Source: Methanobacteriota archaeon (GTDB lineage Archaea; Thermoplasmatota; Thermoplasmata; Thermoplasmatales; Aciduliprofundaceae). Taken from it: a stretch of 50,308 nt of DNA. Under the pieces are notes generated by a model, which worked only from the letters and a program-made list of their open reading frames with translations, was not told the DNA's origin and ran no database searches. Shown here in pieces: positions 1 to 50,308 of the stretch; the stretch's first letter is position 1; the number at the start of each line of letters is the position of its first letter. A program made the position numbers and the translations under genes. The stretch is taken from positions 1-50,308 of the forward strand of contig JAADDK010000024.1 of NCBI GenBank assembly GCA_013154005.1, written 5' to 3'.

Positions 1-140
1 GCTCGTGCGATGGGTTTACTCGCAAAATTCTTTCAGAATTTTTCTCGTCCCACCCCCCGCACTCGCTACGCTCATTTGGGGAGTTGACATTCGCCTATCG
101 GTTCATATCCCACCACCCGGTATCCCTTCGGGTTCTAACT
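1..140. other. GC-rich non-coding left edge
   Basis: No convincing gene was seen here. The segment lies downstream of the minus-strand transporter. It is richer in C and G runs than its neighbours and holds two small hairpins: the AT-rich one at 24-42, and a CCC-TTC-GGG one around 124-132 just past the transporter stop. It may be the edge of a dispersed intergenic repeat or a transcription-termination region. Neither can be tested within this window. Confidence 0.4.
24..42. repeat. 8-bp perfect inverted repeat with 3-nt loop
   Basis: AAAATTCT (24-31) and AGAATTTT (35-42) pair perfectly around a TTC loop. On the plus strand the stem is followed by further T residues, so it could act as a hairpin plus U-tract terminator for a gene to the left of the window. 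Archaeal termination relies mainly on T tracts, so the hairpin itself may be incidental. Confidence 0.45.
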
Positions 141-1346
141 TTACTCTCTCTGCCGTGCATTTCTCTTTGTTATTTTTATGTAGCCCATTATGCTCACCGT
201 GTACAGGGTCATGGCAATTACGAACGGAAGGTACACGTATATTGTTATCAGCAATGCGGATATAAACGGGATGAAAATTGATATGGTGCGCTCAACAGTG
301 GATATGGAGCCGAAGAACGTGCCTCTTTTTTCCCTGGGTATGGTTCTGTAAAGCAGAGAACGATGAACCGGGAACCATAGCACGTTTCCGGCGGTGAGGA
401 ACACGATTGCCGCAAATACTGGTATAATGCTTTTTAAGTATCCGGCAAGTATGAACATGCCCTGTCCGAGCATGAAAAGGAGCACGCCTATCACGAGCCA
501 GTTTCTTGAGTTTACTTCTTTATTTTTTAAGATGTTGCCCATGAGTATGGTGACTGCCGAGTTCATAACCTCTAAAAGCATAAGCGTGAAAAATGAATAT
601 TTAAGGAGGAGCAACACGAAATACGCCAGCACGAGGGTGGGTATGAGCGATTCTGCAAGCAAAAGGCATATTTCGATGGCAAAAATTGAAAAAAATGCTT
701 TTGCAATCCGAAATTTGTTTTTGGATTTTTCTACTTTGAATCGCGCCTCTTTTATTTCGCCGATTCGGCTGTGTATGTATGCAATCATCAGGAGATTGCC
801 CGCCGCCAGCCCTAAAAACAGGTATCTGTACGCAAGCAACGATGGAAATACATAACTCAGCACAAAACCCATGATGGGAAACGCCAGTCCCTGCACGTAT
901 TCCGGGATTATAATATGGTACAGAAACGCTTTTTCACGAATCTCTTCCGGAAATGCGTAATGCTCGTATGTGGGATAGATTGGGTAGAATATCGTTCCGA
1001 ATTTCATAACGGTCAGGCCTATCAGAAGAATGAGAGAAGTGTACGGTCCGGCGGCCAGAAATATTATGAGATATCCTAAGAATTCGAGAAAATGAATTAC
1101 ACTCATCGCTATTCTGGCTCCCAGCGCGCGGTCAAGGAGCTTGCCCACAATTAATGGCCCAGATGCCACTATTATATTCACGAGGGTAAACAGCACGCCT
1201 AACTGGAGAACAACATACCCGGACATGAACAGGTACATTATCAGCGCGTACTCACCAATCATCAACGGTGAGCCAAGAGCGTGCATCATGATGTAATTTT
1301 TAGCATCTTTCGGCAGGTCCCTGAACCGCAGGTTCTTTGATTGCAT
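141..1346 (-). CDS. MFS-type multi-pass transporter, substrate unknown
   Basis: A 401-residue polytopic membrane protein with about 10-12 hydrophobic segments and short basic loops, the usual length of a major facilitator superfamily permease. A charged loop after the second segment (GKLLDRALGAR) recalls the MFS loop 2-3 motif in degenerate form. A second basic loop (REKRGTFFG) sits in the last third. The ATG at 1346 is preferred over a longer frame opening at 1388, because the shared TATA element at 1387-1402 would otherwise lie at the codon itself. The gene is divergent from the PAPS-reductase-like gene. Substrate cannot be inferred. Family is fairly secure, function is not. Confidence 0.72.
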   Translation of the reverse strand: MQSKNLRFRDLPKDAKNYIMMHALGSPLMIGEYALIMYLFMSGYVVLQLGVLFTLVNIIVASGPLIVGKLLDRALGARIAMSVIHFLEFLGYLIIFLAAGPYTSLILLIGLTVMKFGTIFYPIYPTYEHYAFPEEIREKAFLYHIIIPEYVQGLAFPIMGFVLSYVFPSLLAYRYLFLGLAAGNLLMIAYIHSRIGEIKEARFKVEKSKNKFRIAKAFFSIFAIEICLLLAESLIPTLVLAYFVLLLLKYSFFTLMLLEVMNSAVTILMGNILKNKEVNSRNWLVIGVLLFMLGQGMFILAGYLKSIIPVFAAIVFLTAGNVLWFPVHRSLLYRTIPREKRGTFFGSISTVERTISIFIPFISALLITIYVYLPFVIAMTLYTVSIMGYIKITKRNARQRE

Positions 1347-1386
1347 TATCCCCACTTTCCTGAAATGAGAGGAGATAATCAATGGC

Positions 1387-1402
1387 AACTATATATATGA
1401 TA
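1387..1402. promoter_or_regulatory. Shared TATA element of a divergent gene pair
   Basis: An ACTATATATATGATA-like, nearly symmetric TATA sequence lies between the two divergent start codons. It is about 30 nt upstream of the plus-strand ATG at 1429, giving a nearly leaderless transcript. It is about 45 nt upstream of the minus-strand ATG at 1346. One TBP site could serve both directions. Confidence 0.5.
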
Positions 1403-1428
1403 GCCACACTTCGCAGAATATTCCCGGC

Positions 1429-2727
1429 ATGGCCAAAACATATAAATCCCGCATACGATTGTGGCACGTGGAAATTGGATACTGTCCCAGATGCAATGTG
1501 CCTGTGCGCGGTGAAAAATGTGAGCTGTGCAATTCGCGGCCCCGCCCCCTGAGATTTCACGATATGGGTGATATTCGGCCGGCCAGTGCGCACGAGCGAG
1601 AGCTTTTTATCTCACTTATTCCCAGAGATGCGAGAGGCTATTTTAAAAGGCGCATTATACTTCTGGCACGACAGCCGGGACTGGATTATCGCAAGGACGT
1701 GTATGTGGACGGCTACAAGGTTGGCATTATGGAATACGCTCACAGAGATGGCTGGCACTGGCGCTTCATACCCACGGGCAAGGGCGCCGCACTGCTTTTG
1801 AATTTTGCAGAGCCGGAATTCACGCTCCGCACTGCAGGACATCTTAAAGGTAAGAAGATTCAGAAGGAGATAAGCGGAGAATGGGCACTTTTCCGTGCCG
1901 GCAATTGTGCAGGTGTGGCGGTACGCACGCCCTCCGGTGTCAAGGTGAAAGATATATTCTGCCATGCTGTAAAGCCCGCAAAGAAATCGCAACTGGAAGA
2001 TGCGGTCCGGGCCAATGTCTCTTATCTGGAGAAAATTGAGAAAAAAGCGGTATCCATGATAAAGCATTCAGGCGCAAAGTATGTGGCGTTCAGCGGCGGA
2101 AAGGATAGCGAGGTTGCCCTGTATCTTGCGCACCTTGCAGGTGTGAAAAAAGCCATTTACGCGAACACCGGGCTGGAATTTCCTGAGAGCTCGCGATTCG
2201 TTAAAAAATTCGCCGATTTTCTGGGTGTAGAGTTAATTGAAGTTCGTCCTGACCGCGGATTCTGGGACGTTGTGGAAGAGAAAGGCATACCCACCAAGGA
2301 AAATAGATGGTGCACAAAGCATCTTAAGCTGGCGCAGCTGAGCAAATTTCACGGCGTTCTGGTGGACGGCACGCGCAGGTACGAGTCGTTTGGAAGAATG
2401 CGTCGCACGCGCACCGCAAAGCTTGGCAACTTGAAGCTCATATATCCGATACTCGACTGGCTCGCGCTGGACGTGTGGCTCTACATACATTATCGTGGCC
2501 TGCCGTACAATCCTCTTTATGATATGGGCTATGAGCGCATTGGCTGCTATATGTGCCCTTCCATGCTCAACGCGGAGTTTCACAATATGCGAAGCACGCA
2601 TCCTGAACTGTTTAAAAGATGGTACGAGTATCTGCGGAAGCAAGGATTCACGCATGACGAGATAATGGATGGTGTCTGGCGCTGGAGCGAGATGCCCGCG
2701 AAGCTTAAAGAGATACGCAAATCTTAA
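1429..2727 (+). CDS. Zinc-ribbon PAPS-reductase-like PP-loop protein
   Basis: 432 residues. The N-terminus has a zinc ribbon with C19, C22, C31 and C34. A middle region (about 45-190) has no motif I can name. From about residue 215 there is a PAPS reductase/ATP-PPase-type nucleotide-binding fold with the PP-loop SGGKDS at 222-227. C295, C373 and C376 in the catalytic half could hold a metal or iron-sulphur cluster. Archaeal proteins of this design are usually annotated as phosphoadenosine phosphosulfate reductase family. The reaction is not established, and sulphur transfer or nucleotide activation are as likely as sulfate assimilation. No other sulfate-assimilation gene is nearby. The ATG follows a TATA box by about 30 nt with no ribosome binding site, so it is probably leaderless. 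Confidence 0.82.
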   Translation: MAKTYKSRIRLWHVEIGYCPRCNVPVRGEKCELCNSRPRPLRFHDMGDIRPASAHERELFISLIPRDARGYFKRRIILLARQPGLDYRKDVYVDGYKVGIMEYAHRDGWHWRFIPTGKGAALLLNFAEPEFTLRTAGHLKGKKIQKEISGEWALFRAGNCAGVAVRTPSGVKVKDIFCHAVKPAKKSQLEDAVRANVSYLEKIEKKAVSMIKHSGAKYVAFSGGKDSEVALYLAHLAGVKKAIYANTGLEFPESSRFVKKFADFLGVELIEVRPDRGFWDVVEEKGIPTKENRWCTKHLKLAQLSKFHGVLVDGTRRYESFGRMRRTRTAKLGNLKLIYPILDWLALDVWLYIHYRGLPYNPLYDMGYERIGCYMCPSMLNAEFHNMRSTHPELFKRWYEYLRKQGFTHDEIMDGVWRWSEMPAKLKEIRKS

Positions 2728-2752
2728 TACTGATTTGACATACCCAAAAACT

Positions 2753-4492
2753 ATGATACGACAGCCCATAGTTAGCGTGCTTGGTCATGTTGATCATGGC
2801 AAGACCACGTTCCTTGATAAGATTCGCGGCACTTCAATCGTGAAGAGAGAAGCGGGGGCAATTACGCAGCATATCGGCGCCACCGAGGTGCCCATCGAAT
2901 CCATTTATCGCATTTGCGGTCCTCTTATGAAAGGCAAGAAATTCCGCGTGCCCGGATTGCTGTTTATAGACACGCCGGGACATGAGGCGTTCACCACGCT
3001 TCGCGCTCGTGGTGGCGCTCTGGCGGATATCGCCGTGCTGGTAATTGATATAAACGAGGGTATAATGCCCCAGACGATTGAAAGCATAAACATACTGCGC
3101 AGGTACAAGACGCCGTTCGTAATCGCCGCGAATAAAATCGATTTAATTTACGGGTGGAAAGACGCTGAGGATATGCCGTTCATTTTAGCCATTCAGAAAC
3201 AGAAGGAGAGGGTGCAGCAGGCGTTGGACGAGAAAATATACGCAATCGTGGAGAAACTGTACGAGCATGGATTTTCCGCTGACAGATATGATCGCATCAC
3301 TGATTTCACCCAGAATATAGCGATTCTTCCAGTAAGTGCAAAGAAAGGTATAGGCATCGCGGACGCACTTCTCATACTGGTCGGGCTGGCGCAGAGATTT
3401 TTAGAAGAGAGCCTGCGCACCGAAGACGGCCCGGGCGAGGGCACCGTGCTGGAAGTTAAGGAAGAGAGAGGACTGGGCAAGACCATTGATGTAATTCTTT
3501 ATTCGGGCACTATGCGCAAGGGAGATACCATCGTGGTGGGCAGCAGTTGCGAGCCGATAGTAACGAAGATAAAGGCGATACTCAAACCGAAGCCTCTTGA
3601 CGAGATGCGGGACCCCCGGGACAGGTTTATGAGCGTGGACGAGGTACACGCTGCCGCGGGCATAAAAATAGCCGCTCCGAATCTGGAGAATGCACTGGCC
3701 GGCGCGCCGGTGATTGTAGCCAATGATAATATTCTGGAAGTGGTTAAGCGTGTCAGGCAGGAGACGGGCATACACATTGAGACACAGGAAGAGGGCGTGG
3801 TTATAAAGGCAGATGCTCTTGGCTCTCTGGAGGCCCTTGCTTACGAGTTGAAGCAGGAGGGTATTCCCATCAAGAAAGCGGATATCGGAGACATAAGCAA
3901 GCGAGATATAATTGAAGCTCAAACAATAACCAATCCTCTTTACCGGGTGATTCTCGGATTCAATGTTCGTGTTCTGCCGGAGGCGGAGCGCGAGGCGGGT
4001 AAGGTTGATATGTTCATCAACAACGTGGTTTACAAGATAATCGAGGATTATAAGGAATGGTTGAAGAAAAAGAAGATGGAAATGGAGAAGGAGAAAAGAA
4101 TGGAGCTCACTTTTCCCGGCAAGTTCAAGATTCTCCCCGAGTATATTTTCAGGTTGAGCAAGCCCGCCATCGTCGGGGTTCGCGTTCTTGGCGGCCGCAT
4201 TCGCGTGGGTCAGCGCATATTGCGTGAAGATGGTCGGGTGGTTGGACGCATAAAGAGCATACGAAAAGGCGAGAATAACGTTGATGAGGCAATAATGGGC
4301 GAAGAGGTGGCTGTGGCCATCGAGGGCGTGACCATTGGCAGGCAGATGAAGCCCGACGAGATTTATTATATTGATATTCCTGAGGAAGATGCTCGCAAGC
4401 TGTTCCGCATGCAGCTGAGCTATGAGGATAAGGAGGTTCTCAACGAAATTGCCAGAATAAAGAGAAAAGAGCGCTCCTTCTGGGGTCTTTAA
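2753..4492 (+). CDS. infB: Translation initiation factor aIF5B (IF2 family GTPase)
   Basis: 579-residue GTPase that promotes ribosomal subunit joining and initiator tRNA placement. The G1 loop GHVDHGKT is at 11-18. The G3 DTPGHE box and the G4 NKID box follow in order. Then come a beta-barrel domain II, an alpha/beta domain III (roughly 335-440) and the C-terminal barrel that binds initiator tRNA. The length matches archaeal aIF5B, which lacks the long eukaryotic N-terminal extension. The ATG at 2753 starts the family-typical N-terminus. In-frame codons upstream at 2669 would overlap the preceding gene by 59 bases and are rejected. An AT-rich TTAATA about 25 nt upstream, and the lack of a ribosome binding site, suggest a leaderless mRNA. 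No intein is present. Confidence 0.96.
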   Translation: MIRQPIVSVLGHVDHGKTTFLDKIRGTSIVKREAGAITQHIGATEVPIESIYRICGPLMKGKKFRVPGLLFIDTPGHEAFTTLRARGGALADIAVLVIDINEGIMPQTIESINILRRYKTPFVIAANKIDLIYGWKDAEDMPFILAIQKQKERVQQALDEKIYAIVEKLYEHGFSADRYDRITDFTQNIAILPVSAKKGIGIADALLILVGLAQRFLEESLRTEDGPGEGTVLEVKEERGLGKTIDVILYSGTMRKGDTIVVGSSCEPIVTKIKAILKPKPLDEMRDPRDRFMSVDEVHAAAGIKIAAPNLENALAGAPVIVANDNILEVVKRVRQETGIHIETQEEGVVIKADALGSLEALAYELKQEGIPIKKADIGDISKRDIIEAQTITNPLYRVILGFNVRVLPEAEREAGKVDMFINNVVYKIIEDYKEWLKKKKMEMEKEKRMELTFPGKFKILPEYIFRLSKPAIVGVRVLGGRIRVGQRILREDGRVVGRIKSIRKGENNVDEAIMGEEVAVAIEGVTIGRQMKPDEIYYIDIPEEDARKLFRMQLSYEDKEVLNEIARIKRKERSFWGL

Positions 4493-4530
4493 ATCTCATT
4501 AACATTTCTGCTTTTTAATGCTAAGTAAAA

Positions 4531-4540
4531 TTAATATATT
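4531..4540 (+). promoter_or_regulatory. TATA box of the beta-helix surface protein gene
   Basis: TTAATATATT lies about 40 nt before the ATG at 4577, which predicts transcription from around 4560 and a short leader. That leader holds the GGTGAG ribosome binding site at 4566-4571. A T-rich stretch just before it (around 4505-4517) may end aIF5B transcription. Confidence 0.5.
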
Positions 4541-4576
4541 TCTTTTTGCATTCATTGACAAGGGTTGGTGAGTGTT

Positions 4577-6556
4577 ATGAATATTAGAGCTCTGGTAGTA
4601 TTCGCGATGCTTGCATTTGTGGTGAGCGCGTCGTTTAGTGTGGCAGGTGGGGTACACCAAAGCAATTCTCAGAGATACGGGGTGGGCTATGCCGCTCATA
4701 CTCCGATACGCATAAACAATAACACGGATTTTACAGCAGCCAACGGTGTTGTTGCCGGTAATGGCTCAGAATCCAGTCCCTATGTGATTTCTGGGTGGGA
4801 TATAGATGCCCATGGTGCCGGAGTGGCAATTTATATCGGCAATACAACTGCTTACTTTGTGGTACGCGATTCTGTAGTGTACAATACCACATATCATGGA
4901 GAATACGATGACGGAGTGGGTATCGAACTGTATAATGTGAGTAATGGGATAGTGGAGAATAACACATGCCATGACAACTATATGGAGGGAATATACATCT
5001 ATCTCTCCGCGAATAACACCGTTGAGGATAATACATGCGATAACAATGGTATTGGAATTGCGCTTTATAAGTCGGAGCACAATATTATTAAAAACAACAC
5101 GTGTGCAAATGAGGATTGGCACGGCATATATATTGGGTTTTCTGGCTGGAACGCACTGTACAGCAATGCGCTTATTAAAGCAGGTATAACTCTGTATGGC
5201 TCAGAAATTACATTTGCCACGCAAACCATACCTGAAAATAACACTGTAAATGAAAAGCCGGTAATCTACCTTACAGGTAATCAAAATAATGCCACGATAA
5301 ATTCCGGTGCGTTGGGTGAACTGATTCTGGGAAATGCAAGCTGGCTTGCGGTGGCGAATATAACTATCTTCAATGGCTCAGATGCGATTATCATTGGCTA
5401 TTCTTCACATTTATTTATCCATGATGGCAATTTCAGCAACAATAGTGGTGATGGGTTATTTATGATGAACTCTACAAGTATTGTGATTGAAAATAGCTCA
5501 TTTAACGGCAATAACGAAGGAATGTGTATGTATTTTTCAAGAAACATCACAATCAAAGATAATGTACTGCGCTCAAATGCGCTGGGAATGGATTTAGACG
5601 GTATCAGCTACAGTAAAATTGTAAACAACACCTGTGAGAATAGCGATGATGATGGTATTGCAATGTTTTACTCTGATAATAACACGATAGCGGATAATGT
5701 GCTCAACGGTAATGAATGGGACGCAATAGAGATGGATTCTTCTTCCAATAACACGATTCAGAACAACGTGGGCAACCACAGTCTGGTGAACGGGCTGGGA
5801 ATGAGCGCTTCAAATAATAATAGAATCCTGAATAATATCTGGGGCCATAATGAGAAAGGCGTGTTTATGAATGCCTCCTGCGGAAATATTTTGATGGGAA
5901 ATCTGGTGGCAAATAACGGCGATGGTGTGTATTTAGATGCGGATTCCCGTGAAAATCTGATTTACAACAATTCTTTTTATTACAATCACAACAGTGGCGA
6001 CAGGTTCTCTATCTCAACCATACAGGCCTACGATGCCAGTGGTGCCAATTTCTGGAACACTTCCACGGAGGGTAATTACTGGCTGGACTGGGCCAATAAC
6101 AATGACACCAATGATAAAAATAACGATGGCATCGTGGACTGGCCATACGCACTTGGCGGCGGCAAAGTGAAGGATTACTATCCGCTCAAGAACGCCACAC
6201 GCTTGCTCATGCCCACAGCGCCAACCAACCTTCATGCTTATGTTACTTCGAGTTATGTCAATCTTACATGGGCCGCACCAGCGTATCCCGGAACTCCTCC
6301 ACTGCTCAATTACAAAATATACAGAAACGGCACGCTCATAGCCACGGTACCCGCATCGCAGCTCTGGTACAAAGACACGGGCGTCTCTTCAGGGCAGAAC
6401 TATTCATATTACATAACAGCGGTGAACGCTGCGGGAGAGAGCCAGAACAGCACGGTGGTGCAGATAACTGTGCCCGAACCGGTGCCGGAATTTGGCGGCT
6501 GGAATTTCATACTGCTGTTTGCTGTGTTTTTTGCGGTGTATATGAGAAAAAAATAA
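4577..6556 (+). CDS. Secreted NosD-like beta-helix protein with FN3 domain and C-terminal anchor
   Basis: 659 residues. A signal peptide (residues 1 to about 25) precedes a short N-terminal module. A long array of parallel beta-helix (PbH1/NosD-type) repeats of about 22 residues follows, rich in N-N-T and N-x-C turns (roughly 100-510). A fibronectin type III domain lies near 550-640, and the C-terminus PEFGG plus hydrophobic stretch plus RKK is a membrane anchor resembling archaeosortase-type PEF/PGF tails. The cysteines within the helix recur at turn positions. Such proteins are cell-surface carbohydrate-binding or structural proteins; the ligand is unknown. The ATG at 4577 is chosen because GGTGAG lies 6 nt upstream; TTG 4565 and GTG 4568 are in frame but poorer. 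Asn-Xaa-Ser/Thr sites are abundant, fitting N-glycosylation. Confidence 0.85.
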   Translation: MNIRALVVFAMLAFVVSASFSVAGGVHQSNSQRYGVGYAAHTPIRINNNTDFTAANGVVAGNGSESSPYVISGWDIDAHGAGVAIYIGNTTAYFVVRDSVVYNTTYHGEYDDGVGIELYNVSNGIVENNTCHDNYMEGIYIYLSANNTVEDNTCDNNGIGIALYKSEHNIIKNNTCANEDWHGIYIGFSGWNALYSNALIKAGITLYGSEITFATQTIPENNTVNEKPVIYLTGNQNNATINSGALGELILGNASWLAVANITIFNGSDAIIIGYSSHLFIHDGNFSNNSGDGLFMMNSTSIVIENSSFNGNNEGMCMYFSRNITIKDNVLRSNALGMDLDGISYSKIVNNTCENSDDDGIAMFYSDNNTIADNVLNGNEWDAIEMDSSSNNTIQNNVGNHSLVNGLGMSASNNNRILNNIWGHNEKGVFMNASCGNILMGNLVANNGDGVYLDADSRENLIYNNSFYYNHNSGDRFSISTIQAYDASGANFWNTSTEGNYWLDWANNNDTNDKNNDGIVDWPYALGGGKVKDYYPLKNATRLLMPTAPTNLHAYVTSSYVNLTWAAPAYPGTPPLLNYKIYRNGTLIATVPASQLWYKDTGVSSGQNYSYYITAVNAAGESQNSTVVQITVPEPVPEFGGWNFILLFAVFFAVYMRKK

Positions 6557-6636
6557 AAAGCGTTTTCTCTTCTTATTTTTGAGCAATTGGGGTGAAATAA
6601 TTAAATATTCCAATTTCATTAGCAAACGGTGACGGT

Positions 6637-8001
6637 ATGGCATTAAACGATACGCTGGACCGGTTTTTCAAAATTAGTGAACATGGCTCAACTGTGAGAA
6701 CTGAAGTTATCGCGGGTTTTACGACATTTATGACTATGGCTTATATCATTTTTGTGAACCCGGCGATTCTGAGCAATACGGGCATGCCCTTTGCCCCGCT
6801 GGTGACCACAACTGTGCTTTCGGCAGCGCTGGCAACTGTGATTATGGGACTGTATGCAAAAAAGCCCTACGCGCTCGCTCCGGGTATGGGATTGAACGCG
6901 TATTTTACCTATACTGTGGTGCTTACCATGGGCTACACATGGGAGGTTGCCCTTGCTGCTGTGTTTATTGAGGGTTTGATTTTCATTGCGCTGTCGGTCA
7001 CAAATGTTCGCTCTCTGGTGGCTAACTCATTTCCCAGAAATTTGAAGTATTCTATAGGTGCGGGTATTGGACTGTTTCTATCCATAATCGGACTGGAAAA
7101 TGCTCACATTGTGGTGAAGGACCCGGCCACTCTTGTGACCATGGGTAATCTTCTCGCTCCCGATGCTCTGGTGGCCATAATAGGACTCGCAATTACAATA
7201 GTGTTTTTTGTAAATAAAATCAAAGGCGCACTGCTCTGGGGCATACTTGCTACCACGGGCATTGCAGTGGTGTGGAGCATGCTGGACCCGCATGCAGCCT
7301 CCGTGCTCTATCCTTCAGGGTTCTCGCTGCCTTCCTCGCCCGTATCGCTCCCTGCCTCGCCTGCGCCAATCGCTATGCATATGGACTTCTCCGGACTGAT
7401 GGCTGCGGGGGCGCTTGGGGTGATATTCGCATTTTTGATGGTGGATTTTTTCGACACTCTCGGCACCGTCACCGGGCTTTCTGCGAAGGTCGGAGACCTG
7501 GACGAGAACGGGAATATTCCGAAGAAATCGCTTACCAGAATGCTTCTTACCGATGCCCTTGGCACAACTTTCGGCGCGATGCTCGGCACGTCCACGGTGA
7601 CCACGTATATTGAAAGTGCGTCCGGTGTTGAAGAAGGTGGCCGTACCGGGCTGACGAGCGTGGTTGTTGCCTCGCTGTTTCTTTTAGGTCTCTTTATAAC
7701 GCCCATCGTGGGGCTGGTGCCCGCAGCCGCAACCGCGCCCGCGCTCGTGCTTGTGGGCCTTTTCATGCTTTCAAACATGGCCAATGTGGATTTCAATGAT
7801 TACACAGAGTTTATACCTGCATTTCTGACGCTGATTGCCATGCCCTTTACGTACAGCATATCCAACGGTATAGGTGCGGGTGTGATTTCCTATGTTCTCG
7901 TTAAGCTCGCAACGCGGAGATACAAAGAAATAAGCGTGGTGATGTACGCACTGGCCATAATTTTCGGGGTGTACTTCATCTGGATGTCCATTTCCCATTA
8001 A
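6637..8001 (+). CDS. AzgA-type (NCS2) purine base permease
   Basis: 454-residue polytopic permease of the hypoxanthine/guanine/adenine branch of nucleobase:cation symporters. Recognisable family blocks are the N-terminal RTEVIAGFTTFMTMAYI region, APGMGLNAYFTY in TM3, the DFFDTLGTVTGLS block around residue 272, and the TSTVTTYIESASGVEEGGRTG block near 324-344. The length and about 12-14 membrane segments match the family. It probably imports purine bases for salvage, coupled to an ion gradient. GGTGACGGT directly precedes the ATG, and a TTAAATATT TATA box lies near 6600. A T8 tract directly follows the stop. Exact purine specificity cannot be told. Confidence 0.92.
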   Translation: MALNDTLDRFFKISEHGSTVRTEVIAGFTTFMTMAYIIFVNPAILSNTGMPFAPLVTTTVLSAALATVIMGLYAKKPYALAPGMGLNAYFTYTVVLTMGYTWEVALAAVFIEGLIFIALSVTNVRSLVANSFPRNLKYSIGAGIGLFLSIIGLENAHIVVKDPATLVTMGNLLAPDALVAIIGLAITIVFFVNKIKGALLWGILATTGIAVVWSMLDPHAASVLYPSGFSLPSSPVSLPASPAPIAMHMDFSGLMAAGALGVIFAFLMVDFFDTLGTVTGLSAKVGDLDENGNIPKKSLTRMLLTDALGTTFGAMLGTSTVTTYIESASGVEEGGRTGLTSVVVASLFLLGLFITPIVGLVPAAATAPALVLVGLFMLSNMANVDFNDYTEFIPAFLTLIAMPFTYSISNGIGAGVISYVLVKLATRRYKEISVVMYALAIIFGVYFIWMSISH

Positions 8002-8009
8002 TTTTTTTT
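8002..8009 (+). terminator. T8 tract after the permease gene
   Basis: Eight consecutive T residues immediately follow the permease TAA, a typical archaeal intrinsic terminator. On the other strand this is where RNase P RNA transcription must also end. The short T run CTTTTAA on the minus strand just past 8021 could serve that. Confidence 0.6.
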
Positions 8010-8020
8010 AAAAGATGAGT

Positions 8021-8457
8021 GGGCCAAGTGCCAGGAGTAAGCCCCCTTCTGTTATGAGGGGCACCCGTGGTTCCCCCTTCAAACCCCTCCCTCAGGGGAA
8101 AGGGTTGAGGGAGAAACCGTAGGTGCCTCCCCACTGGCGGCATCCGACTATGCGTCCCACCTGCGCCTCGTCGGGCAACTCACAGGCGCGGCTTGGACTT
8201 GCTCCGCCGGGGTCGGCCGTTTCATCAAATCTCACGGGAACGTCATCCGCAGGGAATCATTCTGCCCCGTGAGCTGTGGCGTTTCTGCTCCGTTGCCGTC
8301 CCTCTCGAGACCTCTGCTTGTGCAGAGCCGGCTGCCCGATGGAGGGGGGACTTTCCTCAGGAAGGGACACCTGCAGTTTCCCTTTCCAAACCCTTCCCTT
8401 TCGGAATTTAGGGCCGCAGGTATCCGCATCCCGTGGCCGCCCTCTGGCTCTTGGCCC
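8021..8457 (-). ncRNA. rnpB: RNase P RNA
   Basis: Catalytic RNA that removes tRNA 5' leaders. Read on the minus strand, the 5' end GGGCCAAG (8457-8450) pairs perfectly with the 3' end CTTGGCCC (8028-8021), and a further GCCAG/CTGGC extends this P1 helix after one mismatch. Conserved region I, GAGGAAAGTCCCCCC, lies at 8358-8344. Conserved region V, ACAGAAGGGGGCTTA, lies at 8052-8038. Conserved-core-like GGCAGAATGATT and AGTCCAAGC segments sit between them in the expected order. The length of about 437 nt is within the archaeal range. A TATA box 18-27 nt upstream of 8457 fits the predicted 5' end. Short open frames across this segment are spurious. The exact 3' end may differ by a few bases. 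Confidence 0.95.
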
Positions 8458-8474
8458 GAAAAAACATGAGATAG

Positions 8475-8484
8475 AGTATTTAAT
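8475..8484 (-). promoter_or_regulatory. TATA box for rnpB
   Basis: ATTAAATACT on the minus strand is centred about 23 nt upstream of the predicted RNase P RNA 5' end at 8457, the standard archaeal TATA-to-start spacing. It lies in the 51-base gap after the coiled-coil gene, so rnpB has its own promoter. Confidence 0.65.
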
Positions 8485-8508
8485 GTTTTTCTCGTAGAGT
8501 AAAAAAAG

Positions 8509-9513
8509 TTAAATCTGGCTTCTTATCACTGCCAGCTCTTTCTCTAACTCCTGTTTCTGGTTTCTTAGCTCTTCCACGCGAGCATTCAGTATTTTTATTT
8601 CCTCTTTCATCTCGGAGATGCGCTTTTCGTAATCTCTGAATTTCTCTTCTTTCTTGCGTAATTCATCAGACCATCTATCCAGCTCTTTCTTTCTCAGATC
8701 CAGCTTCTCATCTCTCTCTGAGAGAATGCGTGAGTACCCGGTAAGTTCCTGCTCTCTCTGGTGTAACTCCTCTTCCCATTTTTTGAGTTTCATTTCCTCC
8801 TCGGTGATTTCGTCCATCTTTCTGCGCTTCATCTCTTCAAGTTCTCTTTCCAGATCCTCTTTTCTCTTTTCGTAGTCTGCTAGTTCTTCCTCCTTTCTGG
8901 ATACTTCTCTTGCCCGAAGCTCCAGAGCATTTTTCATCTTTTCAATCAAAGCCTCACGTTTTGATAGTTCTTCTTCTTTTCTTTTCATCTCCTCGTCCCA
9001 CTGCTTTTTCTCATTTACCATGGTGGTGAGCAGTACGGCAAGTTTCTCGCTTCTCTCTTTAATCTGGCCGACTATTTCCGTGTTTGTGTTGATGAGACGG
9101 TCCAGGGTCTCGTCTTTCTCCTGAAGCCGGGTTTCCCATTCTTTCATTTTTTCCTCTCTTTCCGCGAGGCGTTCTTCGCGTTCTTCAATACTGTGCACTC
9201 TGCTCTCTATATCTGTGAGTTTCTGAAGCAAAAGGGTCAGCTCCTCCTCCTTTCGCTCCACCTCCTCGCTTCTTTTTGCCACACTCTCATCTAATTTCTC
9301 AGTGGTTTCCTTCACGGTTTTGGTTATGTTTTCCAGCTTTTCTATGCTCTTTTCAAGTTTGGATTTAATTTCCACGTACTGATTTACCATACTTATGGCA
9401 AGGTCCACATAATAATCCGCCTCGGGAATCTTTTTCTTCACGCTTTTGGGCATGTTAGATTTAATCAAGCTCAGCGTCTTCACAATCATGGGTTTTTTAT
9501 CTTCGTTTGCCAT
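8509..9513 (-). CDS. Long coiled-coil protein, function unknown
   Basis: 334 residues. Residues 1 to about 50 form a compact, less charged N-terminal region. From about 50 to the end there is nearly uninterrupted Glu/Lys/Arg-rich heptad sequence typical of an extended parallel coiled coil. No catalytic motif, cysteine or membrane segment is present. Two adjacent ATGs (9516, 9513) compete. GGAGG lies 7 nt before 9513 but only 4 nt before 9516, so 9513 is preferred. The start overlaps the stop of the upstream coiled-coil gene, implying coupled translation and perhaps a hetero-oligomer. SMC-like or cytoskeletal roles are possible but unsupported, since there is no ATPase head. The strongly biased composition makes homology searches misleading. 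Confidence 0.75.
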   Translation of the reverse strand: MANEDKKPMIVKTLSLIKSNMPKSVKKKIPEADYYVDLAISMVNQYVEIKSKLEKSIEKLENITKTVKETTEKLDESVAKRSEEVERKEEELTLLLQKLTDIESRVHSIEEREERLAEREEKMKEWETRLQEKDETLDRLINTNTEIVGQIKERSEKLAVLLTTMVNEKKQWDEEMKRKEEELSKREALIEKMKNALELRAREVSRKEEELADYEKRKEDLERELEEMKRRKMDEITEEEMKLKKWEEELHQREQELTGYSRILSERDEKLDLRKKELDRWSDELRKKEEKFRDYEKRISEMKEEIKILNARVEELRNQKQELEKELAVIRSQI

Positions 9514-9908
9514 CATTCTCCCTCCTTATTCATTTCTTTTATACTATCTTCGAGTTCCAGAAGCATGTATTTCATTTTCTCTATATATGCTTTCATATTT
9601 TCTTCAAAAATATCCAGCCGTTTGTTTATGTTTGTAAGCTCATCGAGTTTGCCTATGGATTCAGAAACTTTATCTTCAAATTCTTCGGTTATGTCTCCTA
9701 TTTCAGAACGCAGTTGAGATACGATTTGATATGCGGTGGTATTTAATTTTACCGGCAAGGTAATTATACTTTTTTGTAATTTATCCATTTCCTCCAGCTT
9801 TTTTTCGAGAGCCAGTTGCCTTTGAATCACGCGATCCAGTTTAGCGTCAATATCCCCCATCTTTTTCTTGAGTGCAATAACTTCGTTTAGAATATCATCC
9901 TTGCCCAT
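9513..9908 (-). CDS. Small coiled-coil protein, function unknown
   Basis: 131 residues, rich in Lys, Glu, Asp, Ile and Leu with heptad periodicity through most of its length; no catalytic motif or membrane segment. The ATG at 9908 lies 27 nt after the centre of a TTTAAAT TATA box, with no ribosome binding site, so it is likely leaderless. A TTG codon three residues upstream is also in frame. It is the first gene of a two-gene operon with the longer coiled-coil protein, overlapping it at ATGATG. A shared complex is the natural inference, but nothing in either sequence says what it does. Confidence 0.72.
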   Translation of the reverse strand: MGKDDILNEVIALKKKMGDIDAKLDRVIQRQLALEKKLEEMDKLQKSIITLPVKLNTTAYQIVSQLRSEIGDITEEFEDKVSESIGKLDELTNINKRLDIFEENMKAYIEKMKYMLLELEDSIKEMNKEGE

Positions 9909-9930
9909 ATTATTCAATATATGTCCAATG

Positions 9931-9940
9931 GATTTAAATT
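9931..9940 (-). promoter_or_regulatory. TATA box of the coiled-coil operon
   Basis: AATTTAAATC on the minus strand, centred 27 nt upstream of the ATG at 9908. The rest of the divergent intergenic region (9941-10042) shows no recognisable gene or clear operator repeat. Confidence 0.55.
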
Positions 9941-10043
9941 TACCGATTTTTTAAATGGCAGGTGTTTAATTATGAATTATCTGCGTATTCTCTTACCCGC
10001 GCAACTAACCGTTCGGATAAGGTTTCAGGTTTCTGGCGATAGA

Positions 10044-10052
10044 GTTAAATAT
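10044..10052 (+). promoter_or_regulatory. TATA box of the winged-helix ATPase gene
   Basis: GTTAAATAT is centred 27 nt upstream of the ATG at 10075. It overlaps the earlier in-frame ATG at 10051, which argues against that codon as the start. Confidence 0.5.
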
Positions 10053-10074
10053 GGTTTATTACAATTACTCCATA

Positions 10075-11160
10075 ATGCGCCTACGTAACTCTGAAAAAAT
10101 TCTGCTGCATCTTTACGATTATCGAAAGTATGAGGGAAAATATGAGTATCCACCTGAGATTACCCAGCAGGGCATTGCAGAACGAATAGGCATCTCTGTC
10201 ACGCATGTGCCCAGAAACATTAAGAAACTCGTGGAAGATGGGTTGGTTAAAAAGATAAAGGCCCATGTGCCGGGTAAGAAAAAAAAGGTCACCGTGTATT
10301 TGCTTACACCCACAGGGATTGCTGAGGTCAAAAAGATTATTGAGAAGATAAATCAAAATAGGATTCAGGTGGGTGATGAGTATTATACTCTGAACGAGTT
10401 GAAGAAAAAGCTCGGAATTGGATACATAGATTTGCTTACAAAGCTGGATAGAGGTGAAATCACGCCCGCCGTGCTGGATATGAAGCCGCCGGTGGTGTTC
10501 AGAGAGGTATCCGTTACGATAGATGATTTTGTGGACCGGGTGGCGGAAATAGACACCATCGAGTCATGGTTCTCTCGCGGGGGTATGCTGAGCATAGTGG
10601 GTGGTCGTGGCTCTGGAAAAAGCTATCTGGTGCAGAGATTTTTGGATACGAAAAAACCGAGCATGCATATTATCTGGCTCGATGTTTATGATGGGCGCAC
10701 ATGGAGCTCGGTAAAAGAGGTGTTTAACGCGCTGTTTGGCAGTGAGGACATACTCTCAGTTTTGAGAACCCAGCCCACGCTTCTCATATTTGACGATTAT
10801 CATGATGTGGACGATGAGTTTGTGAGCGCACTCAACGCGCTGGTCAAAGAGCCCATGGAGCACAGCAGAGTTATTGTATGCATGCGTAAAGATACGCCGT
10901 ACTATAACAGATTTTACACGCTATCGGACCTTGCAGAGGGACGCGTGACGGAGATTAATCTGGACGCGCTGCCGTACGAGCACGCGAGAAAATTGCTGCC
11001 TGACGTGAAAGAATCTGCGTTCAAACGAATATATCAGATAAGCCGCGGTAATCCGCGCATTCTGGCGGCACTGAAGCACGGCACGCTGGATAGGGAGAAC
11101 GTGGCGCTCAACGGCGAGGAGATTCATCTTCTCAAGTTTCTTGCCTCGCAGAAAAAGTAA
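10075..11160 (+). CDS. Winged-helix/P-loop ATPase, probable regulator
   Basis: 361 residues from this start (369 if the upstream ATG at 10051 is used). The N-terminus is a MarR/ArsR-like winged helix with a recognition helix in the GISVTHVPRNIKKLVEDGLV region and a basic wing (GKKKKV). A linker with a FVDR-type box leads to an archaeal STAND-like ATPase. It has Walker A GGRGSGKS at about residues 180-187 and Walker B LLIFDDYHDVDDE at about 235-247. The arrangement, a DNA-binding domain joined to a signal-transduction ATPase of the archaeal ATPase (pfam01637-like) group, suggests an ATP-dependent transcription regulator. Target genes are unknown. The TATA position (10044-10052) favours the leaderless 10075 start. 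A structured element and deoC follow. Confidence 0.8.
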   Translation: MRLRNSEKILLHLYDYRKYEGKYEYPPEITQQGIAERIGISVTHVPRNIKKLVEDGLVKKIKAHVPGKKKKVTVYLLTPTGIAEVKKIIEKINQNRIQVGDEYYTLNELKKKLGIGYIDLLTKLDRGEITPAVLDMKPPVVFREVSVTIDDFVDRVAEIDTIESWFSRGGMLSIVGGRGSGKSYLVQRFLDTKKPSMHIIWLDVYDGRTWSSVKEVFNALFGSEDILSVLRTQPTLLIFDDYHDVDDEFVSALNALVKEPMEHSRVIVCMRKDTPYYNRFYTLSDLAEGRVTEINLDALPYEHARKLLPDVKESAFKRIYQISRGNPRILAALKHGTLDRENVALNGEEIHLLKFLASQKK

Positions 11161-11180
11161 TATATGCATATCCCGTTAAA

Positions 11181-11234
11181 CACCTGCCTGCCCGGCTGGC
11201 ATTCCCTGAGCCATGATGGGAATCCCCGCAGGTG
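11181..11234 (+). ncRNA. Candidate small structured RNA with K-loop signature
   Basis: A nested hairpin lies in the gap between the ATPase gene and deoC. Outer stem: CACCTGC (11181-11187) with GCAGGTG (11228-11234). Inner stem: ATTCCC (11201-11206) with GGGAAT (11218-11223). The inner stem is capped by CTGA, a GCC linker and ATGATG, the arrangement of a box D'/C' K-loop that L7Ae binds in archaeal guide RNAs. A TAATATAT box at 11159-11166 is about 20-25 nt upstream, and a T5 run lies at about 11250. The internal loop is strongly asymmetric, so it is not a textbook H/ACA RNA, and it lacks the second C and D boxes of a C/D RNA. A protein-binding terminator is an alternative. Confidence 0.4.
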
Positions 11235-11280
11235 GGCAATATGCACCAAAGTTTTTATTAATTATTTATATTCCTTGTGT

Positions 11281-11946
11281 ATGAATCGTGAGGAGCTTGC
11301 AAAGTATATTGACCATACCAACCTGAAAGCGTTTGCAACCCGAGATGATATAAGAAAACTGTGTGATGAGGCCAGAGAATACGGGTTTTATGCAGTTTGC
11401 GTGAATCCCTGTCGGGTTAAAGATGCGGCGGAGTTTTTGAAAGGCACGGATGTGAAAATCGCCAGTGTCGTGGGCTTTCCGCTGGGTGCAACGTATCCTG
11501 AGACGAAGGCACAGGAGGCGATTATGGCCATGCGCCACGGTGCCGAGGAGATAGATATGGTGATTAATGTGGGCGCGCTCAAAGATGGAGATTACGATGC
11601 GGTGCTTCGAGATATAAAGATGGTGGTGGACGCGGTGCATGATATGAATGGCGTGGTGAAAGTGATAATTGAGACGTGTTATCTCACCAGAGAGGAGAAG
11701 ATCAAAGCGTGCGAGATTGCAAAGAAAGCGGGTGCGGATTTTGTGAAGACCTCCACCGGATTCGGCACGGCCGGCGCCACGGTTGAAGATGTGCGCCTGA
11801 TGCGAGAGGTGGTGGGCCCGGACATGGGCGTTAAGGCGGCCGGTGGCATACACACCGCCGAAGAGGCAATGGCGATGATTGAAGCGGGTGCCACGAGAAT
11901 CGGTGCGAGCAGAAGCGTGGATATAATTCGCGGAGTTAAGGAGTGA
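11281..11946 (+). CDS. deoC: Deoxyribose-phosphate aldolase
   Basis: 221-residue class I aldolase that cleaves 2-deoxy-D-ribose 5-phosphate to acetaldehyde and glyceraldehyde 3-phosphate in deoxynucleoside catabolism; it is cytosolic. The Schiff-base lysine is K156 in FVKTSTGF. The supporting D92 lies in EEIDMVIN and K185 in GVKAAGGI. The length is typical of archaeal DeoC. The ATG at 11281 begins the family-typical N-terminus and lies about 26 nt after a TTATTAAT TATA element, so it is leaderless; in-frame extension to 11164 would read through the hairpin region and is rejected. It overlaps the convergent lhr gene by 11 bases. No other nucleoside catabolism gene is adjacent. Confidence 0.95.
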
Positions 11947-14900
11947 AGTATCTTAAAAACTGCTGCTCAGCCTCCGGCGAGCTGGCTTTCTGCACTCTTA
12001 TTTTTCTCTTGCCCGTGGCTTTCACGCATTCGACCCTATCGCCAAATATGACAAGATATCCCGTGCATTTTTGCGGAAAGAGCCTGCGCAGCACCTCACT
12101 CAGCGGGTCTTTCGGGTCGAGTATCACCGTCTCGCTTATGGCGGTGAAGCTTTCAATTTCGTTCTCGTCCGTGTAGTAGATGTGCCCGTCGTTCAGGTAC
12201 AGGCCCCGGTGCTTATTCAAAAGTTTGAGTATGTTTATTATCTCGGTGGTGCTTATCCACTCTCCTGTGAACTGCTCAATTATTTCCACGCTGAGAAATC
12301 CGAATATGTCCATCAGCTTTTCCACAAATGCCTGTTTCGCGTATTCCTGAGGCATATCTGTCCGCACCACATGATATCCGGAAGAGTGGCGTGCGAGGTA
12401 ATTGCCTCTGTACAGTTGATTGAGTGCGCGTCTCGTGCGCTCTTCACCCAGCGGTGATTCCTGCAAGATTTCGGCTGTGCGCATGCTCGGTGCGCGTTCA
12501 AACATTCTGAGTATCACGCGCATGTTCTCGTCCAGCGGTGCGCGTTTGATGCTCTGAAACAGCGCTATATTATCAAGCGTGGAGTACACGGTGCTTCCTG
12601 TGAGGTTCACGGTTTCGTAAATCAGGTTGGAGGTATAGTACTTGCTCAGACTTATCTTTCTCACCGCGCGTATGAGCTCTCTATCACTGTGCAGGTACAT
12701 CATAAAGCGCACGACTTCGAGAGGGTTCTTGAGTTTACGGCCCGGCAGCACCCGGTTCTTCCAGAGCAGATACTGTATGATTTGCTTTTTCTCGTATAAT
12801 TTATGAGAAAGCTCGCCACATACGTAAAAATCTCCTATTTTGTGAAACGCTTTTACTCTCGGATTGAAGCTCAGCACCACTGTGCCCAGCTCGCACACAG
12901 TCTCCAAAAATTTTCGTTTGTGGCCATGTATGTCGCCCACCGAAAAATAATCTTTTTTGTTTACAATCTCGCCGGTTGCGGCCGGCACGCCATTCTCCAC
13001 AAGCATATGCGTGAGTATCTCTTCAAATCTGCCGTAGAGTGAGTGCAGAGTCGGGTAAATCAGCGGGTCCTCCCTCGGCACAATTTTTGTCGTGCCTTCT
13101 GCATCTTTTATTTCGTCCATGGAAAGATACGTGCGACCTTCAACGGTGATGGTTTTCACATTCAGATCTCTGGCTTTGAGGCCGGTGTACCATTCAATTT
13201 CCTCCGGGCTGAGCGGGCCGTAGCCCTTTATAACGCGCTTTATAAATTCTTCCTGCGTGCCCTCCGGAGCGTATACCACCGCATCGTAATGGTACCTTTG
13301 CGGGCTCAGGTGCGGCTCGGCGTGTCTGTATATGTAAATATTGCGCTCCAATTTGTCTATTATTTTTTTGACCTCCGAGGCGGAGTAGTTGCTGTATGAC
13401 TGCACTTTTTTCAAAGTTGCTTCATCGCCCAGTCCGCCAATCAGGTTCAGTATCCGGCGGTCTCTCTCTGTGAGCTCATCTCTTCGATACACTGCGGCAA
13501 ACAGCGGAATGCTCTTCTTGGGTGCATAGCACAGACGCCCGCCCATAAACCGGCCGTACGCGAGCTCACCGTGTTTTACCATCTCGATGAACTCATCGAA
13601 ACAGCCGCGAATTTTCAGAGAGTCAGTATTGAACAGAACCAGAAAGTTTTTGAAATATTCATCACAGTTCATATTCTTTGTAATCTTCTGTGTCCTGAAT
13701 TTCCAGAGCGTCTCTTCATCGGTGCCTTTTGATTGCATTATTGCCTGATAATCTTCCGTGAGCATGTACTGCTCACCGTATCCCACCAGAAACTTGCCCT
13801 TTAGAACTGTGCCCTCTTCCACCATGTACTTTAAAACCCTGCGCACGTCCTCTTCGGGTAAATGCAGGGTATACACAATTTCGTCGAAGGTCAGCGGTGC
13901 TCTGAAATACAGCAGGTTCTTGATTAGCAGCTCCATGGCATAGTCTCTGGATAGTGTGTCTCCCGATTCGGTTGTGTACCAGAGTGTTTTTCCGTCTGCG
14001 ATTTTTCGGCCCGCAAGATATGCTCGCTCCATGCATTTGAGTTTTTCCATCACGTCGGCTTTTTTCATGTTGAACTCTTTTGCGAGTTCTTCAACACTTT
14101 TTGCACCGTCCCATTTTAGCGGCTCGGAGCATTCTCTCGCGTAGAGGGTAGCAAATACAGGATACATGGATACGTGGGTCCAGAGCACACGGGTGGTGAA
14201 CACGGACACTATCTTTCCCTCGTTTACCAGTTTTTCCGCAAGGCGCAGTGTGTCCTCCTCTGAAAGTGCAGAGTAATCGTAAATGTTCACACCGCGACGG
14301 TGCAGAATATCCGCACCCGGTGCGAGTTTCATAAATTGAAGCATTGTGCGTTCATCTTTAATTTTGATTTTTTCTGCAAAATGGGCATTAACTTCCTCCT
14401 CTGTGAACATGGCCTCTATCTCGGATTCGGGAATGATTTTCTCTAACAGTTTCATGTGCAGCTCTTTGAGCAGTGTGCTGCGGTCCTCCATAAGCACAAT
14501 GTCGGATATGCCCACCAGAATTATGCTGTGTGCGAACACGCTGGGAGTGCTGGTGTAGTCGATGAACTTTTTCTGGATAGTTCCATTTTCCATACCTCGC
14601 ACTATTTCCAGAGCGTGCGGCAAATCCATGGCGATGTTCAAAATCTCGTTGAACGTCTCTTCCATAACCGGAAAGCCCGGAAGTTCACGGAGCAGTTTCA
14701 GAATCTTATCACTTCTGAGCTGCTGCCTCGCCACAGAAATGTTGCGGCCCTTGTACCTGCGCAGCACCATGAACGCACGGGTGGCAACGTGTCTGAACCG
14801 CTGCTTGAACATCTCGGTGTTGAATATTGCCTCTTTCAGCATGTTTTCGAGATTTTCCTCGGTTATGAGTCCAAGAACGTTTTTGATGGATATCTTACGT

Positions 14901-16990
14901 TTCAGGGTGAGCATGAACGCATCGTCGGTGATGCTCACGCCCACATTTGTGCCGTATTTCTCGGTGATGGCATGCGCGTATGCACGTGAGAGCGCATCGT
15001 TCACACGTCTGCCGAACGGGAAGTGGAAAATGATGTTGTGCTTTTTGCCGGGCTCCACATAGCCCTCTATCACAACCATTCTGTGAGTTGGCACACCGTG
15101 ATGCATCTGTTCGCGAATATACGATACTACGCTCTTCGCGCCCGCGCCGTCTAAATACTTTGTTTTTCTCAATGTTTTTATCGCCTTTTCCACACCTTTT
15201 TCGGTTATTAAGTTTTCAACGTATTCTCTGAATTTGCCCACTTCCACGCTCAAATCGAAGGATCTGGGTAGCATCTCTCCGGCCCAGGAGGGCACGGTGG
15301 GGCGCTTGCCGGCCACATTACGCACCACAACCCGGGTCGAGGTGAGCTTTAACACTTCGTAGCTTCTCGCGCCCAGCACGAACACGTCTCCACGCTGCAG
15401 TTTCTCCACAAATTTCTCACTCAACGTGCCCAGTCGCTTTCCCTCAATATCCACAACAAGGTAATCGGATTCGTCGGGAATGGTGCCGATGTTCATAAAA
15501 TAAATCATTCGCGAGCTGCGTTTTTTGCCGAACACGCCCTCCTCCTCATCATACCAGAGCTTGGAATAAAATTCGTTGCCCATCACCTTGCCGCCCAGAT
15601 AACGGAGCACTTCTAAAAATTTCTCTTTGGGCAGGTTTCTGTAGCAGTATGAGTTGCGCACCAGTGCGTACGCGGCGTCGACGTTCCATCTCTGTTCTAA
15701 GCTCATGCCCACCAGCACCTGCGCGAGCACATCGAGAGAGTTTTCGGGAATGCGAATTCTGTCGATTTTTCCCTCGTATGCACATTTTACCAAAGTGGCA
15801 CATTCGATAAGGTCATCTAACTCGAATACCATGAACACGCCCTTGGCTTTCTTGCCGTAGGCATGGCCGCTGCGCCCGATTCTCTGCAGCGCCTTTGCCA
15901 CGCTCTTGGGTGAGCCGATTTGCACCACGATGTCTATGTATCCTATGTCTATGCCCAGCTCAAGCGAGGTGGAAGATATCACACATTTGAGGTTGCCATC
16001 TTTCAGGTCTTTTTCCACCCGTAAGCGCGTTTCTTTGCTGAGAGAGCCGTGATGCGCTTCTATGCTGTCTATGCCTCTCTCTTTTAGTTTATATGCCACA
16101 TGTTCCGCACCGCTTCGGGTGTTGGTGAATATGAGTGTGGTGCGATGCTCTTTTATTATGCTCACCAAAATATCGTACATCTTCTCGGTGGCCACTTCGT
16201 AGGGCACCATGGTCAGGTCTTCCACGGGTGTGAGCACGCGAAGCTCCATATCCTTGCGCATGGCAGGTTGCACGATCCAGATATCGCGTTCTTTTCCATT
16301 TTTCAGGCCGGCCAGATATCGGGCTATCTCCTCTATGGGCGCCTGCGTGGCACTGAGTCCGATTCTCTGAAACTCGCCAGCGTAGTTTGCAAGGCGCTCT
16401 AAATTGAGAGATAAAAGCACGCCGCGCTTGTTGTTTGCAAGCTCGTGAATCTCGTCAACAATCACGTAGCGTACTGTTTTGAATTTCTCTCTGAATTTGG
16501 GCGCGGTGAGCATCAGTGCGAGGGATTCGGGAGTGGTGATGAGAATGTGAGGAGGTCTGCGAAGCATCTTCTGGCGCTCGGAGGTGGAGGTATCTCCTGA
16601 GCGCACAGCCACCCGAATTTTTGGCACTTTTATTTTCTCTTTTTTTGCCATATCCATTATTTCTGCCAGCGGGGTTTCCAGATTGCGGTTTATGTCGTTG
16701 GCCAGCGCTTTTAACGGGGAAATGTAAACACAGTAAATTTTGTCTTCTAAGTCGCCGGATTTGGACATTAAAAACAGCTCGTTGATTATGGATATGAACG
16801 CGGTGAGCGTCTTGCCGCTGCCGGTGGGCGATGAAACAAGAACGTTCTTGCCCGAATGAATCAGAGGTATGCCGTACGATTGCGGCTCGGTAAGCTCAGA
16901 GTATTTGGAGGAGAACCACTCACCAATAAGCGGGTCGAACAGTGAGATAATACGCGATTTATTCCATTTACGGCGTACGTGATGAATCAT
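11936..16990 (-). CDS. lhr: Lhr family superfamily 2 DNA helicase, full-length with long C-terminal domain
   Basis: 1684 residues. The RecA-like pair has Walker A SPTGSGKT at 54-61, the DEIH box at 179-182, SATQAP at 213-218 and motif [10 protein letters not shown] near 372. The winged helix and beta-barrel of the Lhr core follow up to roughly 870. The remaining 800 residues contain several winged-helix-like segments, for example around [16 protein letters not shown]. This matches the architecture of long bacterial Lhr with its CTD more than the roughly 850-950-residue archaeal Lhr core proteins. Role: 3'-5' translocase acting on forked or RNA:DNA substrates in repair; the CTD function is less well known. 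A TTTTAAATG TATA element near 17018-17027 serves it. It is convergent with deoC. Confidence 0.92.
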
Positions 16991-17061
16991 TTTGAAACAG
17001 TTAATAAGCGAAACATAACATTTAAAAGTTTCTCCTCAAAAAAGGAAAAATGGGGTAAAAA

Positions 17062-19797
17062 TCACTCACGCGGATGCTTGAGCTGTGCCTGCGCCGCCGC
17101 AAGCCGCGCTATTGGGACGCGGAACGGTGAGCAGGACACGTAGTTCAATCCGGCCATATGGAAGAATTCTATGCTGTGCGGGTCGCCGCCGTGCTCGCCG
17201 CACACGCCCACTTCCAGTTTCGGGTTGCTTGATCTGCCTTTCTCCGTGCCCATCTTCACTAACTGTCCCACACCGTCCCAGTCAAGGCTCTTGAACGGGT
17301 CCTCTTTGAGTATGCCCATCTCCACGTACTTGCGCAGGAACTTTGCCTGAGCGTCGTCGCGGCTGTATCCGAAGGTCATCTGCGTCAGGTCGTTTGTGCC
17401 GAAGGAGAAGAACTCTGCATACTCTGCAATCTCGTCCGCGGTGAGTGCTGCACGCGGAATCTCAATCATGGTGCCGAACATGTACTTGATTTCCACGCCC
17501 GCTTTCTGCATCTCCTCTCTGGCTATCTTTTCGAGTTTCTCTTTCAGAAGCTTGAGCTCGTTCACGTGGCCGATGAGAGGAATCATTATTTCCGGGTATA
17601 TCTCTTTACCTTCGTTCTTTACCTCTATGGCCGCCTGCATTATGGCGCGCACCTGCATCTCGTAGATTTCCGGATATATCACGCCGAGTCTGCAGCCGCG
17701 GAATCCGAGCATGGGGTTGAACTCGTGGAGCTCGTTCACTATCGCCAGAAGCTCTTTCTTCTCATTGATTTTCGCAATGAGGTCGTCCATCTCTTTCATG
17801 CTCTTTGCGTCTCTGAGCTTCATCTTCAGCTCGTTAATCTCCTCCACGATTTCGTCATGGTTGGGCAGGAACTCGTGCAGGGGCGGGTCGAGAAGGCGAA
17901 TTATTACCGGATATCCTTCCATTGTGCGGAAGAACTCTATGAAATCGCTTCTCTGCATGCTCTGCAGTTTATTCAGCGCTTCGATTCTCTTCTCTTTTGT
18001 CTTGGCTATAATCATCTCCTGCATTATGGGCAGGCGCTCCTCGCCGAAGAACATGTGCTCCGTCCTTGCAAGGCCGATACCCTCCGCGCCGAACTCCCTC
18101 GCTTTCTTTGCCTGCTCGGGGGTATCTGCGTTTGCCCTCACACCCAGCTTGCGGATCTCATCTGCCCATGTAAGGATCTTCTCAAGGTTTCCGCTGAGTG
18201 AAGGCACTATAAGCGGCACCTCACCTTTGTACACTTCGCCGGTGGTGCCGTTGATGGTTATCACATCGCCTTTCCGAATCTTGGTTCCTCTCGCTATGAA
18301 ATATTCTTCTGCCATGTTGATGATCAGCTCTTCGCAGCCCACCACCGCGGGCTTACCCATTGCTCTGGCCACCACCGCTGCGTGGGAGGTCATGCCTCCT
18401 CTTGCGGTCAGTATGCCCTGCGCCGCGTTCATGCCGTGTATATCATCTGGAGAGGTCTCGTGGCGCACCAGAAGCACCTTCTCACCCTGCTCGGCAAGCT
18501 CCACCGCCTCGTCCGGGTCAAACACGACCTTGCCCACCGCTGCACCCGGGCTGGCGGCGAGGCCCTTGGCAATTACCTCCTTCTTCGCTGCCGGGTCCAC
18601 CTGCGGATGGAGAAGGGTATCTACATTCTCAGGGGTGACTCGCATAACTGCCTCTTCCTTGGATATCACACCCTCTTCCTTCATCTCCACGGCTATGCGC
18701 ACCGCGGCCATTGCCGTCCTCTTACCCGTGCGGGTTTGCAGGAGATAAAGCTTGCCCTTTTCGATTGTGAACTCAATATCCTGCATATCGCGATAATGCT
18801 CTTCCAGTATGTTTGCCACGTTCTGCAGCTGTTTGTACACTTCGGGCATCATCTCTTCCATCGTTGGAAGCTCACGATTTGCGTCCTGCTTGCTGTACTC
18901 GTTTATTGCGTGGGGTGTGCGTATTCCTGCGACGACGTCTTCACCCTGCGCGTTCGGGAGGAATTCGCCGTACAGATGCTTCTCTCCAGTCCGCGGATCT
19001 CGGGTGAACGCCACACCGGTGCCGGAATCGTCGCCCATGTTGCCAAATACCATGGTCACTATATTCACCGCAGTGCCCATGTCGTCGGGCATCTTGTTAA
19101 TCTTTCTGTACACTATTGCGCGTTCGTTGTTCCATGATTCGAATACGGCGCGTATTGCCATCTCAAGCTGCTTGTACGGGTCCTGCGGGAACTCGAATCC
19201 ATGTTTTTTATACACTTCTTTGTATCTTGCCACCAGTTCTTTCAGCGCCTCAACGCTCAGTTCGACATCCTGCTCCACGCCGTATTTCTTCTTCATATGC
19301 TCTATTTCCTCTTCAAATTCATCGTGCTTGATACCCAGCACCACATCGCCGAACATCTGAATCAGGCGCCGGTAAGCGTCCCATGCAAATCTATCATTGG
19401 AGGTCTGCTTCGCCAGCCCAAGAACGCTCTTATCTGTCAGGCCCAGATTGAGAATGGTGTCCATCATTCCCGGCATGCTTATGGGTGCACCGGAGCGCAC
19501 GGACACGAGAAGCGGGTTTTCATCACTGCCGAAAACTTTGCCCGTTTTCTCTTCCAGCTTTTTCATGGCCTGCAGCACGTCGCTCCACAAGCCCTCGGGA
19601 AAGTCATGCTTTTCAAAGTATTTCATACATGTTTCTGTGGTTATTGTGAATCCCGGGGGCACGGGCAAACCAATCTGCGTCATTTCAACCAGACCTGCTC
19701 CCTTGCCTCCTAAAACACGCTTCATCTCTTTGAGACCCTTGCTCTTCAGTGCTTCCATTTCCTCGCTTTTTTCGTCAAAGAAGTATATGTACTTCAT
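17062..19797 (-). CDS. ppdK: Pyruvate, phosphate dikinase
   Basis: 911 residues; interconverts pyruvate + ATP + Pi and phosphoenolpyruvate + AMP + PPi. The ATP-grasp domain is N-terminal (GGKGAGL near residue 31). The swivelling phosphohistidine domain has GGMTSHAA with H472. The C-terminal TIM barrel has C866 in GVCGEHGGDP. H472 and C866 fit the relative positions of His455 and Cys831 in the Clostridium enzyme. The length (about 870-910) distinguishes it from PEP synthase, as does the N-terminal FGD-type ATP-grasp arrangement. AGGTGAT lies 7-12 nt upstream of the ATG. It probably works in gluconeogenesis or PPi-linked glycolysis. It appears monocistronic. Confidence 0.96.
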   Translation of the reverse strand: MKYIYFFDEKSEEMEALKSKGLKEMKRVLGGKGAGLVEMTQIGLPVPPGFTITTETCMKYFEKHDFPEGLWSDVLQAMKKLEEKTGKVFGSDENPLLVSVRSGAPISMPGMMDTILNLGLTDKSVLGLAKQTSNDRFAWDAYRRLIQMFGDVVLGIKHDEFEEEIEHMKKKYGVEQDVELSVEALKELVARYKEVYKKHGFEFPQDPYKQLEMAIRAVFESWNNERAIVYRKINKMPDDMGTAVNIVTMVFGNMGDDSGTGVAFTRDPRTGEKHLYGEFLPNAQGEDVVAGIRTPHAINEYSKQDANRELPTMEEMMPEVYKQLQNVANILEEHYRDMQDIEFTIEKGKLYLLQTRTGKRTAMAAVRIAVEMKEEGVISKEEAVMRVTPENVDTLLHPQVDPAAKKEVIAKGLAASPGAAVGKVVFDPDEAVELAEQGEKVLLVRHETSPDDIHGMNAAQGILTARGGMTSHAAVVARAMGKPAVVGCEELIINMAEEYFIARGTKIRKGDVITINGTTGEVYKGEVPLIVPSLSGNLEKILTWADEIRKLGVRANADTPEQAKKAREFGAEGIGLARTEHMFFGEERLPIMQEMIIAKTKEKRIEALNKLQSMQRSDFIEFFRTMEGYPVIIRLLDPPLHEFLPNHDEIVEEINELKMKLRDAKSMKEMDDLIAKINEKKELLAIVNELHEFNPMLGFRGCRLGVIYPEIYEMQVRAIMQAAIEVKNEGKEIYPEIMIPLIGHVNELKLLKEKLEKIAREEMQKAGVEIKYMFGTMIEIPRAALTADEIAEYAEFFSFGTNDLTQMTFGYSRDDAQAKFLRKYVEMGILKEDPFKSLDWDGVGQLVKMGTEKGRSSNPKLEVGVCGEHGGDPHSIEFFHMAGLNYVSCSPFRVPIARLAAAQAQLKHPRE

Positions 19798-19830
19798 CTT
19801 GCATCACCTTGTGCGGGAATAAATCGGCGC

Positions 19831-19840
19831 TATTAAAAGA
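19831..19840 (-). promoter_or_regulatory. TATA box of ppdK
   Basis: TCTTTTAATA on the minus strand lies about 38 nt upstream of the ATG at 19797. It predicts a start near 19811 and a leader of about 13 nt carrying the AGGTGAT ribosome binding site. Confidence 0.5.
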
Positions 19841-19900
19841 TTTTTCCTGTGCTTTAGATGCGCGGCGTGAAACTCTGAATGTGATGAGCGTTAACCCAAA

Positions 19901-19910
19901 CTTTAAATAG
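19901..19910 (+). promoter_or_regulatory. TATA box of the LSm-L37e-purF operon
   Basis: CTTTAAATAG is centred about 26 nt upstream of the first possible LSm start (GTG 19931). Only one promoter is visible before the LSm, L37e and purF genes. Confidence 0.6.
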
Positions 19911-19930
19911 AGGTTGCGGATTTCCGATTT

Positions 19931-20167
19931 GTGGTTAAAATGGGAGATATGCTCAAGCCTTTACATGTGCTTCACGAAAGTTTGAACAAGCCGGTGCTGG
20001 TCTCTATGAAGGGTAATAAGGAATACAGGGGAGTTCTGGACGGATATGACCAGCACATGAACCTCGTGCTCAAGAATGCAGAGGAGATTATAAACGGCGA
20101 ATCAAAAGGTGTGTACAACGTGGTTATCGTCAGAGGCGATACTGTAATTTACATTTCTCCTCCGTGA
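19931..20167 (+). CDS. Archaeal LSm (Sm-like) RNA-binding protein
   Basis: 78 residues. The Sm1 motif (RGVLDGYDQHMNLVLKNA) and the Sm2 motif (VIVRGDTVIYI) are in order, as in SmAP1, which forms heptameric rings binding U-rich RNA. The start is uncertain: GTG 19931 fits a leaderless transcript from the TATA box, while ATGs at 19940 and 19949 are also in frame and give 75 or 72 residues. The stop overlaps the ribosome binding site of L37e. The LSm-L37e gene pair is a widespread archaeal arrangement linking RNA metabolism to the ribosome. Confidence 0.93.
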   Translation: MVKMGDMLKPLHVLHESLNKPVLVSMKGNKEYRGVLDGYDQHMNLVLKNAEEIINGESKGVYNVVIVRGDTVIYISPP

Positions 20168-20178
20168 GGTGATTGAAA

Positions 20179-20349
20179 ATGGCAGGTAGAGGTACTCCAG
20201 CAATGGGTAAACGAAACAAAAAGCATACGCATATAGTTTGCAGAAGATGTGGACATCGCGCATACAACATACATACAAAGAGGTGTGCTTACTGTGGCTA
20301 CCCTGCGCCCAGAAGGCGTTCATACTCATGGGCGAAGAAAAAGAAATGA
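20179..20349 (+). CDS. rpl37e: Ribosomal protein L37e
   Basis: A 56-residue zinc-binding large-subunit protein. The zinc cysteines are C21, C24, C36 and C39 in CRRC and CAYC. The N-terminal MAGRGTPAMGKRNKK and the C-terminal basic tail are family hallmarks. GAGGTGAT, overlapping the LSm stop, lies 5 nt before the ATG. Its stop overlaps an out-of-frame ATG (ATGA, 20346-20349) that looks like the intended start of purF. Confidence 0.96.
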   Translation: MAGRGTPAMGKRNKKHTHIVCRRCGHRAYNIHTKRCAYCGYPAPRRRSYSWAKKKK

Positions 20350-21733
20350 GTACTGCGGTGTCTCAGGGTTCTTTTCCTCATCTCCTGTTTCAAAAACTAT
20401 TTATTTTTCTCTGCGCGCGTTGCAGCATCGGGGCCAGGAAAGTGCGGGCATAGCCACGCACAAGGAGAGAATGCACATAGTAAAGGGCATGGGTCTGGTG
20501 CATCGGGTTTTTAACGAGATTAATCTGTCATATCTTGCCGGCAATGTGGGTATTGGCCACGTTCGCTATTCGACCATGGGAGACTCGGTGGAAGAGAATG
20601 CACAGCCCATCTACATATACACGCCGCGCCATGAGATTGCGGTGGCGCATAATGGAGAAATAGTCAATGTCGACGAGCTCAAAACTTTTCTGGGAGAGAA
20701 GGGCTCGGCATTCACAACGCGCTCGGATAGCGAGGTTATTGCGCGTATTCTCTCTTACGAAATCACGCAGCATGGCATCGTTGAGGGAATAAAAAGAATG
20801 GTGCGTCGGCTCCGCGGATCTTACTCACTTGCCATTCTTGTGGATAATCGCCTTTTTGCGGTGCGGGATCCGCTGGGTATCCGGCCTCTCGCGCTCGGTG
20901 AGATTGATGGCGGATATGGAGTTGCCTCGGAAAGCGTGGCGTTTTACTCCATCGGGGGGAAACTGGTCAGAGATGTTGTCCCGGGGGAGATTGTGGAGCT
21001 CACTGCCAGCGGGTTTATAACGCATCACGTATTCAAAAAGAAGCACCATGCGCACTGTATGTTCGAGTATGTGTATTTTGCGCGGGCGGATAGCATAATT
21101 GATTCCCGGTGCGTTTATGACGTGCGCAGAAAAATCGGAAGAAACCTTGCTAAAGAGCATCCCGTAGATGCGGATTTTGTGGTGCCCGTGCCCGACTCTG
21201 GCCGTGCGCATGCCATCGGATACTCGGAAGAGAGCGGAATACCGTACGCGGAGGGGCTTATGAAGAACCGATACGTGGAACGCACGTTTATTTTACCCTC
21301 TCAGGAAAGCCGGGTTAGAGAGATAACAATGAAACTCAATCCCGTGCGCTCGGTGGTGCGGAGAAAGAGAATAGTGCTCGTGGACGATTCTATTGTTCGG
21401 GGCAATACTATGCGCAAGATTGTGCAGATGCTTCGTGATGCCGGCGCGGTGGAGGTGCACGTGCGTATCGGCTCGCCGCCCATAATTGCGCCGTGCTATC
21501 TGGGTATCGATATGAAGACCCGCGAGCAGTTCATCGCCGAGGGAAAGACCATGGAAGAAATTGCGAGGGAGATAGGTGCGGACTCGCTGGGCTACGTGAG
21601 CATTGACGGGCTTGTGAGTGCAATAGGACTGCCGCGCACGGAGATGTGTCTGGGGTGTCTGACCGGCGAGTATCCGGTGAAAATTTCCGGCGAGCGGGTG
21701 AGGTTTCAGAGCGATATAGAGGATTTTGATTAA
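20294..21733 (+). CDS. purF: Amidophosphoribosyltransferase; start region disturbed
   Basis: First enzyme of de novo purine synthesis: PRPP + glutamine to phosphoribosylamine. Family blocks are CGVSGFF with the expected N-terminal nucleophile cysteine (codon 20354-20356), ALQHRGQESAGIA, HVRYSTMG, and the PRPP loop VLVDDSIVRGNT near the C-terminal third. From that cysteine onward there are 459 residues, a normal length. The start is the problem. The coupled ATG at 20346, overlapping the L37e stop as ATGA, is out of frame with TACTGC by one base. The only in-frame start codons (GTG 20294 with GAGGTG 9 nt upstream, GTG 20285, GTG 20249) lie inside L37e. GTG 20294 is entered provisionally, giving a 20-residue propeptide before the cysteine. 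Confidence 0.85.
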   Translation: MATLRPEGVHTHGRRKRNEYCGVSGFFSSSPVSKTIYFSLRALQHRGQESAGIATHKERMHIVKGMGLVHRVFNEINLSYLAGNVGIGHVRYSTMGDSVEENAQPIYIYTPRHEIAVAHNGEIVNVDELKTFLGEKGSAFTTRSDSEVIARILSYEITQHGIVEGIKRMVRRLRGSYSLAILVDNRLFAVRDPLGIRPLALGEIDGGYGVASESVAFYSIGGKLVRDVVPGEIVELTASGFITHHVFKKKHHAHCMFEYVYFARADSIIDSRCVYDVRRKIGRNLAKEHPVDADFVVPVPDSGRAHAIGYSEESGIPYAEGLMKNRYVERTFILPSQESRVREITMKLNPVRSVVRRKRIVLVDDSIVRGNTMRKIVQMLRDAGAVEVHVRIGSPPIIAPCYLGIDMKTREQFIAEGKTMEEIAREIGADSLGYVSIDGLVSAIGLPRTEMCLGCLTGEYPVKISGERVRFQSDIEDFD

Positions 21734-21798
21734 TTCAAACCGCAATTTATATTATACCGCACCGCATACAGGAAATTGTGAAAAGGAGAAAACTGAAT

Positions 21799-22023
21799 AT
21801 GCGGAAAGATTATGAGTTTCGGTACCTGCTGGGACAGCTGCTTAAGGACCTGCCTGAGGGTGTGCAGGGTGCTTTGAAGGGTACCATTTACTCAAAGGCG
21901 GCAAACATGGGTGTGAAAGAGGCAAGAGATTACATACTGAAGAAGAAGGAGGAGGGTGTCATCGACGAACCGCTGGCGCGAAAGTTGATTGACCTGCTTT
22001 ACAAGTATAGCGTATACAGATGA
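21799..22023 (+). CDS. Small conserved-looking protein of unknown function
   Basis: 74 residues, mostly helical by composition, with no cysteines, membrane segments or named motif. An ATTTATATT TATA element near 21744-21752 and a GGAG about 11 nt upstream suit the ATG at 21799. A GTG at 21778 would add seven residues. Its TGA overlaps the ATG of the next gene (ATGA), so the two are translationally coupled and probably act together. I do not recognise the family. Confidence 0.65.
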   Translation: MRKDYEFRYLLGQLLKDLPEGVQGALKGTIYSKAANMGVKEARDYILKKKEEGVIDEPLARKLIDLLYKYSVYR

Positions 22024-23414
22024 ACCCCCCGTATTTACCGTTGAGGATTGACGAGAAATTCAAAGCCCGGTTTTTGAAAAACACGCTTCGGCTCGGGGAG
22101 AGAGTGGAGTTTATCGGGTACAACGTGCGCATGCCCGCCGGGCCCGCCATGAGAGAGCTGCTCTGGCCCGCACTGGCTCCGATGCTTGGCGATTTTACGG
22201 TGCGCGGGTTAACCGCTCTGCCCGGCAATGGCATGCCGGTGATACCTGTGGTGTATCCCTCTTATCTTATTCCGCGGGGTACGGTGCTTTGCGTGGAGGG
22301 GGTGCTCTCTGATTTTTCTGTGTACAGTGCGAAATCCGGGCGCTTTGTGCTGGCAGATTCGGTGAAAAAAGTGCCTGTGGAAAGATATCTCGAGCTGGAG
22401 AGAACGGGGCTGAGCGGAAACGCGATGCTTCAAATTATGGATTCTGCTTTCACGGGCGCTGCCAGAGATGTGATGCTCACGTATTTTTCTGGCAGCGGAA
22501 GCTATGTTGGCCGGGTGGGCGGCAGTGCGGTGTCTTTTCTGAAAGCCAGTGCCAGAGGATACGCTGAGAATTTTAAAGAACTCATGTCCATGGTGAATGC
22601 AATAAATCCCATACTGACCAGAACTGAGATGACGGTGCGGTTGCGGTACGATTCGGAGGTTGAGGTTAAGCTTAAAGGGGGATTTAAGATTAGGTATCAG
22701 CATCTCACACCTCGCAGGGCCGAACGATTTTATCAGTCAAGAAAGGCGAGGGCCTGGGAACAGAGTGCTATGACCGATTCTAAGATTTCAATGGAGACGT
22801 TAATCTCTCTCTCGGATGCGCCTCTCATACCCACACGGGAGGAGGTGCAGGTGGGAGACGAGAATTTATTGAAAGAATATTCACTGGATATGGGATTCTA
22901 TGCGTTTCAGAATCATATTCGCAGGCCGGAGATAGATGGAGGAGAGGTGCTCAGATACAAGGAGCTGCTTGTCTCGCGCCTTGAAAGAGAGGTGCCGGAT
23001 ATCGTGGAAGCGATGCGGCTTGGAATAATTATGGATATTGGAGATGTAAACGGGTTTGGAGAGCATATGGCTCGGGCAATGGATGCATGGTATCGTATCT
23101 CCGGCGAATGGCGTGTGGAGCCGGTGCTGAGCATGTACGTGGAGCTTTTCTCAAGGGTGGAGGACATCAAAGGGGAGCGAATACGGCGCGAGGTGGCGGC
23201 GCAGTCGCTGGCAAAAAGAGATAGATTGCTCACAAACCGGGTTTTGTGGGAACTTAACACCCTGAAACCCGAAGGGTGGGAGTATGAGTATTTTGAGCAG
23301 AAGATGCGGGAGCGCGGGCTAACTCGCATTGCAAAGCGGTTTGAAGAGCTGCTTCGCGAGGGCATCGTTATAGAAAAAAGAAAGGGAGTTTATTTTGCCG
23401 TGGCCAAACTTTGA
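22020..23414 (+). CDS. Protein of unknown function, coupled to the 74-residue gene
   Basis: 464 residues, soluble, with no signal peptide and no recognised motif. The first 110 residues are beta-rich. A Gly/Ser-rich segment (FSGSGSYVGRVGGSA) lies around residue 160-174. The last 60 residues (RFEELLREGIVIEKRKGVYFAV) look like a winged helix, suggesting DNA or protein binding. No Walker, nuclease or metal motif is visible. ATGA coupling to the upstream 74-residue gene is clear. The 3' end overlaps the convergent propeller gene by 25 bases. The winged-helix reading is inference from pattern only. Confidence 0.7.
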   Translation: MNPPYLPLRIDEKFKARFLKNTLRLGERVEFIGYNVRMPAGPAMRELLWPALAPMLGDFTVRGLTALPGNGMPVIPVVYPSYLIPRGTVLCVEGVLSDFSVYSAKSGRFVLADSVKKVPVERYLELERTGLSGNAMLQIMDSAFTGAARDVMLTYFSGSGSYVGRVGGSAVSFLKASARGYAENFKELMSMVNAINPILTRTEMTVRLRYDSEVEVKLKGGFKIRYQHLTPRRAERFYQSRKARAWEQSAMTDSKISMETLISLSDAPLIPTREEVQVGDENLLKEYSLDMGFYAFQNHIRRPEIDGGEVLRYKELLVSRLEREVPDIVEAMRLGIIMDIGDVNGFGEHMARAMDAWYRISGEWRVEPVLSMYVELFSRVEDIKGERIRREVAAQSLAKRDRLLTNRVLWELNTLKPEGWEYEYFEQKMRERGLTRIAKRFEELLREGIVIEKRKGVYFAVAKL

Positions 23415-24979
23415 TTTTGCTCGTAAATCAAATCCATCAAATAAATTCCCGCAAAAGTTGCTATCAACCCGGCCGCGAGGTACACGTATTCCCACGGGTG
23501 CGGATACGGATAATAATGCAGAAATATTGCCGCATATGGTATATAATACAGCGAGAACAGAATCTCCTTGCCTCTGTATTTTGGCGTGGCTGCATAAAAT
23601 AATATCAGAAATAGAGGCGTGAGCATAACCGCACTCAGAAACATCGCGTTTAGAGCTCCAAACAGGAACGGTGCAAATACAAATACGTACCATGGCATCT
23701 TTTTTCGTGGTTTCAATTTTCTGTATATGCCCACGTTTATTGCGGATAGAACCAGCCAGTACACCGTGAATATTTTAAGATACAATGAGAAATCATTCGC
23801 GTCCGGGTGGTCTAAATACACTGTGCGGTTTCCGTGCATATCATTCATAACTACAGGTTGATACTCATCAACCATAACACTCCCCTGACTGAAATCTATA
23901 TTTGGAAAATACACGTTATCCGACTCTCCAGAGTACCATGCTGACGAACAGTACACCCGAACACTCCATATCTCACGAGTTAAATCGTAAGACGCTCCGG
24001 CAACTATAAACCCATAGCTTGTGTAATGCAGAATACCCACATAGCCACCCATATCTGTGAAAATTGCATCTTCATAAACTCTGCTTCCATTAGAAATCGA
24101 GATATATTTAAAACTGTTCACCGTTATAATTTTGCCTTCTTCGTTAAGAACTTCCACCATAGGATACGGCTCGTTTGCGGAGAAATACACGTAAATTCTG
24201 TTATTTGCTATATGGATATAATCTATGTCAGTTAGCATGGTTCTGTTCCACAGCTCTCTACCCGAATAGGTGAGCGTGATTAATTTATGAGAGTTGACAG
24301 CGAAAATGTGCGAAGAGTCTGTAAACAGAGACACCAATCCATAACTTCTGTTCCAGAGCGGGTGGGCGGAGTATGAGAATGCGTAGATGCTTTTCCAGTA
24401 GTTGATAATGAATATGGAGGATAAAAGCGTGAGCGGATGCTGATAATAGTCATTAAACGTAGATGAAAAATCAAAACTGCTTGTGTTCCAGTTAGGAGAA
24501 TATTTACCAAGAATCGCCCCCCTGCTGGACACCACGCTAATCTCTGCTTTTTTCGCGGGCGTATCGGAAACGGATACAAGAACGAGATACTTGCCGTTCC
24601 ATGCCGCCTGCACAACCTTGCCATTTTTTGCCACATAGTGAAATATTTCGGTTCCATTATAAGCATAGACAATAATCTGCGATTTGTTTTCCGAATGTGA
24701 AACCGCAATCAACGAGTTAGCCCCGACAAACACATGAGTCAAGTTCTTTACCTGTTTACTCCAGAGCTTTTCAAAATTCATGTTCTGGTACGCTATATCG
24801 TTTTCATACACATGGACCCAGTGCAACTCATGATAATAATAAGTTCCGCGAGAGCCCGGATTTGAATACAAATCGAGTTGTGTACCTTCCATGCTTTCAA
24901 TCACACCTATAATTCCCGGCACAAGAAACGCCACTGCCGTTATTATTGCGAAAACTGTTATTATTTTTTTCGAAGCCAT
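23390..24979 (-). CDS. Membrane-anchored beta-propeller-like surface protein with C-terminal membrane domain
   Basis: 529 residues. The N-terminal membrane segment or signal anchor is at about 5-25. An extracytoplasmic domain of about 370 residues follows, with repeated short beta-strand units of the W-x-[VK]-x-N type typical of PQQ-like propellers. Four or five C-terminal membrane helices run from about residue 400 to the end, unlike the other propeller genes here, which have one. GGAGTG lies about 9 nt before the ATG. It overlaps the upstream propeller gene by 19 bases in one operon. The ligand is unknown, and PQQ binding itself is not implied. Confidence 0.7.
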   Translation of the reverse strand: MASKKIITVFAIITAVAFLVPGIIGVIESMEGTQLDLYSNPGSRGTYYYHELHWVHVYENDIAYQNMNFEKLWSKQVKNLTHVFVGANSLIAVSHSENKSQIIVYAYNGTEIFHYVAKNGKVVQAAWNGKYLVLVSVSDTPAKKAEISVVSSRGAILGKYSPNWNTSSFDFSSTFNDYYQHPLTLLSSIFIINYWKSIYAFSYSAHPLWNRSYGLVSLFTDSSHIFAVNSHKLITLTYSGRELWNRTMLTDIDYIHIANNRIYVYFSANEPYPMVEVLNEEGKIITVNSFKYISISNGSRVYEDAIFTDMGGYVGILHYTSYGFIVAGASYDLTREIWSVRVYCSSAWYSGESDNVYFPNIDFSQGSVMVDEYQPVVMNDMHGNRTVYLDHPDANDFSLYLKIFTVYWLVLSAINVGIYRKLKPRKKMPWYVFVFAPFLFGALNAMFLSAVMLTPLFLILFYAATPKYRGKEILFSLYYIPYAAIFLHYYPYPHPWEYVYLAAGLIATFAGIYLMDLIYEQNQSLATAK

Positions 24980-26178
24980 ATTATACCCACTCCTGATATA
25001 ACTATTATCGCCGCCAGAAACGCAAGCTTGTATTCCATATTTGCTCCAGGATTTAGCACATATTCTTCCTGAACATCATATACCGCAACAGTGCCATCAA
25101 AATCATAATATCCTGCAGATATCAGCGTATTTCCGCTTTTTAAAAGTATTTGCGAGAATAGCGCATGATAACCGGTATGATTAACAGTTGCTTTAACATT
25201 TACATTATCTTTCGCAGGTACATTAAAATTAATAATATAGTCACCCCACACAGCCCATGCCTCATCGCCAGTAACTATCCCTTCAAATAGCCCGTTTTCC
25301 TCTTCCGCGGGTATTGAGAATGCGTTAACAGTAACATAAAAATTTTTAACGTTTGTAAACGCATAGCTGTACTCTTCAGCGTGGTATTTTTCAGTATAGT
25401 ATGACCCGAGCATCATAACGAAATTTTCATCCCCAAACTCCAGACCTCGTAGCCATGTGTTCCCAAAATTGCGGGACCATACAATTTTTCCATCTTTCAT
25501 GGCCGCAATGTTATGATTTGAAAATAGAAACACGTAAGGATAGTGAATAATGTATTTGTCGTACTTACTCTCTTCCCAGTGCCACTGTATCTTTGAGCCG
25601 GCAACATCGTAAAAACAGCGATTTGTCCCGTTTTTGTACACCAACAATGTAGCAGCGCCAAATTGTCGTTCATCAACGGGCCAGCCGGGAAGTTGCATGT
25701 TTACTCTATTAATTATACTCGTACCACTGAAGACATATAGCGTAGAGTTAAAAAGGACATAAGCCTGACTTTTGTAGTTCCACATCGCTGCAGGCCAGAG
25801 CGCCGAGCTGTTGTTACCCACCAGCGTATCGGTGGATATGGATTTGAGAACCGCACCTTGAGGCGAGAGAAAATACAGGTGCGCATTTGTAAGAACGTAC
25901 ACCGTAGAGCCTGCTTGGGTAAAATCCACTATGAAATCATCGTCTTGCGGGAAAAATCGCCATGTGAGATTTCCCGTATTGCTTAAAGCGCTTAAAGATT
26001 CAAAGCTCTGCTCTTTAAAATATATTGTATTTCCATATTTCAACACCTTGGAACTGTCAAGAACGTATTCAGCCTTCTCATCAACAATATTCTTTTTCAC
26101 CACCGACAGCCCCGCGACACCCATCATCAGTATGAGGAGCATCAGCCCCGCAAATAACCGTAACCGGTTTTTCTGCAT
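24961..26178 (-). CDS. Membrane-anchored beta-propeller-like surface protein
   Basis: 405 residues: an N-terminal signal or anchor (about 6-26), an extracytoplasmic beta-rich region with repeated PQQ-like blade motifs such as GNLTWRFFP and GKIVWSRNFG, and a C-terminal membrane helix ending WLRKK. The layout matches the plus-strand genes at 46949-50308, suggesting one paralogous family. A TTTATATCA TATA box is centred 26 nt before the ATG, so it is probably leaderless and first in the operon. Function unknown; a sensory or substrate-binding surface role is inference. Confidence 0.72.
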   Translation of the reverse strand: MQKNRLRLFAGLMLLILMMGVAGLSVVKKNIVDEKAEYVLDSSKVLKYGNTIYFKEQSFESLSALSNTGNLTWRFFPQDDDFIVDFTQAGSTVYVLTNAHLYFLSPQGAVLKSISTDTLVGNNSSALWPAAMWNYKSQAYVLFNSTLYVFSGTSIINRVNMQLPGWPVDERQFGAATLLVYKNGTNRCFYDVAGSKIQWHWEESKYDKYIIHYPYVFLFSNHNIAAMKDGKIVWSRNFGNTWLRGLEFGDENFVMMLGSYYTEKYHAEEYSYAFTNVKNFYVTVNAFSIPAEEENGLFEGIVTGDEAWAVWGDYIINFNVPAKDNVNVKATVNHTGYHALFSQILLKSGNTLISAGYYDFDGTVAVYDVQEEYVLNPGANMEYKLAFLAAIIVISGVGIIWLRKK

Positions 26179-26207
26179 AACTGGGTATATATTTGTTTGA
26201 TATAAAT

Positions 26208-26498
26208 TTATCTGGCGAGGGTGAATAGCTCGTGGTCGTCTCCCACGTCAAATAATCCCAGTCGTGCTCCGGCGTCCAGCCATGCGTGTGCGTAGTACAC
26301 CGCACCTAAAGCGCGGACATAATCGCCCTGCTCGCGAAAATAATGCGCATCATCGTAATATGCGCGGGCCATGTTCATAAAGTCCTCTGCCACCGGATAA
26401 AGATGCGAGTTCTCAGGCACTGCGATTTTCACTTTCTCCATCGCACGACGCGTAACATCAAAATAATGTTCAAGAACATCCTCGGAAATTTCCTTCAT
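26208..26498 (-). CDS. DUF357 family protein
   Basis: 96 residues. The helical pattern with the blocks AEDFMNMARAYYDDAHYF and YYAHAWLDAGARLGLF is the signature of archaeal DUF357. The function of the family is not established; it is small, cytosolic and helical. A TATA-like TTATAA about 25 nt before the ATG suggests a leaderless mRNA and independent transcription. Neighbours on the same strand are a secreted hydrolase upstream and a propeller gene downstream. Confidence 0.85.
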   Translation of the reverse strand: MKEISEDVLEHYFDVTRRAMEKVKIAVPENSHLYPVAEDFMNMARAYYDDAHYFREQGDYVRALGAVYYAHAWLDAGARLGLFDVGDDHELFTLAR

Positions 26499-26528
26499 AC
26501 AAAAGAAATTGAGAAAAAGGTTATAAAT

Positions 26529-27128
26529 TTATGCATACTGGTGGCTTATAATCACGACATTATGGTCGTCGTAGATTTCCTGTGGGGCCACACCCCAGGC
26601 GTATTTCCATGAGAAGCCGGGATGTGAGTCGAGATCCACACCTGCAGAATAGTATCCGGCCCACACAAGTTCAGAGCAGTAATACTTGCCGTTGTCCACT
26701 TCTTTAAATATCCACCAGTAGTCGTACGGGTCGCCCACTTTGTTCTTTATGAAGGCAATTGCGTGGCGTATTACGGTCGGACTTGCTTTTACAACACCTA
26801 TAGCTATTTCGGGATATTTGTTGAGTTCCTCCACCTTGGAGTAATGCACACCCTTTGGACCGCCGGTCAGGCCAGTGGTTGCCTCAATAATCCAGCCCTG
26901 TCCATGAGAGTCCCAGCCCACAAATATTGCCACATGCGTCCAGTGTCCGGGTATGAGCCAGTCAATGGACGGATTGTAGCAGAATATTATGTCTCCGGGT
27001 TTCAGCATGGAGAAGTTAAAATGGTGCGCGCTGCTTGTCGCCGTCGCAGAAGAAAAGCCAACAGCTCCCCCCTGAAGTGCAATTGCCGCCACTATCAGTA
27101 ATACCGGTATCAATCGGCTTATTTTCAT
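26529..27128 (-). CDS. Secreted YiiX/NlpC-P60-like cysteine hydrolase
   Basis: 199 residues. A signal peptide (about 1-24) precedes a circularly permuted papain-like domain of the YiiX/LRAT-type NlpC/P60 group. It has H65 in GHWTHVAIFVG, a likely acidic partner E82 in WIIEATTG, and nucleophile C151 in YYCSELVWAGYY. The permuted order His-Glu-Cys identifies the subgroup. Members cleave amide or ester bonds in peptides or lipids. The substrate here is unknown, and archaea without murein make peptidoglycan unlikely as a native target, although competitor cell walls are possible. The ATG at 27128 is preferred over 27140 because GGTGGA lies 3-8 nt upstream. Confidence 0.85.
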   Translation of the reverse strand: MKISRLIPVLLIVAAIALQGGAVGFSSATATSSAHHFNFSMLKPGDIIFCYNPSIDWLIPGHWTHVAIFVGWDSHGQGWIIEATTGLTGGPKGVHYSKVEELNKYPEIAIGVVKASPTVIRHAIAFIKNKVGDPYDYWWIFKEVDNGKYYCSELVWAGYYSAGVDLDSHPGFSWKYAWGVAPQEIYDDHNVVIISHQYA

Positions 27129-27241
27129 AGCTCCACCCATTTAATTAATGGCATAACTTCATATAAACTTTTCTGAATTTTAATTTAAATCGTCATTTTT
27201 AAGAAAAAATTTTTAATTACAAATTCATTATGTATGTGCAG

Positions 27242-28708
27242 CTATACAACTTTAACACTCTCGCCACCGTGTTTCGTATGGCGTGGGCGAATCTCCACGA
27301 ACAGCGGTAAAGACATGTTTCCACCGGTAACCAGTGCCACGCCCACCGGCAGCCGCTGAATTTCTTCCAGAGAGCCTTTGGTGAGGTTCTCCACAGAGTT
27401 TCCTATGGCCCGCAAATCGTTGGGGTTGGTGACTCTGAGAATAATCTGGGTATTGCACTGCGATAGCACGTTTTTGTCAATCTTGGCGGGTCTCTGTGAG
27501 ATTATGCACAGTCCCAGTCCGAATTTTCGACCTTCACTTGCAATGGTGCGCAGAATCTTGCTGGATGCCGCCACGCCCTGCTGCGGCACATAGTTGTGAG
27601 CCTCTTCCACCACGAGCATAAGTGGAGGAATTTTATTTCTCTTTCTCAATTCAAACAATGCCATTGATAGCCGCTGCACCACAAGCTCCTGAATATCCGG
27701 CGCCACGCCTCTCAGATTGATTATTGATATCTTGCCCTTGGACACTATGTCTCCAATTTTCGTGCCTTTTTTGGCGAATATGCCCATTTCTGCCATGTAT
27801 TCTAACTGTGCAATCAGCGGTGAGAGATTTGGAGAATCTTCGCTTTCCAGAATTCTAATCACGTCTTTAAGGTCAAAAAACTGACGCGATGTTTTGAGCA
27901 GGTCCATGGCTTTTCTCAGCGGTATGAGGTACTGCCTTGCATCCAGATTCATCAGATTCAAAAGCTCTCTGGGACTCATTGAGGCCAAGGTAAATCTGAG
28001 GGGTCTGCCGCCATTTAGCTCGGTATCTGGAGTGAACATATTGATTTTCGATGCAAATCCCATGGGTTTAACTCCAAATTCATCGTGCTGCTTGCTCTTT
28101 TTCGCCGGGTGTTTGAGGGACTGATACTCTCCATGCGGGTCTATTATTACCGCAGTCACATCTTTCTTCAGAAACTCTTCTAAAAGCACTCCGGTGAGGT
28201 AACTTTTGCCCGCTCCGGTTTTTGCCAGCACGCTCACGTGCTTTTGGACCATATTGTTTATGTCGAGATAAATTTTGATGTTTTTGTGTTTGAATAATCG
28301 GCCTATATACGCACCGGTTTCTTTTATTTCCTCTATTCCTATGACCTTTTTAATGAACTCATCGGTGGCAAAATAAACTATGCTGCCCACATTAAATGGT
28401 ATGCGCGGATACTGTAACAGTCCTTTTTCGTCCCTGTATCCTATAACCACAACCGTAGCAAGAATGGTTTCTTCAATGTTTACCTCCTCGCCTTTTAGAA
28501 GTTCTTTTGCCCTTTTTTCAGTGAGATTGGTTTTTCTCTTAATCTCATCCACCCTGCCCAGAACCCAGCCAAATTTCTCATGAAGCACCTGCACGTAATC
28601 GCCCTGCTCTAAAAGCGGTGAGGTCACCGTGCATGTGAACTGTGTGGTGCCCACGTCACCATATATCACGCCTGCACGTTTCAACCCGGATTTATCCCCC
28701 TCTGCCAA
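27242..28708 (-). CDS. herA: HerA bipolar DNA helicase/translocase
   Basis: 488-residue FtsK-HerA family hexameric ATPase that cooperates with NurA, Mre11 and Rad50 in DNA end resection. An N-terminal HAS beta-barrel spans about 1-110. Walker A LAKTGAGKS lies around 161-169, Walker B LMLVVEEAHNYV is C-terminal to the middle, and an arginine-containing SEGRKFGLGL-ISQRP sensor segment follows. The start is a TTG at 28708, 15 nt after the PAN stop, with a GGGGG ribosome binding site about 7 nt upstream. NurA is not recognisable in the window. Confidence 0.94.
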   Translation of the reverse strand: MAEGDKSGLKRAGVIYGDVGTTQFTCTVTSPLLEQGDYVQVLHEKFGWVLGRVDEIKRKTNLTEKRAKELLKGEEVNIEETILATVVVIGYRDEKGLLQYPRIPFNVGSIVYFATDEFIKKVIGIEEIKETGAYIGRLFKHKNIKIYLDINNMVQKHVSVLAKTGAGKSYLTGVLLEEFLKKDVTAVIIDPHGEYQSLKHPAKKSKQHDEFGVKPMGFASKINMFTPDTELNGGRPLRFTLASMSPRELLNLMNLDARQYLIPLRKAMDLLKTSRQFFDLKDVIRILESEDSPNLSPLIAQLEYMAEMGIFAKKGTKIGDIVSKGKISIINLRGVAPDIQELVVQRLSMALFELRKRNKIPPLMLVVEEAHNYVPQQGVAASSKILRTIASEGRKFGLGLCIISQRPAKIDKNVLSQCNTQIILRVTNPNDLRAIGNSVENLTKGSLEEIQRLPVGVALVTGGNMSLPLFVEIRPRHTKHGGESVKVV

Positions 28709-28723
28709 TGCGATTCCCCCAAT

Positions 28724-29911
28724 TTATGCAAACATGTTCTCTCCGGGAGCTTCTCTGCGTATTTCGTCAGCGTGCAGGAATTTCCTTATTGCCAGCTCAA
28801 AGTCCTCCTGGGTCACGTAGTCTCTGTCATCCCTGATGGCAAACATACCCGCTTCCATGCAGATTACTTTCAGGTCAGCACCGCTGAAGCCATCGGTCTT
28901 CTTGGCGATTGCCTCAATATCCACGTCTTTTATGTTCATCTTTTGGGTGTGTATCTTCAATATTTCAATCCTCGATTTGTAGTCTGGATACGGTACAAGA
29001 ATGATTCTGTCAAACCTTCCCGGTCTGAGTAATGCAGGGTCTAAAATATCGGGACGATTTGTTGCGGCAATTATCTTAACATTGTCGAGAGGCTCAAAGC
29101 CATCGAGCTCCGCGAGAAGCTGCATGAGCGTGCGCTGCACCTCTCTATCTCCAGAAGTGGCCATATCCATTCTGCGGGAGCCTATGGCGTCCAGTTCGTC
29201 AATGAACACTATGCTCGGTGCCTTTTTCTTTGCCAGTGCAAACAAATCCCGTACCAGCTTGGCACCTTCACCTATGTATTTGCGTACCAGCTCGCTGCCC
29301 ACAGTGCGTATGAATGTTGCGTGAGTGTGATGTGCCACCGCCTTCGCTAGCAGAGTCTTGCCCGTGCCCGGTGGGCCTGCGAGAAGAATACCTTTGGGTG
29401 GTTCTATGCCTACCTTTTTATACAGTTCTGGATGCAAAAGCGGAAGCTCCACAGTTTCGCGAATCTCGCGAATCTGTTTTTCCAGACCTCCTATATCTGC
29501 ATAGGTGACTTCAGGTCTCTCTATCACCTCCGCCGCGGTGATATCCGGGTCGTACGTCTCGGGAAGCGCATGCACTATCGAAAAACTCTGCTTGTTCAGC
29601 GCCACGCGGCGGCCCGGCTTGAGCTCTTTCTCTGATACAAATGTCGACGCGGTGACTATGAATGAGGGACCTGCAGAGCTGCGTACCAGAATGCGATTTT
29701 TATCCAGAATATCTTCTATCACTCCCAGCAAAAGTGGTGGGGCTTTCATTTTGTTCAGCTCTTTTTTGAGTCTATTCACCTCATTTTGCAATCGCCTGAG
29801 TTCCGATTCCAGATATCTTTTCTCATCTTCGAGAATTCTTATTTGACGGAGCAGCTCTTCACGGTCGTAATCATAACTGAGTACATCATCTTCAATTTCT
29901 CCTCTTTCCAT
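28724..29911 (-). CDS. pan: Proteasome-activating nucleotidase PAN
   Basis: 395-residue AAA+ unfoldase that feeds proteins to the 20S proteasome. It has an N-terminal coiled coil (about 15-56), an OB domain (60-115), Walker A GPPGTGKT at 179-186, Walker [12 protein letters not shown] with D238-E239, and the second region of homology [20 protein letters not shown]. The C-terminus reads MFA where PAN normally ends in hydrophobic-Tyr-any (HbYX), the motif that opens the proteasome gate. GGTG about 8 nt upstream supports the ATG at 29911. It precedes herA in a likely operon. Thermoplasma itself is known to use VAT rather than PAN, so this gene marks a different lineage or branch. Confidence 0.96.
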
Positions 29912-29968
29912 CGGTACGCACCGCTTAACTCATAAGCAGTTTTAATATTTTAAATTTGTGAAATTCCC

Positions 29969-30541
29969 TTATTTTCTGAAAAATATAAGCACGTCTCCCT
30001 TTTTAAGCACTGTGTTTGCACCCGGATTTTTTAAAATCTTTTTACCGCGTTTTATCGCAATTACGGTGCCAACTCTTCTGCGTATGTCTGTGTTTTTCAG
30101 TTTTTTATTTACATACTGCTCGGGAAGTGTAAATGCATAAATGTTTGAAGATTCAGAGAACATTACCTGACTTATTAGCTCGGCTACTTTCGGATTAAGA
30201 AGTGCATTGAGAATCTCTTTGCCGATTATAACACTCTCTACCATCACGTTATTGGCCCCTGCCCTCCGCGCTTTCTCCACGTTTTCCTGCTTTTTTAAAA
30301 TCACCCCTATATTAATCCACGGATTCAGTTCTCGTGCAAGAAGCGTGATGTAAATGTTTTTGGTATCGTCTTCCGTGGCAATTATTATTGTATCTTCGTT
30401 GTCTATCCCCGCCTGCTTCAAAACGTTGGGATCTGCCGGGTCACCCCATACAAAATTTTCCCGGTCATCTGGAAAGCCTGTATCTATAAACGTTGCATTT
30501 CCCAGATTTTTTGTGATTTCATTGTATCCGCATACTATCAT
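29969..30541 (-). CDS. RCK/TrkA-type regulatory subunit, second half of a split channel
   Basis: 190 residues. A Rossmann-like TrkA-N domain comes first (about 1-125, with GDPADPNVLKQAGIDNEDTIIIAT), then a TrkA-C domain (about 125-190). The first helix and second strand of the Rossmann fold seem missing: MIVCGYNEITKNL runs almost straight into the later part, so nucleotide binding may be lost or altered. The ATG overlaps the channel gene stop (ATGA), so it is co-translated. The pair mimics the tandem RCK1-RCK2 of Slo/MthK-type gating rings with RCK2 as a separate chain. Confidence 0.82.
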   Translation of the reverse strand: MIVCGYNEITKNLGNATFIDTGFPDDRENFVWGDPADPNVLKQAGIDNEDTIIIATEDDTKNIYITLLARELNPWINIGVILKKQENVEKARRAGANNVMVESVIIGKEILNALLNPKVAELISQVMFSESSNIYAFTLPEQYVNKKLKNTDIRRRVGTVIAIKRGKKILKNPGANTVLKKGDVLIFFRK

Positions 30542-31479
30542 TTTTTATCGCCCTCCGGTATGTAAACTATGGTATCTCCATGCCTCAACGTGAAGTTGGG
30601 AGTGGGGTCCTCGATAATTTTTCCGTTTCTGTATATTGCAATTATGGTGCCGTACTTATCTCTGAATTTCATTTCTCCTATTTTCTTGCCGGAAAGCGCC
30701 CCTTTAACCACCATCTCTTTTATATTTATGCCCTCTCCAGAGGCGAATATATCGTATCTGAAGTCACCTTTTGCCCAGTAATCTATCATGGTACTCATTA
30801 TCTTTTTCCGTGAGATTACCATGTTGGCTCCGGATTTTTTAATAACCTCCTCGCTGTTTTCTCTGTTTGAGAGGGCAATAATGTTAATCTCTTCGTTCAA
30901 ACTTCTGGCGGTGAGTGCAATCATGGCATTTGTTTCATCATCATCCAGCGCAAGTAATGCGGACGCACGATCTATATTTGCCCTTTTAAGAACTCGAATC
31001 TCTGTGCAGTCATCATCAATATGGGGCACATCTGTGGGAGGATTCCGTGAAATTACAATTAACGGTATTCCCAGAAATTTTAGTTTTTTAACTATTACGC
31101 GACTCACTTCGTTATCACCGCATATAATCACATGCTCGTCTCTGGGCAGAGGCACCATCCATCCATGCTCTGCCTGATTTATTTTGATTTCGAGCCAGGG
31201 CCCAATGATGGTCTGTATCCCTCCGAAGATTATTGCCAGTCCCATAATCAGGTAAATTATGGTGAACCATTTGCCCACTTCACTTGTAAGTTCCACTCCG
31301 GGTGGATAATGTCCGAGAGTTGAGATTGTGGCTACACTGAAATATATGGCGTCAATAAGAGTCACAGAATGATGCTCTATATAAACGCGGATTAGAATAT
31401 ATCCTCCGCTTCCAAACAGTATAAGCGATATGGAGATTAAAGCGAAAAGAATGAGCCGATTTTTTAAGTTGAAACTCAT
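30538..31479 (-). CDS. Two-TM cation channel with RCK domain and non-canonical filter
   Basis: 313 residues. TM1 is at about 8-32, the pore helix and filter at about 40-62, TM2 at about 68-95, and then RCK (TrkA-N from about 113, TrkA-C at about 230-310). The layout is that of MthK-type calcium- or nucleotide-gated potassium channels. The filter reads T54-L55-G56-H57-Y58-P59-P60 instead of T-V-G-Y-G-D. The second glycine is absent and prolines follow, as in cyclic-nucleotide-gated channels. Selectivity may therefore be relaxed. The Rossmann segment keeps only a degenerate glycine motif (ICGDNEVSR). It lies 16 nt after the TPR gene, with no evident ribosome binding site. Confidence 0.88.
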   Translation of the reverse strand: MSFNLKNRLILFALISISLILFGSGGYILIRVYIEHHSVTLIDAIYFSVATISTLGHYPPGVELTSEVGKWFTIIYLIMGLAIIFGGIQTIIGPWLEIKINQAEHGWMVPLPRDEHVIICGDNEVSRVIVKKLKFLGIPLIVISRNPPTDVPHIDDDCTEIRVLKRANIDRASALLALDDDETNAMIALTARSLNEEINIIALSNRENSEEVIKKSGANMVISRKKIMSTMIDYWAKGDFRYDIFASGEGINIKEMVVKGALSGKKIGEMKFRDKYGTIIAIYRNGKIIEDPTPNFTLRHGDTIVYIPEGDKK

Positions 31480-31495
31480 TGTGGTTGCATGGGTA

Positions 31496-33877
31496 TCATG
31501 GATTTAGATTTTTTTGTTTGATGAAAAATTCCTCATCCATGCCGATATTTTTGAGATGAATTCTTGACTCCTCCTCTTTATCAAGCATGTGCAGGGTATA
31601 TGCCAGATTAAATTCTGCTTCTTTGAAGTTAGGGTCCAGTGCCAGTGCGCGCTTGAATTTCTTTGCGGCTTCCTCGTAATTTCCCTTTTCAAACTCCAGA
31701 ATGCCCATTGCGTTATTTGAGTATTTATCATCACTATCACTTACTTTTTCCACCTGATTGAGCTCAATAAGGAGATGTGCTACACCCGGTATGCTCACCC
31801 GCTGTTTACTGCCCACTTCTTTTCTTTCTTTAATTTTTTCGATAAGTTCCTTTCTTATTTCTTTCAGTTCTTCCAGACTCAGAGATTCCAGATTCTCAGG
31901 TTCAGTTACCTCAGCGGCTGCAGAAAGCTCTTTTATATCCTCGATAACTTCCGATTTTATGTTTGCAGGAGCACCGCCACCGGCTGCAGCACCACTGAGA
32001 AAATCAACCATCTCTTTCAGCCCGCCCCCTTTGTGTTCTCCTTTCATAGATGCTATTGCTTTCTTTCTCAGGGATTTTATATCTTCCATTTCCATGTCAT
32101 AAATATTTTCGGGGATATCCATATTTGCCTCTCTCAAAAGAGCGATTGTATCTTCCACAAATACATTTTTCATGTCCTCCATCTGCTCTCTTTCCAGTTC
32201 TGCACTTATTTTTAACAGTGTTTCTATTGCTTCTGTGAATTCTCCTGCATCAATATGCTGTTTTGCTCTTGTAATTTCCTGCTTCATATGCTCGGTCAGA
32301 ATATTAGAGGTTTGAAGCTGATTTTCTATTTTTTCAATAGAACTCATAAGTTTTTCTTTTGTTTTACGTTCGGCTTCTTTCATTTTTATACGGTGAATCA
32401 TAGTATTTCTAAGGGTGCGAAGTTCGTTTATGTTCATCCGCTCAATCTCTCCGGGCACGGGTTCGCCGGATTCCTGAGCAATCTCTATTATGTCTTCCAT
32501 CAACGCACTTCGAAGAGCTTTTTCATCCATGTATTTCCTTAAAGCAATTTTCGCCTCCTCAAGACGATTTTTTGCCTCATCCAGCTCTCCGCGATTGGCG
32601 TGGGTATATGCCTCCGAAAGTATGTTTCTGATTTCACTCATATCGTCCTCTTTCAGCATGGCCATGATTGACTGGATGCCCTGCATGACCTCTGCACCCA
32701 TATCGCGCTGTTTTTCACCGTGGATATATTGCAATATTTCCTTTGCCTCTACGCTTGCTGGATTGATTTTCAGTGCCTTTTTTGCCATTTCTTCGGCTTT
32801 TCCCGGCATGGATCTCTTCAGGTATATGTTCGCAAGTAGCAGATACGCATCCTCACTCTCTTTATGTTTTAGGTACTCGTAGAGTGCATTTTCCGCCTCC
32901 TCATATCTGCGCATCTCGTAGAACAGTATTGCCTTGTTAAGGTATGCCTGCGCAAAGGATGGGTCATATTTTAGTGCTGCGTTATAGCTTCGCATAGCTT
33001 CGTCGTAGTTGCCCTTATGTTTTAGCACCACCCCACGATTATTCCATGCATTGGGTATATTTTGCCGGACTTTCAGAGCATTTTCATAGCAGAGAAGTGC
33101 TTCATCGTATTTCTCCATTGCAAAGAGTATGTTTCCTCTGTTGAGCCAGCACGATACGTTCCTGGGATTGAACCTTACACACTGTCCATACGCTTCCTCT
33201 GCGTCTTCAAAGCTTCCCAGCTGCTCCAGCCCGGCTCCCATTATGAACCATGCTTCATCGTCTCTTATATTGTTTACCAAGAGATCTTTCAGTATTGCAA
33301 GTGCCTCCTCTATACGCCCTTTTGCTATGAGAATTCTGGCCTTAATTTTCATCAGCTTTGGAGTGCGTTTAATTCTCAAAGCCTGCTCCACATATTCCAG
33401 GGCTTTATCATAGTTTCCACTGTTATAGAATTCTTCTGCCCACTGTGTCAGGTTATCTATTTCTCCAACACTCGGAAGATAGCTTCCCTCTTTTCGCTCT
33501 TTTTTTATTATATCAAACTCTTCAACTATCCGCTCAAGTTCGGTTCCGTCCATTATCGTGAGTTGCATATTTTCCGGGATTCTGGCTTTTGCTTCTGGGG
33601 CCACCTCTCCGGTGGTTATTATCATCCATCTGAGCATTAGCGTTTCAAAATCCACAAGTTCTTCAATATCTTTTGCGGTAAGCACAGGTTTTCTTATGAA
33701 GATTATCACGTATCTGATTTCGTTGCCAGGTACGGGCATGAAGGCATCTATTACCACTGTGTCTTCCCTGTACACGCCGTTTCTTACATTGAAACCCATC
33801 TCTCTAACTATACGGTTGCATAGATGATAAAACTCATCGATGCTCATGTTTTTTATTTTTTCGAGTATCTCTGTCAC
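31496..33877 (-). CDS. TPR protein with N-terminal Mrr-like endonuclease-fold domain
   Basis: 793 residues. Residues 1-125 follow the pattern of the Mrr_cat restriction-endonuclease fold: helix, VVIDAF strand, YVIIFIRK strand, then MIITTGEVAPEA and IMDGTELERI. The usual Q-x-K is not preserved (IIFIRK), so catalysis is doubtful. TPR repeats fill about 140-380, charged helical coiled-coil stretches about 390-690, and two more TPRs near 715-780. The GTG start overlaps the stop of the zinc-ribbon TPR gene (GTGA), showing coupling; GAGGGG lies just upstream. It is likely a scaffold. A DNA- or peptide-binding role for the N-terminal fold is inference. Confidence 0.78.
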   Translation of the reverse strand: MTEILEKIKNMSIDEFYHLCNRIVREMGFNVRNGVYREDTVVIDAFMPVPGNEIRYVIIFIRKPVLTAKDIEELVDFETLMLRWMIITTGEVAPEAKARIPENMQLTIMDGTELERIVEEFDIIKKERKEGSYLPSVGEIDNLTQWAEEFYNSGNYDKALEYVEQALRIKRTPKLMKIKARILIAKGRIEEALAILKDLLVNNIRDDEAWFIMGAGLEQLGSFEDAEEAYGQCVRFNPRNVSCWLNRGNILFAMEKYDEALLCYENALKVRQNIPNAWNNRGVVLKHKGNYDEAMRSYNAALKYDPSFAQAYLNKAILFYEMRRYEEAENALYEYLKHKESEDAYLLLANIYLKRSMPGKAEEMAKKALKINPASVEAKEILQYIHGEKQRDMGAEVMQGIQSIMAMLKEDDMSEIRNILSEAYTHANRGELDEAKNRLEEAKIALRKYMDEKALRSALMEDIIEIAQESGEPVPGEIERMNINELRTLRNTMIHRIKMKEAERKTKEKLMSSIEKIENQLQTSNILTEHMKQEITRAKQHIDAGEFTEAIETLLKISAELEREQMEDMKNVFVEDTIALLREANMDIPENIYDMEMEDIKSLRKKAIASMKGEHKGGGLKEMVDFLSGAAAGGGAPANIKSEVIEDIKELSAAAEVTEPENLESLSLEELKEIRKELIEKIKERKEVGSKQRVSIPGVAHLLIELNQVEKVSDSDDKYSNNAMGILEFEKGNYEEAAKKFKRALALDPNFKEAEFNLAYTLHMLDKEEESRIHLKNIGMDEEFFIKQKNLNP

Positions 33878-34749
33878 ATCAACCCCTCCACTTCCTTAAG
33901 TTTGTCTTCCACATCAAACCCTTCGGCAAGCATCTTTTTAAGCGTTTCCCGTGCTCTGGAAAACATGTTTCTTTCAAGAAGTATATCCACTATGTTCTCG
34001 TAGGCCTCTCTGTGCTTGGGATTTTTTCTCACGGCAGTTTGAAATGACTGTAAAGCACCACCCCATTTTCCCATTTTTCTGAGACACACACCCCGTTTGA
34101 ACCATACCTCTGCATTATTTTTGTCTAACTGAAGAACACGGAGATATGCACGTTCAGCCTCCTCATACTGCTCAGCTTCCATAAGTGCATCTGCCAGTAA
34201 TTCCCATACTTTAAAATCTTCCGGATTATCTTTTAGGATGCCGTTGTAGACTTCTATTGCACGTCCCCATTTTCCTGATTTTACCAGCAACTCTCCATAA
34301 TGTATGGCATATGAATCTCTCTCTTTCCAAATCTCCTCCATGGTTGATAATGCAGCGTCGAGGTTATCCTCCTCTTCGTAAATAATGGATAGCAAAAATT
34401 TACCCTCTGATGTGGTGTCTCTGGTTGCAAATTCCTCTGCAAGACGCAGATAATAGTTTTCCTCAATATCGAATATGCTCAGATAATCTCCATGCTCCCT
34501 GTGGAGCCGAAGTGCCAGTTTTGCAAGTGAAATAAAATCTTCATTTTCCCCCGCAAGTGCCCTGCGCGCGCTCGCATTGGCTTTTTCCATATGTTTTTTG
34601 AAAATTACAGGGTCCTCCACGCTCTCGTTGTCAAAATTTCCTGTGGCAAATCCCCATCTGGTAAGAAATGGTGTATCAATGGCTATTTCTCTGGTACAAA
34701 CTTTGCACACTGGCTTCGTTGATTCCCTCCCGCAGAGCACGCACTTCAC
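33874..34749 (-). CDS. Zinc-ribbon TPR protein
   Basis: 291 residues. The N-terminal zinc ribbon has C3, C6, C15 and C18 (CVLC and CKVC). A helical region without a named motif (about 45-125) follows, then four or five TPR repeats (about 130-285) with canonical W-x-x-L-x-x, A and P positions. GTG 34749 is the start, with GAGGA 4 nt upstream. It is translationally coupled to the Mrr-like/TPR gene and divergent from mre11-rad50 across an 88-base promoter region. Probably a scaffolding partner of the downstream protein; its specific role is unknown. Confidence 0.78.
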   Translation of the reverse strand: MKCVLCGRESTKPVCKVCTREIAIDTPFLTRWGFATGNFDNESVEDPVIFKKHMEKANASARRALAGENEDFISLAKLALRLHREHGDYLSIFDIEENYYLRLAEEFATRDTTSEGKFLLSIIYEEEDNLDAALSTMEEIWKERDSYAIHYGELLVKSGKWGRAIEVYNGILKDNPEDFKVWELLADALMEAEQYEEAERAYLRVLQLDKNNAEVWFKRGVCLRKMGKWGGALQSFQTAVRKNPKHREAYENIVDILLERNMFSRARETLKKMLAEGFDVEDKLKEVEGLM

Positions 34750-34806
34750 AAATCCTCATCATCTTTAAAGATAAAATATTTTCTCTTTAGAAACTTCTGC
34801 GGAATG

Positions 34807-34815
34807 ATTAAATAC
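34807..34815 (+). promoter_or_regulatory. TATA box of mre11-rad50
   Basis: ATTAAATAC is centred 27 nt upstream of the mre11 ATG at 34838, and no ribosome binding site is present, so the mRNA is leaderless. The same 88-base gap must hold the divergent promoter for the TPR pair; TTTAAAGAT or AATATTTTA near 34760-34780 are candidates. Confidence 0.55.
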
Positions 34816-34837
34816 AAACGCCTGATACAAATAACCG

Positions 34838-36151
34838 ATGAAATTTGCACACATTGCAGACGCGCATCTTGGAGCGTTTACCAAAAACCCTGCTCTGGCA
34901 GAGTGCAATTTAAATGCATTTATTAAGGCCATGGAAAAATGTATGGAAGAAAAGGTGGATTTTATAATTATTGCTGGAGATTTATTTCATAACCCTGTGC
35001 CTGATATGAGTATGGTAAATCGTGCGGTGGAGGTTATGCGCAGGGTTAGAGATTTGGGCATCAGGATATATGTGGTATATGGTTCGCATGATTTCTCTGG
35101 AGGTACCACGTCTCTCCTTGATGTGCTTTCATCTGCCGGTGTGTTTGTGAAGGTGGTAAAGTATGAAATTAGAGATAACAGAGTGGTTCTTATCCCTGTG
35201 GAGGATCCTGCAGGTGTGAAGATTGTGGGAATACCCGGATTAACCGCATCCAGGGAGGTCAGGTACTTTGAGGAGGGTATGTTTGATTTTGAGAATCTGA
35301 AAAAGGTTCATGGTCCCAAGATATTTGTGTTTCATACCACGGTTATGGAGGTGAAACCTCCGCATATTAAGGACACTCAGGCAGTGCCGGTGAGCAGTTT
35401 TCCAAGAGGTTTTGATTACTATGCAGGGGGGCATCTTCATGAGCGAATAGAGTACATGTATTCTGGAGCCCCGTTAGTGTATCCTGGCGCGCTATTTGGC
35501 GCCACCTACAATGACCTTGATGAGGGGCAGGAACGTGGATTTTACATTGTTGAAGATTTCAAACCCCGGTATATTCCGGTGAAGGTGTGTGGTTTAGAGA
35601 AAAAAGTGGTACATGCCGATGGATTGAGTGCGAGGGAGCTGTACGAGAAATTGGAAAAATATGCAATGCAGGATCATGGGGATAAAGTGGTTATTATCAA
35701 GGTCAAAGGTACTCTGCTAAGCGGGCGTGTCTCGGATATAGATTTTCATAAAATTAGAGAGCTTGTTAAAAGGAGCGCAAGAGATGTGCTCTTAAATACT
35801 TACGGATTGAAATCCCAGAAAAGTATCGAGCATTCGGCGGTGGGTGAATCGGTAGAAGAGATAGAGAACACAGTGTTTTCGGAGATTGCCGACTACGGTG
35901 AAAATTTTCCCAGACGGTTGTTTGAAGTATTGAGACAGGAAAAAAAGGAGGGAGAGCGAAAAGCGGATTTTGAGCAGAGAATATGGAAAAGTGCACAGCC
36001 AGTTATAATGGATGCAATATCTGCAATGACTGAAAAAAACAACAGAGTGCGCGTGGATACTGAAAAAAGAGAAAACCCTAAGAGTAAGGTTAGTAAAAAG
36101 AGTCAAAGCAGAAAAAAAGTTAGCCTGTTTGATTTTGGTGATGGCCTATGA
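34838..36151 (+). CDS. mre11: Mre11 double-strand break repair nuclease
   Basis: 437 residues. Phosphoesterase motifs are in order: D8 and H10 (ADAHLG), D48 (GDLFHNP), H84-D85 in YGSHDF (usually GNHD), H166 in FHTTV, and H199/H201 in GGHLHER. These bind two Mn ions for 3'-5' exo- and endonuclease activity. The C-terminal 60 residues are Lys/Ser/Arg-rich and disordered-looking, as in other archaeal Mre11 Rad50-binding tails. The stop overlaps the rad50 ATG by 4 bases. Asn to Ser at the GNHD position (S83) is unusual but compatible with metal binding, since the His-Asp pair is intact. Confidence 0.96.
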   Translation: MKFAHIADAHLGAFTKNPALAECNLNAFIKAMEKCMEEKVDFIIIAGDLFHNPVPDMSMVNRAVEVMRRVRDLGIRIYVVYGSHDFSGGTTSLLDVLSSAGVFVKVVKYEIRDNRVVLIPVEDPAGVKIVGIPGLTASREVRYFEEGMFDFENLKKVHGPKIFVFHTTVMEVKPPHIKDTQAVPVSSFPRGFDYYAGGHLHERIEYMYSGAPLVYPGALFGATYNDLDEGQERGFYIVEDFKPRYIPVKVCGLEKKVVHADGLSARELYEKLEKYAMQDHGDKVVIIKVKGTLLSGRVSDIDFHKIRELVKRSARDVLLNTYGLKSQKSIEHSAVGESVEEIENTVFSEIADYGENFPRRLFEVLRQEKKEGERKADFEQRIWKSAQPVIMDAISAMTEKNNRVRVDTEKRENPKSKVSKKSQSRKKVSLFDFGDGL

Positions 36152-38553
36152 TTATCAAAGTGGTGGAGCTGCACAACATCAGAAGTCATGTGGATACTCG
36201 TATTGAACTTGGATATGGCACGTATCTTTTTGAGGGCGATATTGGAAGTGGGAAAACAACAATACTTATGGGGATAGAGTTTGCTCTGTTTGGGAATTCT
36301 AAGCCGCAGTTTTATAAGAAGCTTGTAAGAAAGGGTGCCAGTGAAGGATATGTGAAGGTGGTGTTTGAGCATGATGGAGAGGAATATGTTATATATCGCT
36401 CTCTGAAGGTCAGAGGAAAGAGCATTCAGAATGATGAGACGTATGTTATTACCCCCAATGGGAGGATGGATTTATCTCCCGGGGAGGTGCAATCATTCTT
36501 TTTAGGGTTACTGGGCATATCTGCTGGTCAGGGCACTCGCAGGTCTCTTCCGATTGTTACCTATGCAATTTATACTCCTCAGGAGGCTATGAAAAGCATT
36601 TTAACAGGAAGGCCAGAGGAGAGAATAGAAATTATCAGAAAAATATTTAAGCTGGATGAATATCGAATTGCCTCAGAAAACGCAAAGTTGCTCATGTCGC
36701 AAATCAGAGGGGAGGTAAGGGCCACTGCTGCTCGAGGGGATGAGCTAAATAATCTGAACAGAGAGTTGGAAGAGTTAAATAAAAGAAAATCTGAGATGAA
36801 TTACAGAGTCTGTGAAGTAACTGAAACTCTTAAATTATCCAAGGAGAAACTCGCACGTGCCAGAGAAGAGTTTGAGGCCATGGAGCGGAGGAGAAAGAGA
36901 TACGAGACTTTAAGGAGGCAACTTGATGCGCTCAGAGCGGAGATAGAAACTATGAAAAGGACAGTGGAAGCTCGTAAAAAAGAGCTCCAAGAACTCGAAT
37001 TAAAAAAGGAGAGGACAAATAAAATACAGAAGGAGGCATCTCAGTATGAGACTTTGCGGTTAAAGGAGGAAGAGATTAGAAAGGAAATTGAGGAACTCAA
37101 CGAACTTTACAGAAAAAAGGCAAGATTGCAGGGTGAACTTAAAAGTGCAGAATCGGATATGCGCACTTTAGAGGAAGTAAAACATCAAATAATGGATAAA
37201 GAATCTATTTTAGATAATCTGCAGCTTAAAATTAAAAAAAGTGGTGATGTTGAAGGTGCATTGAAATTGCTCAGGGAGCGATATTCCGAGGTTACTGGAG
37301 AGCTTAGAGCTCTTGAGTATAAACTCAGAGAAAAAGAACGAGAAATAAAACAGTACAGCACCCTAAGTGGCAGCTGCCCTGTGTGCAAGAGGCCACTGAC
37401 AGATGAGCATAAAGCGAGGTTAATTGAAAAAGCAACGGAAGAACTGAAGAGTTTAAAAAGAGATTATACTGCGCACCTTGAGAAAAAAAGAGAACTCGAA
37501 CGTAATAAAGAGGAACTGGAAAAAATGGCAGAAGAGATTAAGGTGCTTCTTCTCCGGTTTGAAAGCACAAAGAGTGAAATAAATGCGTTGAAAACTCAGG
37601 AGCGAAAGTTATTGACTCGTGTGAAAAGAGTGGGTGCTATAAAAGAACAGTTAGTGGAGATTGAAAAGAAGTTGGAGCCTCTGGAAGGACTGAAGAGTGA
37701 TTATCAGGCTCTAAGAGCACGTTTAAAAGCTCTTGAGCCACTGTGGCGAGAATACAGTTCTTTGAAAGCCCAGATAGTGGCTATCGATAGTGTGAGAAGT
37801 GCAATTCTATCCATTGAGTCTGAAAAAAGAGCAAAAGAGGTGGAAGCAGAGAAATTAATGCGGGAAATTGAGAAGTTAAACTATTCTGAATCGACTTATA
37901 ATGCGGTAAGAGATAGATTTAATGCTCTTAGGGTGGAAGTGGGTAAACTCAGAGAATCTTTAAAAAATCTCACTGAACAGAGAGCGAGCATAGAAGAAGA
38001 TATTGAGAATAAAATAAGGAGAATTTCAGATTTAAAAGAGAAAATTGAGCTCGGTAAGCGACTTGAGAGCATGGGCAACTGGCTCGATGGAAAGTTCATA
38101 CCATCTCTGGAGAAGATTGAAAAGCTGAGGTTGGCCACTATAAATGACGAATTTAGGGCGCTTTTTGAGAAGTGGTTTCTTGAGCTTCTTGGTGAAGGAG
38201 AATATACTGCCACGGTTCTGGAGGATTTCAGCCCGGTTATAAGGTACGAGGACTACGATATGCCCATTGATACATTAAGCGGCGGTGAACGCACGTCCGT
38301 GGCTCTTGCATATCGTCTTGCTCTCAATACTATGGTTAAAAGGGCTCTTGGTATGCGTGGAAATATTCTGATACTTGATGAGCCCACTGATGGCTTCAGC
38401 AAAGACCAGCTTTATAAACTTAAGGATATACTGGAGAAAATGGAAACTGAGCAGATAATTATTGTGAGTCACGAGCGAGAGCTAAGAAATCTGGCGGATA
38501 CTATTTATAGGGTGGAGAAGGAGAACGGAGTGTCATCGGTTAGGATAGTTTAA
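36148..38553 (+). CDS. rad50: Rad50 SMC-like ATPase
   Basis: 801 residues, partner of Mre11 in DNA end tethering and processing. The N-terminal ATPase half has Walker A GDIGSGKTT at 30-38. Two long antiparallel coiled-coil arms flank the zinc hook CPVC (C410, C413). The C-terminal half has the ABC signature LSGGE at 710-714 and Walker B ILILDEPTDG at about 740-749. The length is slightly below the 850-900 of many archaeal Rad50 proteins, so the arms are a bit shorter. The ATG overlaps the mre11 stop (ATGA), so the two are coupled. Confidence 0.97.
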   Translation: MIIKVVELHNIRSHVDTRIELGYGTYLFEGDIGSGKTTILMGIEFALFGNSKPQFYKKLVRKGASEGYVKVVFEHDGEEYVIYRSLKVRGKSIQNDETYVITPNGRMDLSPGEVQSFFLGLLGISAGQGTRRSLPIVTYAIYTPQEAMKSILTGRPEERIEIIRKIFKLDEYRIASENAKLLMSQIRGEVRATAARGDELNNLNRELEELNKRKSEMNYRVCEVTETLKLSKEKLARAREEFEAMERRRKRYETLRRQLDALRAEIETMKRTVEARKKELQELELKKERTNKIQKEASQYETLRLKEEEIRKEIEELNELYRKKARLQGELKSAESDMRTLEEVKHQIMDKESILDNLQLKIKKSGDVEGALKLLRERYSEVTGELRALEYKLREKEREIKQYSTLSGSCPVCKRPLTDEHKARLIEKATEELKSLKRDYTAHLEKKRELERNKEELEKMAEEIKVLLLRFESTKSEINALKTQERKLLTRVKRVGAIKEQLVEIEKKLEPLEGLKSDYQALRARLKALEPLWREYSSLKAQIVAIDSVRSAILSIESEKRAKEVEAEKLMREIEKLNYSESTYNAVRDRFNALRVEVGKLRESLKNLTEQRASIEEDIENKIRRISDLKEKIELGKRLESMGNWLDGKFIPSLEKIEKLRLATINDEFRALFEKWFLELLGEGEYTATVLEDFSPVIRYEDYDMPIDTLSGGERTSVALAYRLALNTMVKRALGMRGNILILDEPTDGFSKDQLYKLKDILEKMETEQIIIVSHERELRNLADTIYRVEKENGVSSVRIV

Positions 38554-38558
38554 ATATT
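38549..38558 (+). promoter_or_regulatory. TATA box overlapping the rad50 stop codon
   Basis: TTTAAATATT contains the rad50 TAA (38551-38553) and is centred about 25 nt before the ATG at 38578. The next genes can therefore be transcribed independently of mre11-rad50. Confidence 0.5.
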
Positions 38559-38577
38559 ACCGCTCTATTTGGATGAT

Positions 38578-39279
38578 ATGAAAGACTCATTAATCAAAAA
38601 ATACTGGCGTCAAATTGCATCGTTCTTACTTTCCATAGGGGCAGTACTTGGCAGTTTCTTTGCAGGATGGCTTCTTATTGTGCTCTCACCAATTTTTGTG
38701 TTTTTGATATTTAAATTTCTTGGAGTTTGGAAAAACAAAGAGCGACTGGGATATGGGCTCGCAGCTCTACTCATTGGTATCCTGCTGTTTTTCTTTATAT
38801 TTTCCTATCAAATGGATAATGTAGAGACGCAAAAGTATGAGTATGGAAACTATGAGATTGTCATACATGGCTATTCAACACCAAATGCGTCCAGGCCTGC
38901 GTATATATCAGTGACCTATGCCAAGGCGACCAATGCCACACTTAATTATGAGGTGGTGAACACCGAGACTCAGAAAGTTTTTAAACGGGGATATGTGATT
39001 GGCACAATATCCAATAATAAAACACATTATTATTTTAATGTAACGGTGACTAAAGGAATATATTTTCTAAAACTTCAGGTGGGAAATGATACGTCCTACG
39101 GAGGCGAAATTCTCCGTGCTGAGCCTTCTGAACTGTTTCACTATTTTCTGTTTATGAGCGGGGGATATGTGATAGTCCTTCTGGCAGTTTTATATTCGCT
39201 GCTTATATTTGGAGTACATTCAATCAGGAGAACTCAGGAGTTGAACCGATTGAGGTATGAGCATGAAAAGAAGCATTGA
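38578..39279 (+). CDS. Membrane protein with extracytoplasmic beta domain, unknown function
   Basis: 233 residues. Two or three N-terminal membrane helices occupy about 10-77. A soluble, Thr/Asn-rich beta-strand domain at about 80-185 with N-linked glycosylation sites follows. One more helix (about 193-215) leads to a basic cytoplasmic tail (RRTQELNRLRYEHEKKH). No known family recognised. The ATG at 38578 is preferred over TTG 38569 because of TATA spacing. The stop overlaps the next gene by 17 bases. Confidence 0.7.
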   Translation: MKDSLIKKYWRQIASFLLSIGAVLGSFFAGWLLIVLSPIFVFLIFKFLGVWKNKERLGYGLAALLIGILLFFFIFSYQMDNVETQKYEYGNYEIVIHGYSTPNASRPAYISVTYAKATNATLNYEVVNTETQKVFKRGYVIGTISNNKTHYYFNVTVTKGIYFLKLQVGNDTSYGGEILRAEPSELFHYFLFMSGGYVIVLLAVLYSLLIFGVHSIRRTQELNRLRYEHEKKH

Positions 39280-39625
39280 GATTGCAGGAGTGATTATATA
39301 TTCTATTTTTTTATTTTGTTTATCTGCCACTCCGGGAAGCGATGTGCCTAAAACAGTAATGTCTCTGTCACTGGTGTTTCATTTTATGCTGTATTTCCTA
39401 TATGGTTTGATTCTGTTTGCATTTTTTAAAAATCCGTATAAGGCGTACCTTGCAGGTGCATTTTTTGCCGCAAGTGACGAGATACATCAGTACTTTGTAC
39501 CCGGACGTACATGCGACCCTGTGGATTTTCTAACTGATGTTTCGGCGCTGGCCACTGCGATTGTTTTTGCATATCTATGGAAACCCTTATTTACATTTTT
39601 AACATCATCATCACGTGAATTATGA
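39263..39625 (+). CDS. VanZ-like family membrane protein
   Basis: 120 residues, four membrane helices. The VanZ-like signature DEIHQYFVPGRTCDPVDFLTD lies between the third and fourth helices (around residues 75-95). The family name comes from teicoplanin resistance in enterococci, but most members are uncharacterised; no resistance function is implied. GAGGT lies 6 nt before the ATG at 39263, which favours it over the ATG at 39257. It overlaps both neighbours: 17 bases with the preceding gene and 11 with the next. Confidence 0.87.
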   Translation: MKRSIEIAGVIIYSIFLFCLSATPGSDVPKTVMSLSLVFHFMLYFLYGLILFAFFKNPYKAYLAGAFFAASDEIHQYFVPGRTCDPVDFLTDVSALATAIVFAYLWKPLFTFLTSSSREL

Positions 39626-41465
39626 AGATGCCGAACGGTTTATGCGTGATGGAGAATATGAAAAGGCATACGATATTTACCAGAAATTGATTGAGAGCGG
39701 CGAGGCTGATGAAACGGTATTTAATAATTGTGGGGTGGCACTTGATTCTATGGGGCGGCATCGTGAGGCTCAGGAATGTTATCTTAGGGCTATAGCGCTG
39801 AATCCCAACTATGCCACTGCATACTACAACCTTGCGAACTGCCTGGTATATCTTCGAAAATTTGATGAAGCACTTGAAAATTACAAAATTGCATTAACTC
39901 TTGATCCGAATATGAAAGAAGCGTATATTGATCTTGCAAATCTCTATCTTTTAATGCATGACATCCCCATGGTGCGGAAGACGCTGAGATATGCAGTGGA
40001 GCAGTATAAGTCCGATATCGAGATAGTGTATTCCGCTGCGGTAATTCTTTTAGAGGCAGGGGATGTGCGCACGGCGATTTCTCTGCTGCAATATTGTTTA
40101 TCTTTTAAAGAGGATCCTAAATACTGGAATGCGTTGGGTAACGCGTACTATGCAATGGATGATTTTGAAAGAGCCATGGAGAGTTATGAGCAGGCATTGA
40201 GACTTGATGAAAATAATGAAGAGGCATGGAATAATAAGGGGTTTACGTATTTTACTCTCGGGCAGATGGAGCTGGCAATAGAGTGTTATTCGAGAGCAAT
40301 AGAATTGAATCCTAAGTACCGGCAGGCTTGGTATAATAGAGGGTATACATATCATGCTATGGGTCTGCTGAGTAAAGCGGTGCATGATTACTGGATGGCT
40401 TTAAGACTGGAGCCTATGGATGAGGTGGCATGGAATAATTTGGGTAATGCACTGTACAATCTGAAGCACTATATGGAATCCATTCCGTATTTTATGAAGG
40501 CTGTGACCATTAATCCTGATTATGAAATTGCGTGGAATAATATAGGTAATGCCCTGGATAGAATGGGGATTCATACACATTCTATACCGTTTCATGAGCG
40601 AGCGCTTGCAATAAACAAAAAATTTGATTATGCTTGGCATGCAAAAGGTCATGCTCTATGTGCACTGGGTCAGTGTGAAGAAGCCTTAGAATATCTGGAA
40701 ACCGCTCTGGAACTCAACTCGGAGTATGGGGAGACATGGTACTGGAGAGGTCGATGTCTTTACTGTCTTGAGCGATATGAAGATGCGGTAGAATCTCTTA
40801 AAAGGGCCATAAAATTAGAACCGGAATTTGTGGATTCTTATATTTTGCTTGCAGAGATATATGATAAGCTGGGGTATTATGAAAAGGCATACAGATATTA
40901 TTCAGATGCACTGCTGAGGGCGGATACTGACGAGAAGAAGGCCAGAATACTCATAAAGATGGGTAACTATGAAAGGGCTCTTGAGATGGTTAATGATGAG
41001 TTAAAGGCCAGAATTCTTTATTTACTGGGCAGATATGAAGAGATTTTGAAAATGGAGCCCAAGTCAGACAAGTTAAGATTTCTCCGTGCATTGGCTATGG
41101 AGGCATTGGGTAGATTTGAGGAGGCTTATAAAGAGCTTGAGCCCGCTGAAGATTATACCAGAGAGAAACGTTTTCTGGAATACGTGCTTGGGAAAGGGAA
41201 GTTTAACTGGTCATGTGAAGATCGTAAATTTTGCGTGCGTGTGGGTAATACCCTTATGGCACATGGAAAATATGAGCTGGCAGAGCGATTGTTTAAGATG
41301 GTAAAGACTCCGGAGGCTTATTATTTTTTGGGGTTGTGCGCGTTGCATAATGGAAAGAATAAGGACGCAAAGAGATATTTTGAAGTTGCATATGGGCTTG
41401 GATTTGAGCTTGCAGGAGATATGATCGATAAGGTGAGTGAGAATGAGAAGGTATCATCTCAGTAA
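39615..41465 (+). CDS. Large TPR-repeat protein
   Basis: 616 residues, almost entirely tetratricopeptide repeats of 34 residues, about 14-15 copies. Well-formed repeats run from residue 1 to about 450 (motif W/Y-x-N-x-G-x-A-x-x-x-L-G then A, then NP). More degenerate ones run to about 600. The start is GTG 39615, about 25 nt after an AT-rich TTATTTA; ATG at 39642 is the next choice. A superhelical scaffold for protein-protein contacts. It is the third TPR gene within 10 kb of mre11-rad50. The partner is unknown. Confidence 0.85.
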   Translation: MNYEDAERFMRDGEYEKAYDIYQKLIESGEADETVFNNCGVALDSMGRHREAQECYLRAIALNPNYATAYYNLANCLVYLRKFDEALENYKIALTLDPNMKEAYIDLANLYLLMHDIPMVRKTLRYAVEQYKSDIEIVYSAAVILLEAGDVRTAISLLQYCLSFKEDPKYWNALGNAYYAMDDFERAMESYEQALRLDENNEEAWNNKGFTYFTLGQMELAIECYSRAIELNPKYRQAWYNRGYTYHAMGLLSKAVHDYWMALRLEPMDEVAWNNLGNALYNLKHYMESIPYFMKAVTINPDYEIAWNNIGNALDRMGIHTHSIPFHERALAINKKFDYAWHAKGHALCALGQCEEALEYLETALELNSEYGETWYWRGRCLYCLERYEDAVESLKRAIKLEPEFVDSYILLAEIYDKLGYYEKAYRYYSDALLRADTDEKKARILIKMGNYERALEMVNDELKARILYLLGRYEEILKMEPKSDKLRFLRALAMEALGRFEEAYKELEPAEDYTREKRFLEYVLGKGKFNWSCEDRKFCVRVGNTLMAHGKYELAERLFKMVKTPEAYYFLGLCALHNGKNKDAKRYFEVAYGLGFELAGDMIDKVSENEKVSSQ

Positions 41466-41895
41466 GAAAAAAATTAAGGAGATAAAAAAAGCGTTGCTGA
41501 TGGATGTGTGGGTAGATGGTACGTATGAAGTTGTGGAGGGTGAAGTGGTGGTGGTGCTTGTGGATGGCGTACCTGCTTATTTTTTGTATGATGGCTACTA
41601 TCTCCCTACGGTGATTCTCCTGTTGAATGTGAATTATGACCGTAAATTTGTAACTGTGGATATGGGTGCGGTTAAGCACGTCTTAAATGGTGCCAATGTT
41701 TTTGCCGCGGGAATAGTTGATGCTGATCCGAATATAAGAAATGGAGACGCGGTATATGTTAGAGATATTAAGTACGGTAAGCCCCTAGCAGTGGGTATTG
41801 CCCTTATGGATGGTATGGAGATGAAATCCTCTAAAACCGGTGCTGCGGTTAAAAACCTGCATTATTATGGGGACAAAATTACAAAGTATCCTTAG
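41443..41895 (+). CDS. PUA-domain RNA-binding protein
   Basis: 150 residues. An N-terminal alpha/beta segment precedes a C-terminal PUA domain (about 72-145: VTVDMGAVKHVLNGANV, AAGIVDADPNIRNGD and the VGIALMDG strand). This matches the conserved archaeal stand-alone PUA proteins related to eukaryotic MCT-1/Tma20, which act in translation and ribosome recycling; that role is by analogy. The ATG at 41443 is chosen because GGTGAG lies 5 nt upstream; GTG 41437 is alternative. It overlaps the TPR gene by 23 bases and the convergent 49-residue gene by 4. Confidence 0.88.
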   Translation: MRRYHLSKKKIKEIKKALLMDVWVDGTYEVVEGEVVVVLVDGVPAYFLYDGYYLPTVILLLNVNYDRKFVTVDMGAVKHVLNGANVFAAGIVDADPNIRNGDAVYVRDIKYGKPLAVGIALMDGMEMKSSKTGAAVKNLHYYGDKITKYP

Positions 41896-42041
41896 TCTTC
41901 CTTTGGTATATTAAAAATAATGAAAGAGGATACTATCCACGAGGCCCCCATTATAAACGCAAATATGTTCTTCCACAGCCCGTATGCCATTATGGCAAGT
42001 GGAATACCGTAAAGCAGGGTATATACGAGGGCCTTGTGCAT
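41892..42041 (-). CDS. 49-residue two-helix membrane protein after L12
   Basis: A short open frame following L12 on the same strand, easily missed because of its size. It starts MHKALVYTLLYG and ends FNIPKED. Two hydrophobic helices are separated by GLWKN, so it is probably a small hairpin membrane protein. The ribosome binding site GCGGTGAG sits 4 nt before the ATG, in the 12-base gap after the L12 stop. This is as strong as those of the ribosomal genes and is the best evidence that it is real. Its TAA overlaps the convergent PUA gene end by 4 bases. Function unknown. Confidence 0.72.
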   Translation of the reverse strand: MHKALVYTLLYGIPLAIMAYGLWKNIFAFIMGASWIVSSFIIFNIPKED

Positions 42042-42053
42042 TTACTCACCGCT

Positions 42054-42371
42054 TTATCCGAACAGAGCTCCGAGGCCTGCAATCGCTTCCTCTTCTTTCT
42101 TCTCTTCCTCTTCTTCTTTCTTTTCCTCTTTTGCCTCTTCTTTCTTCTCTTCACCTGCCGCTGCTGGTGCAGGTGCCGCAGCAGCCACCGGTGCCACTGC
42201 CGCTGTCTTCATTGCTTCTTCGATGTCTACTTCACTGAGCGCAGAGACCAGAGCCTTTATTCTTGCCATATCCGGCTCTGCTCCGGCAGCTTTTATAATG
42301 TTTGCTATGTTGTCTTCGTTTATCTCCTTTCCAAGCGAATGCAGGATTAATGCACTATACACATATTCCAT
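42054..42371 (-). CDS. rpl12: Ribosomal stalk protein L12 (P1)
   Basis: 105 residues. The dimerisation domain begins [17 protein letters not shown]. An Ala/Pro-rich hinge and a Glu/Lys-rich linker end in [11 protein letters not shown], the tail that binds translation factors. GGAGGT lies 7 nt before the ATG at 42371; the in-frame ATG at 42377 is too close to it. Last ribosomal gene of the operon. The tail closely matches that of L10. Confidence 0.96.
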
Positions 42372-42394
42372 TTTCATTACCTCCTTTTTCCAGT

Positions 42395-43390
42395 TTATCC
42401 AAACAGGCTCCCAAGACCTGCTATTGCTTCTTCCTCCTTATTTTCATTTTCCTCTTCTTCTTTCTTTTCTTCCTTCACCTCTTCCTGAGGTTCGGCTTTT
42501 ACTTCCGCATGGCTGGATGTTATTAAACTTTTCAGTTCCTCATCCAGCCCATCGGTGAGCTGAGATGCCACACTGAGCATCTCAGTGTATGCCTTTGACA
42601 GTATCAGTTTCACCGTCTCCTTGTTCACCACACCTGCGTTCACCGCAAGATTCAGCGCCTTACGATATGCATTGGCAATGAGCATTGGAGCGGTGAACTG
42701 TGTTGGATATGCCGCATTAACGCTGAGATTGATTCCATACTGTATGGCGTTGAGCACATCTCCGTAAACCTTCTCAGTGTCAACTTCAAGCACATCTTTG
42801 GGGAACACCATATTATCTTCATATGCTGCTCTCAGGTCCAAGCCCACGGTAAGTGGGTAAATCTCAAGTTTGGTCAGAACCTGTGCGACATCTCTGCTTA
42901 TTACCTCTCCTTTTTTCACAATCACGGTATCTTTGCGTATTATGATTTTTCCCTTCTGAATGGCTGCCGGGAGTCCCACTTTCTGCAAATCACCGATTAT
43001 AGGTCCCGGTTTGAACGGAGTTTCCCCCTCATGGACCACAATGTCTTCCGGAGCTATCTCTCCTCCCTTGGCAGGTGCTTTGGTTTTACTCGCATCCAGC
43101 ATCTTGGCGAGTTTGAATGCGTTCATATCTGTGAATATTATTCCGGTTTGCCCATCGATGTATTTGGCGAGGTCCTTTATGTTTTCCTTGTTGGATTTCT
43201 CTATGGCGAGTTTTATAAGGCGATTCTTGCCCACAATAAACACAGATTTATCTCTCAAACTTGCACGCATTTTTTGCATCTGCGCTGCAGGTATGTTGTT
43301 TATGTTTACTATGCCTATAACTGGGTATTTGTTAATAAGTTCAACGATTTTTTCTACGAATTGAATTTTCCAGGGAGCCACATGTGCCAT
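42395..43390 (-). CDS. rplP0: Ribosomal stalk base protein L10 (P0)
   Basis: 331 residues. The N-terminal rRNA-binding domain ([34 protein letters not shown]), an inserted domain, helices that hold L12 dimers, and a Glu-rich linker with [11 protein letters not shown] at the end are as in archaeal P0. GAGGTGAG overlapping the L1 stop lies 5 nt before the ATG. Confidence 0.96.
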
Positions 43391-43395
43391 TTATC

Positions 43396-44037
43396 TCACC
43401 TCAACTTGATCTTCACAGCAGGACCCATCGTGGTTTTCACATATACAGAATCTATGTTTTGGATGCCTCTTTCCAGCTTTGATTCTATTCTTTTAATGAC
43501 TTCTTCAATGTTATCTGCTATATCTTCGGGCTTCATGTCCTTTGTGCCCACCGGCACATGGAACGTCCTTTTATCCTTACTTCGAACCCTCACAGTCTTT
43601 TTAAGATTATTTACCATTGGACATGGATCTCGACCGGGTGGAATGGGTTTTGGCATTTTTCCACGAGGACCCAGAATTATACCCAGCACCTTTCCTATCC
43701 TCGCCATAAGCGGCGCCTCAGCAAGAAAGAAGTCGTATTGATTTGCCAGTTTTCTGGCTTTTCTTTTATCTTCTCCAAGCTTATCTATTTCCTCGGGGGG
43801 TATTACCAAATCCGCGCATTCCTTGCCTTTCAGCGCGGTTTCTCCAGAGGCAAAAATAGCCACTTTCACCTCTTTACCGCGCCCTTTAGGCAAAATAATC
43901 TCCTCGTTAATTCTATTCTTAGGAATGCTCAAATCCACATCTTTAAGATTTATCGCCAGATCAACACTCTCTCTGAATTTCCTTTCCGGTGATTTTTCTA
44001 TCGCTTCAGTTACCGCAGATATTATATTATCTTTCAA
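43396..44037 (-). CDS. rpl1: Ribosomal protein L1
   Basis: 213 residues. The two-domain L1 fold has GPRGKMPKPIPPGRDP in the middle and MGPAVKIKLR at the end; it binds the L1 stalk of 23S rRNA and is a known autogenous translational repressor in methanogens. The start is TTG 44037 with a strong GGAGGTG 5-6 nt upstream; no in-frame ATG near the N-terminus fits. A hairpin lies just ahead of the ribosome binding site. Confidence 0.95.
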   Translation of the reverse strand: MKDNIISAVTEAIEKSPERKFRESVDLAINLKDVDLSIPKNRINEEIILPKGRGKEVKVAIFASGETALKGKECADLVIPPEEIDKLGEDKRKARKLANQYDFFLAEAPLMARIGKVLGIILGPRGKMPKPIPPGRDPCPMVNNLKKTVRVRSKDKRTFHVPVGTKDMKPEDIADNIEEVIKRIESKLERGIQNIDSVYVKTTMGPAVKIKLR

Positions 44038-44048
44038 GTGAACACCTC

Positions 44049-44083
44049 CTTGTAGTAAGCGAGCCAGAAAGCTCTCCTACAAG
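44049..44083 (-). promoter_or_regulatory. Hairpin ahead of L1, candidate autogenous control site
   Basis: On the mRNA, CTTGTAG and CTACAAG form a 7-bp stem. Inside it GAGC and GCTC pair across an asymmetric internal loop (GA opposite GCTTA), with a small TTTCTG cap. It sits in the 53-base gap between L11 and L1, and its 3' strand abuts GGAGGTG, so folding or L1 binding could limit initiation at the TTG. L1 autoregulation is established in Methanococcus; application here is inference. Confidence 0.5.
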
Positions 44084-44090
44084 TCATCAT

Positions 44091-44564
44091 CTATTCCTCA
44101 GGGATGGTGATTTCGTTATTCTTTATAAGCTTTTGCACTTCTCGCGGATCCTTGCCTTCCACTGTCACACCCATGGATACGCATGTCCCGAGCACTTCCA
44201 GGGCAGTGCCACGAAGATCGTATGAGAGGGTATTATCGTGTTTCATTCTTGCTATTTTCACCACCTGATCAATGGTTAAATCTCCAACTATGTCTCCTCT
44301 CTTGCTTCCGCCTTTCTCCACACCAAGCTCTTTCTTTATAAGTGCGGTGGTGGGCGGAGTTCCCACAGTTACTGAGACCTCTTTTGTCTTCGGATCAACC
44401 TCTACTCTAACAGGCACTTGCATACCTGCATACGCTTTCGTCTTTTCGTTTATGAGCTTCACAACCTGAGCCACATTTATGCCCAGCGGACCCAGTGCGG
44501 GGCCGAGGGGCGGTCCGGGGGTTGCTTTTCCTCCTTCTACCAGTACTTCAACTACTTGACCCAT
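44091..44564 (-). CDS. rpl11: Ribosomal protein L11
   Basis: 157 residues. It has the N-terminal [20 protein letters not shown] block and the C-terminal rRNA-binding domain around [22 protein letters not shown]. Part of the GTPase-associated centre. The ATG at 44564 is chosen since GAGGTGAT lies 4 nt upstream; a GTG at 44573 is inside that site. It overlaps the spt5 gene by 17 bases. Confidence 0.96.
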
Positions 44565-45393
44565 CTTTATCACCTCTTTCTATCAATCTTACTGCTTCTG
44601 CTTTCACCGTTATTGGTATCGGCACCATTGCCTCAAACAGTTCTACAGTTATTTCATTCTTAGATTCGTCTATATCCATAACTCTAGCATGCTCTCCTTT
44701 AAATGGACCTTCAACAAGTTCCACAATATCGCCCTTGGAGATGGTGGATACTGTGGGTGTTGGAGTGAGATATCCTTTAACGTCGTCTATATTCATCTCT
44801 CCCTTGACCACGCCCTTTGCTCCCCGAATTCCCTTGATTACAGACAGCACCACATCGGGACGTGAGGTTTCTACTAATACGTAACCCCTGAGATTGTAAG
44901 GCGCCATTACAGCGAATATGTCTTTCCATCCTTTCATTTTTGCTTTCAGTCCAAGTTCCCTTGCAACTTTGATTTCCTGCCCAATCTGTGTCTTTATTGC
45001 CACAATAGCACTGTCCACATCTATTTTCACGGTTTTTTCCCACCCTACATCGGTTTCCACGATAATTTTGAACTGACCAGAATCGCCTATTTCCGCGGCT
45101 TTCGGAGGATATATTTCAAAGAAAATCTCCTTGAGTTTGCCTTTGGATACGTCAACAGAATATTGTATTGGTTTTGCCTCATTTGGGGAGATAAGTATGC
45201 TCTCTCCCTCCTTGGTGAGTCCGGTGATATCCATTTTCCATTCTAATTCGCCATCTTTTACCGTAAACTCTGGTACGATTTCTATTTTTGCACTTTCTTT
45301 CTTATTCCCCTTGTTTTTCAGTATCAGAATGAATTCTGCTGGACGCCCAGCTGGAATGCGAAAATTTTCGTTGTTTATACTGACATCTAACAT
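44548..45393 (-). CDS. spt5: Spt5/NusG elongation factor with N-terminal Ig-like extension
   Basis: 281 residues, nearly twice the roughly 150 of a standard archaeal Spt5. The C-terminal half is ordinary: an NGN domain (about 128-210, containing [21 protein letters not shown]) and a KOW domain (about 218-272, [18 protein letters not shown]). It binds RNA polymerase with Spt4 and promotes processivity. The first ~127 residues are extra: strands such as [14 protein letters not shown] and [12 protein letters not shown] resemble a CARDB/Ig-like beta sandwich. The ATG at 45393 has GAGGG 8 nt upstream, overlapping the secE stop, so the extension belongs to the gene and is not a start error. Confidence 0.93.
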
Positions 45394-45403
45394 TTTCAAT
45401 CCC

Positions 45404-45628
45404 TCATTTTGGAATCTTCAGATACACCTGTAAAAGTAGGTATATTAAAAATCCTATGCCTCCAATGGCTATAATCCCCAGACCGGTGATGGTCACAACC
45501 TTTGCATACTCCTCTCGAGTGGGTTTCCGAGACATTTTTAGTATTCTTGAATACTTGCCTTTGCCTATTCGCGAGAATTTCTGTTCGATTTTTCTTTGTA
45601 TTTCTGCACTTTTGTCAACTATCCCCAT
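45404..45628 (-). CDS. secE: Preprotein translocase SecE (Sec61 gamma)
   Basis: 74 residues. An amphipathic helix with KMSRKPTREEYAKV precedes one C-terminal membrane helix (about 46-70), the archaeal/eukaryotic Sec61-gamma plan. It clamps the SecY channel. GGTGAC lies 6 nt before the ATG. It sits between ftsZ and spt5, the usual archaeal context of secE-spt5. Confidence 0.94.
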   Translation of the reverse strand: MGIVDKSAEIQRKIEQKFSRIGKGKYSRILKMSRKPTREEYAKVVTITGLGIIAIGGIGFLIYLLLQVYLKIPK

Positions 45629-45640
45629 CTGCGGTCACCT

Positions 45641-46729
45641 TTATTTTATTACGTCAATTTCCTTGGAACTAACCGTTTCGCGCCCATGGATGTACGGGGA
45701 TTTCACACCGGTAATTACCACCATTACCCGAATTGTATTGCCCAGTGTGGGGTCCACACTGGCGCCCCAGATTATTCTGGCACCTTCACTAATCTTTGAT
45801 TGCACATACTCTGCAACGCTCTCCGCTTCTTTTACGGTCATATTCTCTCCGCCCACAACGTCCACCAAAGCACCCGTAGCATCGCTTATATCCGCTTCTA
45901 TCAGCGGTGAATTAAGTGCTTCTTTTATTGCGTCTTCGGCCCTGTTCTCTGAATCACTCTCTCCCATTCCTATCATGGCCACGCCGCCACCTTTCATTAT
46001 AGTCTTCAGATCGTTAAAGTCCAGGTTTACAAGTCCGGGCTTGGTAATCATCTCTGCAATTCCCTTAATGGCACGCATAAGCAACTCGTCTGCCACCTTA
46101 AATGCTACATTTAGCGGTAGCCTGGGTACCAGATCCAGAAGCCTATCATTTGGAATGGTAATAACAGTATCCACGGTCTCTTTTATTTTGTCAAGTCCCC
46201 ACATAGCGTTCTCCCAGCGCATTATACCCTCAGCCTTGAATGGAAGTGTACATACGGCTATTGTGAGAGCACCCAGCTCTTTTGCAATCTGAGCAACTAC
46301 AGGTGCGCTTCCCGTGCCTGTGCCGCCACCCAGACCGCAGGTTATAAACACAATGTCGGCACCCTGGAGTACCTCTCGAATCCGGTCTTCCACCTCTCTG
46401 GCCGCTTCTTCTCCCACCTGTGGCAGTGCACCAGCACCCAGCCCGCGGGTTATGCGCTTACCCAGAAGAATCTTACGATTAGCATGAGTAATTAGAAGAT
46501 GCTGTGCATCAGTGTTTGCCGCGATAAGCTCCACATCCTTGATGCCCTCTTCCATCATTCTTGATATCGTGTTGCTACCAGCTCCTCCGCATCCCACCAC
46601 TTTTATGTTTGTTTTCAATTTTTTAAGCAGTTCTATCAGTTCATCATCATCCTGGGATGAAACCATCCTCTCCTCATGGGCTTCAGGGACACTCGCATTT
46701 GCCAGGACTTCTTTCACCAACGATTTCAT
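45641..46729 (-). CDS. ftsZ: Cell division GTPase FtsZ
   Basis: 362 residues. The tubulin signature GGGTGTGS is at 134-141, and the T7 loop NLDFND with catalytic D237 and D240 follows. The N-terminal 40 residues and the short C-terminal tail (about 20 residues) resemble archaeal FtsZ1-type proteins. It forms the division ring. GAGGTGAT lies 4 nt before the ATG. First gene of the operon running through secE, spt5 and the ribosomal stalk genes to the 49-residue protein. Confidence 0.96.
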
Positions 46730-46763
46730 AAAATCACCTCAATCGTGAGGATTAAAACGATAC

Positions 46764-46774
46764 AAAATATAAAG
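46764..46774 (-). promoter_or_regulatory. TATA box of the ftsZ-ribosomal operon
   Basis: CTTTATATTTT on the minus strand is about 40 nt before the ftsZ ATG, predicting a start near 46743 and a leader of about 14 nt with the ribosome binding site. It is the only clear promoter seen ahead of the whole series. The rest of the 219-base gap up to 46948 holds no gene I can see; a second AT-rich element AAATATAAATATT (around 46915-46928) serves the plus-strand gene. Confidence 0.6.
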
Positions 46775-46948
46775 GTTTTGCCTCTGGAGCTAAATTATAT
46801 GGTTGAAAATTCATTGCTGTGAAAATAGAAGATCCCTGTGCCAAAAATAACAATCTGTAAAATATTCAAATACTCTGGCTGGCTTGCCATGCTGCCCGAA
46901 ATGGTATTAACTAAAAATATAAATATTAAAAAGACGTATTATTGATGC

Positions 46949-48208
46949 ATGTGTTCACGGGTGCTTTATGGGGGCGTGGCGGTTGCGCTCGTTATTCTTT
47001 TACTGTTCACTTTTGGAGGCGATTCACAATCAGTTTATGCGAGTAAGCCAACCATTTTCAAAGAATGGAAGAACGCGGAATTAGATGATATGGAACAGCT
47101 CGGCGATGCTCTTTATGTGAGTATGTGGGACGATGGTGAGAAGGTGATAAAGATAGATCTTCACACGTTCTCGTGGAAAACTATTTCCTTTATCAAAAGC
47201 GTTTCCTCAGTCACCGCGGTATCTTTCTTGAAATGCAACAATAGCATATACTACCTTGTGGATCCCACCAGAGGCGTACCAGCCATTTACAAAATTGAGC
47301 AAAATGACAGCGTTGTAAGGGAAAATATTTACTATCCTCCCGGTGCTTATGTAACAAGCGAGTGGAGCACAAATCCCGGAGTGGTGTTTTTAAGGGCAGT
47401 ACATTACGTTCACGGTAATTTAACCGCGTGGTTTGGCGCTTATGACCTGCAAACCCACAAAGAGAGGTCTTTTAATTTGACAAATCCGCACATCTGGATG
47501 TTCCGGTACGGAGATGAGGATAATGTATATTTTGTGAACTTGATTAACCGCCCCAAAGGGGGGTATAAAATAATATACAAAATGGTTGCATACGATTACA
47601 ATGGAACTGTTCGATGGACATTCACGACCGAGCCGATCCTTCTTCTGGTGGGCAGTGATGGAAATTACGTGTATGCCATGTCAATGAATTATTCATTGCT
47701 GGCAATAAACAAGTACACGGGAAAGATTGCGTGGGCATTTTCTAAAAATATAGAAGACACAAATATGATAGCCATGTCTTCGGATGCACTTTATGTTGTT
47801 GGGTCGGGGAACCGGCCGATGTGGAAGATATCCAAAAATGATGGTAAGGTTATGTGGAAACAAAACATCACCGCGGACACTCGCATCATAAAATTTGGAG
47901 ATTATGTGGTCGCTTATAGCCATTCGGAGGTTTATTTCATCAATGATGCCACCGGAGAAATTGAGTGGAAAATCACACGCAAAGATTTGGGCAAGGCTAT
48001 GAGGGACTGGGAAATTACGCGTGTCACTATGAGTGGCAATACACTATGCGTTTACATGGGCAAACGTGCATCCGTGAATGAGTACCTGAATGATACTCTC
48101 TTTGTACTGGGGTGGCTCAACGAGCGAGGCGTTGCGATGGTGGTGTATTCTTCGCTTTTGGTGATGACCGTGGTAGGCGGGGTGGCGTGGAGAAAAGAGG
48201 GGGATTGA
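46949..48208 (+). CDS. Membrane-anchored beta-propeller-like surface protein
   Basis: 419 residues. An N-terminal signal/anchor (about 5-22) precedes a long beta-rich domain with PQQ-like blades (GKIAWAFSKN, GKVMWKQNI, GEIEWKITRK), and one C-terminal membrane helix (about 395-412) ends RKEGD. It is the first of three tandem genes with the same plan and is probably leaderless after the TATA element around 46915-46928. Ligand unknown. Confidence 0.75.
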   Translation: MCSRVLYGGVAVALVILLLFTFGGDSQSVYASKPTIFKEWKNAELDDMEQLGDALYVSMWDDGEKVIKIDLHTFSWKTISFIKSVSSVTAVSFLKCNNSIYYLVDPTRGVPAIYKIEQNDSVVRENIYYPPGAYVTSEWSTNPGVVFLRAVHYVHGNLTAWFGAYDLQTHKERSFNLTNPHIWMFRYGDEDNVYFVNLINRPKGGYKIIYKMVAYDYNGTVRWTFTTEPILLLVGSDGNYVYAMSMNYSLLAINKYTGKIAWAFSKNIEDTNMIAMSSDALYVVGSGNRPMWKISKNDGKVMWKQNITADTRIIKFGDYVVAYSHSEVYFINDATGEIEWKITRKDLGKAMRDWEITRVTMSGNTLCVYMGKRASVNEYLNDTLFVLGWLNERGVAMVVYSSLLVMTVVGGVAWRKEGD

Positions 48209-48238
48209 AACAAACTTGATAGCGGAGGGTAATGAAAA

Positions 48239-49546
48239 ATGTCCAGAAGAATCAGTAAAATATTGGGCGTAATAACGGCTTTAAGCATTCTTATACTCCT
48301 AATGCTCTCCACCCCAAATTCATTTGCGGCGGGAGCGTGTGGCGGGTGGAGTCAGGCATTCCACGATTCCCGGCATACTGGAAAAAGTGATTACGTGGCG
48401 TATTATGATAGCCCATCAATTCTGTGGAAGGAAAAAGTTGGGGGGTATGGCGGGGGCGATGTGCTGCAATATGGAGAGTATCTTATTGTCTCCGCCTCCA
48501 ATGAGCTTAAAGTTATGGATTATCATAATAGAAAAATCATGTGGCACAGAGAATTTGAAAGCATTAAATCTGTGGGCATATACAACGGCACCATATACGT
48601 GCTGGACAATGGGTCTCTTTCAGCAGTGAATATGAATGGTAAATCAATATGGAAAATTTCACACGTTTATTATGATTCATTGCAGGTGAACTCAAACGGG
48701 CTGTTGCTTTTGAATAATAATTTCAAAGGCGATGAGTTGTGCCTTATTTCTCGCGAGGGTAAAATAATAAAAAAATTTAATTATGAGCTTCTGGGCGTTC
48801 CTGCATTTTATAAAGAGGATATTTATCTGCTCGCCAAGGACGAATCTAATGCCTCTCTCTATGCAATCAACATGAGCGGTGATGCAGAGCGGATTTTTCC
48901 ACTTTCAGAATGTAATATCCATGGAGAGATTGGCATAGGTGATGATGGCACAGTATATGCTCTTGTAATACCCAATTCCATCAACGCCACAGCCCGCCTG
49001 TACGCGATAGATGATCATGGCAAATTAAGATGGAAAGCAGATGTGGGCAATACAGATGGATTGGTAAAATATAATGGAAATCATCTATTCATCGGCCAGA
49101 CCCACAGTCTTTACGTAACATTCAACAATGCTGCCAACAATAAATTAACAATTGCAAAAATAGTATCTGGAGAAAATGGTGGAAAGTTACAGTGGAAGAA
49201 GAGTTTTAAACTCTATAAATATTATCAGGCATCTACAGATGCAGATGGCAACTTTTACGTAACCTCAGGTAAAAATATGTTTTTCATCAACCATACAGGC
49301 GTGTTAAAGTGGAATTTAAGCGTAAGTGATTGCTCGTACCCGCACGAGAGTTATGACATACACAACGTTTTTGTAATCGCCCCGGACAACGTGATTTATA
49401 TCCTGCTGCCCACCGGGTACCTTTGCGCGATAGGTGAAGAACCCGTAAGCGATTATTTTCCTCTGTTACTTCTCATTTCAATATTTACTATTGTCTCAGC
49501 GGGGGCAATCATATGGCGTGTTAGAAAAAGGGAGGGCGCAAGATGA
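48239..49546 (+). CDS. PQQ-like beta-propeller surface protein
   Basis: 435 residues. A signal peptide (about 8-30) precedes GWSQAFHDSRHTGKS, the classic first strand of PQQ-like propellers (W-x-x-x-x-D-x-x-x-T-G). Blades ending in W-K/R motifs follow (NRKIMWHRE, GKLRWKAD, GGKLQWKK, GVLKWNLS). A C-terminal membrane helix (about 410-428) and a basic tail close the protein. GGAGGG lies about 9 nt before the ATG, and its stop overlaps the next gene (ATGA). Probably binds proteins or ligands at the surface; no dehydrogenase cofactor residues are evident. Confidence 0.82.
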   Translation: MSRRISKILGVITALSILILLMLSTPNSFAAGACGGWSQAFHDSRHTGKSDYVAYYDSPSILWKEKVGGYGGGDVLQYGEYLIVSASNELKVMDYHNRKIMWHREFESIKSVGIYNGTIYVLDNGSLSAVNMNGKSIWKISHVYYDSLQVNSNGLLLLNNNFKGDELCLISREGKIIKKFNYELLGVPAFYKEDIYLLAKDESNASLYAINMSGDAERIFPLSECNIHGEIGIGDDGTVYALVIPNSINATARLYAIDDHGKLRWKADVGNTDGLVKYNGNHLFIGQTHSLYVTFNNAANNKLTIAKIVSGENGGKLQWKKSFKLYKYYQASTDADGNFYVTSGKNMFFINHTGVLKWNLSVSDCSYPHESYDIHNVFVIAPDNVIYILLPTGYLCAIGEEPVSDYFPLLLLISIFTIVSAGAIIWRVRKREGAR

Positions 49547-50308
49547 AATTGCTTACAGCGCTAATAATGCTTCTCATGATGGCTCTTTATTTTTCGCCGT
49601 TTTCTCACGCACAGGTAATGGAGCAGGGGTGGGGACAGTACGGCCACGATGCCCGGCACACATGGCGAACCGTGCATAAAATTAATATAACCAAACCTGC
49701 AGTACTCAGTAAAATCAGCGCTGATGGAAGGGGCATGTTGCTTTATGAAAATTATCTGGTGGTGTATCATCTTTACAATGTTACGGTTTTAGATGCAGAA
49801 ACCCTTACCAAATTTGCAGGGTTCAGCGTGGGTGATTACATAAACGCTATTGGCGTTTACGATGGAGCCGTGTATGTGAGCGGTGATAAGGGCTTATATG
49901 CATACACTCTAAATGGTAAATTGATATGGAAAGTGGCCAATGTTTCAGGAAAGGTTATTCAAATCTCTGAAGATGGAATTTTCCTCACCAATTTTGTCAA
50001 GGTGTTTCGCATCACATTTTCGGGAGAGCTCAAAAACACGTGGTTGATTGGCAACATTTCTGCCCCGCCAGCGATATCTGGCGATATGCTGTATATACCC
50101 ACGTGGAGATTGCATAATGGCAATAAACTAAACACGAGTCTTTATGTTATCAATTTAACCGAAAACACCACGCGGGTGATTTCCATTTTTGGCAGTTTTG
50201 AGATCATAGAGAACGTGGCGGTGGATAATGATGGCACTGTTTACTTATACACTGAGCTTTCAAATCGCTCGACAGGTGCGGGCGGGATAAAAATATATGC
50301 CCTTGATA
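49543..50308 (+). CDS. PQQ-like beta-propeller surface protein, 3' end outside the window
   Basis: At least 255 residues; the frame stays open to the window end, so it is partial at the 3' side. A signal peptide (about 1-23, ending SHA-Q) precedes GWGQYGHDARHTWR, a clear paralogue of the first blade of the preceding protein, and repeated blades such as GKLIWKVANVSG. GGGAGG lies 7 nt before the ATG, and its ATGA overlaps the previous stop, so the two are translationally coupled. Expected to continue to a C-terminal membrane helix as in its neighbours. Confidence 0.82.
   Translation, partial: MKLLTALIMLLMMALYFSPFSHAQVMEQGWGQYGHDARHTWRTVHKINITKPAVLSKISADGRGMLLYENYLVVYHLYNVTVLDAETLTKFAGFSVGDYINAIGVYDGAVYVSGDKGLYAYTLNGKLIWKVANVSGKVIQISEDGIFLTNFVKVFRITFSGELKNTWLIGNISAPPAISGDMLYIPTWRLHNGNKLNTSLYVINLTENTTRVISIFGSFEIIENVAVDNDGTVYLYTELSNRSTGAGGIKIYALD

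Follow-up and report, generated by a model that had tools for sequence, protein, structure and literature searches.

Gene organisation of the locus

The window, that is the whole 50,308-nucleotide stretch analysed, carries on its minus strand a gene for a channel subunit of 313 amino acids (30538..31479) and, directly after it, a gene for a separate RCK subunit of 190 amino acids, RCK2 (29969..30541). The channel subunit was delimited from its open reading frame translation, Pfam matches, an AlphaFold2 model and Foldseek comparisons, and is made up of M1 (residues 5–34), a pore helix (41–53), the filter (54–61), M2 (67–107) and a first RCK domain, RCK1 (about 113–308). Matches to Ion_trans_2 (residues 17–91), TrkA_N (117–223) and TrkA_C (260–305) each exceeded the Pfam gathering cut-off and were the only Pfam matches; a cyclic-nucleotide-binding domain and a voltage-sensor-like S1–S4 part were absent. 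The M1-P-M2 pore domain corresponds to PF07885 (26.8 bits against a cut-off of 22.5), which was matched by 14 of the 15 members tested of the clade described below, and all 15 have TrkA_N and TrkA_C C-terminal of M2. By its domains the protein is therefore a member of the 2-TM/P-loop superfamily and of its RCK-regulated type, in agreement with the two TMs plus RCK recognised in the first-pass annotation. NCBIfam models gave only weak matches, far under their cut-offs.

The AlphaFold2 model of the channel (mean pLDDT 74.5, pTM 0.41) has helices at residues 5–34, 41–53 and 67–107 and a Rossmann-like RCK domain. It is a monomer model of moderate confidence, and the tetrameric filter lies outside its scope. 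MthK and GsuK were its top structural matches in Foldseek, with MthK first.

The stop codon of the channel gene and the start codon of the RCK2 gene overlap in the sequence ATGA (30538..30541, minus strand). The RCK2 gene directly follows the channel gene in 29 of 29 related loci examined, and in these relatives the channel stop and the RCK2 start are overlapping or closely adjacent. Channel and RCK2 are probably translationally coupled through the ATGA. A programmed −1 frameshift at a run of six A residues before the TGA, which would fuse channel and RCK2, was considered and rejected: the A-run is not conserved, the junction in most relatives having other sequence such as GCATCA-TGA, and coupling is therefore the simpler explanation. 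RCK2 was assigned by Pfam and has lost the GxGxxG motif together with some nine residues of helix A. GxGxxG is lost in all 17 RCK2 proteins of the family to which the source genome belongs (DHVE2, acidophilic Thermoplasmatota of the deep sea), whereas most families elsewhere in the clade have an RCK2 with GYGxxG. Apart from these losses, RCK2 is well conserved within DHVE2. An AlphaFold2 model of RCK2, made from a three-sequence alignment, was poor (mean pLDDT 49.8) and was left out of use.

Upstream of the pair, on the same strand, lie genes for two TPR proteins of 793 and 291 amino acids (31496..34749), and downstream lie proteasome-activating ATPase-like (PAN) and HerA-like genes (27242..29911, minus strand), all assigned by Pfam. 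These neighbours adjoin the channel/RCK2 pair only within the genus, so the TPR genes were placed outside the conserved unit and the neighbourhood was discarded as a clue to function. The N-terminus of the large TPR protein (31496–33877) matches the Mrr catalytic domain, which has a restriction-endonuclease-like fold (E 1e-5). Genes for a calcineurin-like phosphoesterase and a Rad50-like ATPase (34838–38553), probably a Mre11-Rad50 pair, start divergently from the channel cluster.

Sequence and conservation of the selectivity filter

The filter DNA, gtagccacaatctcaactctcggacattatccacccggagtg on the minus strand of the window (31294..31335), translates as VATISTLGHYPPGV (residues 49–62), identical to the filter given in the first-pass annotation. 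From residue T51 it reads T51-I-S-T-L-G-H-Y-P-P-G, and the family motif is T-I-[ST]-T-L-G-[HY]-[YF]-P. An orthologue of the channel was found in 17 of 18 genomes of the DHVE2 family. All 17 orthologues, with relatives 41–62% identical, contain T-L-G-[HY]-[YF]-P, and none contains the K+ channel signature T-x-G-Y/F-G-D/E/N. The question raised at first reading, whether T-x-G-H-Y-P is a conserved clade, is thus answered in the affirmative, and TVGYGD, named beforehand as a possible sign of sequence error if present in close relatives, does not occur in them.

Residues 51–59 belong to the best-conserved parts of the protein: their mean column entropy across the 17 orthologues is 0.20 bits, compared with 1.26 bits for the whole protein. 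T51, I52, T54, L55, G56 and P59 are invariant and are each encoded by three or four synonymous codons, P59 by all four proline codons. The low entropy, together with the use of several synonymous codons, indicates that the filter is under purifying selection and is not the product of decay or error. Position 57 is Y in ten orthologues and H in seven. Of the two prolines first noticed in the filter, only P59 is a family feature. P60 varies freely (P, Q, S, K, R, T, A or H), so the second proline is confined to a few members. The filter contains no acidic residue, and E63, which lies past it, is not conserved in the family.

Comparison with channels of known structure

The best solved full-length relative of the channel is GsuK, the dual-RCK K+ channel of Geobacter sulfurreducens (PDB 4gx5). 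Searches with the channel sequence gave E values of 4.5e-32 for GsuK and 1.5e-19 for the best MthK variant, and searches with a profile of the clade gave 3.8e-79 and 7.2e-52 respectively. GsuK and the window pair both have two RCK units per pore subunit, known for the window pair from its genes alone, and the two channels share a PW-[IL]-E signature after M2. They differ in that both RCK domains of GsuK are on one chain, whereas RCK1 and RCK2 of the window are on two genes, and in that GsuK has the K+-conducting filter TLGFGD, whereas the window channel lacks GYG. GsuK carries its nucleotide site on RCK2 (PMC3510474), where the nucleotide motif is intact. This site seems to be lost in the DHVE2 family only, as the other families mostly keep GYGxxG.

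MthK resembles the window channel in its 2-TM plus RCK architecture and size class, but has the filter TVGYGD, and its second set of RCK domains arises from an internal start within a single gene. In the HMMER alignment the channel RCK domain has a gap, L and N where MthK has its Ca2+ ligands D184, E210 and E212. The description of the rest of the protein as MthK-like therefore needs correction: by E value GsuK is nearer, the Ca2+ ligands are missing, and the second RCK gene had been overlooked.

When the pore alone was searched against solved structures, four engineered NaK-CNG chimeras with the filters TVGNTPPP, TVGEAPPP, TVGETPPP and TVGDTPPP ranked highest, ahead of native NaK and of every native K+ channel. 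This result upholds the CNG-like shape proposed for the filter at first reading. CNG channels, NaK2CNG and the window channel have a T-x-G-x-x-P filter in common, but the CNG filter glutamate is replaced by H or Y in the window family and only one proline is conserved. The window channel, unlike CNG channels, has no voltage-sensor-like part and no cyclic-nucleotide domain; the likeness is convergent, and not a matter of subfamily membership. NaK2CNG is non-selective (PMC12376597), as is CNGA1, whose filter is wide (PMC13088309). NaK, with the filter TVGDGN, has sites S3–S4 only and is non-selective (PMC9822992).

Non-selective conduction has also been shown for NaKTs of Tsukamurella (filter LPMGNGPLSP) and for the NirBac channels (PMC5052707, PMC4607889). 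Like the window channel, these are prokaryotic 2-TM proteins with rewritten, sometimes proline-rich filters. NaKTs, however, keeps G-N-G and has its key proline at the inner end of the filter, NirBac channels carry Kir domains, and an RCK domain has been described for neither.

A wider clade with rewritten outer filters

Profile searches at class level (300 genomes) and across the phylum Thermoplasmatota (390 genomes) detected relatives in further families (E 1e-57 to 1e-104). The resulting clade spans at least ten Thermoplasmatota families, counted by family labels and with fragmentary members included. Its filters include TLGYYPP, TLGSYPA, TLGFYPA, TLGYSNNG, TLGAYGNG, TMGAPGDL, TLGSYSTD, TLGAYSTA and TLGSYGAI. 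All members have T-x-G and none has GYGD; the second filter glycine and the acidic residue, reported as missing from the window channel, are absent throughout the clade. The clade filter is two residues longer than that of GsuK or MthK, and its outer half differs widely between families.

In a maximum-likelihood tree of channels from which the filter columns had been left out, 29 non-GYGD sequences grouped together with moderate support (75/84). This group was sister, at 95/90, to one comprising GsuK and haloarchaeal fused dual-RCK channels (100/99), the latter taken from plasmid records. The haloarchaeal filters keep GYG or GFG (TTGYGTDS, TAGFGGDA, TTGYGQDS). In these plasmid channels (L119, L120, L123) GYG or GFG is followed by T, G or Q and then D, instead of by D.

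At least three further Thermoplasmatota groups of RCK channels without GYG are present in the tree. Its well-supported branches require no fewer than four switches between filters with and without GYG. One separate lineage from Thermoplasmata genomes has the filters TIGIYAPPN and TIGLYVPNGG (L057, L059, L060, L061, L063), and two more groups have TLGGSSYEP (L078, L080) and TNGS[VQ]Y[SV]P (L064, L066). A channel with the canonical TVGYGD filter (L056) branches next to the last of these groups.

We tentatively suggest that repeated rewriting of the outer filter half (to TLGHYP, TLGSYP, TLGYSNNG, TLGAYGNG and TMGAPGDL, with TIGIYAPP, TLGGSSYEP and TNGSQYVP in separate lineages) may have given Thermoplasmatota a whole class of RCK-gated cation channels encoded by two genes. 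Such channels would not be K+-selective, and their selectivity may differ by family.

Predicted conduction and gating

On balance, sequence comparison indicates that the product of the gene pair is probably a cation channel of the dual-RCK (GsuK-like) branch: ligand-gated, weakly selective or non-selective, and with a gating ring of 4+4 RCK units split between two genes. The tetrameric pore would be built from four 2-TM subunits, and their four RCK1 domains would join four separately translated RCK2 subunits in an eight-RCK gating ring of predicted stoichiometry and assembly. The inner half of the K+ filter (T-x-T-x-G, sites S3–S4) is kept, and the outer half (YGD, sites S1–S2) is replaced by an aromatic pair and the invariant proline, with a length increase of two residues. 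The outer filter may then be wide and flexible with few dehydrating sites, as in NaK and CNG channels, and both K+ and Na+ would be able to pass. A kept inner half, a rewritten outer half and nearest solved pores that are NaK-CNG chimeras, considered with the non-selectivity of NaK2CNG, NaK and CNGA1, lead us to expect a gated, weakly selective or non-selective monovalent channel. Strong Ca2+ binding or block of the CNG kind is not expected, as the filter has no acidic residue. The gating ligand is probably not NAD or ADP at the GsuK site, since the RCK2 nucleotide motif is lost in DHVE2.

The same genome also encodes a canonical TVGYGD channel and TrkH/TrkA. K+ selectivity and uptake are thus otherwise provided for, and the RCK channel need not serve K+ uptake. 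In one genome of the same genus (G007, 95% complete), no match was obtained for the channel or for TrkH, both of which are near universal in the family.

Loss of GYG is no proof of lost selectivity, because TbIRK lacks the signature (its filter is GGYVG) and yet keeps a K+/Na+ selectivity of more than 7 (PMC5429665). The window channel could likewise still be K+-selective if the aromatic pair, together with the proline, formed a different kind of filter with four sites; the clade would then be an odd-looking K+ channel family. The retention of T-x-T-x-G and of an aromatic residue at the Y position (Y or H, as above) and K+ conduction by the dual-RCK relative GsuK (PMC3510474) are all compatible with this. 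We nevertheless regard it as rather unlikely: the second glycine and the acidic residue are gone in every member, the filter is longer than in GsuK and MthK, and its outer half varies among families in a way that is unlike K+ channels.

Permeability to or selectivity for divalent ions, in particular Ca2+, seems less likely still. The model here is the plant nuclear channel family CASTOR/POLLUX/DMI1, which likewise has a dual-RCK ring and a filter lacking GYG; CASTOR is a Ca2+-selective RCK-ring channel without TVGYG (PMC6697748), and two of 15 clade members weakly matched the Pfam model Castor_Poll_mid (best E 7e-6). These plant channels, however, are eukaryotic, carry their RCK domains on one chain and have the filter AD-S/A-GNHA with a functionally essential aspartate. 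In CASTOR (ADSGNHA) the substitution D265N abolishes current (PMC6697748); the DHVE2 filter has no counterpart of this aspartate, and the non-conserved E63 lies beyond the filter.

We consider it very improbable that the protein is a paralogue which has degenerated or does not conduct, and which anchors the RCK ring to the membrane. Its filter is unlike those of characterised K+ channels and the RCK2 nucleotide motif has decayed in DHVE2, but decay would not leave the filter among the most conserved stretches with invariant residues written in several synonymous codons. The source is a draft assembly of 135 contigs, but the idea that a canonical TVGYGD channel was misread through faulty sequencing, assembly or framing is already refuted by the same motif in 17 separate genomes at 41–62% identity and by an open and intact frame.

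Relation to known channels and significance

Textbooks present the RCK ring as the regulator of K+ conductance. Precedents exist for 2-TM channels with rewritten, non-selective filters (NaKTs, NirBac, NaK), and in plants CASTOR pairs an RCK ring with a filter that lacks GYG. In open-access papers we found no described prokaryotic or archaeal RCK channel with a CNG-like filter, and no prokaryotic RCK clade combining a conserved CNG-shaped filter with a split second RCK. A search for literature on Aciduliprofundum physiology and K+ yielded nothing relevant.

If non-selective, the channels would be natural counterparts of the engineered NaK2CNG with a ligand gate built in, and their thermophile origin may suit structure work. 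In an acidophile, a cation path that is gated but non-selective would bear on how the membrane potential is set. Within the clade, nature provides a graded set of filters on a shared scaffold, and the GYG-bearing sister channels can serve as controls when asking which filter features determine selectivity. The fused dual-RCK channels on haloarchaeal plasmids are annotated merely as NAD-binding proteins. An RCK channel on the Rhodococcus plasmid pDK1 (L122) has the filter TVGFREV, with arginine at the position of the second glycine.
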